Below are positions 1-64,000 of a stretch of DNA of 64,000 nucleotides, one piece after another. The stretch spans positions 61,459,760 to 61,523,759 of the forward strand of contig CM057005.1 in the NCBI GenBank assembly GCA_029891345.1. Reading direction: 5' to 3'. How positions within the stretch are numbered: position 1 is the stretch's first letter; every line of letters starts with the position of its first letter. The translations under genes and the position numbers were made by a program. Below the pieces are notes generated by a model. It saw only the letters and a list, made by a program, of their open reading frames with translations, did not search any database and was not told the origin of the DNA. The stretch comes from Dryococelus australis. Taxonomy: Eukaryota; Arthropoda; Insecta; Phasmatodea; Phasmatidae.

Positions 1-899
1 TTAGCAAAAGTTATACTTGGATATCCGTGAACACAACTGTAGTCCAGGTTGCCCAGTCCCTCTCTACAGCAGTGCTCTCTCCATGTATCGCTACAGTAAA
101 ATCCCAATGGGGTTCAGCATTGAGAGGCATTACGTCGCGTACTTTCCTCGAGCCTCCACTGTATTACGCCACAATACAGCAGGCTCGTAAAAAAAAAGTA
201 CACACGCGAGGTTCCTCGCTTAGAGTGCAATCGAACGCACGCCGTCATTTATGGCATGGAATTATCAGTTCAATTCACCTCCCAATATTCTAAATTAAAA
301 GACAGATGTTCTCCAATTTCGAGGATTAAGTTTTTAATAAGAATGCACAAAAAAGCACACCACATTTTCCCCATCAAACATCTATATCACTTTCATACTG
401 ACGAATGGCAATCATTCAGAATGCGGTTAACTAATGCTCCCAATAAAATTAACGTGATAAACTCTCATTATACAAAAAAAATTGTTCCTCGGTTTCAATA
501 AGATTTCTAATATTCAAAGTTTAGGTTCTGGCTGATTGAACTACATGAATATTAAGTACGGCAGATATTAATTTTTCGAAAATATTTTCGTCATATAACA
601 TTTTATATACAGAGTAAGTTTATGCTTGGATAAATAGAAAAATATATATACTGACATGCGCGAGTCGCTGTAATATTTAACTGACAATTTTATTATGGAA
701 TTTTCATTTATTATGAGCGCTACTCGTCTCCTTTCCAAGACGCTAGAAACAATAGCGAGCTAATACCCTGCATTTCAGCTCTAGAATATGAGTGGTAGAA
801 GGGGCTAGGTTATCCTTAGAGCAGGCGGAAGACCAACTCTAAAGCAGGCAGCAGGGATGGCGGTAGCAGGATTAATACCTCCGAGTGTAACACAAAGGA
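1..899. other. No gene recognised
   Basis: AT-rich DNA with short chance open frames only. I see no codon-like pattern, splice-flanked exon or repeat structure here beyond short homopolymers. Confidence 0.5.
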
Positions 900-932
900 T
901 CCGGCCACACCTTTGTGCGAGGTGTGGCCGGA
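900..932. repeat. GC-rich perfect hairpin
   Basis: A 12-13 bp perfect inverted repeat (CCGGCCACACCT ... AGGTGTGGCCGG) encloses a 7-base loop, in otherwise AT-rich DNA. It resembles the hairpins found near Helitron 3' ends or in structured RNA, but no CTRR terminus follows it and no transcript evidence is visible. Confidence 0.6.
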
Positions 933-1852
933 CAAGATTACAGAAGATTATTTTAGGTTCCTTTGCCTGACTTCCTTTCCGGCAGTACGGTCCCAGAGTT
1001 AGGAAAAGGAGAGGAATGCCAAGATGAAATTTATTTAATTTACTACCTCAATTACCGGCAACCAAATACATTACTTTTTTTTCGGGAGAATGTCACAAGT
1101 GTCAGTTTAAACCATATCCACCTCCAGGAAGTACGTTTTAACACTAAATTAAACAAAACAAATTAAGTTTCGCAGAAAATAGGCTTGTGAAACAACAGGG
1201 TTGGCTGGCTCTCTTTGCGCATGTTTGTGTCGTCCTAACACTTTCCACAGTATCGCATACATTCTAATACACATGTATATGAATAATGAAAACCAAATAA
1301 ATTTAAAAAAAAAACGCATAATTGAGAAAATATTCTAAAATACGCCTAGCAACTTTTGGAACACGCGCATTAACTTTACTTAATGGCGACTGAAACTAAT
1401 ATATGCTAAGCATGTGACCCTCTGTTAAGCAGTTTGTAAAGAACTTCTGAGTTTGAAAATAATTTATACAAATATTTCATACAGACCAAAATGGAAACCC
1501 TTGTTCCAAAACTGGTGCTACAACCATAGCTAAATGAAGACATTAATGAGTCTGATAGAAATTAAATAACGAAATTACTAAGGTTAATTTGCTTAAAGAA
1601 CTAAATCCTGTGTTTATAGTATTGTAGACATATTAACGCACAGTTACATCATAACCAATGAATAAATAGCTTTTATATAATGTTTGAAAACAGTACATGC
1701 AAATTTGCATGGAAGTTACAGGAAATATTTTCTCTTAGAATTTTTGCAAATGCCATTCATGAATCATGCACCAGTCAATAATAATGGCAAAACAACGAAT
1801 GTCAAGTGATTTCTGATGACATTCCAGTAAGCCGACATAACCTCCGCGAAAC
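933..1852. other. No gene recognised
   Basis: AT-rich stretch up to the target site of the Tc1-like element. Nothing convincing is seen. Confidence 0.5.
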
Positions 1853-1854
1853 TA

Positions 1855-3171
1855 CACTAACGTTTGTGAAAAATGTTACACCAAGAAAGATAAATGTGAT
1901 TGAAAAGAACTTTATACCACATATCAGGTACCTGACAGTACACAATTGATAAGGATATTACATAACTGTATATAATCTCTGTCCTTGATAAGCCCCCATG
2001 TGCTGCAATCAGAGCCCCCAAACTTCGTGGCATGGAATCAAAGAGGACCTGAATGTGTTCCTGGCGAATCTCCCTGCCCGCTCTTTGTATGCGAGTCCAC
2101 AAAAAATGAACATTGGTGGCTGAAGGACCGAAACGAACAAGTCACCGACCAACCATATCCCAGGCATGTTCGGTGGTCAAAATGTCAGGCGAACGTGCAG
2201 GCCAGGGAAGCAGTGGTACCCGTCGTTCATTGAAGAAGGCCTGCACATTTCTCGCCGCATGTGGGCGGGCATTTTCCTGCTGAAATATGGCATGTGGAGT
2301 TGCCTGAAGGAGGGGCAATACTTTGGGCTCTAAAACTTCCCCGATGTAGTGGTTGCTGTTCAGATTACCCTCGATACGTAGGAGTCGAGATCGCATGTTG
2401 TACCCAATGGCGCTCCAAACCATCACACTTGGAGTTTGTCCGCTATGCCGCTCCACAATGCAGGCTGCCAGATCGCGGTCACCACGGCAGCGTCTGACAC
2501 GTATTGTAGGACAGGTTGAAGCGGGACTCGTCCAAAAACACTGCATTTTGCCTCTCAGCACGCCAACAACGGCGTTCACGTGCGCATTACAGTCTGAGGC
2601 GTTTGTGGTTTCTGGGCAATGGAAGCCGACGCAATGACATGCGTGCCACCAGTCCAGCCCGCAGCAAACTGGCGTCGAACCGTCGACGCAGAGAGCTCCA
2701 CAGACGTTGCAGTGCTCCAGTGTCGAGCCAACACTGTGGGCGAGACTGTACGGTCCGTCACGGCCATGCGGACAAGATGGCGGTCATCCCGTGCTGTGGT
2801 CACATTGCGTGGTCCAGTAGCCGCTCGTCACTGCGTGCGATTCTCTACTATCCACTGGTTCCACACACGCGTCACTGTAGCAGCGGCATGCCCTGGACGA
2901 GCTGAACTGTCGCGGTATGGCAAACCCGTTTCCCGGAGACCAATCATCCTTCCCCGGTCGAGCTCACGCACATGCTAAGGTGCCTTTGACGTCGACGAGT
3001 CACACTGGCGCTTGCTTTCACTTCGTTTGACGACTCGTCACTGATTGAGTTTGGCGTAACAATAACCTTTTCGGTCACACACGAGAGGATGATGCTGGGC
3101 CTACGTGTAGGCCATCTCTCTGCAATCGTAATCATTTTTTCTGGGTGTTGCAATTTTTACAAACAATAGTG
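1855..3171 (-). mobile_element. Full-length Tc1-like transposon relic
   Basis: The two ends form imperfect terminal inverted repeats of about 28 bp. The left end begins CACTAACGTTTGTG. The right end, read on the minus strand, begins CACTATTGTTTGTA. The left flank is TA, and the right flank reads CA, consistent with a mutated TA target duplication. The 1.3-kb length is typical of Tc1 elements. Inside lies a frameshifted transposase on the minus strand. The element is old and inactive. Confidence 0.85.
1987..2985 (-). pseudogene. Tc1-like DDE transposase, broken
   Basis: The intact enzyme would cut and rejoin the element ends in the nucleus. Pieces of one reading frame can be followed on the minus strand. 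The N-terminal helix-turn-helix part lies near 2985-2800 and a second DNA-binding segment at 2803-2576. The first catalytic block FLDESRF is near 2525-2545. The block VMVWSAIGYN and the rest of the core run from 2500 to 2142, and the C-terminal block (SMPRSLGALIAAHGG) is near 2000. The second catalytic aspartate of the QQDNARPH block is glutamate here (QQENARPH, about 2265-2290). The third catalytic residue, E of TEHAWD, is kept. Several frameshifts and stops make this a pseudogene. Family assignment is firm; the subfamily is not determined. Confidence 0.85.
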
Positions 3172-3500
3172 CACAGTTTCCCAAAATAAAACAAAAGGCA
3201 AACAATGTTTTCAGCCATTTAGAATATCTATTCCTGGAACTACGATATTTAATGCATAAATGAAAATAGTGACAAGGTCAATTTGAGGCCAGTTTACACG
3301 AAATACGACAAATAACTAGCAGCGTTTCTTGGCAATTTGGTGTAGCGAGATCCTCTTTACAAATAAAATTAACAAGTGTTTCAGAAATTGTACAAACTAA
3401 TGGCTATACAAATGCTTCTTTTAGTGCTATATCAGTTGTAAGACGTAAATGTGAGCTATGTGAAATGTTATAGAAAAAACGCGTTTAGAATAGTTAGGAT
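3172..3500. other. No gene recognised
   Basis: AT-rich spacer between the Tc1 relic and the duplicated segment. No feature is seen. Confidence 0.5.
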
Positions 3501-3817
3501 TTAATAATTGTAAAACTGTCTTTATTTTACCAGTATTGGAAATAATTAATCTGTCTATCTGAGCCATAGATAAATGTGTGCTTTACTGAAAACTTCATTG
3601 TATAAAACAACAACTGAGTCAACTCTAATTTGTATAGAAACAGAGTAAACTATAATATTAATTATGCTGCAAAAAATCCACTATAGCAACTATACAACTA
3701 TAACATACCGAGAAGTGAAATTTAATGCGGAATATGCACAATCTAATTGTGCCTTTAGCGCAGATTTACACAACATTTCCACTACACAAATTCACTTACG
3801 CCTATCATTAACTTTTG
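3501..3817. repeat. 317-bp duplicated segment, copy 1
   Basis: By eye this segment is identical to 10241-10557, with a constant offset of 6740 bases and no indel. It begins TTAATAATTGTAAAACTGTC and ends ATTAACTTTTG. This copy has no inverted-repeat arms around it, so it is likely the ancestral location. No coding potential is apparent. Confidence 0.9.
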
Positions 3818-5085
3818 TTATAAATACATATGTATTTTAAATGAGCCTATGTACCACGATGGGAGTTTCCTTGATAATTTTATAATATAAACTTTTGAAA
3901 AATCACCCCCATATATTTCAAACTTGATTGTTTCCAAAACATGTTATTTATCACAAACGTTTAAAACTTGCGTCAACATTAAAATAACTTATTTTTATTA
4001 AATCCAAATTTTACTCATATTTTTATATAAACTGTATTATTTCGTTTATAATTAATGTAAATAAATACGAGAAAATAAGTGCTTTGGTATTGCCTAGTAA
4101 GAAATAGTTCTTATGCAAATTATTATTACACTGAGTGCGCACGAATGCGGTGTCCATCTGGTGTAATTTTCTAGATTCGGTTAAACCTGTGCTAGTACTT
4201 TAGTCCATAAGTCCTAAAATCCAACTCGCGCTATTTTAGTGTGGTGCGCTTTTATGGCAAAAGTCCGCGATCAAAGTAATGCACCCATCGTTTAATAACC
4301 ATGAAATTAACACCCTCCCCCCCCCCCCCCCCCCCGTGAATCCCAGCATTCAAATCGCAAATGCCAAATTGGCTATTAAAAAAAAAAAATGTCGTGTAGT
4401 ATTATAACCGATGTACAAATTTTGCCAGAATTACTTACAAAACTAATTTACTGGAAAAAATATACTTGTTTTTCAATATATATCACACAAGCGCACACAA
4501 ATATTTTAGTGGTAAACGAAAATGCAAACGGGCCGTAGTCTTACTGTAGTGTTTCATTTCTTTTCGATTCTCGTCTTCCGTGTCGAATCTTCCATCAACA
4601 CGCTAGTACAACATACGAGACAGAGTCTTGTGTATGTTTTTTTTAGGGGCGGCAGACATTTATCAGCCTTTTCCAAGTTGTTTGACATATAGTGGCTTGA
4701 GACAAAACGTAAGAATCTATACACCTTCATAATTGCCAAAAACCACGCAACGATTTCAAATCAGAAGAGAGTAAACACAGATTATTGACTGCACCTTTGA
4801 GAATTTAAGATATATGGATCTTACGTTAAAACATACGTTGCGGTACTTTTTTTTTTGAAGTACTGAAATCAAAACCGCTAATTTTTCGAACGCTTGGGAT
4901 AATATGAATTATATTCTTGCTTTATCTACAAAAACGTTACTGTTGTTGTATTCTGGCTATTCCCTAAGTAGCCAGGCGACCTCTACGTTCATTCGTACAG
5001 GATGCTGATAAAAAAATTCAAATTACAGAAAATTTATTTATATTTTATTTCGTTCCCTTCGATCTATTCAACACCCTGCCTACCT
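3818..5085. other. Non-coding, with C-tract and short dispersed repeat
   Basis: AT-rich DNA with a run of about 20 C near 4315-4335 and an A-run near 4380. A ~100-bp segment near 4085-4195 recurs in inverted orientation at 40935-41040 (listed separately). No gene is recognised. Confidence 0.5.
4085..4195 (+). repeat. Dispersed repeat, copy 1
   Basis: Shares GAAATAGTTCTTAT and TGCGCACGAATGCGGTG, in order and spacing, with the minus strand of 40935-41040. It is an old interspersed repeat of unknown class. Confidence 0.6.
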
Positions 5086-5385
5086 TTTTGGTTGTTTTGA
5101 AACATAGGACATATTCCTATCTGCCACATCCTACAGGTACTGTACCTTGTGCAACAAGATCCTACTGTAAGTGGCATGTAGTAATCATGCCTGTTATTTA
5201 GGTAGCTTTCAGTGTGAGTAAATCAGGTTTTGGTTGTTTTGCAACATAGGACATATTCCTATCTGCCACATCCTACAGGTACTGTACCTTGTGCAACAAG
5301 ATCCTACTGTAAGTGGCATGTAGTAATCATGCCTGTTATTTAGGTAGCTTTCAGTGTGAGTAAACCAGGTTTTGGTTAATGTCTT
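5086..5385. repeat. Tandem duplication, 142-bp unit
   Basis: Two almost identical units (5086-5227 and 5228-5369) start with TTTTGGTTGTTTTG. They are followed at 5370 by the first bases of a third unit (TTTTGGTTAATG). The few differences, such as GAAACATAGG against GCAACATAGG, indicate a recent local duplication. Confidence 0.92.
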
Positions 5386-8300
5386 CTTTCTCATGACTTT
5401 TGTATAAATACGTACATCGTGAAACGAGAGACTGTTTTCGACATATAAAACTAGTTATTTACAGCATACATTATTCTCGGTCGTTTGCTCTTAAAACAGA
5501 GATAGAAATACTTGTCACATTGTCTACCTAAAACCTTCTCCTTAGAACTTTCGTGAAAGAAAGACAGGTCCTATTTTTATAAGCAGTTTCGATTCACTTA
5601 TGGTACATATACAAAACTTGGCAAATGCCAAATACAATTGTTCACATTATTTTGTTAATCAATTATGAGTAGTAAGCTTCATGTTATGAGTTTATATGCC
5701 CTCCAATCACGTACCTCTAAAATTACGTGTTAATTTACCACCATGAGCAGTACTGAATTATGGGCGAAGCATTTATAAAAATGTTAGGCCGCAGTGTTGG
5801 CGTTTATTTCCACCGGATAGAAATAATTGAGTGAAAATACGTGTAAAATGTTAAGTATACTTACATAACTCTCTGTGTTGTAGGGCTCAACAAATTTACA
5901 CCAAAAAACAACTAAGGAATATGCGAAAATAAATTGTTCTTTTCGTTACTGAACGAGATACCAAGCCTACAAAAGCATATCAAAAATAATTGTGGCACAG
6001 TTTTTTTAATTTAAAGTGCAAAAGAATTTACATATCACAAAATGTTGTTAGTTAGTGTAGGGCGGAATCTCTATGGAAAAATGAAGAATTATAAGTGTAG
6101 TCTGCATTTTAAATGTTATTTTCCTCTACTCCATGACTCAACATGTGCCTTGCCTACTTTGACAGGATTACACATTGCCTAAATTTGTGCCTCACTTAAG
6201 AACTAGAAATTACGTCCTTTGATCAGTATTTTCACTTCTTTACATGTTGATTATCTCCGTGTGCTGGATATTTATCACCTGTGTTTACAATACTGAACAA
6301 TACCAAGTAATGTCTTAAAATTGTTTCTGACAACAAAACAGTTTTTTTTTTAAATATACATTTTTACATATACTCACTTGCTAAATGTGTATTAATAAAC
6401 AATAAACTAATTGAGTTCAATACTGTTTCAAAAAAGTTTGAAAAATATAATTACGTTTAAAGATAAACCAGTTAGTATGTTAGTTTAGAATATTTTAGTT
6501 GACTACGCATTGCTCTGCACAGATACGTGAATTAATTTGACCACACTGGAACTTGTATTGCACGTTTCTAGTACTTGTAGCCATCTTAATGCAGCACAGA
6601 ATTTCTGCGAAATTACTTTATACACATACATAAAGTATGCTTTCGTTTTAACTTATCATGCACAGGGTTTCAAATACGAACGAATTATTTTTAATTCGGC
6701 GCATTCTTTTTATTGCCGTTGTTTTTCTGCAGTGGTCAATGTAGTCATTACATTAATATATTTAGCTAACACATTAGTAAAAAATCAGTAGTTAGGAATT
6801 ACATTATTTCTTTCGGAGTTTAAAATAATCAACTTCCCCCACTTTCCTATGCCTTTTGTTTCGACATATGCTACGATGAAAGAGAAATACTCTCAGGTGT
6901 TACAGCCTGTAAATGATGCTTCTTACAGCAACTAGGAAACTTGTGTCTATAAATTTGAATATTTTATGTCACTGCACATCATCACAGCAAAAACACAAAC
7001 CTTAAACAAACATAACAAGAAGGGGGCTCTAAAAGCGTATTTGCAACACAAACTTAATGGTTTAAGTATTACATGTTACTTAAGTACAAACGATAATGAG
7101 TCCGTAAATATTCTTTAAGTTTATAAATCTTGAGAAGAAAAATGGTTTCAAAATGGTTTATTTGATATGATACCATGTAAACTGAACTATCCGTTTTTCT
7201 TAAATCATTTGTTCAATACAAAATAATATTATTCAGTGGACAAACAAACGGGTTTTAAATGAAAATAGGGTCATAAAATTATCCCATAGTCAAATGCACT
7301 GTGTCCGTACATTTCTAGAGATTTCTTAGTTTTATTTGAAGCATTTTGTTGGAAAACTAAAAAAGCTAGTTGCACCGCTTAAGAACTTCTCTATTTTCCA
7401 GTCACATGTCATTCCTAATGAAATTATGCTTCTAAAACTAGGTAACTGTGGTACGTACTAAATGGAAAGGAAAAAAAATTGCGGAAAACCAAATAATTTC
7501 TACTTAAAGCCAAGTTTATTCTATAACGTTCGGAGTTTTGTTTGCTATATTTTTCTTTAAGGCCTGCACATGTGACATTTCGGTACAGTCATATCAGCAC
7601 AATCTAGTTGATGGAAATTACGAACATTGCCACAGAAAAAGTATTGTACTTTTGATTATAAATTTAGCTTTATAGCTAGATTCTCCTACTAATGGAAACA
7701 TGGTGAAATATCGTGTTGAAAATATTTATTGATTACGTCTTTATGACAAGGATAAAAGAAATCTGTTTAAAAAAAAAATCTAACACTTAAAATGAAGCGT
7801 GTCACTTCCAAGTAAATGTAAATTAACTGTTGCTATAATATTTGCTAGGGAAACAGTTTTTTTTGTCACCACATTGTTTGTCATTGTACTAATTTAATTA
7901 CTTATTTTGTTGTATTATATGTGAGACTAGAATAATTTATCGACAAATATTGTGTAAATATTTTTATTGCAGTTTGTTTTCTATATGTATTTTTTTGTGT
8001 AATCATCAGAGCCATGTAGGAATTATATAACTAAGTGATAAAACGCCTCTCGCAAATCTTCCGAAATATTACAAGACATCAATGCATAAACGTGAAAATA
8101 TTTGTAAAATTTTACTCAGGTACTAAAAATAAAAAATCGACAACTCAAAAATTCTCAGGCTATCCATGCATCGCAAACAGCATTAAAATGATGTAACGTA
8201 CTACCAATTGTGGAAATATTTATTTCATGATAAATAAGTACAGACTTCGATTTTTATTCAGAAATCATCAGGAATCGTCTGAAATTAGTTTATTAAGACT

Positions 8301-9969
8301 GTAACATATTCCATGAAATAATTATCATGAAAGACTTTAATTATGTGCGCAAACGCAATTGTATGTGTGAAAAGAGCTCTGAGAGATTATTTGTTCTACT
8401 TAAAAATGTTTTTACTGATATCATTCCGATAATGGCTCCAATAAAACATGAAGTGTGGTGTTTTTCTACAGTATAAGAAAGAATATGTTGTTAAGAATGT
8501 AATACAGACTGCGTTTTTCGTGAACATTATTAAAACTTCATGTATGTTAAAACCGTTGGCACGTGCATTTCCAAACAGTAAATACAGTGAAACCCTGATA
8601 AGAAGTTCCCACTTAATAAGTTTTCCTGCTTAATGAGTTGAATAACTTTGCACCTTGTCTATCGCACATGTATAATTACTCTTTTTAAGAAGTTTTACTG
8701 GTTAATAAGCATTATTTTTCAGTCCCTTACAAAACTTCTTAACAGAGTTTTACACACATTATTCTGTTATGCGTACCACGTATAAAAAAGGAAGGTTTTC
8801 AATGTTTTTCGTAAAATATTTATACCTATTAATAACCGCTATGGAAACAAATTATAAGCAATAATTAAAATCTGTGTAAGGAATACGTATTAAACTATGT
8901 TAACTAATCGTAGAATAAAAGTATTATAGAACATGGACTAAAAGATAAGAAATGTGATTCGTAAAAGGAAGTGAATTATTTTAGTGACAAACCTTCAACT
9001 CGTAAACTGGACAGTTTACTTCGCTCCAAGTAACATTTCGCTGAGCACAGTGGCAGTAACAAATATTGGCTTGCATGGAAAATCATCCAATTTGTGGAAA
9101 GAGATGAACGCTGCCACTTTCACGACGTCTCTTGCTCTTGGAGAGATCTATATACGGGTACTTGTTACACGCTGTATTCCGTGGAGTGGCCACGGCTTTG
9201 TAAAATACTACTGTTTCTGTGATAAAAATGTAAGTACTGTTGACGTGCAAAATGTTATAGTTTGATACTTGTATAGAATGAACGAATAAATGTGTCTATT
9301 GTATAATATCAAATAAAGAAATACAAAAATGTTGTATAGAATTGTGACAGGTACCTGCCCACGTTGCATTTTGCGAAAAGTTTAACTATTTGTTGAAGCA
9401 CTAAGATATTAGTTATTTTGTCAGTGAATTTTTAACCAAGTGGAATGAAATCACTTTTTCTTTGTTCAAAGAATGTGCCACTTAATCTCTAGTAAGAGAG
9501 GTTTTTTTTAATGAAAAGAAAATTCATTTACTCACAATAATAACAGTAAATAAATGAAACTGCATCTCTTCTTACGAGGAACAATTTGTTAATAGCTGAT
9601 ACCCAAACTAAAATTTCTTAGTGAAGAACGTTTAATTTGGCGTGATTGCAAAAACCCTACATACAAAAGTACAATGTAATTTCTGACTTAGAGAGAAAAA
9701 AGTATCAATTGTCTTGCCTACGATGAAACATCGTTTACTTTCTACAAAATGATCATGGGATAACTATTTACTCAGTCCTCTACAAATATGTACAAAATAA
9801 CTATTTTTCTCAGTTAACATTTATTGTAATCCAGGAACGTGAACTCTTAATATCGTTCAGCAAATAAGTACCTAATTACTCCTGTTAGGGCACCCGTAAG
9901 ATAAATGCAGATTACAGGTTTTTAAACTGTGTGAATATACGGTATATCATTCTTTTGTTCCAAGGATTT

Positions 9970-9971
<2 letters not shown>
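5386..9971. other. Long AT-rich non-coding stretch
   Basis: No reading frame resembles a known family, and none is both long and compositionally coding-like. Near 8590-8720 the phrase TTAATAAG/TTCTTAA recurs in both orientations, which hints at a small old repeat. Otherwise nothing stands out. Confidence 0.45.

Positions 9972-10042
<71 letters not shown>
9972..10042. repeat. (AT)n microsatellite
   Basis: About 70 bp of almost pure AT dinucleotide. It abuts the left arm of the foldback structure. Confidence 0.95.
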
Positions 10043-10044
<2 letters not shown>

Positions 10045-10801
10045 GAGTCGGGCATAATGATGCATGAAAAAACATTTTCGGTTGTTAGTAAATCAAATAA
10101 CAACAGCTTTGGATTAGTATTTTCTTTACGAAGACCTAGAGAGGATGAGGAGGCTGTAAGGAACAAAGCCATCACCAACAGCAAGTGACAGTAACATAAT
10201 ATTAATGAATACATGTTTTCCTTGTCGATATATATATATATTAATAATTGTAAAACTGTCTTTATTTTACCAGTATTGGAAATAATTAATCTGTCTATCT
10301 GAGCCATAGATAAATGTGTGCTTTACTGAAAACTTCATTGTATAAAACAACAACTGAGTCAACTCTAATTTGTATAGAAACAGAGTAAACTATAATATTA
10401 ATTATGCTGCAAAAAATCCACTATAGCAACTATACAACTATAACATACCGAGAAGTGAAATTTAATGCGGAATATGCACAATCTAATTGTGCCTTTAGCG
10501 CAGATTTACACAACATTTCCACTACACAAATTCACTTACGCCTATCATTAACTTTTGGAAAACATGTATTCATTAATATTATGTTACTGATATATATATA
10601 TATCGACAAGGAAAACATGTATTCATTAATATTATGTTACTGTCACTTGCTGTATGTCACTGTTGGTGATGGCTTTGTTCCTTACAGCCTCCTCATCCTC
10701 TCTAGGTCTCCGTAAAGAAAATACTAATCCAAAGCTGTTGTTATTTGATTTACTAACAACCGAAAATGTTTTTTTCATGCATCATTATGCCCGACTCGTA
10801 T
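10041..10801. mobile_element. Foldback structure with ~200-bp inverted arms
   Basis: The left arm (10041 to about 10238) and right arm (about 10592-10801) are reverse complements over roughly 195 bp. They differ by only a few changes: one A-run length, GAAGACC against GGAGACC, and a 10-bp insertion. The arms begin ATACGAGTCGGGCATAATGA. The loop holds a copy of the 317-bp segment, followed by a direct repeat of the inner arm sequence (10558-10590 and 10611-10643) around a short AT repeat. It could be a foldback transposon or the product of a replication template switch. Confidence 0.85.
10241..10557. repeat. 317-bp duplicated segment, copy 2
   Basis: Appears identical to 3501-3817 and lies exactly between the arms of the foldback structure. 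The match stops abruptly at both arm junctions, so this is the transplanted copy. Confidence 0.9.
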
Positions 10802-13800
10802 TTTGGAGTGTGTGGGTTTAATATCCTCCAGCGGAGCTGCGATGGAATTCAAACAGCAGTTTCTCACTCATATTCCAAAATAGCTCGTATAGTTCATTTT
10901 CCTCAAAGAGCTTCCTAGTATTGCCACTTCTAGATCAGGAGTGTTCCGAAGAAGTGCACATATGCTATGTTCCAGTTATCACCAAATAGATTTGGAATTC
11001 GGTAATGCATTTCCGTAAAGAACTTTGTAGATGCTTCATCGCGTTACTTTACTTTAAAATGCATTACTTCCTAAACGGCAGTCAGTACGTTTTCAAAAAA
11101 TTGTTGAAAGTGTGGCTTTTTAATCACGCTTGCAGGAGCGCTGCCAAATGAAGTCAACCTTTACACTGCCAGCCCTGGCGATGATCCAAATTTCTTGTTA
11201 GTGATAGAGTCTTTAACAACGGCATACAGATTTATACACATCACACATGAGCAGTGGCTGTTGAAAATATTGTCGCGTCTGAAAACAGCTTATTTGTGAT
11301 GAGATTTGGACTCATCAGCACAATGGTACATTAATTACCAACGAAATAATCCTGTACCATAAATCCAATGCTTTCACAGCTTTTCCAAAGATTAAGGCAA
11401 AGATGCAGTTGTTGGTGATTTGGAGCCGTTCACGAAGTTGCTGTGCAGCACATTTTGTGAGAGACTGTGTTTCTACAGCTTCATTATGCCGTAGCGATAT
11501 GTTCCGAAAATTTCCTCTCCAACTTGAATGCCCCAGATTTTCAACGGACGCTCGTCACATGAACGTTTATTGTGAATTATCTCGTACATTCCACTTATAA
11601 CAATGAATGTTTGGCGCAGAGCATTATAACTGCCGAATATTGTTTTCCCATACAGATATTTTGCCGCCAATGTGTTACCTTCATTATTATGGAAAACAAA
11701 ACGCATTCCTGAAATTTTTTAAAAACCAATATGTTAATACTAAAACGTGCAATACTGCAGAGTAACATCACTCTCAGTATTCCGAACATACAGAGACCAC
11801 GCAGTTTTAATCATTATGCTTCACTAAATTTAACGATTTTTCTAATAGATGGCAACTATTATGAATTAATTTACAAAACTTCGGTTACAACCCTGTGGTA
11901 AAATAATCTACCTCATTTTATAATTTATAAATATCTCCTTATACATTATCATGTTTAATTAAATATAACTTGATTTCACTATTTGGCCTCAAATCTGAAA
12001 TCTTATTTTTGCCTTACACTCTAATTCCTTTAGAAATGTAATTACTTCATTATTTTGAGTACCAGCTATTAACATACTTAATTTACATTTTCATGAATTT
12101 TCATTTTTTTTTTGCTGTTGTACTGTTACGTAAATTGCAAAATATGGTGCATTTTATAACAAATAATTATCGTCTTAGAAATACCTGAGCGAACGATCTT
12201 CTTTTAAGATAAAGATATATGTTACATTGTTTTTCAGTTTTTTTAAATTTCCAAGGTACTTAAAAATCTTTGAAAATAAACGAGTGAATGACTTCGTCAA
12301 AAGTACATTATATAAAACTGTAAATCCTATGAAAACGTTGTTCAAAGGAAATTGTATATCGTCCTTAGGACAATAGCGATTTAAATTTAAGCGGTAAGTT
12401 TTTCAAGTATAAAAATTACATCTTTCCATTAAATGACAACATATCTGTAACAACGTTTCAGCAGCCATCCACTAAACACTTTTGTTAAATTTATTTACAC
12501 GCTAAGCAATATGCAAGGAAGTATGTAAAATAATTCACATAATTTCTTTTACTATATTATACTTTAATTATTACTTGACATTTTCTTTAGAACAATGCTT
12601 TCGAAAAGATTGATCAACAAATTCTATTCTTATATTTTTGTAAGTGTATATTGACTTTTCCCAAGTAAAATTGTCTTAGATTGCTAGACGATATAGCACG
12701 TAATTGTAAGCCATGAGGGAAATTTTTCTGAAAATATTGTGAACTGCTTTTGTTCGAGCGTTTAAATTTGATGACAAATTGCTTAAAAATGTAAATAATG
12801 TATGCTTAATTGTATAAAAATGAATTGACGTTCTTAGACCATGTATTAATGTGATGGCAGAATAAATTTTTTGATAAATATTTTTCTATTATATCTGTAA
12901 GCACCTTTTGTCAATAATTTTTTCCTGCAATCCTTTTTCATGATGTTAACTACCTGTAGAATATATTTTGAAAATTAATATTTAAAACGCCATATTATTA
13001 CTACTTCTTGCTGCATGATATTTAGCGTTATTAATATTGATAGAAAACTGAATGTTTAGTGCAGTAACTTTATTAACAAGAAAAACTTAATTTTCACAAA
13101 TATTCCTTTCATCACATTGATCGTGCAAACACACTGTTTATTCTGCCAAATAAAGCCAGGCATATTCTTGGTTTCTCGCGTGTTCACAAAGAAAATTGGC
13201 ATCAAACGGTTTTTCATATATTACAGAAAATCACAGAGTTGGAAAATATTATTTCTATTATTTTATTTAAGTAGAAGATTCCATTAATACAACTTACATT
13301 TAAGTTAGCTAAATACCTAATACAACTGTAGAAAAAAAATTGAATCCATTATTATAAAGTTTGATTTTCAGAACTACTCTCCAAACAAATTGCAGTTTTT
13401 AAAAATACATTCATCTAAAAGGAAAGCTGGGTGTATCGATATTTTACATTTTATTTTTAAAATTTTATAAAGCAGTATATGTGTGTATACTTCAGCATCA
13501 TATCTGTAGATCAGTATATATTTATGTAAAGAACGTACTTGTGCTTGCATGGTGCTGTCTGTTATTTACAACTGGAACCACTTCTTTCGATTTATATTAC
13601 CGCTTTAGGCGTCATGATTTCGGTTTTACGACATAACTCGAGTCGAATGCGAGAATGATTCCTTAGTATAAGCCGTCGTCTATTTTTTTTCCAGTTCCGG
13701 ACTCTCTGATCCATTGGTACCGTGGATATGCTTATTAATCAAGTATAAAACAACGCCTTAATTAAAAATAACTCAGTTAATAGGTTTAATTCAGTTACAA

Positions 13801-14731
13801 GTCATCAAAAATTCACCGTGTTTGGTTGCATGAATCTGGTACTTATGCCTCTATGCTAACGGTCGAATCTAGTGGCGGCATTTAAAAAACGTTATTATAG
13901 CAAAACTTACCTAAAAATGTGTGGTTTTATAACACGTTATTGTGAAAATGATGATTCGGGAACGGGATAAAGTCGTAGGTGGCATTTATTGTAGACTGCC
14001 AGTTATTCTAATGCTAGGAAGTAATATCTCCATTCAGTTTGTGCAAGGTGATACATTGAAGGAACATACCAAGATCTGCATTGGGAGACATGGTAGGGAC
14101 CTGGCGTGGTGCTGCATTGTTCAGTACAAAGTCCAAGTTGTGCATCGACCAATGGCTAAGCGGGGTGGGAGCCTGCTGTAGTTCTTGGCCCTTAGCGAAC
14201 AATGCAAAAACAGTTTACCCATGAAGTGATTTAATATACCGAGGGATCTGGATATATACTTTTTAAGGCGAAATTTTTAAATAGAATATCCACCTTACAG
14301 ATTTGGATGAATGGATCAGTGGGTCAGTCTTGTGAGGGGTCGGTCTGACAGTAATGAGTTGTCTGCTTTAAGTGTGGCCATGATTTAAAACTCAGCGAAG
14401 GACTTGTTTGTAAGGAACTGTAGAAGATATAACTACATGGTAATGTGCTCAAGGAACTAGCATTTAAAGCCTGCCTACCTGCCTGTGTGTGGTGTCTCAA
14501 TGCCTTTATGTAATTGGTCAGCTACGATCACGTGGCAACTCAGGGATTGGCTGGTCGGTGTCCAAACGATGTATTACTGGTGCAATACAATCGATTCGAA
14601 GTCAATGTGACGTCTTAGGGCTGGCATACGCATATTTTGTAAGCAGTAGGGAGGTCAGCTGAGAGGCTTGGCTTGACAGCAGCTGCCGTGAAATATACAT
14701 AGTCTGGACTAGTTTCTACGCCAGGTAATCC
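10802..14731. other. Non-coding stretch
   Basis: Mostly AT-rich. A less AT-rich patch at about 11100-11650 has two short minus-strand frames, for example one containing a CDERPLKIWGI segment. I cannot assign these to a family; they may be a decayed transposon. The rest, 11.8-13.9 kb, shows nothing. Confidence 0.4.
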
Positions 14732-15264
14732 ATGGCTAGTTACATTAAAGCGGAGTGGATATTCCCCACCAGTGGTTTCTCGCCACCGATTTCTTCTTCG
14801 GGTGAGATGCCTCCTCTTTTACCAGTTCCATCGACTTCTTCAGCTACGATGGCTACATCACTAGCAGCATCTACTTCAATCTGTGCAGCGCGATCATCTA
14901 CAGATGCAACAGTACCAACGACTTCTTCATCTGTTACGTCTGATAAATCTTTAATGGATACATCGATATTTCCAGCTGAGGTACCTAAAACACCACTGTC
15001 GGCGTTCCCTGCTTTATTATCTTTAGCACCTACATCACAAACAGGTTCGTCCGAGTCCTTGCCTGCACCACTTCGTTGTCTTCAGTGTCACTTTTGTGAT
15101 AAGACATTTTTTTTTTCGGCCACAATTCACTGCGACGTGAGCGCTTTAATTGTTCCAAGAATCCTTGTTGCATGCCGTATTTGTGAGACAGATGTGGCAA
15201 GCTGTTCAGTCGTAATGACAGTTTACTTAGGCATGCACAGACCTGTATAGGTAAAAGTGCATTT
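14732..15264 (+). pseudogene. C2H2-type zinc-finger coding relic
   Basis: The first part of the frame (14732 to about 15065) encodes a Ser/Thr/Pro/Ala-rich low-complexity region. Zinc-finger-like sequence follows. LQCHFCDKTFFF is readable in the first frame. After a shift in the T-run near 15110, GHNSLRRERFNC is readable. Near 15178-15240 comes RCGKLFSRNDSLLRHAQTC, preceded by a TGA where the family would have a Cys codon (TGT or TGC). The pattern C-x2-C-GK-x-F-S-R-x-D-S-L-x-R-H-x3-C matches C2H2/C2HC fingers, which normally bind DNA. The frameshift and stop indicate a pseudogene or a transposon-borne fragment. Upstream exons and the parent gene are not identified. Confidence 0.5.
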
Positions 15265-16079
15265 CTCATGAGTATATCGGTACCAGGTTTGCTGCGTGCA
15301 GGTCTCTTGTGACTTTGGTACATGCCCTCAAAAGTGTAGTTACCTACGTAACTCGCACTGCAGTGTGGCGGTGTAATAAATGCCACGATATTTTCGCACA
15401 AGGACGAAACGAGTGTGAATAGCAAGATGCATAAAATACTATAACCTTCAAAAAAGTTGCATGTACTGAAATGCATATATATATATATATCGAAGAATAT
15501 TGTAACTTTTTTCGTGGGCATGAGAGACTGTAATAAATTAATTGAATAAAAAATGCCGGTGAATAAAATTTTGTTTTATTTCATGTTTAGTTAATGTGCC
15601 AGAATATAATTAAAATTTAAAGGCACAGAAATAAAATTAATTTAATTGTAAAGTATCTAATAAAATACAATTTTACTATAAATACAATCATATTCTTAAA
15701 TAAAATAATACTTTTTTAAAAATTGTACAACTTAAAATTTTAAATTATATATATATATATATATATAATAAATTTGCATGTAGTCAAAGTCCCGCATTAT
15801 GCATGCAGGTATAGTGCTGATTGAAAAAATCTTTTTTTATAGGATGGAAAACTACAGGTTGTTTTTTTCCTATAAATATAAGTGCCGACAACTCACCTGG
15901 TGGCGAAATCTAGAAATCAACGCCACCTATATGTTGAAAATATAACTCACCATGGAGGGCGCCGACAGCGTTACCTATACTTTAATAACATAAACAAATA
16001 TGGCTGCAACCTGGTGGGTGAATTAATACACCATCATCACCTAGGTAATGAAAACATACGAAATCCAATATCGCGTCCT
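15265..16079. other. Non-coding, short AT repeats
   Basis: Contains short (AT)n runs near 15475-15490 and 15745-15768. No gene is recognised. Confidence 0.5.
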
Positions 16080-16415
16080 CAGCAATTTATAAACAAATGA
16101 AAAAATAAAACACCAATATGGTAGTCGAATGAAGGTGAGAGACAAACTCCAGCTATGTATGAACACATGGCAAACGGAAACAATACAGCGGTCTCCAGAA
16201 AAGTACAAACAAATGACAAACGAAAAAATCTAAGATGGTGGCCACCAGCAATAGATAAACAAATGACAAACAAAATCCAAAATGGTGGCCTCCAGCAATA
16301 TATAAACAAATGACAAACGAAAAATCCAAGATGGCGACCACCGGCTATATATAAACAATTGAAAGACGAGAATCTATGATGGCGACCACCAGTGATAAAT
16401 GACAAACTAAAAAAA
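16080..16415. repeat. Minisatellite, ~49-bp unit
   Basis: Units begin AAACAAATGACAAACGAAAA and continue with CCAAGATGGCGACCACCAGC. Starts are visible at 16207, 16257, 16304 and 16353. Earlier, more diverged units start near 16090 and 16148. Open frames across it, such as repeats of ICLYIAGG on the minus strand, are by-products of the repeat. Confidence 0.85.
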
Positions 16416-18853
16416 CAAGATGACGGAATGTGTATGTGTGAAAGGTTGTGGATTGGGGAAGGGAGGGGGGGGGACTTCCGAAATGTAATTGTTTAAGTAA
16501 TTTTTGAATAATTAATTTTTTTATCTATTTTCTGGCATTTTTTAGAATTTTTTAAGGGGAAAAAGGAGAAAAAATGTCTCGAGGAACTAGAAGTTTTAAA
16601 TATATATTTTAATATATTAAAAATAGTTGATTAATATTTTGAAACAATTTTAAAATAATTTACTGATAAATTAATATATTTTTTTTTTGGATTTTTTGAA
16701 ATTTTGGGATTTTTTAAAAATTTCTTTTAAATTTCTTTTGGATTTTTTAGAATAAAAAAATATCAACTTATTAATTTTTGGGGGTCAAAGGTCAAAGGTT
16801 AAAGATTACTGGCTTCCAATATGGCCACCAGGTGACCAGAGCATTAATAGCTCCGAACTCCGATCCCCTATCCTCTTGCAACAAACTCCCCTAAATCGTT
16901 CTAATTTCAACTTTTTTTTTTTTACTTCTGCCCTTGCAACAAATACTTATAAATACGGCATTATTTTTAATAAAGTCCCCCCCCCCCGAATTTTGTTTAT
17001 TATTTTAGTGATTAGGGTGTTTTATAGGATTATTAATGTTAATGCAGGCCGTGCACTACTTTATTCATGTAATATTTTTATGGGAATCTTATTGCAGTTA
17101 CTTAGTATTACTCAAGGTTTGTACTTATAAATAATTTCCTATATTTCGATAGTAAATTTGACCTTATTCAAATAGAAACTCCCCTAGCCACATAACCCTG
17201 TAATCTTCCCATTATCTTTTGCTGAACACGATCTGCCGAGACTAGCTTCACAAACAACATACTGCGAGGAAAGGTGAAAGTATTCATTTAGTGGAGATGT
17301 ACATATGAAAACTGATACTATCCTACCTTACGTATGAGTTTTTTTTTTACAGCTTACAGAATACGACTTCATAAAACAGGTTTACCTGCACACACTTCTA
17401 ACGGCATGCAATTCCAAAGATGAATTTCCTCTCGAATTGCGCCATACGTTATTATTTTAGATTTTGTTTCAAATGAAGACTGGAAGCGGACGCTTTCTCA
17501 GTGGAACATTTTTCAAGTCCAGAAAACTGTATATTGTAACTTTCTTCACCCATCCATACAAGTTTCGATCTTTCTGGAAATATTACACTACTTATTTCTC
17601 TTAGCGTGTAGTACTTCTTGTAGCAGTTGCTAGCCGACAGAGTGCGGCAATGTTTGATGTTTCTCAAGGACATCAAGAATGAAGAGCACCTAAGGTGTCG
17701 CGGCTCTGCATTTTTAATTTGTTCCTGCGGTTAATCTATTTAATTCATATTTGCGCCCAGCACACACGTTTTCCCGAAAGAATTAAGGTTTAATTCAGGG
17801 TAGAGAATTTCATGCTGATTACAATTATTTTTTTTTTACTTCCAAGTCTTATGACAGCCATGAGTTGATTTTGGCATTCCATGGGGTTCGCATTTCTTTC
17901 TGCTTCGTTTGCCTGTATTGTCGCAGGGCTGCTGGTATAGGTATCAAGAGTTACCAGCCGATTGCGCTATTCAATTACTTGGTGCTCATGAGAAAGGCTG
18001 CTCTTCAGATTGTCAGAAAAAATGTTCAACTGAAATCTTTGCATTGGTAATGTAACACCAACAACGATTTTCATAACATATATTATTTTCCCCGTTTAAA
18101 GTTTAGACTCAATATCTATTTTTTGTTTTGTTTTGTCATGTCATTTCATAGGGCATGTATTTAATAAAAGGTTACTAATGTTACAAATTTAAAATTATAA
18201 TATTTTCTAACGTGATTTAAAGTAAAAGAAATTGTCAACTGAAGAATTTAGCTTAAGTCGGGCTTGGAAATTTACTGTGAGCTCTTTTATATAACCTAAT
18301 GGATTATTTAACACATGAAGATAATATCCCTTCGACCTGAAATCAACGAGGAATGAATACCGGTCAAAATAAATAACACGGTATTTTAATACCGAACACT
18401 TTTTAAATATATACAGTTGTAGTCAAGATACTACACGACGGGAAACTATTCGATACGAAAATATCAGTACGACATCTGAGCTACCGACAACATGAAGCAT
18501 CTTCAAGAAATTACAGTTGAGTAATCCTAAAGCTGCAGTAGTTCTTCTAGTTTGATATAGAGATTATAGGGAATATAACTTCACTCCAATGTGGTACAGT
18601 GGACTGATAATTATTTCGTAAGTTGTAATCGCCTGTTTAAAATGGCGACAATGAACACTTTAACAAAAATATTACATTTAGTTCTGAACTGCTACTTGAA
18701 CTATAAAATTAAATAAAACCTAGGACATTTTGCAGGGCCTATATAACAGACCTCGTGTTAAAATTTTTTTCGGTAATACCCACAGCTCTCCAGTTAATAT
18801 TTTTTCTTCCCTAATCAAATGAAATTTACTTGTGAAAAGGTGGGCAAATCGGA

Positions 18854-18885
<32 letters not shown>

Positions 18886-19718
18886 GTGATTAGTTGTGCG
18901 TAAATAATTAAAAGGGTATTTTTATTAGCCCTGCGAATGAATTAGCAATATTCAAGTAAACAGCTTATTCAATCCGCTGATTTTCCAGTAACTATTCAGT
19001 ATAAATACACGAGGAACGTATTATTGTGGCACTATCAACAGCCAATTAATAAGCTATTGGTTTAATATCAGGGGATGAGATAGCAAACTTTATAGTTTCT
19101 TCTTGTTTTGCAATGTGAAATTTTGCCACTATTGGTGTCACCCATCAGTTTTGGGTGACCTTATATTTTATATATTCTGTCTATTATTTTACAGAAGGTA
19201 TAAAGTACCTGAATTCCGAGGTAACCAAAATGTTGCTTGTCACACCACGAGACTCGTGGATGGAACCTTGAGTAAACCAAGATGGATACTCGTGCAGCTT
19301 TAAGATGTATGCTTGATTTATTTTAACACACAAGCGACCTCCCGGAAAGCGCGCTGGCGTAAAACTGTGCCGTCAATACGGAAAATATTATTTCCGCCTT
19401 CTTGTTTCCCCTACGGCGGAAAAACGAAAAGGGAATAAACATACGGCTTACTCGTTCCCCAACGTGACAACCTTCAAGCTATAGACACGCGATGAGATTT
19501 CGCAACTTCAAAATCTTATGCCTCTCCTTCCAATTCATTCCTGCGGGGAATAGCACGTATAACGAGCGGCGTTTCAGTTATACGCTTGTCTCTGATGCAC
19601 AGCCCGTGGCACACGCTCCCACTTTCTCTCCAGTTAGAAACGTTTATCGTGTCACATGCACGTTCGTCGTCTGAATTCAAATTAGGTTAAGTGCCAGGAT
19701 TTCCATGGATGGCGCACG

Positions 19719-19719
<1 letters not shown>
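16416..19719. other. Non-coding stretch
   Basis: AT-rich with homopolymer runs (G near 16461, C near 16980, T near 18870). At 16781-16850 it has AGGTCAAAGGTCA followed by CTGGCTTCCAATATGG, a phrase shared with the element at 21001-21452. A somewhat CpG-richer patch at 19330-19680 has no recognisable protein. Confidence 0.4.

Positions 19720-19785
<66 letters not shown>
19720..19785. repeat. (AT)n microsatellite
   Basis: Pure AT dinucleotide of about 65 bp, directly upstream of a SINE head. Confidence 0.95.
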
Positions 19786-19786
<1 letters not shown>

Positions 19787-19945
19787 GGTGCAGTGGCTCA
19801 GTTGGCAGAGACGTCTGTCATCTGGGTCTTCCTGGTTCGTGTGACGAAGGTGGAGGAGGAGGAGAAGACCGGAGAGGAGGCGGAGAGTTTCTGGGTTTCA
19901 TCCCAGGTGCCAGCGGGAGCAGATATTATTAGCCCTAGCTGAGGT
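19786..19945 (+). mobile_element. tRNA-headed SINE, second family
   Basis: The head GTGGCTCAGTTGGCAGAG is a textbook RNA polymerase III A box of tRNA type. A weak B-box-like CTGGTTCGTGTGAC follows about 35 bases later. The body is GA-rich and differs from the other SINEs in the window. The end near 19945 is approximate, and no clear target duplication was found because of the adjacent AT repeat. Confidence 0.6.
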
Positions 19946-20005
19946 TTAATCTATTGAATATTTTCTTCGTCAGGATGCCAATGGTATCCCATGACGTAGA
20001 CGCAC

Positions 20006-20281
20006 GCAAAATTCGCGTTATTATTAGGGGACACGTTAACCTTCAATCCCACGTACCTTTGTGATACGTTTGTCGTTGGACAATATTTTACTTGGCACGC
20101 CCTGGGTAACTCTGCGCCAATGAATGAATACATTACAATTGTGCAGTCCAATCACGCGCAGTGCAGTTATAAAGGCCGTGACTTCACATCTACGCAGCAT
20201 CCAATGGAGAAACGACTCCGGCTCGAGTATATACAGCACTGTGAAGTTTAGCCTTATGCCAAATAATAACGCGAATTTTGC
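20006..20281. mobile_element. MITE-like element with 20-bp perfect TIR
   Basis: GCAAAATTCGCGTTATTATT at 20006-20025 is perfectly complementary to 20262-20281. The inner sequence continues as an imperfect inverted repeat for about 20 more bases. No protein is encoded. Flanking target duplications are not obvious. Confidence 0.65.
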
Positions 20282-21000
20282 CGGCCCCTACCCTTGAGTA
20301 CCGGGTTTTTCAGTTTTGTATGTAAACAAATACGATAACAGCAATTTTCAAAAAATAAATATAATTGTGCAATATCATCTGATTTTTGTTTCGTTATAGC
20401 CTACGTAAAGATTAAATTTTGTTATTTGCACTAGAGTTGAACAATAATGAAATACATTCACATATTGTTTAACAATCTGTCGTTAATTTGATTTAGCACA
20501 ACGTTAGCTCACACAATTATTTTATTTACTGAACCGAAAAAAAAAAAATTGTGAAAAGGTTGAAAGTGTGCGTATGAACGCCCAACGGAAAAAACACCGT
20601 TGTGTTTTTACCGTTTGCTCTTGCAAACACCATTGGAGGGCGTAAGTAATAGTCACGAAATAAAGATAATACTTAAAGTTTTGGCCGGGGGAAGTATATA
20701 TCACAATACCAGTCAAAACCGAACTTTTGCACACAAATGAACATATTTTTTATTAATTTACCGCTAGCGTAAAAGTGGCCTGTTTGGGATACCAGCGCAC
20801 CTTGTGGCACGAATTTTCCCTATCAAAAACTCTCCCATAGGATAACTCGTTTTGTTGTTAACCTGGGTATAACGAACCTTACTTTGGCCGACCTGGTTAT
20901 ATCTCCATTCCGACGAGTGAATACAGCTCACCAGCTGCGTGGTAACCAGATTCTATACACATGACGATTTCTCAAGTTGAATGAAACGTGCACTAGACTC
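20282..21000. other. No gene recognised
   Basis: AT-rich spacer between two inverted-repeat elements. The 70-residue minus-strand frame at 20522-20734 has no recognisable motif. Confidence 0.45.
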
Positions 21001-21452
21001 GGCAGTCCTCTGAGTAGAATGAGTATATCGACTTCGAAGCAACAGCTCCTCGGCACAGGAGCGCAGGAGCTGTTACTGCTGTCATTCCGGTCATTCATCC
21101 ACCATATTGGAAGCCAGTGATCGTTGACACCTGAACTTTGACATTGACCTTGACCCCGGTGACTTTTAACCTTGAAATCCCATTGTTTTAATTAATTTTT
21201 TGAAAATTTGTTAAAAAATTTTAAATAATAAATATTTTTATAAATTTGTTGGAATATTAAAGTTTTTTATCTCAAGGTCAAAGGTCACCAGGGCAAGGTC
21301 AAAGTTCACTGGCTTCCAATATGGTGGACGGGCAACTGGAATGACGGAGCAGGTACAGCTCCTATGCACCTGTTCCGGGGTGCCGTTGCCTCAAAGTCGT
21401 TATAATTATGATACTCCTCTGTTTTATTATATATATAAAACAGAGGACTGCC
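21001..21452. mobile_element. Inverted-repeat element with DR1-like motifs
   Basis: GGCAGTCCTCTG at 21001-21012 pairs with 21441-21452. The arms continue with imperfect pairing through CACAGGAGC, CTGTTACTGC, CATTCC and a perfect CCACCATATTGGAAGCCAGT. A second, smaller hairpin (CCTCTGTTTTA...TAAAACAGAGG, about 21417-21447) lies at the right end. The interior contains CAAGGTCAAAGGTCACC and CAAGGTCAAAGTTCA in one arm and related GACCTTGACC strings in the other. No coding is seen. Confidence 0.7.
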
Positions 21453-21589
21453 AGGTAAAATATAATGAAAATAAAATATGAATGTTCCATTAAAATATGT
21501 TGGTCGAAAAATATTGAATATGTTCCAAATCTGCCACGCTGTCTTATCTAGTGTAAAATTATTTTATTTCAACACAATTTTCTAAGCGG

Positions 21590-21829
21590 GGAAGGAGTGT
21601 AGAGATGTGGGCGGCTCTTAACATCGAGGTCTTGAGAGCCGATGAAGATGAAGCGAGGTGAGGATGGAGCAGCGCCGGAATGCAAGTGCGGGGGAAACGG
21701 GAGATCTCCGAGAAAGCCCGCCGACCAGCGTGATCGTCCGACATGTTTCCCACATGCGAATCGGGAATCGAGCTCGGTTAGTCTAGGTGGGAGGCGAGTA
21801 GTATACCATTACACCACCGCGGCCCCTTT
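21590..21829 (-). mobile_element. tRNA-derived SINE, copy A
   Basis: On the minus strand it starts GGGGCCGCGGTGGTGTAATG, with an A-box-like TGGTGTAATGG and a B-box-like GCTCGATTCCC. The shared body follows: CATGTGGGAA, CGGGCTTTCTCGG, CATTCCGGCGCTGC. It ends with the tail GAGCCGCCCACATCTC. Confidence 0.8.
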
Positions 21830-21862
21830 CTTAGACGGATACTCCTGTTGTTTTACCATGTA

Positions 21863-24800
21863 TAGGTCGATCACGATAAAGTGAGCACTTTAGAAAGTCC
21901 TGTTAAAGTTCTGCTTTTTTGCCTATTATGTATCCTTCCGTCACATGTAAACACACATTGTCATGTGACTGCCATGTGATTTCCACATGTTAATAAACTC
22001 AATGTTTACATTTAGGGACTGCTAAATGTAACATGTATATTATATATTAAACATATATGATGTATATAACACTATATATAATGTATATGTATGAATGTAG
22101 ATATATATAATGTAAAATAAACAATATATATAAAATACGTAACATATATGATTGTTCGGGTCATGTCAAAGCTCCGATAGACAAAAACTTTACACAACAA
22201 ACAATAGAAAAATAAGCTCACTAGCGATGAAGTCATGGAAACCGTGAAAATGCAAACATTAAACTTGGGTGGTAAACAAGGACCAACACGACACGTTAAA
22301 AAAGGACACACATTAGTTAAGCTGAAAAATAATTTGGAAGGGCAACCATATCCAGATTTTGAAATAATCTAGCACTACTGCACACCCAAGGTACAACACC
22401 ACTTGTCACACAAATTACCATACATGTAAAAAATGTACCGCAAACTTAACGTTTACCACAACTCACAGTTTTCTAAGTGTCTCATAGCTCTGTAACATGA
22501 CTAGTAAAACGTAAGCTCGAAAACATGGCTGTGTTTGGCTTCAGCTGACCAAAGTTAATTGCAATTTAGCGACCAGGAAAAAACCTACATCCTGCAGGCA
22601 TAAGGTAGCGGCGTAACGTAGCAGACTTGCGAAACGTATAAAGTAGACATAGCGAGGCCGTGCAAGGCCTTAAATAAAAAACGACAAATAAAATAATGAT
22701 TCACGAAGGGGAAAGGAAGAAGACGGGGAGGCAGAACAGCAAGGAAAGACAAGGGGATCTGAGCCGAGCAAAGAGTACACCACCGCACAGAAGTAGATGG
22801 TGCTAATAAACTTAACGTGACGGCGCTAACGTGGAATTATATAAAATATGTAAAATATAAGAAAAGTAAAATATATAAAATATATGCATGTATATGTACA
22901 TTTTAAGGATAGTTTTATATGCACCTTAATAAATGGAGATTAATATATTTCAACATAGGACTATTACGTATATGTAAAATAAAAATAATTTACACAAAAA
23001 TATTAACATCAACAAATGCATTTGTGTATATGTACATTTTTTTGACACCGTTACTCTGTGTTCGTACCCTTGTCAGACCCTCCAAAAAAAGAACTGAACA
23101 TTTATACTATGAATTGAAGTTGTAACAGAAGGGTATACCAGACAAGTAGCTGGCACCACCTTCATTTGTACAAAATAATTATAAAAATGGTGCATATTAT
23201 TTATAGCTAAGTGAAATGCCGATCCGGTGATGATGACCACATTTCCGGCGTCTCTTGTGGTCCAAATGGATGCGACATTTACTTTTTGTCAAACCCACAC
23301 AGACCTCAAGAAAACAATTTTACAGGTAGAGTGCATGGACTCTCATCATTGTTGTGGTTCTTTCATTGCAATGACTGTAGCAAAACTTAAAACTTAAATG
23401 AGAAAAGTATTTAAAGAAAATTACTATACTTAGAAAAATGGTTCATGCGTGCACACACAAAGCTGAAAGGAATGTCTTATTATTGATGTAAAACCAATAC
23501 ATATCCACAAATGACAGCAAAATGATAAAAGGACAAATTATAAAAGTAATAATGACATGTAAGTTACTTTTATCTAGTGTACGACCGACACACACAACAA
23601 AATTACATATTAATATACAACTTAATTTCTAAGATGTAAAACTATCATGACACTTATATTAACAAGATTCCAAACATGTTAACATGTTACAGTGACATTT
23701 ATGTTTACAAGTAACTCAATATACATGACCTTATCGTACCATGCAACACACATTTGAACATTGAGAACAAATTTTGCAAAAACTGTATATATTATGTAAA
23801 AAAATATCACTAATATTTGTTTTATACTAGACACTAAAAACCAAATAACATATCTTAAACAACATGACAAATACATAAACACATGTGGACTCCAATAACA
23901 AATAGTACCCAACCATAACATATATGTGTATACTACAAACAAGCAGCTCCTGCAATGCAAATACATTTACCTGGTCATACGAACCTTACAGCCACTGACA
24001 ATCCAGCACCTACTGTACAGTAGAATAGCCTGGCACCTCTATCAGTGCCACTGTCAATACTTCATCGTCACTGCCAAGATCATCTTCGTCAGTGGTGTCC
24101 AAATCCGGATCCAAGGAGATGATGAATGGAGATATGTCAGCATCTTCATACACTTCCTTCTCCCTGTCCTCTGCAATCAGCTTATCCACGTGGTCGACAT
24201 ACTTTACCCATCTGAAGGAAAGTTTGTACAAGGTACACTTAAAAGCTGTGTGTTTAACATGTGGCAACCGAAACACTCATTTTTTCAGGCTTAAAAAAAC
24301 TCCAAGCAATAACGTAAATCATTTAAAATAAACAACCAGACCATGCATATATGCTAAGTAGCATTGAAGTTTCTCAGAACTTGTGGAATTTCAGTTAGAG
24401 ACACGCAAGTAAGTTTAAGAGTGAAATGTTAAGATGTTAAGATATATATGAGAAGAATTAATATGGAATAAAAAATATAAATAATGAAAAAATAACTATA
24501 AGTAAAGACAAGAAACATGGTAAATCACACATCTATCGTACAAAGTCAGACCACAGCTTGAAGAATGTCTGATATGCAGCAATTGCAAACCACTACTTAA
24601 TACGGAAGTATACTGGAGCGATTTATACATATAGAAATGTAACATAACACACAATAAATACAAATAAAAGAACACACACATAAGGACACACAATTTACAC
24701 TGTTAACTAGCCATTATATACCAACACCTTGAAGTTCAGCTACGACACATAAACACATTGGATGTTTCAAACTACTGCAGGGACATAAGGAAATCACATG

Positions 24801-27800
24801 GTAAGGACCACTACACAGAACCTACAGGCACAGAAGAGGATGACACTGAACACACATGACACACAGGTATACCTCTCTGGGGTCACTAATTGGAGTGTTT
24901 CACGCCACATGTATGGCCGTGAAGAAAAACATACAGTACTGGAGGCAAATTCGCCTTTGCGACACCCAGCAATTCACCTTTCACTGCATGCGCATCAAAC
25001 GGAATGTTGTGCTGCTTCAACCACGCGGCGATGTCGTCTTACCTCCAGCTTCTGTTGGGAAATTTTTCAAGCTGAAATTATATAAAATAAACAATTCAGC
25101 AAATAATTCAAATTGCAATAATTTTGTTGAGTATGTCACTAGCTGAACAAATAGTTTGCCTTGTTTAAATGCAACTATGGTAAAAAGAATACTACGTATG
25201 TGCCGAACCACATACCTGGGTGCTGTGATACGATGCGTTGTCCATGACGATAATGCTGGGCTCCGGCAAGCTCTCCAAGAGCTGCTTCATCCACTTCTGG
25301 AAACTTTCCCCATTCATTTCACCATGGTAGTCACCCTTCTTCTGCCCTGAAACAAACAGCAACCAGGCTTCCGGCACGAAGCCATTACGCCTTCCAGCAT
25401 GAACAACAATGAACCACTTACCTTGGTCCACAAAGTGTATCTTTACTGTGTGAACTGTTTCGTCCTGCCAGGTCTTCTTAACAGTTCCTAAATATAACAA
25501 AGCTGCGATTCATTGTTGTTGGTATACATACAATATTATATTTAAATATGTAACTCACAGCAAATCTTTCGCAAAAATCCACGATTCATTAATGTACATG
25601 AAGTTTGCCCCATTCGTCTTTGCGTCGATGTACTTCCTAAAATAAAATAGCACTTTGGATGACGATGTATTCCTTCTCGAGCATGGCCCGTCGTCCGTTC
25701 ACAGTCGTCCACTCGAAGTCCATGTTCTTCAGGAGGTGGTAGAGTTTGGTTCTTCCGCCATAGAACTCAATCCCGCTGTCTCTTATCTCCTTCGGTAGCG
25801 TCGCCAAAGTGATGTGATGTCCGTGAGAGGTCAGATGCAAAATTATCTTAAAAATTATGTCACGAAGGTAGGACGTGTCTCCGTCGACAAATGTTTTCAT
25901 ATTACACGAAATGTTAACGGTTGGAAATTTGCAAATAACCAAGAAATGTCTCTTCAACTCAGCAATGTTATTTTAAACAAAGCTACTTAAAATACTAATA
26001 CTATTTATATTACAATCTTTGCGTGGAATACGAAAATATAAGTGGACACAGTGAGAAAAGTTTAATAATGTGAATGCATTATTGTCGCAGGCAAGAACAG
26101 AAAATAACTGAATAATAATTAGTGGTGTTTTAATATTTATATATACAGTTTTGGTAATGTCTGCTTGTCATACACTTACTCTCACCCACAGAAGCTCCCA
26201 ACGTGTATTGATTACACACATTGTGTACAATACAATAACACCATTTTGGTGTTGTGTTTTTACCAATTTTATTTTCAGTAATCATACTTTTTAACATGTG
26301 TGAAGTTGTTAAGTTTAATAAGCACATTTTCGTGGTTGTTTTTGAAGCAGATTCTGCAAACACTGTGTGTGGTTCAGTGCTTGTGGTTGCAGTGCTTTTT
26401 GCTAGTGTACTGTAAGCTGTTGGTAGGTGTTCCCAATATCATGTTTCCGCGGTCTGGAGTATGTAACAGAATTGGTTTACTATAGATGAAATGCTGTGTA
26501 AATGCAAAGGTTTCATTGTGAACGCCACAATCTACTAGCAATCAAAACTGGCATACACTACACTATGACACTACCAGTGCCGTTCTATCACGTGTCGAAA
26601 TGGTATACTTTTCAATGTGTTTGCATGAAGATGTTAAATGTTATACAGAATTACCAAAATAAATCTGTATGTGTCATATGGGATCATGGCATTTCTCTGA
26701 CCAAAGTACATGGAAATTATTAGAAATAATATTGTGTTATTTCTGTAGAAATTAGATATTTCTTGTTAGGGTTGTACTAACGTAGCCTCCCTTTACCATT
26801 GTTTTTTTACTGTAATAAGAATTATTTATAAAATACCAAATGAAACGTATTGCCCCCACACTTCTACATGTACTTACAATGAATATTTTGTAGTGAAATT
26901 ATAAAGTCAGTCACAGTGTGTGTATTTGTATTTTCGGAACGTAATGTGTTAATAGAGGAACTAAATTATCGTCTGAGTGTAGATATTATAAATTAAATAT
27001 ACATAAACTTCACATTATTGTCTTTGTTGCCCATACCTTCACGATACACCCTATAAATGGTGCGGCGAATGGCTGCAACGGTGAAGTCAACACTCTCGAA
27101 AGACTTTCCCTCTTGTGGCCTCTTCTTTCTCGTCTTATCCGGAGTGGTCACATCTTCAATATCTCTCTTGTAGTACCTTAAAATGCTTTACACAGCAGTG
27201 ACATTAAAATCGACCTTATTCGTATTTCACAATATAACAGACTAGAGCACTTATTGTGGGACTGGTACAGTTAAGGCCGGGCCACAATTGCTATAAGTAT
27301 ATCACTAACACAACACAGTGATATACATACGAGTTAAACGGCTTGTTTTCAGTTATAGTGGCTACAACTGTGCATAGTGATAAGAACTTGGTTTAACTTT
27401 CCTTGTTACTATAGCTGTGCGTCAATAAACAGCTAATCAGAAGCTCCGACACTTATACTATGTTATAAATTGAAAAACTTATTTACAAATCAAGAAAGTG
27501 TGTATTTTGACTTCATTCCTCGGGAAAACATTTTCTTTTGTTTGTTTCTAAATAATCACAACCACAGAAGTTTTGTAACGCTTTTAGGTAACGTTTATAG
27601 TAAAAATTAAATTTAAATAATTTATCATTTTAAAAATGTCTCAGATCAATTGAAAATATTTATTTTTGAACAAACCCACTACCAACTCTATGTACTGATC
27701 TTAATTTCTTCGGTACAAATGTGCTTATCGCTATAACTGTGAATGTGTTAGGTATGTCAATTGTAGTCCAGCCCTTATTGAAAGCTAGCTCATACAGATT

Positions 27801-29551
27801 CTTTAGAAATACTTAATTTAACACATACACTGTGTAATGTAATCTAACGTTTACTAAACATGCATTCGGAAGTAAACAGGAGCCGTGTAATTTAGAGTTA
27901 CATTAAATTTAAATAACTACAATATTTTTGCTGCCAAAGTGGCAGATATGCCACATGCCACAAACAATTATGCCTACTCAAGAACGCATACTATCTTCGT
28001 TGATATTTCTCAAAAGGTAGCAAGTTGTCTTGTCGAACATCAATTTCGAAATTTGAAAATGGAAATATTATATAACTGTTGACAATCAACTGTAAAAATG
28101 TTCTAATTCTTATTACGGCAAGCATTTCCAAATAAAACAGTTACACTTGCATCAAGAAATAATGTCGGGAACAAGCACAGCTATAGGTCTATAGTTAACA
28201 AAACCAGCTTCAAGATGTTATAGTTTATAGGATGTTGGTACATCTTTGGTGTAGCATAAACTGTGACTTTTATGTTATGTTAACAATAGTAAAACTTAAC
28301 ACAGTAACTTGGGATGAATAACTACATGAACACAAGTTTGGGGTTAGGCCTGCATTATAAAATAACAGCGATTTCAAAACGTGTCAAAGTAATGTATAAT
28401 TATTGACAGGCACATTTGCACTTGTTAACAAGGCAGGTTTAAGAAAGGTTACATGGCTGGGCCTAAATAGGTACGTATAGACGTATTTGAGGTTACCTCT
28501 ACATTGCAAAACAACACAGTGTTATAAAAACGTGTAAAATTAACGTATAATTATTTATGGAGAAATTTGCACTTATTATCAAGACAGCTTTAAAACAACG
28601 GTTAAACAGATGGGCGTAGGTACATAAGTACACACAACTTTTTATATTATTATTCAAACTTAGGATATAACATGTACTAAGCAAACTCACATGGATATAT
28701 TAATGTCGCGTTTCTGCTGTCGTTCATTTACTTTCTTTACTGTTATAATATCACGTTTCCAACTGTCGATTCCTACTAGTTCTTTTTCAACGATTTAGTT
28801 CAATGACGTACTGGGGATACGCGTGGAAAACACGTCGTAAAAACACATGTATACTTACCTCCTGACAGTTGCAGTTGAAATTTTCATCATTTCTGCAACT
28901 CGTTCGATGACCTTGCACGGCTTCATCTCACCTCCACGAATTAACGAATAAATACTTTCGGCGAGATTTATAATGTCTTCCTGACGCTGACTATTAGTAC
29001 GTAGTTTGCTGGAAATCACGACTTCACACAAGATCACTGCTACACAATTAAACACTATACGACCTATAATAAAACAATGATGACAGCAGATAAGTTGAAA
29101 AATAAATGAGAAATATCAAAACACAACAATTTTCAACATCCACATTTGTAGTTTGCCTCGCAACCGCTCCACACAAGCAAAGCCAAGCAACAAGCATGAA
29201 GGAGCAACAACAATGGACCGTTGGTTTTGACCGTTGCGCCGGCCAAGTGACACAATATAATTATGAGTTAGAGTAAATACACTATCTTTAGGCCAATAAT
29301 TACTTTAAACTGTATAAAATAAACTTCAAACAACTTAAGTAGCCATGAATTTAAACATTGACCTTGTAATACCACGTTATTTCGCAGAACTACGTTTCAC
29401 ATTTCACTGCCAACATAACTGGGTGTGTTTATCCCCAGCCTGTGTGGAGACACACATGGTTATACATACGCTGTTGCGGACAGGGTTTTTTTTTTTTTTC
29501 TTTTTTTTTAAGGTTGATTTTTAGAGTGCTCACTTTAACGTGAATGGCCTT
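21863..29551 (-). mobile_element. 7.7-kb Tc1/mariner-superfamily transposon, intron-bearing
   Basis: The left terminus (TAGGTCGATCACGATAAAG then TGAGCACTTT) matches the right terminus read on the minus strand (AAGGCCATTCACGTTAAAG then TGAGCACTCT). TA dinucleotides flank both ends (21861-21862 and 29552-29553). The interior holds a minus-strand transposase gene spread over several exons from about 29064 to 24010. About 2.1 kb of AT-rich non-coding DNA lies between its stop codon and the left terminus. This is several times longer than typical Tc1/mariner elements, mainly because of the introns. Two MITEs in the window carry the same termini. Confidence 0.85.
24010..29064 (-). pseudogene. Multi-exon DDE transposase gene, inactivated
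   Basis: Role: transposase of the surrounding element. Exons inferred from splice signals and protein resemblance are as follows. About 29064-28859: helix-turn-helix region ending STATVRR, donor GTAAGT. 27176-27037: Lys/Arg-rich linker, TVAAIRRTIYRVYRE, donor GTATGG. About 25880-25650: GRTKLYHLLKNMDFEW. 25636-25559: MYINESWIFAK, donor GTGAGT. 25487-25216: VHAGRRNGF, VIVMDNASYHSTQ-like core, donor GTATGT. 25071-24935: LKQHNIPFDAHAVKGELL, donor GTATGT. 24211-24010: acidic C-terminus, stop TAG. Decay is clear. The first catalytic Asp codon reads AAT (INESW, 25588-25590), a TAA interrupts the sixth exon (25039-25041), and the 25559/25487 junction is out of phase. Only about 17 intron bases remain before 25636, and the exon with the third catalytic residue was not found. 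The N-terminus and start codon are unresolved. Confidence 0.75.
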
Positions 29552-29553
29552 TA

Positions 29554-30446
29554 ACCACGAAGCCCCAATACAATAAGGAATGTTAAATATGTTGCGATTT
29601 ATTTTCACTCTCAGACTTTCCGGCGGGGGTCGGAAATCATTATTTTATTTGAGAACAATTCTGATTGGCTAGACTCATCGAATTTATTGCCTCTGATTGT
29701 TTTTTTTTATTGAAATGTTTACGGTACACGATGCAATATGCACGTCCGACAGCGTTCATGTCCAGATTTATTTTCAATGTATTACATTTCTCCATTTCCA
29801 GTTACTGATTGTCATTGCGGAGTTTTGTGGAATCAGAAATTACTGTTTTATTTGAGCACGATTTTGATTCGCCGAGCGCGTCAAATGCCAATAACAGGCC
29901 CGATATACAACAATTTAAATGGATAATGGATCCACTCAACTTTTACAGAGAAACATAGCGGCGCTAGTGGGGTTTCTGTGACGACAATCTTACGTCTATT
30001 GTTTTTAAGTTCTGAATTGGTTGTTTAAGAATATTGTAAAAGACTTGAGCTAGCACAGGACATTTTCCGGGTTAGAATTTTCAGTTATTAGTTATAAATA
30101 TTTTATCTAGCCTATTATTCAACTTTAAGACATGTGGTAAAATTTAAAGAATCAGTTTTAAAGAACACTTAATGACATTACACGATCCAGTCAATATAAA
30201 ATTTCAGGAGAATTCGTTTAACAAAAATTAGTTGATGAAAGCAAATTAAAGTATTCAAATATGACTGTAAATGTATTCATCTGTGCGAATTCGTAGATAT
30301 GTTCAAAGGACCACTGAAATATTTTTCTTGATATATTTCCTTCCTTTTGTATCAAATTGTATTAGGTAAAAGATGAGAATAAATTAATATAAAAAATTTT
30401 GTGTTAGTTAATTGTTGCGTAAATATGCGTTAGTACGTGACTGTGA
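29554..30446. other. No gene recognised
   Basis: AT-rich DNA between the large transposon and a SINE. Only short open frames without motifs are present. Confidence 0.5.
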
Positions 30447-30693
30447 GTGAAGATATTTGGACGGCTCTTAACAACGAGGTCTTGAGAGCCGATGTGGGTG
30501 ATTGAGGTGAGTATGGAGCAGCGCCGGAATGAAAGGGCGGGGGAAACGGGAGATCCCCAAGAAAACTCGCCGACCAACGTCATCGTCCGACACGAATCCC
30601 ACATGCGAAAATCTGGAGTGACCCGGCCCGGGAATTGAACCTGGATTGCCTTGGAGGGAGGCGAGCAGGCTAACCACTCAGACACCGTGGCCA
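30447..30693 (-). mobile_element. tRNA-derived SINE, copy B
   Basis: The best-preserved copy. The minus strand starts GTGGCCACGGTGTCTGAGTG, continuing GTTAGCC as the A-box region. The B box GGTTCAATTCC is perfect. The common body and tail (GGCTCTCAAGACCTCGTTGT, TAAGAGCCGTCC) follow. The head resembles a class II (Ser/Leu-type) tRNA. Confidence 0.87.
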
Positions 30694-32277
30694 CAATACG
30701 CGTTAGTTGTTCATATATTATATACGTAATGATGGGTAAGTCAATTAGGTAAGCTTAGATTGTCGCACTTTTCGATAAATCCTCCTAAATCTGAATCAGG
30801 AAGAAATGAATGGAAAATTCAATATGGCGAGTGACACGTGCTCTTAGGCCGGTATTCCAGAACTTTCAGTTTGGCATTACACATGTGCTACCATCTCGGG
30901 TGATTTAAAAACTATAACTAATTCTTAACTCGCGGAACATATTTATGAACGTGTTTTATCTATGTCCTCAGATGGTATCGGATGTGCCCCGGTTTATTAT
31001 TCGCCACCCCGTGCGAGGGTATAAATAAATAAAAGCGACACACAAGTGTTTATTTACAGTCGGATTTGCAAATATAAATAATTACCTTCATGATTTATTT
31101 ATTATTTTATCTTTAGCGCTGGCAGTTTATTACAGACTTGAAATAACTGTGCAATGAGTAATAAAAACTAATGATTATTATTACTGCCCGAGATAATATT
31201 TTTCGTTCTCTTTTGCATGAAAAATCACGGAACATGATATGGTATTCATCGAGCTTGTAATGTGGAAATTATATACACAAATTTTTAATGGTGCACATGC
31301 ATTTTAACAGCAAAATTGCAACTTTATATTTAATATGTGCAGTATTAAATATTCCCAGTCATACACATTTCAAACAATTTGTACTTCATGCGTCACTTTT
31401 ATTTTAGTATTAGTTCATGTTTTACTGCCTGAAATTCAGAATTTATGCAAATTTTCGAGGCGTGGCAAATATTCAAATCACAGACACGCCAAGGCAAATC
31501 AATTCATTGTTTTTAACCTGCAGGGAAACGTCACAAAGCTGCGATGTACGCATACAAACGTGACCTTTAAAAAGTTACTACAGTCGAAACAGCTGTTCAC
31601 AGTTAACAGAAGTGGACGCTGTTACTGCAGTTATGGATGTCACGTACGAAACCGAAGGCTACTCCATGGGTCAACGACATTTCGCACGCACGCACATCAC
31701 TTTTGAAATCGACACGACACAAGCTGAACTAAGCATACACTGAGTAATCGAAACATCAGAAACACACATTATCGACTCATGCAAATGTTTTTAAACACCA
31801 CATTTAATACGTAATTATAATTTATACACGTCGTAGAAGGTACTCCTAACAGCATGCGTCAACAATCAACAACTAACAAGACATGTCGTCAGTCCTAACG
31901 CATTCTCCCCTCCCCCCACCTACTGAGGATATGGTTTTACCGTTCTAGCAGACGGGCTCACAAATTTTTTTTTTTTCACAGGTCATACTATTTTCTTTTG
32001 CGTTGGAAGGTCTTAAAATAAAAATATATAAACGCAAAATGCCCTTCGAACGTGACTAGTGGGTTTTCTTGATCAGATTCTGAGCGATGTAATGATTACC
32101 AATTTAAAACCCCCTATGGTCAAATAATTGTAATTATATCGTACTGTTAACAATCCATAGTTAACTATTGTATTACTTAGTGCACTTTTTTAATTAAATA
32201 CCTTTATTTAACATACTAGGTGTGAAAATATGAACGTTCTAGTTAGTTTCAAAACCTGAAAAGAAGTTTACACCGAA
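30694..32277. other. No gene recognised
   Basis: AT-rich. A 123-residue plus-strand frame at 31335-31706 has one hydrophobic segment near its start and several cysteines, but no recognisable family, so I do not call it a gene. TATAAATA near 31020 is an isolated TATA-like string. Confidence 0.4.
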
Positions 32278-32338
32278 CAGGACTTGAACCCGAAGCATGT
32301 GATTAGAGTCGTACACCCTACCAACTACGATAAAAATA
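32278..32338 (-). pseudogene. tRNA-like pseudogene or SINE head
   Basis: On the minus strand it reads CGTAGTTGGTAGGGTGTACG (D-arm/A-box-like), then ACTCTAATCACATGC, which resembles an anticodon arm, then GGGTTCAAGTCCTG, a perfect B box. The acceptor ends do not pair well and the anticodon loop appears shortened, so a working tRNA is unlikely. Confidence 0.5.
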
Positions 32339-33292
32339 CACACACATTTAGTAATGCTGAATCAATTTTATACATATACACTCGTTCACCTATTATGTTT
32401 GCGTAGTTTCTAACAATGGAAGTTTTAAAAATATGTCGTACATATTACCACAGTATTCTTGGCGGTTCTAACTGTTATTTGAAAAACAGCCAAATTGTGT
32501 GATTTCCATTTTTTTTTTTTGCTAAATAATTGCATCGTGACGTATAACAGTCTGGGCGCGTCATATTGTTTATGTAATATCGTCATGCTACCGGCTCCGG
32601 CAAAATACTATGCTTTCTACACATGCTTAGGTTTCGTTTGGGCCAAGGATAAATAATGAAAATCGGAGCGCCAAGATTAAGGCTTCGGCCGTAGCTTAAC
32701 TAAGGCCTTAGCTGGCGTTATAACGTTCTGTAATACTGATAAGGCCTGATGGGTATGACTTGAGAGCTGTACCAAAACCCTTATAAAAAAGTTCTGGAAT
32801 GCCGGCCTTAAAGTAGTGTTTCTCACTCGGTTTGCGCTGTCGCCTACGAGATGAGTGGCAAAGGGGGGGCTTCCAAACCACGGACGTAGCACTATACACT
32901 ATAGGCTGTTTTAACAATTTCTGGTTGTTTAAATTATTTCTTACGCTTTATGATTTTTTTTTTTTTAACGCCTCAGTGTGTACGAATTAGCGGATTTATA
33001 AAATGTTTACTTTTCTAATAATTTTACAGTTTCACTTGACCGACGCATGAATAAAGTGGTGAGGCCTATGGCAGTGTTAATTTTACATAATGTGGAAGAA
33101 CACACAACGTTCATACAAGCTGATCTTGAGCAAGGCTTTCAGAACTGTTCATTTTACCGTGCACAGCCTACAGCTGCAGGCGGGATACCAGGGGTGGGGT
33201 GGGGGGGGGGGGGGTCCGCAGCATCTGTGCGATGTCGTCCATCTCCGACGGGGTCCGACGGTACCCGGGACCAAGCAAGAGCGGAGCGTTGT
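32339..33292. other. No gene recognised, G-tract
   Basis: Overlapping short frames between 32677 and 33316 have no recognisable motif. A G-run occurs near 33196-33213. The patch at 32660-32900 is less AT-rich but unassigned. Confidence 0.4.
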
Positions 33293-33294
33293 TA

Positions 33295-33534
33295 TAGGCT
33301 GTCCACGATAAAGTGAGCACTTTTGAAAGCCCTCTCGTTAGTAATAATAGATAATAAATATATTTAATTTCAGATTTAGACATTAACTTCCGAGTGCGGT
33401 AGAATATACACACGGTGCTTATTACTTATATGCCAACATGTATTTAAAAAATGTGGTTAATAGATTTAAAAAAATGGCTGAAAAGAAGAAGTAACTAGGG
33501 CGTAAAAGGTGCTCACTTTACCGTGAACGGCGTG
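33295..33534. mobile_element. 240-bp MITE of the 7.7-kb element family
   Basis: The left end TAGGCTGTCCACGATAAAG and right end (minus strand) CACGCCGTTCACGGTAAAG share the TIR of the 21,863-29,551 element, including TGAGCAC. TA flanks both sides (33293-33294 and 33535-33536). It encodes nothing, so mobilisation would need a transposase supplied in trans. Confidence 0.85.
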
Positions 33535-33536
33535 TA

Positions 33537-33602
33537 CGAAGGGTGGCTTGACACACGGGAGGCTTATCGTGCTCGTGTCGAGGAGAGAGTGAGAGAGTGA
33601 GA

Positions 33603-33664
<62 letters not shown>

Positions 33665-33990
33665 CCGACGAGTCATCGCAGTGCACACGCCCTTGCGCAC
33701 TGTTTCACTCTCAGGCCGGATATTACTCACTCCCAGCATTTCACGTATCCCTCCGCCCTTCCCTGTCCAACACCTACCCCCATCCAGCTAAACTGGAGGG
33801 GCTGACGTCGTCGCACAGAACATAATCGCCCTGCACAACTGCAGGAGCTGCCTGGCTCCGGAGAGATAGCGTCCGCCTCTTGTGAGCTGCACCGCCGGTT
33901 TCTTGCTGACAAACGACGACAACCTGTTTTAACCGGGAATAAAGAACTTCCCCAGGCGACTTCAGTCGTCCTCGGTCAGCATATATGGTC
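33537..33990 (+). repeat. Possible solo LTR or GA-rich promoter-like segment
   Basis: Just right of the MITE lies a GC-richer segment. It starts CGAAGGGTGGCTTGACACAC and includes a (GA)n tract. Near its end comes GGGAATAAAGAACTTCCCCA, then CAGTCGTCCTCGGTCAGCA. The AATAAA signal about 40 bases before a CA end suits an LTR R-U5 region. No second LTR, primer-binding site or target duplication was found. A GAGA-rich host promoter is the alternative. Confidence 0.3.
33583..33662. repeat. (GA)n microsatellite
   Basis: About 80 bp of GA dinucleotide with two GAGAGTGA interruptions at the left. It gives artefactual Arg-Glu and Ser-Leu reading frames. Confidence 0.95.
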
Positions 33991-34429
33991 CAAAACTTAT
34001 AAGTTTCTTTGTTTATTTATTTATTTCAAAGTGTTTGGCTTGTGGCCGGTTTACAATAAATCTTGTAAAGGTAAATATACATAATACGTTCATGTATGTA
34101 CACATATATATGTATAATGTAAGATTAAATGTACCTATAATAATAAAAATTTGAAAATAAATATGACAATCTTAAAAATTAGTTCAAGAATTTTATGTTA
34201 ATTTTTTTCCCTATGCTGTTGTTATTTTACATTATGTGTTACACAAATGTTTAGTATGCTTAGATTAATTACATTAGTTTATTTAAAAGTTTAATATTAT
34301 TTAGGCCATAGGTTGTTTATTGCTGGTGTTATAACGTATTTGTTGAAAACCGGCCAATGTTGAACCGTACGTGGGTACACATTCACACATGGTGTTTTTA
34401 ATCTAAATGCCAAAATTTGAACAACAACA

Positions 34430-35025
34430 TATATGAGCTAATATAAACAGTAAATCCTTGTAGCATAATGTTCCGGGAATCATCTAGTGTTATTAAATTT
34501 AAAATTGAAGTTAGCAAAACAGCGCCGGGAGTCCGCGACTTCACGTGCATGCGTGCACAGCAAGTTGCGTGTCACGTAGGCGGACGGGACTGGCGCGCCA
34601 TGCGGATAGCGCTTGCACTTCGGACACCATGAACTCTAGTTCACGGGGGGGGGGGGGGGGAGGTCGCTAGTGGTTTGCTTGATGGTACACGTGTGTCAAA
34701 CTACATTAACAACGGGAGATCAGCAATTTGTGGAATATCAAAGGCTGCCACAAGTGAATACATTTTATTTCCAGCACCCCACAAACAGCAATATAGGCGA
34801 TGTAGATCCTGCAAATTTGTTCACGGTTACCTATGTACATGCGGTCGCCGTGTGATGCGCAAGTTCCTTTCGCCTTCTCGATGTGCAACTTGCTGTGCAC
34901 GCAGGTGCGTGAAGTTGCGGACGCACAGCAACGTTTTGATAAGTTCAATTTAAATTTTAGTTATAGTGGATGAATGTTCCGAACATTTTGCTACAAGGAT
35001 TTATTGGTTATATTAGCCCATAGAT
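34430..35025. mobile_element. Long-TIR element, ~600 bp
   Basis: Left arm about 34430-34560 and right arm about 34885-35025 are imperfect reverse complements over some 140 bp. Paired strings include AATCCTTGTAGCA, AATGTTC, TCCGC-ACTTCACG and GTGCACAGCAAGTTGC. The loop has a 16-base G-run near 34647 and AT-rich DNA with no recognised protein. Confidence 0.75.
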
Positions 35026-35605
35026 TCTGGACAGCGGTTTTTTTTATGAATGTAAGAATTTTTTACTTAAACATTATGCCATTAATGCTTTCCCAAACCT
35101 AGCTATACACGTATTGTTCCAATGAAGTACAAATAATTAAATTTAAAAAAAATGAGATAAATGCTCTTGAGGTCGCTGCCTAGTGCAAGACAGACCGATG
35201 GAAATAATACAATTTTAAATGTCAAATTATTAAAAAATTAATAAGAGTTTGTGTAATTGTGTCATTGTTGAGTCTATAAATCTTAAATAACTCGGGATTT
35301 TCTGCCAATTAAAACTATTACAAAATAACACACTATATCAATGTGGTCTGGGCGAAAATACGTGGTGTTTTTTTGTCAGAAAGCGATATCGTTAAATGTG
35401 TCCAAGGCACGCCTAAAATAATTTGGCCTATAAAAGCCCTATCATTTCCCCGGGCCAGCCCTTCACTAGGCAGCCCGGGCATTGGTCTCTAATACACCCA
35501 TCTATTTGGAGAACATTGTAAGTACTATGAATAGGATATGATCTATGATGTTAAAGTTTCTTATATCTATCTAAGTGTATATCACTGCATTAGCAGACAG
35601 CGATT

Positions 35606-35962
35606 GAGGCCATTGGTGCTTAAAAGCAGTATATTTATATAATTTGTGTTATAACTTGTTTCACAACGGATATTAAAAAAAAAAACTTTGGTCTTTCAAG
35701 ACGTAAATAACAACTTTTAGCACTTTCATACGTTGTTATTCACTGCGGTCATTATTCTTGGAGCACTAATGTAAGAAAAGAAAACAAACATTCTTTCTTG
35801 TCTTCCATTAGTGCTCCGAGAATAATGACGGTAGTGAATATTTAACAACTTAAGAAGGTGTAAAAAGTTGTTATTTTCGTCTTAAAGGCCAAAAAAACCG
35901 CTATGAAACGAGTTATGATACAAATTATATAAATTTACTGCTTTCACGCGCCAATGGCCTTA
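35606..35962. mobile_element. Palindromic element, ~357 bp
   Basis: Almost the whole length is an imperfect palindrome. AGGCCATTGGTGCTTAAAAG at the left pairs with the region ending CGCCAATGGCCT at the right. The inner arms pair through ATTAGTGCTCCGAGAATAAT. The central loop is only about 25 bases. No coding. Confidence 0.8.
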
Positions 35963-36931
35963 AGTTGGTTTGAAGGCGTCACGGTCACAGCGCGTGGGTT
36001 CATTGGAAGAGAATTTCAGTGGCTGCAGCTAAGGCAAGTGAAAGATTTTTCAGTAGTTGGAACCCTGATGCCGTGGAACTTGCAAACGCATTTTATACGT
36101 TGTTTTATATGTGTGCAGCAACTTCTGTTCGCTTGGTTTGTGTAATAGGCAGGAAGTCTCCTTCCTTGCGAAATTTTATTTTTAGTAGCACGAAAAGTAA
36201 AAACAAAAACATGGCACAATAAACTGTAGCAAATGTAACTTTTGCCAATGTATCGGCATTTCATAACGAACTAGTACAAATAAATCCTTTATCTGTCCAT
36301 CGGAGAAGCTTATAAAAAGTATTTACACTATTAATAATTTGTGTATGCCTACTTGAATGATATTGTATGTGCTGTAATCGAGGATATACAAAATATACCC
36401 TGTGTTTAACATCACCCAGTACAGTATGTCTTCTCTTTTTTTTTTTGCGTATACCGTCCGTTTTGGTTCCGTTACTTGGCTAATTTATGAAAAATACAAT
36501 AGTTTGTATTATAAAACAACATCGCATGAATCCATTTTGTGGGTAAGTGTAATAACTCTCCACTGTGGATCTCCATTTATAACTAACACCGACCTACTGT
36601 ACGTCACGATCGTACTGAGAAATCGATTGTGTTCAATGAGGCACGAGATGTACGGAGCGATTGAGTAACACTAATGCCAGTTATAAATCGCAGGCGTCAA
36701 TTTAAAGAGTACGTTCTAGCGATAATTGTGATGGCACATCAAAAGAGGCACTTTGGAGTGTTTTTGTTAGATACTCGGAAACTGCTCCAGTGGAAGAAGA
36801 ACTCTGCGTAATCAGTATGGCGCGGTTTTCAAAATAATGTTCTATTGTGGGTGTGGCCTTTGTGTTAAACGGTATCTAACCGAAATTGGGATGTATTATT
36901 TTCCATTTCAAAACGCCTTCTGTAGTCTATG

Positions 36932-37745
36932 CCGTTAAAGTTGAAGTAAAGGAACTGCCTATGGAGCACTGCACCCGACTATACGACGTGAAGAACTCAT
37001 AGAAAAAGTAGTACAGACACCATGAAAATTATCAGAAAAGTACTATTTATGGTGTATATGAAAGAATAATGTATATATTTTACAACATTATAAGATATTA
37101 TACTGAAATATTCTCTTTAAGTGTAAAAAATAATCGATCTACTGAGTCCGCATTTTTAACAAACATTTAAGTTCAATTCCATACGGGATGCTTTGGAAAG
37201 CTAAATTTGCAAGAAAATCTTCTTTCAGAAAGATCGTCATAAAATTTTCTGTGATTATGTGTAATAAAATTATAGTAATAATTTATCATATCAATTTTAT
37301 AATTATCTTTATTTACGACAGTTTGAGCCATAAATGATTGTGACAAATTGTATCACATAAAATCAATTATAAAAATAATTTCCTACATTATTATTATAAC
37401 AATTTTTATACAATCATAGTAAACATTATGACAATATTCCATGACGAAGATTTTCTTGCAAATTCTGCTTTCTGAAGCATCTAGAATGGAAATATGCTTA
37501 AATTTGCTTAAAAAAAAAAAAAAAAAAAAAAAAACAGACTCCCATAAATTATCTTTTTTTTACATTTTAAAAGTATATTTTATAATGTTGCAAAATGTAT
37601 ACATTCGTCTTTCATATACAGCATAAACAGCACTTTCATGACAATTTTTACTGTGTCTGTACTACTTTTTTATGAGTTTTTCACGCTGTACAGTATAGTC
37701 GGGTGCATTGCTATATAAGCAGTTGCTTTACTTCAACCTTAAATG
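36932..37745. mobile_element. Long-TIR element, family copy 1
   Basis: The ends TTAAAGTTGAAGTAAAGGAA (left) and TTAAGGTTGAAGTAAAGCAA (right, minus strand) begin arms of about 190 bp sharing CACCCGACTATA and AGTAGTACAGACAC. A second inner inverted pair, GCTAAATTTGCAAGAAAATC and its partner near 37441-37480, surrounds an AT-rich core. A poly-A run lies at 37511-37534. A related, shorter copy is at 57640-58228. Confidence 0.8.
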
Positions 37746-38374
37746 GAAAGCAGGCAAGAATTTTTTTTATTTGGCTTTCATGTCTATCTTGTTAAACGCA
37801 AAAAAAGAAAAATAACTGCGTACGCTTGAGAGATTTACCGATTTCAACCACGTGTTGGATTAATCCCGCGTTTATTCGTAGCAGGTGCCATCCGATGCAT
37901 CCGAGGAAAAGAAGTTACTTTTCCCACGCTCGAAAGCAAAACAATTCTTTATCGACGTCCAGCCGCCCCGCGACTTTCCTCCTCAGTCGGATATCGTACC
38001 TGTCAGAAGTTCGCTGGGAGGAGCAAACACCCTGGCCATCAGTGTGTTTTCCCCTCCGTTTCGGTTCGCTCGCGTTTCTTCCCTACCGGCGCTTTCCCGC
38101 GAGTTTACCTTCCTGCCTGGTCCTCGTTACCTCTTCCCAGCTTGCACTCTCGCGAACTCCTGTGAAGAGGCGACGTGGCGTGCGAGATGATCTGAAAGAG
38201 TAGCTGGTTGACGGAAACTTTCAACCCGGGTGTGAGAGGTCTCTAAACTGACCGTTGAAATTTTTCACTGATCAAAAATAATTCATTCAGATAAACTGAT
38301 TACGTTTACATTCAATCAGTTATATCGCATTCGTAGGAGCCGACAATGGGAAGTGGCTGGAAACAAGTTAAGTG
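37746..38374. other. GC-richer island, unassigned
   Basis: From about 37850 to 38230 the base composition rises and CpG is frequent, with two overlapping frames of about 100-125 residues on the plus strand. Neither shows a known domain. It could be a first exon, a promoter region or an LTR-like fragment. I cannot choose. Confidence 0.3.
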
Positions 38375-38632
38375 GATAGATTTGGGTGGCTCTTAAATTC
38401 GAGGTCTTGGAGAGCCGATGGGGGTGAAGCGATCCGAGTACTGAGCAGAACCGGAATGCCTTGGTTGGGGGGGAGGGAGAGGGAATCCTCGAGAAAACAC
38501 TCCGAATAGCGGCATTGTCCGGCATGATTCCCACATGTGAAAATTCGGGAGCGACCCCGCCGGAAATCGAACCCGGTTTGCCTAAGGGGGGGGGGGGACG
38601 AGTAGTCTAGCCACTCTACCACCGTGGCCCCC
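38375..38632 (-). mobile_element. tRNA-derived SINE, copy C
   Basis: The minus strand starts GGGGGCCACGGTGGTAGAGT with a G/C-run insertion in the head (38587-38596). The B box is GGTTCGATTTCC, followed by the shared body and the tail GGCTCTCCAAGACCTCGAAT. Confidence 0.85.
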
Positions 38633-41325
38633 AAGATGAAAATAAGTTCTTGCGTTGAATTAAATGATTTATACACAGGGCTGCAACCTTAACATGTATT
38701 TAGGTCACTTGAAATTGCCTGTCTGTTTCCTTCGCACCTCTCTTTCTCACACTCTCTGAAAGTTATTATTAGCCAACCTCTAATCTGTAATGTTTCGTAT
38801 GTTGAATAGTGGGTACTCGTAGTACAGTTTGTTAGGAGTGAATCTGTTTAGTGTTGTTTGTACGCGCGTGCGCACACTGCTTGCAAGAAACCATTTAGAA
38901 TACTTTTTATGTGTGATGCAAAGATGTGCTACAAGATGTTGCATCGTTCTTTAAGAACACGAAGGTATAAAGTTAACATTCAGCACACAGAACTAGAATT
39001 TGCAATATTCAGAAAGTTGTTACACCTCTTCATACGATATCGGGCAACTTTCTGAAACTCAGAAAAAATTTGGTTTAGGTGAAAATTGTAAGATTAGGGT
39101 TTTTTTTTTTAAGTTGTTACAGAGCAATACTAAGATCTTAAACAAAGTAAGTACGTTTGTCAATCAATGTAAAAAGGATTCTCACATCAATTAACGAATA
39201 GATCAAAATTATTTAAATAGAAATTGCTACATACAGGTTAAATGAAAAAAAACGTCGTTTAACTGTGATAGCTGAATATCGTTTACAACCATAAGAAATA
39301 TTTAATAATCTATGTTAAGGTGATATTATTATAATAGTTCATGTTTCTAAGAACTTGATAACTCTCTCATACGTGAAGTGCAATTGTACGGCTTTCAGTT
39401 TAGAATAAAATTAATTAATTTTCCTACAAATATTTTCTTAGTGCAAAATGTCAAATAAATCCTGTAAATGCAGTGATTTAAAGTAGTTTTATTTAAAAGT
39501 TTGATAAGTAGTTTAAAACTTCTGCATTGTATTCAGAATAAAAATAGTGTTTCATGTACCTTCAAAACAAAACCCAATGTACATGTTGTTTCTTATTGCT
39601 CTTACGTCATCTACAGCCTGAGTAATGTGATAATATATGAATGCCAGTATTATTGCAAATTTATGACCAAGCTATTACATATTCATGCCAGTTTCGCACA
39701 GGAAAACTGGCATATCGCTGTCTTCACACCACATTCGTCAATTACCATCGCATCATCAGACATATGTGTATAAAGGATTTTCAGTAAAATATTCTTAGTA
39801 GACGATTGCCAACCACTCCAAAATCACGAGTACTGGAAAACTGATAACACGAGCAGTTGTACACGTGGTATGAGTGCCTGGGTCCCCTTTAGTTATGCAA
39901 CTCGTTATTTAAATCACCGAACAACATATTTTATTGGCTAACACATTAATTTCCAAATGCTGCTTAAATAAGTATATATATACCATAAAGCGAGAAATAA
40001 TATAACTACTGGAAACATAAACTTACACTATTTTTATCTTGCCAGAGCAAGAAATGGAAATAAAGAGAAAAAAAAGCTAAGTCAAAGACTAGTGGCATAT
40101 TACGAACTAAAAATTAGTGTGAAACACCATCAGTAAGTATAAAAAACTACGAGCTCTTGTAATCCAAACGTACAGTAGGAAGAGGTTGATTGGTCTCGTT
40201 TCGTCTTGACTCTGCTTGAGTAGGTATACGATGATGCTGCAGCCTTTGGGACTACAGCCTAAATGGCATTTTTTTTTTCGCAGACGTCAGTGGAAATTAC
40301 AGCGCAGTTATAAGAAAATCACTTATTAAGAGGTTCTGCTCTTCGCCTGGCAGCCTTAGCAGACGGCGGCCGTTGACTCGGTTTTTATTTCACCGTTTCT
40401 CAATCGTGAGACTGTGGCGTGGTTCATCCGGTTGCCATTTTTGCAAGCTATGAAACCAAAAGGAAATCGCTCGGAGGTTTTGTTAATCAAACTGACGTAA
40501 TCATCTCGAGACTCTCCGATCACGGATATTAAACTTGGAAAATTAAAATTGGTACACCGAGAGAAATGTTTGTTCCACAAAAAAAAAAAAAAAGAAAAAA
40601 AAAATTCAATTTCGTTCATCAAACAAAATACGCACTTGAAAAAATGTAAACCTCTGTGTTGAACAAAACAATTAGACTGCCAACAAAATACTTAGTTGAA
40701 TCTTGGACTGTGTATTTGTTACACGAGTCATTTGGATGCCTTCTTTCGAAAATTCTGCTCGAGGGTTTGTTTATAATTTTGACAATTAGGACAGTAACAG
40801 ATTGACGCTTAATAATGGTATAAAATCATAGTAATAAGTCCTTATAATCCATCCACTGTTACTTCAGCCTTTTATGGAGCCATACTGGAGATCTGCTTCC
40901 AGGATATTCCTCCGCCTCGTGCAAACTAAGCTTATTTAAGTCTGAAAAATTATACCAGAAGATAACGCACCGCATTCGTGCGCACTAAGTGTAACAGTAT
41001 TTTTTATAAGAACTATTTCTCACTACGCGCTACCAACATACCTATATTCTCCCTGGATTTTATTAAGATCATTTAACAATGAAGCATTATAATTTATATA
41101 TAAAATAAGAATAATATTTCAATTTAACAGAAAAAAAATTAAACTTTTATGATCACAAGTATAAAACGCTTGTGATATATGGCATATGTTGGAAATAACT
41201 AAACACATCATACATGAGGAGATTTTTCAAAGGTTTGATTCAAAAAGGCCGAAGAAACCGTGAATGGACTATAGTAGAAATTTCTACAGTGTGAGCCACA
41301 GAGCCAAGTTCAGTGAACATGCAGC
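38633..41325. other. Non-coding stretch
   Basis: AT-rich with A/T homopolymers (for example 40580-40605) and the dispersed repeat at 40935-41040. A minus-strand frame at 40356-40622 has no recognised family. Confidence 0.45.
40935..41040 (-). repeat. Dispersed repeat, copy 2
   Basis: Reverse-complement match to 4085-4195, sharing AGTGCGCACGAATGCGGTG and GAAATAGTTCTTAT in the same order. Divergence suggests an old family. Confidence 0.6.
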
Positions 41326-42367
41326 ATGCCCCGAGGGGGCATTCGGCGAGCCTTTGACCAGCTGGATGAGTTTGAGAGAAGCCACATCGCCGACCTCGGA
41401 GAGGATTTTTGGACGCGTCAGCCCATTGCTCACAACTTGAACCGTTCTGCCTACACTGTGAGTCGGTGTTGGGCGCATTGTGAACAGGAGGGTACACACT
41501 TTTGGCGAGAAGGCTCGGGTCGACTTGTGGCGGACCTTCAGCAGGGAGGATGGTTTAATCGTGCGAAAGGCTGTAAGCACTTTACGGGCGTCGCTGCACT
41601 CCATCTGTGTTCATATCACGGTAGCTGTAGATATGTCTATGCCCACCAGTACCATATCCAGGTAGCTATAGGCTGTTCACGGTAAAATGAGCACTTTTGA
41701 AAGTCCTGCTTAAGATCTACTTGTATACACGTTGTGTATTCTTCCACCTTATATAAAATTAACATTACCGTGGGCCTCGTCACTTTATTCATGCGTCGAT
41801 CAATTGAAGCTGAATTTATAAAAAAAGTAAATATTTAACAAATCTACTCTTTTTTACACTGCGATGCATAAAAAAATTAGAAAACGAAAGGAATGATTTT
41901 AGTTGATACAAATGGTTTCCTAATACTTTTAATTTGACGTTGAGGTGTGGAACTATTTTCCATCCATCGCTACCAACTTTATTGGGTGGATGTCACTCAG
42001 TGCGCCTGTTAAAATATATGCAGCAAGGGAAGTGACTTTTTTCTAGGGTTGATTTCAAAAGTGCTCGTAAACAGCCTTTGGCGAAGCGGGATATGTTGTC
42101 GATTACAGTCTACCATTATTACGACCTGACCATCGCCTCGCAGGTGTGACCTTCTACAGGGAACGGGCAGCAAGGCAGCTTGCATATTGGCGACGAGTGG
42201 TGTTCAGCTATGAATAACGGTTCTCTCTGGATACAGACGACTGCCGGATTCGAGTCTGGCGACGCCCTAGCCAGTGCCGTGATCCACACTTAAATGTCGA
42301 GCGCCACACCGCCCCAGCGAGAGGTGTCGTGGTGTGGGGTGCAATCTCCTATAGATTCCCGCACTCC
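41326..42367 (+). pseudogene. Tc1-like transposase relic split by a MITE
   Basis: The left half (41326-41666) encodes the N-terminal DNA-binding region: MPRGGIRRAFDQLDEFERSH, later REDGLIVRKAV in a shifted frame. The right half (42081-42367) continues with GEAGYVVDYSLPLLRPDHRL and then VRVWRRP-like core sequence up to GVVVWGAISYR. The two halves join at the MITE insertion. The first catalytic block reads FSYE followed by TAA where the family has FSDES, so both the Asp and the next residue are lost. The 3' third, with the second and third catalytic residues, is missing after about 42367. TIRs were not found. Confidence 0.8.
41669..42078. mobile_element. 410-bp MITE of the 7.7-kb element family
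   Basis: The left end TAGGCTGTTCACGGTAAAAT shares the TIR and the next ~60 bases with the left end of the element at 21863 (GAAAGTCCTG and a TGTAT-CTTCC string in register). The right end on the minus strand, AAGGCTGTTTACGAGCAC, has lost a few bases. Left flank is TA, right flank CA (mutated TA). It interrupts the Tc1-like relic and is therefore younger than that insertion. Confidence 0.85.
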
Positions 42368-43140
42368 ACTGGTTGGGATTTAATAAAACCATACGGCACT
42401 GCGATACGTCCAGAAAGTGGGACACCAGTAAAAAGGAACGAAACAGGTAAAAGAAAAATGAACGAAGGGGGTCATACAGAAACAGTAAAGGACAGATAGT
42501 TCTTGGACATTCTGTTGAGGAATTGTGTAAATGTTACAGATGACAAATACAGACGAATATTTTGTGACACTTAAAACATTGGGTTTAAATTACTCAAGTC
42601 TGATACTTGTAAAACGTTTGACACTCTTCAAATATAAATCAATAGTCCAACAGCTAACGACGAAGAGAAAAAAGGTTACAACAGAAAATGAAGTACAATT
42701 GAGAACAGTTGAGGCCATTAGATACATTTTTAAAGAATACACTTCCAATGATAAATAAGAGCGTGAGAATGTACACACCATCTCTATTGACCTGCACGAG
42801 ACCATGCCTACACCAAAACTGACCCGCGGTCCTGCATTTTATCTACTAAATATTTTAACCTAGAATGGAGGCATACATGACGGCAGCATAAACGTGGGAC
42901 ACATGTTTGGGTGGGATGAGAGCGTTGCTAAAAGAGGCATTGAGGTAATAGATAATTTTATGTTATAATATATTTGTAGTATTGACATAAAGACCAAAAA
43001 GCTGGTTATTTTCTCTGGCAACTGCAGAGTTCAAAATAAACATTACAACATCGTTAATCTTTGTTTATACCCCAGACCAGTGGAGAGATGCGATTTCAAA
43101 ATGGGAAAGAAAAATAAGTTTACAGTTACTAATTTTATTA
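42368..43140. other. No gene recognised
   Basis: AT-rich; a 75-residue plus-strand frame at 42531 has no recognisable motif. Confidence 0.45.
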
Positions 43141-44978
43141 ATGAAGACACCAGGGGACGAGCCCGCGGAATCCACGGGCTAAGTCACAGTGGGTGAAGCA
43201 GGTAATAATATGAAAGATTATTACCAATGCTATATTGTAGGCCTGTGTGACATCTATGTAGAACAACCACGAACAAAATGTTGTGTATATAATGTACATG
43301 CAAGGACACACCATCAGAACAACCACGAATAATAGAGCTGGAGAACAAGCACGAATAAAGAAGATCCAGAACAACCAACCACGATCAATGTCTTATAAAA
43401 ATATTTTCAATGAAAAGACATAGATATAACAACCACGAATACCAAGTTATATAAGTATGGCTATAAATTATGCAATGTGCTGTCTATTATGGTATAAGGT
43501 GACAACAGCAACTTACACTTGACCAATGTAAAAAGGCAGAACTGACCCTCGCTCAAGGTAGATGTTGTGCCTTACACTGAACTGCAGACTGCAAAGCAGC
43601 CTTAGGCAATCAGTATCCAGACTAAAAACCTATTATAGTATAAGGGGAGCAATATAATTCCCAAATGAAGATGCTTCAGGGACTCTGTAGGAGCTCTCCT
43701 ACTGAGAGAGACCTTGGCAGCAGCTAAATAATGAACTTACTTATCCTGAGCATCATACTAATGGCCAGACTCAGACCCCACGAACCCTCAGGTTGTATAT
43801 GACCTCCGTTTATCAACTTCCTATGTGGTATTAGCACTACTGGGGAACTTTAACATAGTATACTGCTGAGGCCCGCCCCATCTGCGCATATGTTGTCTAC
43901 GATGTACCAATATATAACTTGACAACACACGCTCGCCAGAGCTGAATTGCATCTTTTAACACAACCACTGCAACCGATCTAAAGGAAGTTCTTTCAATTG
44001 GTTTCTGACAGGAACCACATCTATTAACATGTGTTAATGGATATGAGTATGGTATCACAGTGTTTTCATTTCCGACATGGGTTGCCTCCACCTGATTGTC
44101 CCAATACAATCAAGCTTCTTAGGCACTCATGTCATTGCATGAACTCACTTGCAGTTTGTCGTAGACAGAAGTATGTTCTGTCTGCATGGCTTAAGAGTAA
44201 TTGTATCACTGAGTTTCCTTTTTGGCGATTACATTCAGGCATTGGATGCATTGCCTACTGCCATGACCATTGGCTGCCATGCATTGGGCGGGATCCACAT
44301 CTGACTCAAACATCCAGGAGGGTAATAACCTTTTCATCCCCTCCCAGGTGTGAAACAATGCATCTCATGGCACGTTTCAATCACCCCCCCCCCCCAACTA
44401 ACCACTGCAATTTTTCCGGGATTGGGACCGGCAACATCCACTTGAAGAGTGAATGCAGGCTGTATTACGGGTGAAGTGTGATGTGTTGTGGCGTGTAGGT
44501 GTTTGTCTGCAAGTGAACATTTAACAGTTCGGTGTTATGTGAAGTAAGGGGGGGGGGGGGTTGGTGTCATGGTACAGGAGGGATGTAAATACAAACCTAA
44601 AGAAGAAGAAGGGACTACGATGACGAGGACCCATTCACATGTCGTTGACCAGCACACAGATGAGACTTCGTGGTATCATGAGGCGATGCCTTCGTCGAAT
44701 CGTGTGCCATTGAAGAGGTCGATTTAGATGAGGTTAGGCCAAGATAGGTGATGTAAGCATCCAGGGGTCGATGTTAAGAAAATTACATACTTAAGAAAAG
44801 GATCGACTGAGGGTGTATTCTGTGCACGTAGGTAGAGGGGTATCTTTTTTAGGGTGATGTACTTTTATGTTAGGTTAGGAAAGAGGTCCAAAGGAAGGTG
44901 TCATGGGTCGGAAGGGTTATTTTTTTTCGGGATAGGATATCATTGGAAAGGGTACAGGTTTTTTTTAAGGAGAAAGAA
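43141..44978. other. GC-richer flank left of the Helitron gene
   Basis: Composition rises from about 43140. The stretch holds a small hairpin AGCCCG...CGGGCT (about 43158-43180) and several copies of ACAACCACGAA (43260-43440). It also has C- and G-runs (44387-44397, 44550-44562) and a CCGGGATTGGGACCGGCAAC box near 44416 that recurs near 51268. It is probably non-coding sequence of the Helitron (downstream on the minus strand) or other old repeats. The exact element end was not found. Confidence 0.4.
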
Positions 44979-47007
44979 TCAGTGGAGGACTTCAGGGTAA
45001 ACCACATTAAGTGTTACTTTCTTCCTTTTATGTTCCATGGGCAAGATGCTGGCAGAAGGCTGTTTTGCCAGAACAGAGACAGAGTTGAAGATCTTAGCTC
45101 GAGAGAGTGCAGCATAAAGCTGCCCATGACCGAAGACAGAGTTAGGAAGGTATATGCCAATACAGTTGAATGTCCGACCTCGGATCTTATTGATTGTCTT
45201 GGCAAATACCAAACGGATGGGAAAGTGTCTCCAAATGAAGGAAAAGGGGAAGTCAGTTGGAGCAGACAACAGCTTAATCCTTAGAATGTAGGGTATATCG
45301 CCTTTGTAGGAGCCAGTGATGATCTTAGCATCGATGACATAGTCATTCAGGTTGATGACAACCAACCTGGTACCATTGCACAGTCTGTGCTTGGTATCGA
45401 GGTTCCTTATGAACATGATGCAGGAACAAACAGCAAGTGTCAGGGAATGTGGTGGCAAGGAAGACACAGTAAGCGAGTTATGGAACTCAATAGGGACATT
45501 CATGCTGTCTTCGCTAAGATCCTCGAGCTGATCATGGCTCAGGAAAATTTCTGTGTTCGCCACCGAGTCCCGCCACCATGATAGCATTCATCTCATAAAC
45601 ATCCTCGTTGCGAGGACAAAGTATTATCCGCATGCTTATGACCTGAAATCAGAAAAGCACCACACTGTCACCAACTGCCTGAACATAGACAAAGCACCAC
45701 GGAAGTAGAGACACAACAGCACTATGCCATACCTCCTCAGTGAGGACCTCATGCCCGAAGATATGGCTGCAAGATGCCCACATTCTTCGGAAGCACCAAG
45801 AAGTCTGGAAGCTCTACGTAGCCCTCAGGAAGGCTTGGGAATGGAGGACACGTCCCCATGCCGATGTGAAGGAGGAGTTGCTGGAACTTCTCTTGCCCTT
45901 AGTTAACTCGCGTGTTGGTCTCTGTAGACATAACTGCTTTAATGATAGCTACAGTGGTGAATTCTTGAGGCATGTGTTCACAGGCACCTGCCTGAAGTCC
46001 AAACTTGGTGTGGTCATTCTTGGTCACATCCCGTAGGAGTCTGTTGACACTGCGAGGGGCTTCTTTGGAAGCCATCGGTGACCCATCCCAAATTATTAGG
46101 CTGCGTGTATGTAAGATCTCAGTCTCAAGTGATTGTGCGGAGATATCACACACAGAACCTTGCAGCACTGGCACAGGCAGTTTGAAAAGTGTATGGGATG
46201 TACTGCCTCCAGCCAAAACGATTGAGGCAATGCCTGTCCAGGCAACTGGGTATACAATTTTTCCATCAGCACGGAGGCTGTGTATGATGCAGTTGTAGAG
46301 GAAGGTTTTCCCAGAACCACCTGGACCATCGACAAAGAAGACTCTGCACCGAGCCTCTGCATCACCTCAGTGAAAACAACATTCTGGTCAGCATTTAGAA
46401 GAGAGTGCATATGGTCAGCTTCATTGCATTCAGATTCAAACTCGTACTGAGGACTATCGTGGACATGACCAACATCTGGATATGGAAGCCGGTAGTGAGC
46501 AAGGTTTTAATGAGGACACCCAAGCGGAACTGGTTATGCATAAGCACCCTGTTTTAAGAGGCTTCTAGATAATCACCTGTATCATCCAGGAGATAGAGTT
46601 TAAGGATGTTGTACATAGCCAGAGAATCATAATATTGCAATGGAAGAGTACTTGGGTGAAAAGTACTCTCAAGCATCCAGGAATGCTCCACCTTGCCACC
46701 TCGTACATGGTCACCTGGTAGATGTCATCCCTGTCAAGCAAGAGCAGGTCCATACATGCCAACTTGTATGTCGGATATACGGTATAGCGCACAGTGCGCA
46801 GGTCCTGGAAGGAGGTTGGACCTCTGACATTGTGCTGAAGCAGACGAAGGCAAAGAAGCTCCTCATTGGCCTGAGGGCTGACATTATGAATCCGGGAAAT
46901 GGTATTGAAAGCACCCTTCTCCCTTGCCTTCCACATGCACTGTTTTTCCATCCAACAAAAGTGATATGGGAATTCCACATAGGTTAGTTCTAGAGGACAT
47001 GGTATCG

Positions 47008-47051
<44 letters not shown>

Positions 47052-49809
47052 GTGCCACAGTGGTGAATCAACTTGTGCTGAGAGTTGTAGTGGAAGAATG
47101 CCATTGAGGTGTGTGTGCTCCTCATGTGCCCTCTCCAATGCGCCTGCCACATCGTTATCCTGAATTAACACATATTGTCTGTCTTCCAGGTACAGGGCCA
47201 ATCGGACGAGAATTATGTTCTTGTCCGCCATTTTAAACGACAGCAACCTCCAAAATGCCTCAGGAGAGCTGACACATCTGCAGTCGAAGTAGGATGTGAC
47301 ATCGTCTCTCACAATATCCCCGAATCGAAGAGCTGCAGAGTCGTGACCCTTGTGGATGTTTTTATACAGGTATCTGGTCACTTGAAGCGACGAACAGATC
47401 TCTACGTACATGTGGCATCGATATTTGTGCAGTACATAGGGACTGTACGACACGACATGCCTTTTATTGTACACCTTAGTGCCGATAGTTGCAGATGTGT
47501 TATTATCAGGCCTCCTGTTCTGGACAAGGCCCCGATAGTGAAGAAGAGTTTGGCCACGAAATGCCTTCGGAAAGTGGAATCTGCAGGATCTGTCCCTGAA
47601 GCAGGGTGCAGATGGTTCACACTTTGTATGCAACATGTGGGTCTTGACCAAGTCGTAAAATGCAGGCTCAGCATCTCGGTCAGGAATGTCCGCTTGAACA
47701 GTTTCATCAAAAGCCTCAGACACACCTATATTGTCCCTTTATCAAGGATGATAAGTATATGGACATGGGAAGTCCCCGCTCCTGAACCTCAATGGTATAG
47801 GTGTAAACAGACACCTTACCGAATATCTGTTTCTTATGTATATCATTGATAAGAGAGTGAAGTTTTATCTTGAAGACCCTGCACACTACATCAGGGTGAT
47901 GACATTCCTGCTGGCAGCCTTCCAGTGACATCGAAATCTCCAGCTACTTTGGATTGCAAGTGAAAGTGATAAAGAGATCTGGTATGCCAAAGTGGCACAT
48001 TATCGCTACTGACTCTTGGTAGCATTGATATATGTGCCTTTCCGACCCATAGAAAGAGGAAGGTAGGATGACTAACCTCCCAACCCTAGATTGAGCAGCA
48101 TCAGGAACCCTCTGCGTGTGCTCATGAAGATCCAGGTATTCATCCACTCTCAACTTGTCTTGGTTCTGCCTGATGAACCAATTCTGAAGGATTTTGCCTT
48201 GCACTAAGCATCTACAACATACTGTTGAAACAGTTTCCCAGAATGCTGCAGTATTGAAAAACTGCATCGCTGCACTATGTAAAACACATTATATTGGTTC
48301 AGGTGACAGTGTTGCCAGACTCGCTCACAATGACATAGTGAGAGACACCATTCGTGCACCCATGTTCACCATGCGGGAACTGAAGAGGGTATGTCATAGG
48401 ATCAGCTAAAACATTCAGAGGACATATGAATTATGCAGACCGATCCTTGGGATATGTACTTATGTCATTTCTCATGGTTGGGATGTCACCCATGAAAATA
48501 GCCGCTGCCTCGTTCACAGAAGCAGGAAGGTTGTAGACATTAGGATACTTTCCCAGACCTGGCTTTAGGGTCAAGGTAACCTGCCTCAATGACCGACCCT
48601 TCTGGCATGAGTCCTCCTCCTCAGCCGCTATTACCTCATGCATTGACTTGAGGATTTGTGCCAAAGGATTAATCTCACTCAGAAGATGCTCTAATTCCTG
48701 CAGAATGCCAAGTTGGCAAGGATTGTGCTGGTGCACATGGACAGCATTAGCTGCATCAACATGTATGAAGTACAACTGGTTGTACCGAGGATCCTTACCC
48801 TCAGGAGGACGTACAGCCCCAGAGATCAGATGATGCATTTGTCCATGAATCTGGAATATGTAAACAGAATGGCAAGGAGACTCGACTATGCCGTCTGCAC
48901 TGAAAGAGGCGAACTATAAGGCTGCAATATAGTTTCTGGTGAACTGCCTGTATTCAGTTACAATCATCGCCATAGCCAGTCAGCAGATGGGGAAGTGGCT
49001 GTGAACAATCACCAAGAGGAGGTGCGTGAACTTTAGCTCTCATGCAACACATCATAAATGTTCCATCACGTTTAATGCCTTCATCTGCGAAAAATAATGA
49101 GCCACATTGGCGACATTCACATTCCATACATCCCATGTCATGAGCATCAACAGCAACATTGGAACCCTTGCAGGCAGCACTGTAATACCTAGAATGATAC
49201 ACTCTCTGTCTCACTCTGCTGCGAGCCATCTGATTCTGTCACTGTAGGATCAGTACAGGTGCACTTTCCTCATATAAAGGTCCAAGCAGTTGCTGGACAA
49301 TGGTTTTAGCCATAAGAATGGACCCACTTAATATGTCTACATCAGAAGACATTACAGGCATAGCAACAGCAGGTTAAGGTGCATGTGATTGCTGAGCCTC
49401 TGTAGTCACATGTAGATATGATGAACATCTGTGTGAATCGGCGCCCCGAGTTATACATATTGGAGGATTAGGGGCATTGAAGGCCCAGTCTCCTGGCTCA
49501 CGTGAAAATGAGGGACAGGGCCATGTGAAGGCCCAACTTCTTGGCTCACACGAAAATGAGCTGACTGTCGAACACCCCTAAGATATGTCGATATGACTGC
49601 ACATCCTTGGAGGGAAGGTGTGCCCTGCGATGGCTCCCAATCATCGTCAGAAAGCACATTCTCGCTTTGTTGCGACAAACATTTTCTTGTCTTTTGTTTC
49701 TGATAGCGTTTATTTGTGACCACGAGGCTGGAATATGCCCCGGTGTTTTTTTTTTAGGCATACTGACACAAATGTCCAAAAACAGTTTCACAATGTCAGT
49801 GCTCAGCAT
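44979..49809 (-). pseudogene. Helitron Rep/helicase gene, frameshifted
   Basis: Role when intact: rolling-circle transposition by an HUH-type Rep nuclease fused to a PIF1-like helicase. On the minus strand the order is as follows. A Cys-rich N-terminal region (49229-48954, MECECRQCGSLFF). The Helitron-like N domain (48838-47944, with ILPSSFYGSERH and FITFTCNPK). The Rep core: IEVQERGLP at about 47780, with the HVH metal-binding motif in the next frame, then RYLYKNIHKGHD near 47365. The linker to helicase (47152-46565, LTYVEFP, LRLLQHNVRG). Walker A GPGGSGKT (46304-46327, shifted frame). Walker B region LIIWDGSPM. The C-terminal helicase block (45587-44979, LCNGTRLVV, FAKTINKIRGRTF, GQLYAALSRAK). 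Many frameshifts, one at a (CA)n tract, show it is dead. Confidence 0.9.
47011..47050. repeat. (CA)n microsatellite inside the Helitron frame
   Basis: About 40 bp of CA dinucleotide, reading Val-Cys repeats on the minus strand. It sits between Rep and helicase segments where the family has no such sequence, so it grew after or during decay. Confidence 0.95.
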
Positions 49810-50150
49810 GATGTTGGCACTTGATATTCACTTATGCACACTGTTATTTTCAGATCACACCATTTGAACCAAAAAGAAACATGTGGTTACATTTCACACA
49901 CAGCCTTTACTCCATACATAACCCTTGTCACATCGGCACACATGGCACCATCTGAAACAAACAGAAACATGTGGATAGCATATCTCATGTGGCCTTCAAA
50001 CCTCACATATCCCTGGTCACAAACACGTCACAGAACAGGCAGTCAAAGAGCACATTGTATCACAACATACAGAGCAATGTTCCTTACCTGGGGCACGTGA
50101 TGAACCACGTCACCTAACCCTACATCTGACACTTCTTGCTTGCTTCCGTG
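49810..50150. other. Non-coding flank upstream of the Helitron gene
   Basis: GC content stays similar to the Helitron gene. Short imperfect repeats such as GAAACATGTGG (49880, 49965) occur. No protein is recognised. Confidence 0.4.
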
Positions 50151-50376
50151 AACGTAGCCTCGGAGGGTGACCTTTGGCCACAGGCACACACTCAATTCGG
50201 CATAGATGTGGTATCATGCATCCCATACCCATTGGTGAGGTTTCTAACGAATTTCAGCAGGGAAACATAGCAATGTTTCTCAACTGGGTCGCGTGATGCA
50301 CCACATCATGTGCCCATACATCTGACACTTCTTACCTCAATAGACGAGTCTCACCCATTTAAGAGCCATTTCTCAG

Positions 50377-50434
<58 letters not shown>
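50377..50434. repeat. (TA)n microsatellite
   Basis: About 58 bp of TA dinucleotide within the Helitron-side repeat region. Confidence 0.95.
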
Positions 50435-50436
<2 letters not shown>

Positions 50437-50684
50437 TAAACCATCCTTCAGCCATACCCATGTATTAGATTCCTCAGGCACCTTAGCAGGGTGACATAGT
50501 GCCACACCCGGCAACATATGTAACACCTCTCAACATCCCTCAGAGCTATTAGGTGACCTTTATCACAGGCACACCCTGGCGAAAGGCTCTTATATATTCA
50601 GGGAGGTTGGCCTTCGCCACATGTACACACATCCATAAGCCAAAGGATGTATGAGATTCCTACATCACCTCGGCAGGGAGATGT

Positions 50685-50799
50685 AGTGTCACACCCTGCA
50701 CTATATGTGACACCTCTCGGAAACATGGAAGTAGTGCACCACCACGACTCTAACTCCAAGTATCCGAGAGGTGTCACATATAATGCAAGGTGTGACACT
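50685..50799. repeat. Long hairpin, ~36-bp stem
   Basis: AGTGTCACACCCTGCACTAT onwards (50685-50720) pairs with 50764-50799, with three or so mismatches and a loop of about 43 bases. It lies within the tandem-repeat region. Confidence 0.85.
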
Positions 50800-51355
50800 A
50801 TTTCTTCCGACCCAAGTTGCTGCAGAACCAGGGAGGATGGTCATTGCGACAGACGCATCCCCCACGTGTAAAAGTCACACAGGGCAGATAGGATACCTTC
50901 AACATAGGCACATCCCACCGTAAGGCTCCTACGAAACCTCTGAGGTGGTGGTCATTGGCACAGACGCACCCTCCCATGTGTAAAGGCCACACAGGGACAA
51001 TAGGAGACCTTCGCCACAGGCACATCCCGGCGTAAGGCTTCTACGGAACCTCTGAGGGTGACCATCGCCACAGGCACACCCTCCATAAGGCCCATCCATA
51101 AACGGCTGGGCGCCGACCACCACAGGCATGCCCATATGCACAGTTCCTGTGGAACCGCGGAGGGTGTGCCTTGCCATAGACACACCCCCAATATCTCACT
51201 TCTGTATACATACAGCGCCTTTCGATGTGTTCCAGATGTACGCCTTTATCTCAAACACCCCCTCTGAATTTATCCGGGCTTGGGACCGGCAACATCACAG
51301 TACAGCCATCGTAGTGATGCAGGTTGTATTACAGTCGTCCAGTTAAGGCAGGTAA

Positions 51356-51859
51356 CTGTGATGGATACAAACCCCCACACCAATGGGGCGACCGTGTCTC
51401 TCCTTGGACACACGCATAGAAACCCATACCATAATTATGGTACAGAAACCTTGGAACTCCAGTAAATGTACCATAATTATGGTGCACATACCATATGTAG
51501 ACAGTTGTAAGATTGTTGTGCATCATCATAAAGGCACAAAACTATGGTACACGTGATCGCCGTCACGTCCTATACCATGTACATTTTAAGACGTGGGTCG
51601 CAAACGACCACACATGAGACATAGTCCCACACCACTGGGCCCACCGAGTCTCTCCTTAGACACACACATAGTCACCCATACCATAATTATGGAACAGAAA
51701 CCTTGAAACTGCAGTAAATTACCATGATTATGGTACACGTACCATATGTAGACAGTCGTGATATCGTTGTGCACCTTCATAAAGGTACAAAAGTATGGTA
51801 CACATGATCGCCGACAGGTTCTATACCATGGACATTGCAAGATAAGGGCCGTAAACGAC
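51356..51859. repeat. 252-bp tandem duplication with palindromes
   Basis: Two diverged units with a constant 252-base offset. ACCATAATTATGG occurs at 51427 and again at 51679. Shared strings include CATATGTAGACAG, TCATAAAGG and CGACCACA. Each unit carries the palindrome CCATAATTATGG; the first copy extends to a perfect 16-mer TACCATAATTATGGTA. Confidence 0.85.
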
Positions 51860-52130
51860 CACATTTGCCAGCTGGACACCTTCCGGCATAATCGAAAATC
51901 CTTAGCAGGACACCGAAAGGGCTCCGAAGGCAACATAGCCCTCAAATCTCGGTCAGCGCAACTCCTCTCGCCGATAAGGGGGGGGGGAGGTGAGTTGGCG
52001 AACCGGGGGGTTCGATAGCACATTGTTTAAGGTGGTGTATGTTGAAGACCCCACCCCTACCTCTTAAGGGGAGGGGGGCGCTGCGCGCCCTCAAAAAACT
52101 TTTGTTTTTGATGAGTGGTATGATCCTTGA
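51860..52130. other. GC-rich end of the Helitron-side region
   Basis: Contains hairpins CGAACC-GGGG-GGTTCG (about 51998-52013) and GGGCGC-TGC-GCGCCC (near 52077-52091). Composition drops sharply to AT-rich just after 52130, so an element boundary is likely nearby. An exact Helitron 5' TC terminus could not be fixed. Confidence 0.4.
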
Positions 52131-53565
52131 CTTTCCCAAATTACGAAACAACCTAAACACAAAAAAGAAAAATGAGTTATGAGGGTTGCAACATATATTT
52201 CAATAAACGGTATTTGTATTTAGTTGGAACACAAAACACCCACGTCATTGCAAATAAAGCACCAGGTGAACCCAGAGCTTCTTAATGTTTCCATGAATAA
52301 GAGAGCGTAAGTGATATAATCACTGATGTTGATAAAGAATTATGATGGTCCTATTTACATCGATAAGCTAAAAACCTTGACGATCTGAAGGACACATCTG
52401 CTATACGTACCATCGATACATCATTGCTATTATAACAACCTTCGAGAAAACCCCGCAGAAGAAGAAGAAGAAGAAGAATACGCTGGGGAAGAAAGTAACA
52501 ACCGTAAAACAGTTTATTAGGTTATGTTAGAGTTTACCAGGACTAACATGTTTTCTAATGTGCATGTAAAACTATAGAATAGTAGCATTCCCTTCAATGC
52601 ATTTTCGCGCATTAGTACGACGTAAATTATGTTATTTTGTATAATAAAGTAGAAAAACCATTTTGGCTCACAATTTCATTTTATTTTAGTAGGAAGGCTG
52701 CTGTGCTAATCCACAACAATTGTGGATATAATATTATTTTATTAATATTTATAGACTACACATTTTTGTTTCAACAAGTTTATTTTTGGCTGCCATTAGC
52801 ATAAAAAATTGTTTCAAATAATACCAATTAATATTCTATATACACACACACCTGTTTTAAAAATGAAGACAAACCTTACATATTTATTATCTCCGAATGA
52901 TGCCTACGTGGGTTAGCGCTTTCTCCTTCCGACTCCTTCAAACGCAGAATAATTCTCCAGACAACAAAATGTCCCCTTGATGTAATTTGGCGAACGTCTG
53001 TTACATTGCAGCACTGGTGCATAAAGTGTAGTCAAATACTGTTCATTGCGCAAACGTGAATTGATTCTATAGTCGTGATACCATGTCTGTAGAAAATATC
53101 GATAGGCGGCAAAGTTCATGAACCAAATGGCAACGACGATGTATATTTGATTTTTCCCGATAATGTGTGAATAAAAATGAACACATTTACAATCAGTATA
53201 ATAGTTGCAATAGAGTAAGTTCGTTTCTTTATTTCACAATATGTATCGTTAGTATCGTTAGCACTTCTTTCACCACTATATTAAAAGGCAATTATGTCTA
53301 CCAGCATACTGGTGAAAGAAGTATTAAAGATACTAGATACTGACTAAAGGAACTAATAACACAGTGAAATGGTTGCCATGTATTCAAAAACGTATTTTAT
53401 TTTGTCTCTTATTGCGTACCAAAACGCCAAAATTCAAAATGATGTGCATAATTAACGGAGACAGATAATTTTTGCACTCAAATGTGTATGCTAGTTGGGA
53501 CGAGAAACGTCTCCTGGAAGCTAAAACGCTTTGAACGTAAAATAAAAAATTATGGAAACCATACG
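52131..53565. other. No gene recognised
   Basis: AT-rich; a short GAAGAAG run lies near 52461. AGTATCGTTAGCACTTCTTT at 53251 is partly mirrored by GAAAGAAGTATTAAAGATACTA near 53313, forming a weak hairpin. Nothing else is seen. Confidence 0.45.

Positions 53566-53643
<78 letters not shown>
53566..53643. repeat. (TA)n followed by poly-T
   Basis: About 50 bp of TA dinucleotide directly joined to 27 T. Such a composite can mark the 3' tail of a retroposed sequence on the minus strand, but no body was recognised. Confidence 0.9.
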
Positions 53644-56600
53644 GCTACTACGAGAGAATTGTGTTTAGTTAAAAGCTGTTCTAAGGATTAAAAAGTTAGC
53701 GAAGAATAATGATAAAATCGGAAATAGGTAAAAACCAACATGTAATGCCATATCCACACCTCCTTTAAAAAAAAAAAAAAAAAAAAAGTATTTCAGATTA
53801 TGCGTGCGCTTTTTTAAAAATAAAATTACCAACGTTACGCGAATAAAATATCTTCGATTAGGTACGGATTGTCAAATTTTATACGTTGCTTTTAAAGTAG
53901 TAATCAGAATGTAAATAGAATAATTTTCTTTAGAGAATATTGTTCTATTACTGTAAAATCACACGCCATATTGAAAATATTTCCCAAGAAATTGTTCTAC
54001 GCTCTGGCACAATGAAATAAATGAATTATTCCCAATAAATAGTAAACCTATTGAAGGCAGTATTGGAATTTACTCATTCATACCCAGCTCAAGAGAGATT
54101 TTTGTATGTTCACACAAAGAATACACCATTCAATTTGTGCGATTTTGCAGGCTGAATAGAATCCAATTTCATTCTTTATAAGGCACGTATATTTTGCAGC
54201 GACATTCGCTCGAGCAAAGTTGGCAATGACATTCAATTGATTTTTCTGATAACACTAAGACTGGAGGTCTGTACGTAATTAATTTTACAAGTGCATCGTT
54301 TCGTCATGTCGATTCAAACAGGTCGTTTCCCACGTATTTTGAAAAGCTTTCTACCCAAGCGGCCGGGGGAAAAAAAATGATTTGAGAGCTTACATTCCCC
54401 GATAGATAAAGAACGGATTTCATGTCATACAAAGGTCGTGGAAATGTGACGTCTGCGTGCTATGTCCTGCGCAAAGTCATCTGTGAATACTATTGCATCA
54501 AAGTAGTAACTAGGAGATCTGTCATGCTAGTGAAAGCACACTAAACTATCCTGGCATTTGAAATATAAAATGAAAATCATTCTTTATTTTCTGTGTCTGT
54601 GCGTTTTCCTATTGACTTCGCAATTCTATTTGATGAGTGATATTTTCACTTTCGATGTTTCGTTTATAGATTTCTATCTTTGACACAGAATTCATTTCGT
54701 GCAGTAGACGTAATCACAATGCATTACCGGTGATTGCTTAGCGCGTGTGCGTGAATATACGAATCTCTATGTTTATTTATGCATTTATATGTTGTATATA
54801 AAGAGAAGTATTTTATAGTAAAATATGGAACGGCGAAATGTTGTTGTAAAACTAACAACTATCCTTAACAGTTAACGATGTTATCATTTTAACTAATTTG
54901 TTTCTTGGCACGTTCGCATATCGTTTCCGAACAGAATGATACAGAGTAAAATTGATGCAATGGGTTTGGCCGACCGTTAGCGTAGTAAGTGGGTTAATTT
55001 TGTTAGGAATACGGGAAAATAAACCTAACGGAACTCGTGACGTACTTCCACGTCTAGAATGTCTAATATAATAGTATGCTTGTCAGGAAGATAACACAAC
55101 TATCTTCGCGAATACAAGGTTAAACCAGGCCAGTTATAACCATAAGACCTACCTCAGGAACACGAACTATGTTTCTAGTTTGTTTTCCTCCATTGAACAA
55201 CAGTTTTTTTTTTAAGCACGTAAAATTTTTGTCGCTGATAAACTTGAAAATGATGGGTTCGTAATGCAAAATGAGCATAAAATATAATACGGCTCCAACT
55301 CAACCGTAATTATAGAGGAAGTGTGCACCATAAACGTAAGAATATTTAAACTTTAAAATACGTGGTTTTTAGAACCACTACATTATTTTGGTCAGCTATA
55401 TTTTATACACCACATTACGTTATTAATTGAAAAGAAAACGAATTTGTGTGAGGGAATTACACGTTTACGAAATGTAATAAAATTATATATTTTTATTAAA
55501 TTTACAAACGAGGGAAGAAGTATTGGTTTTGTAAAAACCTCCAAAAACCTATCGAAACCATTTCCCAACATTCATACAGAAGTAAGTGCATTGAGTTTAT
55601 GAGAATTTTATCTGGAAAGTTTATAACGTAGATTTATTAAATTTCGTACGTATCAAATGTGGTGAATTTGTGGTTCGTAAAATACGATTATAATATAGCT
55701 TGAAAACTTTATTTCGCTATCTTCCTGGTGGTGGTATAACAATGTTGAAGTTGCAGTGTTTCCTTTCGCCACTTCATTACATGCATTCTCCTCCTTACAA
55801 TTTTTGTAAACCAGCTTTTGCCAAACTAAGTGTGAACTGCAAACGTAATTTTTTGTTAATTTATGAGATCTTGTTATATAAAATCTTTGCTGTTAACAAT
55901 TCTGTACCGGAAAAAACTAATCAATGAAAAGGTTTCCAAATGATTTGATATTCTAGCACTACAGATGATTTCAATCATTTAAATAAAACATTCAATATAA
56001 TAATTTGTGTTTTCTCCCTTGGAAAGTATACCTGAACTACTTCAATTCTCAGGGAAAATTAATATTTTTAATAGGGCATGTGTAACATCGCTAATAAGCA
56101 CACCAGAAATCCATTATGTGATATACATTAAATGAAATAGTTATTTTAAAAACCTCATTATTTCGAAAGGTTTTTTATCCGTAGGAAATTAAACACGTTT
56201 GCTATAAAATTTTGTATACATATACAAGGTTACAAATATGTACATCCTGTGGTTCGAGTGGTTATATATTTAAGATTAATAATACATTTTATATTAAAAG
56301 TCAAATACGACACGATATTATGGATATTGTTCTCCAAATATTAACCGGATATATCTGTACTGTTATTACTTTATTATTAAATTAGATCTAACCATGTTGT
56401 ATTAAGGTTGTGTGTCAGCCAGTTTCTAATTCTGTTTAGAAAATGTTATTAATATATACTCTATACCTTCTGCGGTTAAGATCGCTATTTATAAAGCTTT
56501 CTCACATAGGCATATTGATTGACGATTGCAAAAGAGGGAAGTATAATTTATGCTGTGATTCTAAATTCTTGCTAAATGTAAATCGTCGGTGCCGTTAGAC

Positions 56601-57353
56601 ATTAAATATAAAGTCAATATAATTCTATATACACTTGATAAATTAAAGTGCACTCAGCTTGTCAACCATACTTACAGCTATTAAAGAAATCATACCTGCA
56701 TATGTTGTAGCTTTATTCAAGACACTCAAGGTATTCACGATAACTTGCTGGCAATAAAGCTTAATTTGAAACTATTTATTTCTTGTCGGTTATTAAAACT
56801 GAATATGCTAAATGGTTTATGTAATAATTTTTTGCAGCCAACATAAAAAATTAACACTTTTAGTTCACTGTTCGAAATAGTGCTGGTCAAGGATTTATTA
56901 AAAATGTTGTTTTTTTTCCCCTTGGAAAATGATCACTACCTGATAAAGAAAATAATTCTGTGTCAATTTTGTACCGAGGGCCTACAATAATGTTGGTATT
57001 GAATATCTAAATGTGGTTCTAAACTAAATGTTTAATTCAAAGTGTAACGTTTAAGTAGGTACTTAATGGAATTTATTAAATATTTTCAATTTACGCAATT
57101 ATATTGCAAATTGTGAAAATAGTCACATAAGAAAGTGACCTAATATCTCACCAAGTCGCCTGATCAACGGTTCGGTACTTGACCTTTTTTATTAACCGTA
57201 ATAATGATAATAGCTACATATAGCGCAATGATACGCCGCTGGCAGGAATTAAAGGTAGGCACCATTTTTGTAATGTCCACTTAACCTTGATCCAATTACG
57301 TAGAATTTTCTTCCTCACCTGCCAAATAGGTGCACTAAAAATACATACCATCT
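53644..57353. other. Long AT-rich non-coding stretch
   Basis: A poly-A run near 53767-53787; otherwise no repeat, hairpin or coding feature could be supported. Confidence 0.45.
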
Positions 57354-57593
57354 GCGATATAAATAAGTACATAATAAGAAAATATGAATAGATAATAGAT
57401 TTCTAAACATGTTTTCTGTTACTGTCAAGTAATCTAGTTGTTCACGCTGATCGTAGTAAATTAAGCACTTTGTAAAGCGTTGTCCTATATATTCTCTTGT
57501 GTGTATCGGACCATCATACTTAAAATTCATATTGCCAATATGCGATATAAATAAGTACATAATAAGAAAATATTAATAGATAATAGATTTCTA
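57354..57593. repeat. ~52-bp direct repeat pair
   Basis: GCGATATAAATAAGTACATA and the following ~32 bases occur at 57354-57406 and 57542-57593 with one or two differences. The 135 bases between include GTTCACG and a GTAAATTAAGCACTTTGTAAAG string that loosely resembles the MITE terminus. Confidence 0.85.
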
Positions 57594-57639
57594 ATAATTT
57601 AAAATATTTTACTAGCATGTATTTTTAATGAAAAATTTA

Positions 57640-58228
57640 TTGATTAAAATAGTCTGTATTTTTAACCAAATTTAAGCGCTTTTCCATTCTGGATGCTTCA
57701 GAAAGCAGAATTTGCAAGAAAATCTTCAAGAAAGATTGTCATAATATTTACTGTGATCGTGTGTGATAAAATCATAGTAAAAATGTAACATATCAATCTT
57801 ATAATTTACTTTATGTAAGTAAGTTTCAGCCACTAATGTTTTTAACAAATTGACGTACATAAACATATTTATTAAAATTATTTCCTAAATATCTATTCGT
57901 CTACTATTTTCTTACACACAATAATAGTAAACATTATGACGATATTCCATGACGAAGGTTTTCTTACAAATTCTGCTTTCTGAAGCACCCAGAATGGAAA
58001 TGCGCTTAAATTTGGTTAAAAATACAGACTATTTTTTTTTTCCTTTAAAAAATATAGTTGAGCAAATATTTTATAATGTCGCAAAATATATACATTCTTC
58101 TGTCATGTACAGCATAAATCGCTCTTTTATGACAATTTTTATGGTGTCTGTACTACTTTTTTATGAGTTTTTCACATTGTGTAGTCGGGTGCAGTGCTCC
58201 ATAGGCAGTTGCTTTACTTCAACCTTAA
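57640..58228. mobile_element. Long-TIR element, family copy 2 (left-truncated)
   Basis: Matches the element at 36932-37745: GAATTTGCAAGAAAATCTTC near 57708, CCATGACGAAGGTTTTCTTA near 57948, AGCATAAATCGC, TGTCTGTACTACTTTTTTAT and the terminal GTTGCTTTACTTCAACCTTA. The outer left arm is missing. The two copies are clearly diverged. Confidence 0.8.
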
Positions 58229-59237
58229 GATATGGAACTAATTTTCCTGTATTGCTAGCAACTTTACTGGAAGAATTGCTACTGACGTGTACGTTAAAAC
58301 ATAAGCTGTTGGAAAAAGGGAATTTTTTTTAGTAGGGCAACATGATGCAGCAGTTCGACAATGCAACTTACAACTGGGAATAAAATTGTTAAATCGGTAA
58401 TCCCGGCGTTTGCCACCACAAAAACACAAGCTATACAATGTAAAAATGTATTTTACAATTACAGTTGACACACCGACTATTTCTGACAACAAAAGAATAA
58501 CATCAACAATCAGAACCATTCTACAAAGAACCAAATAGAATTATGAAAATTACACCAACCAGTAAACAAATATCTGGTTTTTTTTTTTTTTTAATAGTAG
58601 TTTCTCGTGTATTATATTCAGTATTAGTGACTTTCCCGTGTCATAGATCGCTGACTAAATATGTGGAAGACCGATCTCGTTGGTTGAGCACAGCCAGTCT
58701 CCGTGTACCAACATTGAACTGTTTTTTCTCCCGGCACGACTTGCAAAAGCGGCGTGGATTGGATTTGAGGTTAGAACACTAATTATAAAACAAGTGCTTT
58801 GAGATGTTTGTATACTTCCCCTGCAACCAATTCATAATGCAGTCTGATAAAATTCCTATTGGTAAAGGTATCTTATGATTACAAAAGTGCTTATCTAAAA
58901 AAATTAAGATATAAACAAACATGGACGTGACGTTGGCCACGTGGCTTTTGACAGTTGTGTTACTTTGGAGTAGATGAATGTTGTGTACATACGCAGAAGA
59001 CGAATAATAGGTCTACCCTGTCTTTAGTCCATGGCTACCTCACTGTATATAACAGTGACTGCACTCCGAAAAAAAAAAAACTTTGTTATTTTTTCTGAGT
59101 AATTTTACAAATGCTTGTAACAGTACAAAGATTTTCCTTCGAAAACTACTCGCTTGTAAAACTACAAGGTCCGTGTTTATAATAGACCGTAGGAAATTTT
59201 TGTTCTATACTGAACCGTTTCAACGAGTTTCAGCAAA
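58229..59237. other. No gene recognised
   Basis: AT-rich with homopolymer runs. The open frames at 58238-58534 and 58543-58782 have no recognisable motif. Confidence 0.4.
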
Positions 59238-59264
59238 ATGGCGGACACTCAACAACGTAAAACG
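59238..59264 (+). CDS. Possible first coding exon, unassigned
   Basis: AAAATGGCGG is a favourable start context and also a YY1/Pho-type motif. The ATG opens a short frame, MADTQQRKT, that ends exactly at a consensus donor (ACG then GTATGT at 59265). Only nine codons are visible and no continuing exon was identified, so this is a hypothesis. A chance match is quite possible. Confidence 0.2.
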
Positions 59265-59411
59265 GTATGTAGCTGTTTGTGCAAAAAGCTATTGGTGATG
59301 TAAAGTGTATATGCTTGCAAAAAGAAATGCATTTCAAGTCTGAATTACGCAAAACATTTAAGACAGCCATATTATTCATTATTTCTTAGTGTTTCCTAGC
59401 TACACAGGACT

Positions 59412-59468
59412 CTTTAAACCGGCTCTTAATACCCCGTTGTTAAGAGTCGTCCAAATCTCTTAACTCAA
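59412..59468 (+). mobile_element. SINE tail fragment
   Basis: CCGGCTCTTAATACC-CCGTTGTTAAGAGTCGTCCAAAT matches the tail of the SINE copies (as in 30447-30490) on the opposite strand to the others. The head and body are absent. Confidence 0.6.
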
Positions 59469-59569
59469 CAACCGAACTCTTAACAAGAAATAAATGTACC
59501 TACCTATTCATCTTAACCGTATGAATTCAATATAATTTTGTATGTTCTTGAGCGTATATTTACAGTAAG

Positions 59570-59665
59570 AACTCAGGTTGATCTTGTGATTAAAGTTGCG
59601 GGCTGATAATGCCGGGGGTGTGGGTTCTAATCCTCGTGATGGCGGGGTGTAATCTTCTTTCGTAA
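59570..59665 (+). mobile_element. tRNA-like SINE candidate
   Basis: GATCTTGTGATTAAAGTTGC resembles a degraded tRNA 5' half, and GTGGGTTCTAATCCTCG is a good B box about 45 bases later. A pyrimidine-rich tail follows (59670-59710). It shows no similarity to the other SINE bodies here. Confidence 0.45.
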
Positions 59666-59710
59666 ATTACATTTTAATTTAATTTTTCTTTTTCTTTTTC
59701 TTTTCTGTTA

Positions 59711-60947
59711 TTAATTTACCACATTCGTTTTCTAGAAGAAAAGAGGAATTTTATGTATACTTCACAATCATGTCAGTTGTAATACAAAGCTATAATTTGT
59801 AATGTTACAAAGAAATGCTTTGCAGATTTTACATGAAAACACTTTGTAGTTTTACAAAGGATTTCCTTGGCAACTGGGTTTCCAAGGATTTTCCTTGTAA
59901 AAAGTACATACAATTTTTTTAGCGTGTGCAGTTCTGGAAGTGGCACAAGACAAATTAATGAGTCCAATTAAATGTATTTTTCTTACATTAGTCCTTAGAG
60001 CTTTAATGAATCTACACTTCGATAACTCGCCCACAGTATCACACGAGCTACAAAATCATCATCATGAGTCAGTATTCATCGTTCTTTAAAACCGTAAGTC
60101 CTTTTCTCCTTCCTGTCATTGTCCAATTCACCCTGAGCACTAAATTACTGAAACAATTTTCCTACCTGAATTAACTACAAAACAGCTTGAAGTAAAGATG
60201 AGTTGTGTTGATATGTCAATAGACTCCACATTCGTATGAAACGCTTTGACGTTTAGATTGGCAGAGTGAAGATACCTCAGGAAGTTTGACGGCCTCTAGC
60301 CCCTGGTGTAGTCTTCATCCGCTCAACCCACGCGATTTAATATTATTTCGTTAGACTGTAGCGCCTTCGAAAGTTTGTCTCATTACCGTCCCTTTCCCCG
60401 CGACCTTGTGATCTACCGCTGGGTGGATCGTGGCAACGCGATTTGTCTGATCGGACGGAAAATTGGCGTGACCGCGGAACCGTTAAGGGGGGGGGGGGAG
60501 GTGAACAAAATTAGGCAAGAAGTTCACGTCTCGATCGCGGAAGAAAATTCCCCCTCAAACCGCGATTACAGTTCCAAAGGGAAAGCTGGTGAACCGACGT
60601 TAAGTCTTTGTCGGCATTCTTTAAAGAAAAATCACACAATGGTATGATTTAATTGCAGATATTAGTGAAACTATGTAGGTTGAAGAGAGAAACGTAAGGT
60701 AAACGTCGGTTTATTACTGTAGGAAAATAAGACTTTATAGTTGACAGCGTAGCGCCACGCCGTACAACAAACCAACTGTGTGTAAAGAATCCGCCAAATT
60801 TGTGGCTTAACTTAAAAATGGTTTTTTGCTGAAATTTTTTTATAGTTTGTATTTGTCATTATTTATTTTAATAAAAACTATACGTTTCTAAAAGTTTAAT
60901 GTGCCTAAAATCTAGAATTAAATTTGTCTGATATTAGTATTTTAAGC
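59711..60947. other. No gene recognised
   Basis: A less AT-rich patch at 60300-60620 includes a 13-base G-run (60487-60499). The 90-residue frame across it shows no known motif. Confidence 0.4.
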
Positions 60948-61085
60948 GGCTTAGAACATCGGGGTCTTGACAGTCGATGAGGGTGACGAGGGCTGAATAT
61001 GGAGCAACGCCGGAATGCAAGGGCGGGGGAAAACAGGACGACACAAAAAAAAACCGCCAAGTAATGTCATCTTTCGGCCCGCACT
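60948..61085 (-). mobile_element. tRNA-derived SINE, copy D (truncated)
   Basis: Contains the body and tail of the family (GCAACGCCGGAATGCAAGGG, GGTCTTGACAGTCGATGAGG) but lacks the tRNA head. Confidence 0.75.
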
Positions 61086-61799
61086 TAGTGCTTAATATTT
61101 GAAAATATTGCAAAAGGAATAGTATTCAAAATTATTTTTCCTGGCCCATATTCGACGCTATTAATTCAGGCGTGTGGTGTGGTTTTGAGCGAAATTGTAT
61201 TTAAAAATTTACCTAAGTCTTCCACTTATATTTCAACAAAACTATATCTTTCCTAGTTTAATACTAGACTTTGCACAAAACTCCTAAAAAATAACCCTCA
61301 TAAAAAGCTTGGAAGCGGTTATTATGACATTGAAATATGTTACAGTGATCTTAAAGTAGATATATTATAAGAGAATTGTCTAACAAACACCCCAGATTTT
61401 CACATTTCACCTTCAGCACACCTTTTAAAGGGTTAAACCACATATTTCACATGAAACATCAAAAATTGAGATTTCTTAAAAAAACAAGATGTTACTGATA
61501 ACTAATAAGCCTAATTTCCTCTCCACAACTACATATAAATTTCAGTGAATTTCTTGAAAGCTTAGATAGTAGGCAGATGTCGGTGTCTCATTGACAGCAA
61601 TATCATTAGAGATGATATAAGAAATATGTGAAACGGTAAAAAGACAATTAAAATACACGAGTGACTTACCCGGGATTCTAATTCAGAAAAACTCGAATAA
61701 TTAAGCTAGCTTGCAATTAACTGCAACACGGAGGTAGGATTTGGAGCATCAACTTCGGATGTAGTCAGTGTAATTTTTACAATGATGGGGTTCACTCGC
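61086..61799. other. No gene recognised
   Basis: AT-rich spacer before the tandem array. Confidence 0.5.
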
Positions 61800-64000
61800 C
61801 TAAAATATTTACTCATTTTGAAAATAAGTGTATGAGCCACTAAAACACATAGTCTAAGTTTCCATGGCCTGCCATAACGCTACTTGTGTGAAAAATTTTA
61901 TGGAAATAAGTTGATTGGTTTTCGAGATGTGGCATAAAAAACCTTATTTTCTTAAATGGGGCTATCTTACAAAATAGCTAACACGAGGATATGTACACAG
62001 TGTTTGTAATAGATAGTATAGGTATTTTAAAATTGATCTAAATCGTTAAATTCTTGACTAGAGTAGCCAAACATATGAAAATATATATTTCGCCGCCATT
62101 TTTTAAATCATTGTCTGACCTCATTTAAATAATCTAACTTTACATGGTCTTCTGTAGGTATAGAGAATTATGTGGAAATTAGTTAAATTAGTCCACAAAT
62201 ATGACAAAATGTCCTGTTTACTCATCTGTCACTACTTTGCAAAAAATCCGGCAAAGGAGTATCTCTGTATGCATATCGGCTGATTGGTACTCGTGATATG
62301 GCATAACATCTCTATTGGCCATGTGGTGGTATTCATAAATGGAGAGTAAAAAGTTTATGTATTAGAACATTCGACTATTGTCATAGAAAAAAAATATCCA
62401 AGTTAGATTGAAATGTGTTACATAGTTTCGTAGATAGAGCACACTAAGCTAGAATGTTTGTTTATCCGCCATTCAGAAAATAAGATACTTACATACCTGA
62501 AACATATAAGTTAATATAACCTACCATAGTTCAACTTCTTTACCATATTTGAAAGAAATCGGTTGAGTGTTTCCTGAGATACTGCATAGAAACTATATTA
62601 TTTCATTTGGGGCTAACTTACAAAATGGCGGAAAAAATTAGGGTTAGCGTAGACAATTTTGATGGATAGGCATTGTCAGCATACAAAGTTAAGTTAAAAT
62701 TACTTTTGCAGTTTCGTAGAAAAAATTCGGAGCCGAAATGTATACATGACCGCCATTTAAAAAATATGTACGTCTGTCCCTCTCAAAATTGATTAGTTTA
62801 CATAGCCTGCCATAGTGTTATTCTTTGCCAAATTTGGTAGAAGTCTGTTAGTTTTTCGTAGATTACAGAATTTGAACTTGTGAAGTGATAGATACAATTT
62901 TATAAAATGGAGGACAAAAGAAATTTTGTGTGTACATATTTGATTGTTGTAATATGTGCAGTCATCATACAAAGTTTCATTGGAATGAATTACATGGCTT
63001 CGACTGTATAACGTACAACACTAAAATAACTATATGGCCACCAATTTGAAAGTAGTGTTCGACATACCTAAATCTTGGCAGTTAACTTAACCAACCACAG
63101 TATTACTGGTTTACTATGTTTGGTAGGAATCGGCCAGTTATTTACCGAGATATGACATAAAATATTAATTTATTAATATGGCACTATCTTACAAAATGAA
63201 GGACGAAAGAGACTTCTTGTAGACACATTTGATGTTTTGTATATATACTCGCAGCATACAAAGTTAAGTTGGAATTGATTTACTGGTTCCGAAGTTATAT
63301 CTTACTATGTTAAATTGGCTATATTGCAACCATTTTTGAAATAAGTGCCTGGAATACTTGAAACATAATTTGTACGTATCAACTGCAGCAGTACTACTTG
63401 ACTGCCAATTTCAGTAGGAATCTGTCAATTGTTTACCTAAAAAATAAAATAAAAAATTGATTAATTCGTGTAGAGCTATCTTACAAAATAGCAGACAACA
63501 GTTGTTTTTTGGCTTGTTTGGTGCTTGTAATAGATATTGTCAGTGCATAAAATTTGGTTGAAATTGCTGAAATGTTATACCAAATAAACCTAAAATATTT
63601 GAATGAACTCCATTTAGAAAATAAGTGCCTAATATAGTTTAATTACTTATTCTTACCTGACCTGTCATATATTTCTTACGTGCCAAATTTGGCGAAAATT
63701 GGTTGAGTAGTTTTTGAGATATAACATAAAAGCTTTATTTGTTTAATGTGGCTCTTTCTACCAAAATGGTTGACAAAAATGATTGTTTTTTGGCACATGT
63801 GATGCTTGTAATAAATTCTGTAAGCGTACAAACTTTGGTTGAAATTTGTCAAATGCTATGGTTGTAATGCCAAATAAACCTAAAATAGTTGTATGGCCGC
63901 CATTTTGAAATAAGTGTCTAAATAAGTTCAATTCCTTACATTTACCTTCCCAATCATAGTATTACTTGCTTTCCAAATTTGGCGAAAATGGCTTGATTAG
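61800..64000. repeat. Diverged tandem array, ~285-bp unit
   Basis: The box CCGCCATTTTGAAATAAGTG, or a variant, recurs near 61808, 62093, 62466, 62749, 63040, 63325, 63608 and 63896, mostly 280-290 bases apart (one unit is longer). Each unit then has a CCAAATTTGG-GAAAATCGGTTGAGT-like phrase, a GAGATATGACATAAAA phrase, CTTACAAAATGG and CATACAAAGTT. The array continues past the window end. No open frame persists. Confidence 0.85.

Follow-up and report, generated by a model that had tools for sequence, protein, structure and literature searches.

Tc1-like elements with spliceosomal introns, termed TLEWI, were reportedly described in molluscs by Puzakov et al. in 2020. In a related account, some Tc1/mariner elements (TLEWI) are given 3–5 introns, again in molluscs (PMC10379824). 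The Sailor elements were surveyed by Shi et al. (2021, PMC8533490) using TBLASTN with 2-kb flanks, and are described there as having a DD82E catalytic spacing (range 78–111), mostly TATA duplications, and lengths of 1.38–6.98 kb overall and 1.8–4.4 kb for full-length arthropod elements; in the text of that survey, the word intron was found a single time, within a cited paper's title. A literature search for Sailor elements with introns, with most subscription papers and Repbase outside its scope, returned these two publications (PMC8533490 and PMC10379824).

Here, we analyze an element lying in a 64,000-nucleotide stretch of the Dryococelus australis genome, referred to throughout as the window, in which positions 21863–29551 are occupied by a single complete insertion, flanked by TA, that belongs to a repeat family of this 3.4-Gb genome (3.415 Gb, 646 contigs). 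The family is like Sailor (PMC8533490) in the 81 residues separating its second catalytic aspartate (D2) from the glutamate, which is within the Sailor range, in the similar motifs FIDET, VMDNA and HCHYNAIEL, in terminal inverted repeats (TIRs) of a few tens of bp, and in its host, insects being rich in Sailor; it is unlike Sailor in its TA target (theirs being mostly TATA), its six introns and its length of 7–8 kb. With TLEWI, as summarized in PMC10379824, it shares membership in the IS630-Tc1-mariner group and a transposase gene interrupted by introns, but those elements are Tc1-like, have 3–5 introns and reside in molluscs, whereas here we find six introns and a DD81E spacing in an insect genome. 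The kind of transposon and the existence of intron-bearing Tc1-like elements are thus already known, and what is unusual here is the seven-exon split in a Sailor-like element. The initial annotation had proposed a poorly described, intron-bearing lineage, and while a multi-copy, intron-bearing lineage is indeed present, intron-bearing Tc1-like elements had already been recorded in molluscs (PMC10379824). Our reading, which we hold with high confidence, is that the window carries a decayed copy of a family of cut-and-paste, intron-split, Sailor-like DNA transposons.

Results and Discussion

Element Ends and Target Site

The insertion is delimited by the following repeats (window coordinates):

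21861–21896, plus strand: left terminal inverted repeat, with the flanking TA at 21861–21862
29518–29553, minus strand: right terminal inverted repeat, with the flanking TA at 29552–29553

The two arms of 36 nt are 81% complementary and form the longest inverted pair among those listed for the 8.8-kb region. The best ungapped 36-nt match between the end zones scores 29/36, against no more than 22 in either control, namely 60 single-base shuffles or 60 random zone pairs from the window. Both the matching TIRs and the TA flanks noted in the initial annotation are borne out.

As that annotation had suggested, we searched the assembly with both termini, scoring the best 40 of 2855 first-look candidates for the left-end query (the first 601 bases; all 40 matched, the window's own end included) and the best 40 of 1671 for the right-end query (601 bases), where first-look candidates are not to be equated with confirmed copies. 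For the comparison of ends and structure, 20 loci were fetched around left-end matches. The left end is kept in all of these, its start lying at most 3 bases from that of the element, and in 18 of the 20 the right end is clear and matches in orientation at a distance of 3.8–8.0 kb, including L041, the right-end match of which ends 4 nt early; in L036 the right-end match ends 9 nt before the element end, and L030 has a rearranged interior and an inverted right end. As the 20 loci were picked by their left end, exon-to-end distances provide an independent check, and five exon matches (C5:118980122, C1:274848462, C11:58320514, C2:364879485 and C11:68223222) lie about 3.5–4.2 kb from a listed left or right end, independent of the choice by left end. 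Since both ends recur together across the fetched loci, we reject an origin of the two ends from separate insertions; the lineage is multi-copy, with family matches located on contigs C1–C17 plus the small contig C263, and in full copies the ends enclose the exons, consistent with one element of ~7.7 kb as first annotated.

Target sites were counted in 18 elements, namely the window and 17 loci, leaving out L030, L036 and L041 (right end unclear). TA adjoins the left end in 16 of the 18 and the right end in 16 of the 18; the left end reads TATA in 14 and the right end TAAA in 16, such that only TA is common to both. As the base beyond TA differs between the ends, the duplication comprises TA alone, and the TATA target that most Sailor elements have was rejected. 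In addition, L027 is inserted in a shorter relative of the family, and its flanks, when joined with one TA, align unbroken across that point to uninterrupted relatives located in L030, L038 and L043. This empty site, which is paralogous rather than allelic, is the sole one found among 18 tried. Insertion of the element would thus duplicate TA, in line with the single TA at this one paralogous site. The grounds for refutation that had been named in advance were termini missing around the exons of other copies, or empty sites assigning the two ends to different insertions; neither applies to what was examined, as the exons of the full copies lie between the two ends and the sole paralogous empty site corresponds to a single insertion.

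A Seven-Exon Transposase Gene

Seven copies (the window, L025, L026, L027, L031, L041 and L030) were aligned on the minus strand. Aligning full copies had been put forward as a check on the intron-rich transposase first annotated, and the outcome agrees with it: the majority of the seven copies has seven exons, each of the six junctions showing GT...AG, and six predicted introns of ~1716, 1226, 81, 144, 130 and 658 bp. With one unstable homopolymer tract fixed at its L025/L031 length, the majority reads as an unbroken 457-residue transposase over the seven exons, with catalytic residues D179, D269 and E351, i.e., 89 residues between the two aspartates and 81 between D2 and E. A further intron halfway through exon 3, as might be read from the first list of open reading frames, was rejected, as the tract is in frame in L025 and L031. 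The majority protein matches the IS630 model with an E-value of 6.6e-20 (71.8 bits, under the curated cut-off of 100) and Pfam DDE_3 with an E-value of 7.6e-14 (over its cut-off); a structure search for close relatives returned one irrelevant match only (E 0.76). In the window, the exons are arranged as follows:

28859–29019, minus strand: exon 1, N-terminal, helix-turn-helix-like; start codon GTG here; donor GTAAGT
27037–27176, minus strand: exon 2
25566–25821, minus strand: exon 3; first catalytic Asp codon at 25588–25590 is AAT (Asn); frameshift in a homopolymer tract
25216–25487, minus strand: exon 4, second catalytic Asp within MDNASYHS; donor GTATGT
24935–25071, minus strand: exon 5, with an in-frame stop TAA at 25039–25041 in the window copy
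24873–24909, minus strand: exon 6 remnant, ~270 bp missing at 24909/24910
24010–24211, minus strand: exon 7, C-terminal part and stop codon

Exon 1 is recognized in all 20 fetched loci, with ATG as its start codon in 15. In the window, the acceptor preceding exon 3 (intron 2) and the donor following it (intron 3) are both mutated, such that the exons and splice sites of the initial annotation are present, but one donor and one acceptor are missing from this copy. The exon-6 deletion has taken the intron-5 acceptor together with the catalytic glutamate (NAIELVW). Judged from its sequence, the window copy is dead, its transposase no longer being encodable after loss of the start, the first Asp, the Glu, two splice sites and the frame. 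Of the 40 candidates scored, two read across the deletion junction, the window and C13:58913339, while the other listed matches break there. With only these two of the 40 carrying the junction, an undeleted exon 6 represents the family's normal state, and we rejected the idea that the disabled form in the window had been widely amplified as a subfamily.

No intact copy is present among the seven aligned. The window and L041 lack the intron-2 acceptor, the window also the intron-3 donor, L030 both intron-4 sites, L025 the intron-4 acceptor, and L026 the intron-5 acceptor. The copies lie 3.8–7.2% (K2P) from their majority, distances that are biased low because each copy contributes to that majority. 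In Periplaneta americana, DNA elements, mainly Tc1-Mariner and hAT, are commoner near 5% Kimura divergence (PMC12774602).

Classification and Relatives

The same high confidence, being a figure for our explanation as a whole, covers the placement of this family in or beside the Sailor (DD82E) branch of the IS630-Tc1-mariner group, with a catalytic spacing of DD81E. The D2–E spacing is 81 residues in the main family and in the intronless same-genome relative L046, and 82 in L047 as well as L052; it is 34 in a set of four bacterial proteins (termed IS630-like) and in a Sleeping Beauty piece, while our spacing script returned no D2–E value for L045 and L048. The majority motifs FIFIDET, IIVMDNA and HCHYNAIEL are similar, though not identical, to the Sailor motifs I/VVYLDET, VIIMDNA and HCELNPIEL (PMC8533490), and 81 residues fall within the Sailor range of DD78–111E; the 4-bp TATA duplication of the majority of Sailor elements, though not of all, is replaced here by TA.

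The label Tc1/mariner-type, under which the element was first annotated, therefore gives way to Sailor-like DD81E, since there are 81 residues between D2 and E rather than the classical 34–41. We also considered a classical Tc1/mariner element (DD34–41) enlarged by insertions between the pieces of its exons, with which the TA target and the TIRs would be compatible; however, the spacing of 81 residues argues against it, as does a second family with identical borders and with exons under selection, and we regard this scenario as very unlikely. It is further disfavored by a 10-protein tree, comprising neither the published Sailor set nor any Tc1 or mariner row, which joins the majority protein to the DD81–82E proteins at 100/100, apart from the four DD34E IS630-like rows. 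Within this tree, the two intron-bearing families group together (100/99) and then with three intronless relatives (84/86); these are joined by L052 at 100/100, although L052 is a long branch and may be misplaced.

The intronless relatives from the same genome, L046, L047 and L045, resemble the family in being 39%, 35–37% and 29% identical to it, respectively (29–39% over most of the transposase), and in the D2–E spacings of L046 and L047; they differ from it in being without introns at the positions covered, and L047 measures ~1.67 kb between 39-nt inverted repeats. L047 (806–2479) is itself a compact, intronless, Sailor-like element, with inverted repeats of 39 nt at 90%, 1.67 kb from end to end, and GTAC at both ends. 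In a scan of prokaryote contigs yielding 23 loci, L052 matches residues 27–406 at 31% and the other 22 match partially, at 21–30%; L052 is Deltaproteobacteria MAG contig PDZT01000125.1, and its transposase has DD82E spacing. Intron gain in the intron-bearing branch would be a simpler reading than loss elsewhere.

Evidence That the Split Gene Was Used

Given the defects of the window copy, we also assessed whether the exon pieces could be chance-assembled fragments of broken elements rather than parts of a spliced gene. This copy is indeed rich in defects, and splicing is deduced from sequence; however, the seven-copy majority forms one open frame with GT...AG at every junction, and the block borders recur both in the listed high-identity matches and in a diverged family, which makes such an assembly extremely unlikely.

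The recurrence within the family emerges from a search of the genome with a joined-protein query of 328 residues (122 of 5271 candidates scored, 282 matches), where all counts refer to the matches listed. Those of at least 66% identity match as separate exon blocks (~1–91, 82–177 and 221–298), apart from seven that cross a short intron, each with internal stops (e.g., C3:177681007, C9:103767556 and C1:155852459); by contrast, 25 listed matches, all of 33–41% identity and nearly all with some stops, are continuous across at least three junctions. Exon-4 matches start at the same border down to ~45–57% identity, and may represent further intron-bearing families. A retrocopied, intron-free member was considered as direct proof of splicing, and no such processed copy is present among the matches listed (122 of 5271 candidates scored).

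In the second family (L048 and L049), the matches begin and end at the exon borders of the main family wherever these are visible. L048 is 68% identical to the main family in the alignment and retains some splice dinucleotides while having lost others, and the splice sites of L049 were subject to a partial check only. Between the majority and L048, over 344 codons, there are 77/49/160 differences at codon positions 1/2/3, corresponding to a dN of 0.20 and a dS of 1.63, the latter being near saturation; any neutral decay that L048 underwent once inserted could only increase dN. From the codon pattern, the exons evolved under purifying selection as a joined protein. Taken together, the borders common to the second family and the purifying selection on the exons indicate that the split gene was used, from which we infer splicing of the six introns.

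Other Copies and Short Relatives

The fullest copies are L025 (7628 bp), L031 (7892 bp) and L027 (8013 bp), with L026 at 6940 bp. In 11 of the 20 fetched loci (L028, L029, L032, L033, L035, L036, L039, L040, L042, L043 and L044), an internal deletion with common breakpoints has removed exons 2–7 and kept exon 1 and both ends, giving an exon-1-only form of 3.7–4.4 kb that is common among the fetched loci. On the window element, the outer limits of the commonest deletion form are:

23568–27367, no strand assigned: commonest deletion form, element positions 1708 to 5507

These copies also bear on whether the family could be a host gene that arose by domestication and is no longer mobile, which would fit the purifying selection but is scarcely credible in view of the numerous copies that occur at unrelated places with TIRs and flanking TA, the lack of an intact copy among the seven aligned, and the insertion of L027 into a shorter relative.

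The copy at C13:58913339 (L018) is a sibling of the window element, on the same contig and 2.6 Mb away; the sibling region (L018, L050 and L051) spans C13:58910000–58918600. The two are 96.4% identical inside, over 3.27 kb, but only ~82% identical at their ends, and their flanks differ (L050, L051). The sibling has the window's Asn, stop and donor change, but is without the string carrying the window's acceptor change. Ectopic exchange or gene conversion of the inner part between the two copies is possible.

Short non-autonomous relatives are present in the window at 41667–42066, 32931–33170 and 33293–33536, with the outer ~105 bp like the left end of the big element; the TIRs of the relative at 33293–33536 match at 23/28. 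Across 99 kb outside the big elements, the 400-bp relative has 16 matches of at least 150 bp, distributed over 9 of the 20 loci. A separate dispersed repeat adjoins the element at ~21594–21826, and occurs also at 30445–30609, 38371–38631 and 60946–61032 and in several of the fetched loci. The end of this flanking short repeat looks tRNA-derived by eye, but ARAGORN found no tRNA gene in the window, and a tRNA gene was rejected.

Conclusions

In the intron-split, Sailor-like family that we favor, an intact member would carry one gene, transcribed from right to left, with its six introns being spliced out to give a transposase of ~457 residues that has a helix-turn-helix-like region at its N-terminus and a D-D-E catalytic domain encoded across exons 3, 4 and 6. 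This enzyme would bind the inverted repeats, excise the element and insert it at TA, duplicating the TA, while shorter copies with the same ends, including the 3.7–4.4-kb exon-1-only form, would presumably be mobilized by the enzyme of other copies. As a more speculative extension, which we consider rather unlikely, a Sailor-like branch would have gained six spliceosomal introns after it diverged from the intronless relatives and kept them through the divergence of at least two families, splicing would restrict the timing of transposase production, and the exon-1-only form could yield a DNA-binding fragment in competition for the ends.

For transposon annotation, our observations mean that transposase scans assuming one open frame and short flanks could miss or truncate intron-split elements. 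The family also explains part of the short repeats in this genome that bear the same ends. Finally, the presence of intron-split elements and intronless relatives in one genome provides a natural setting in which to test how a mobile gene acquires introns, and whether splicing acts as a restraint on it.
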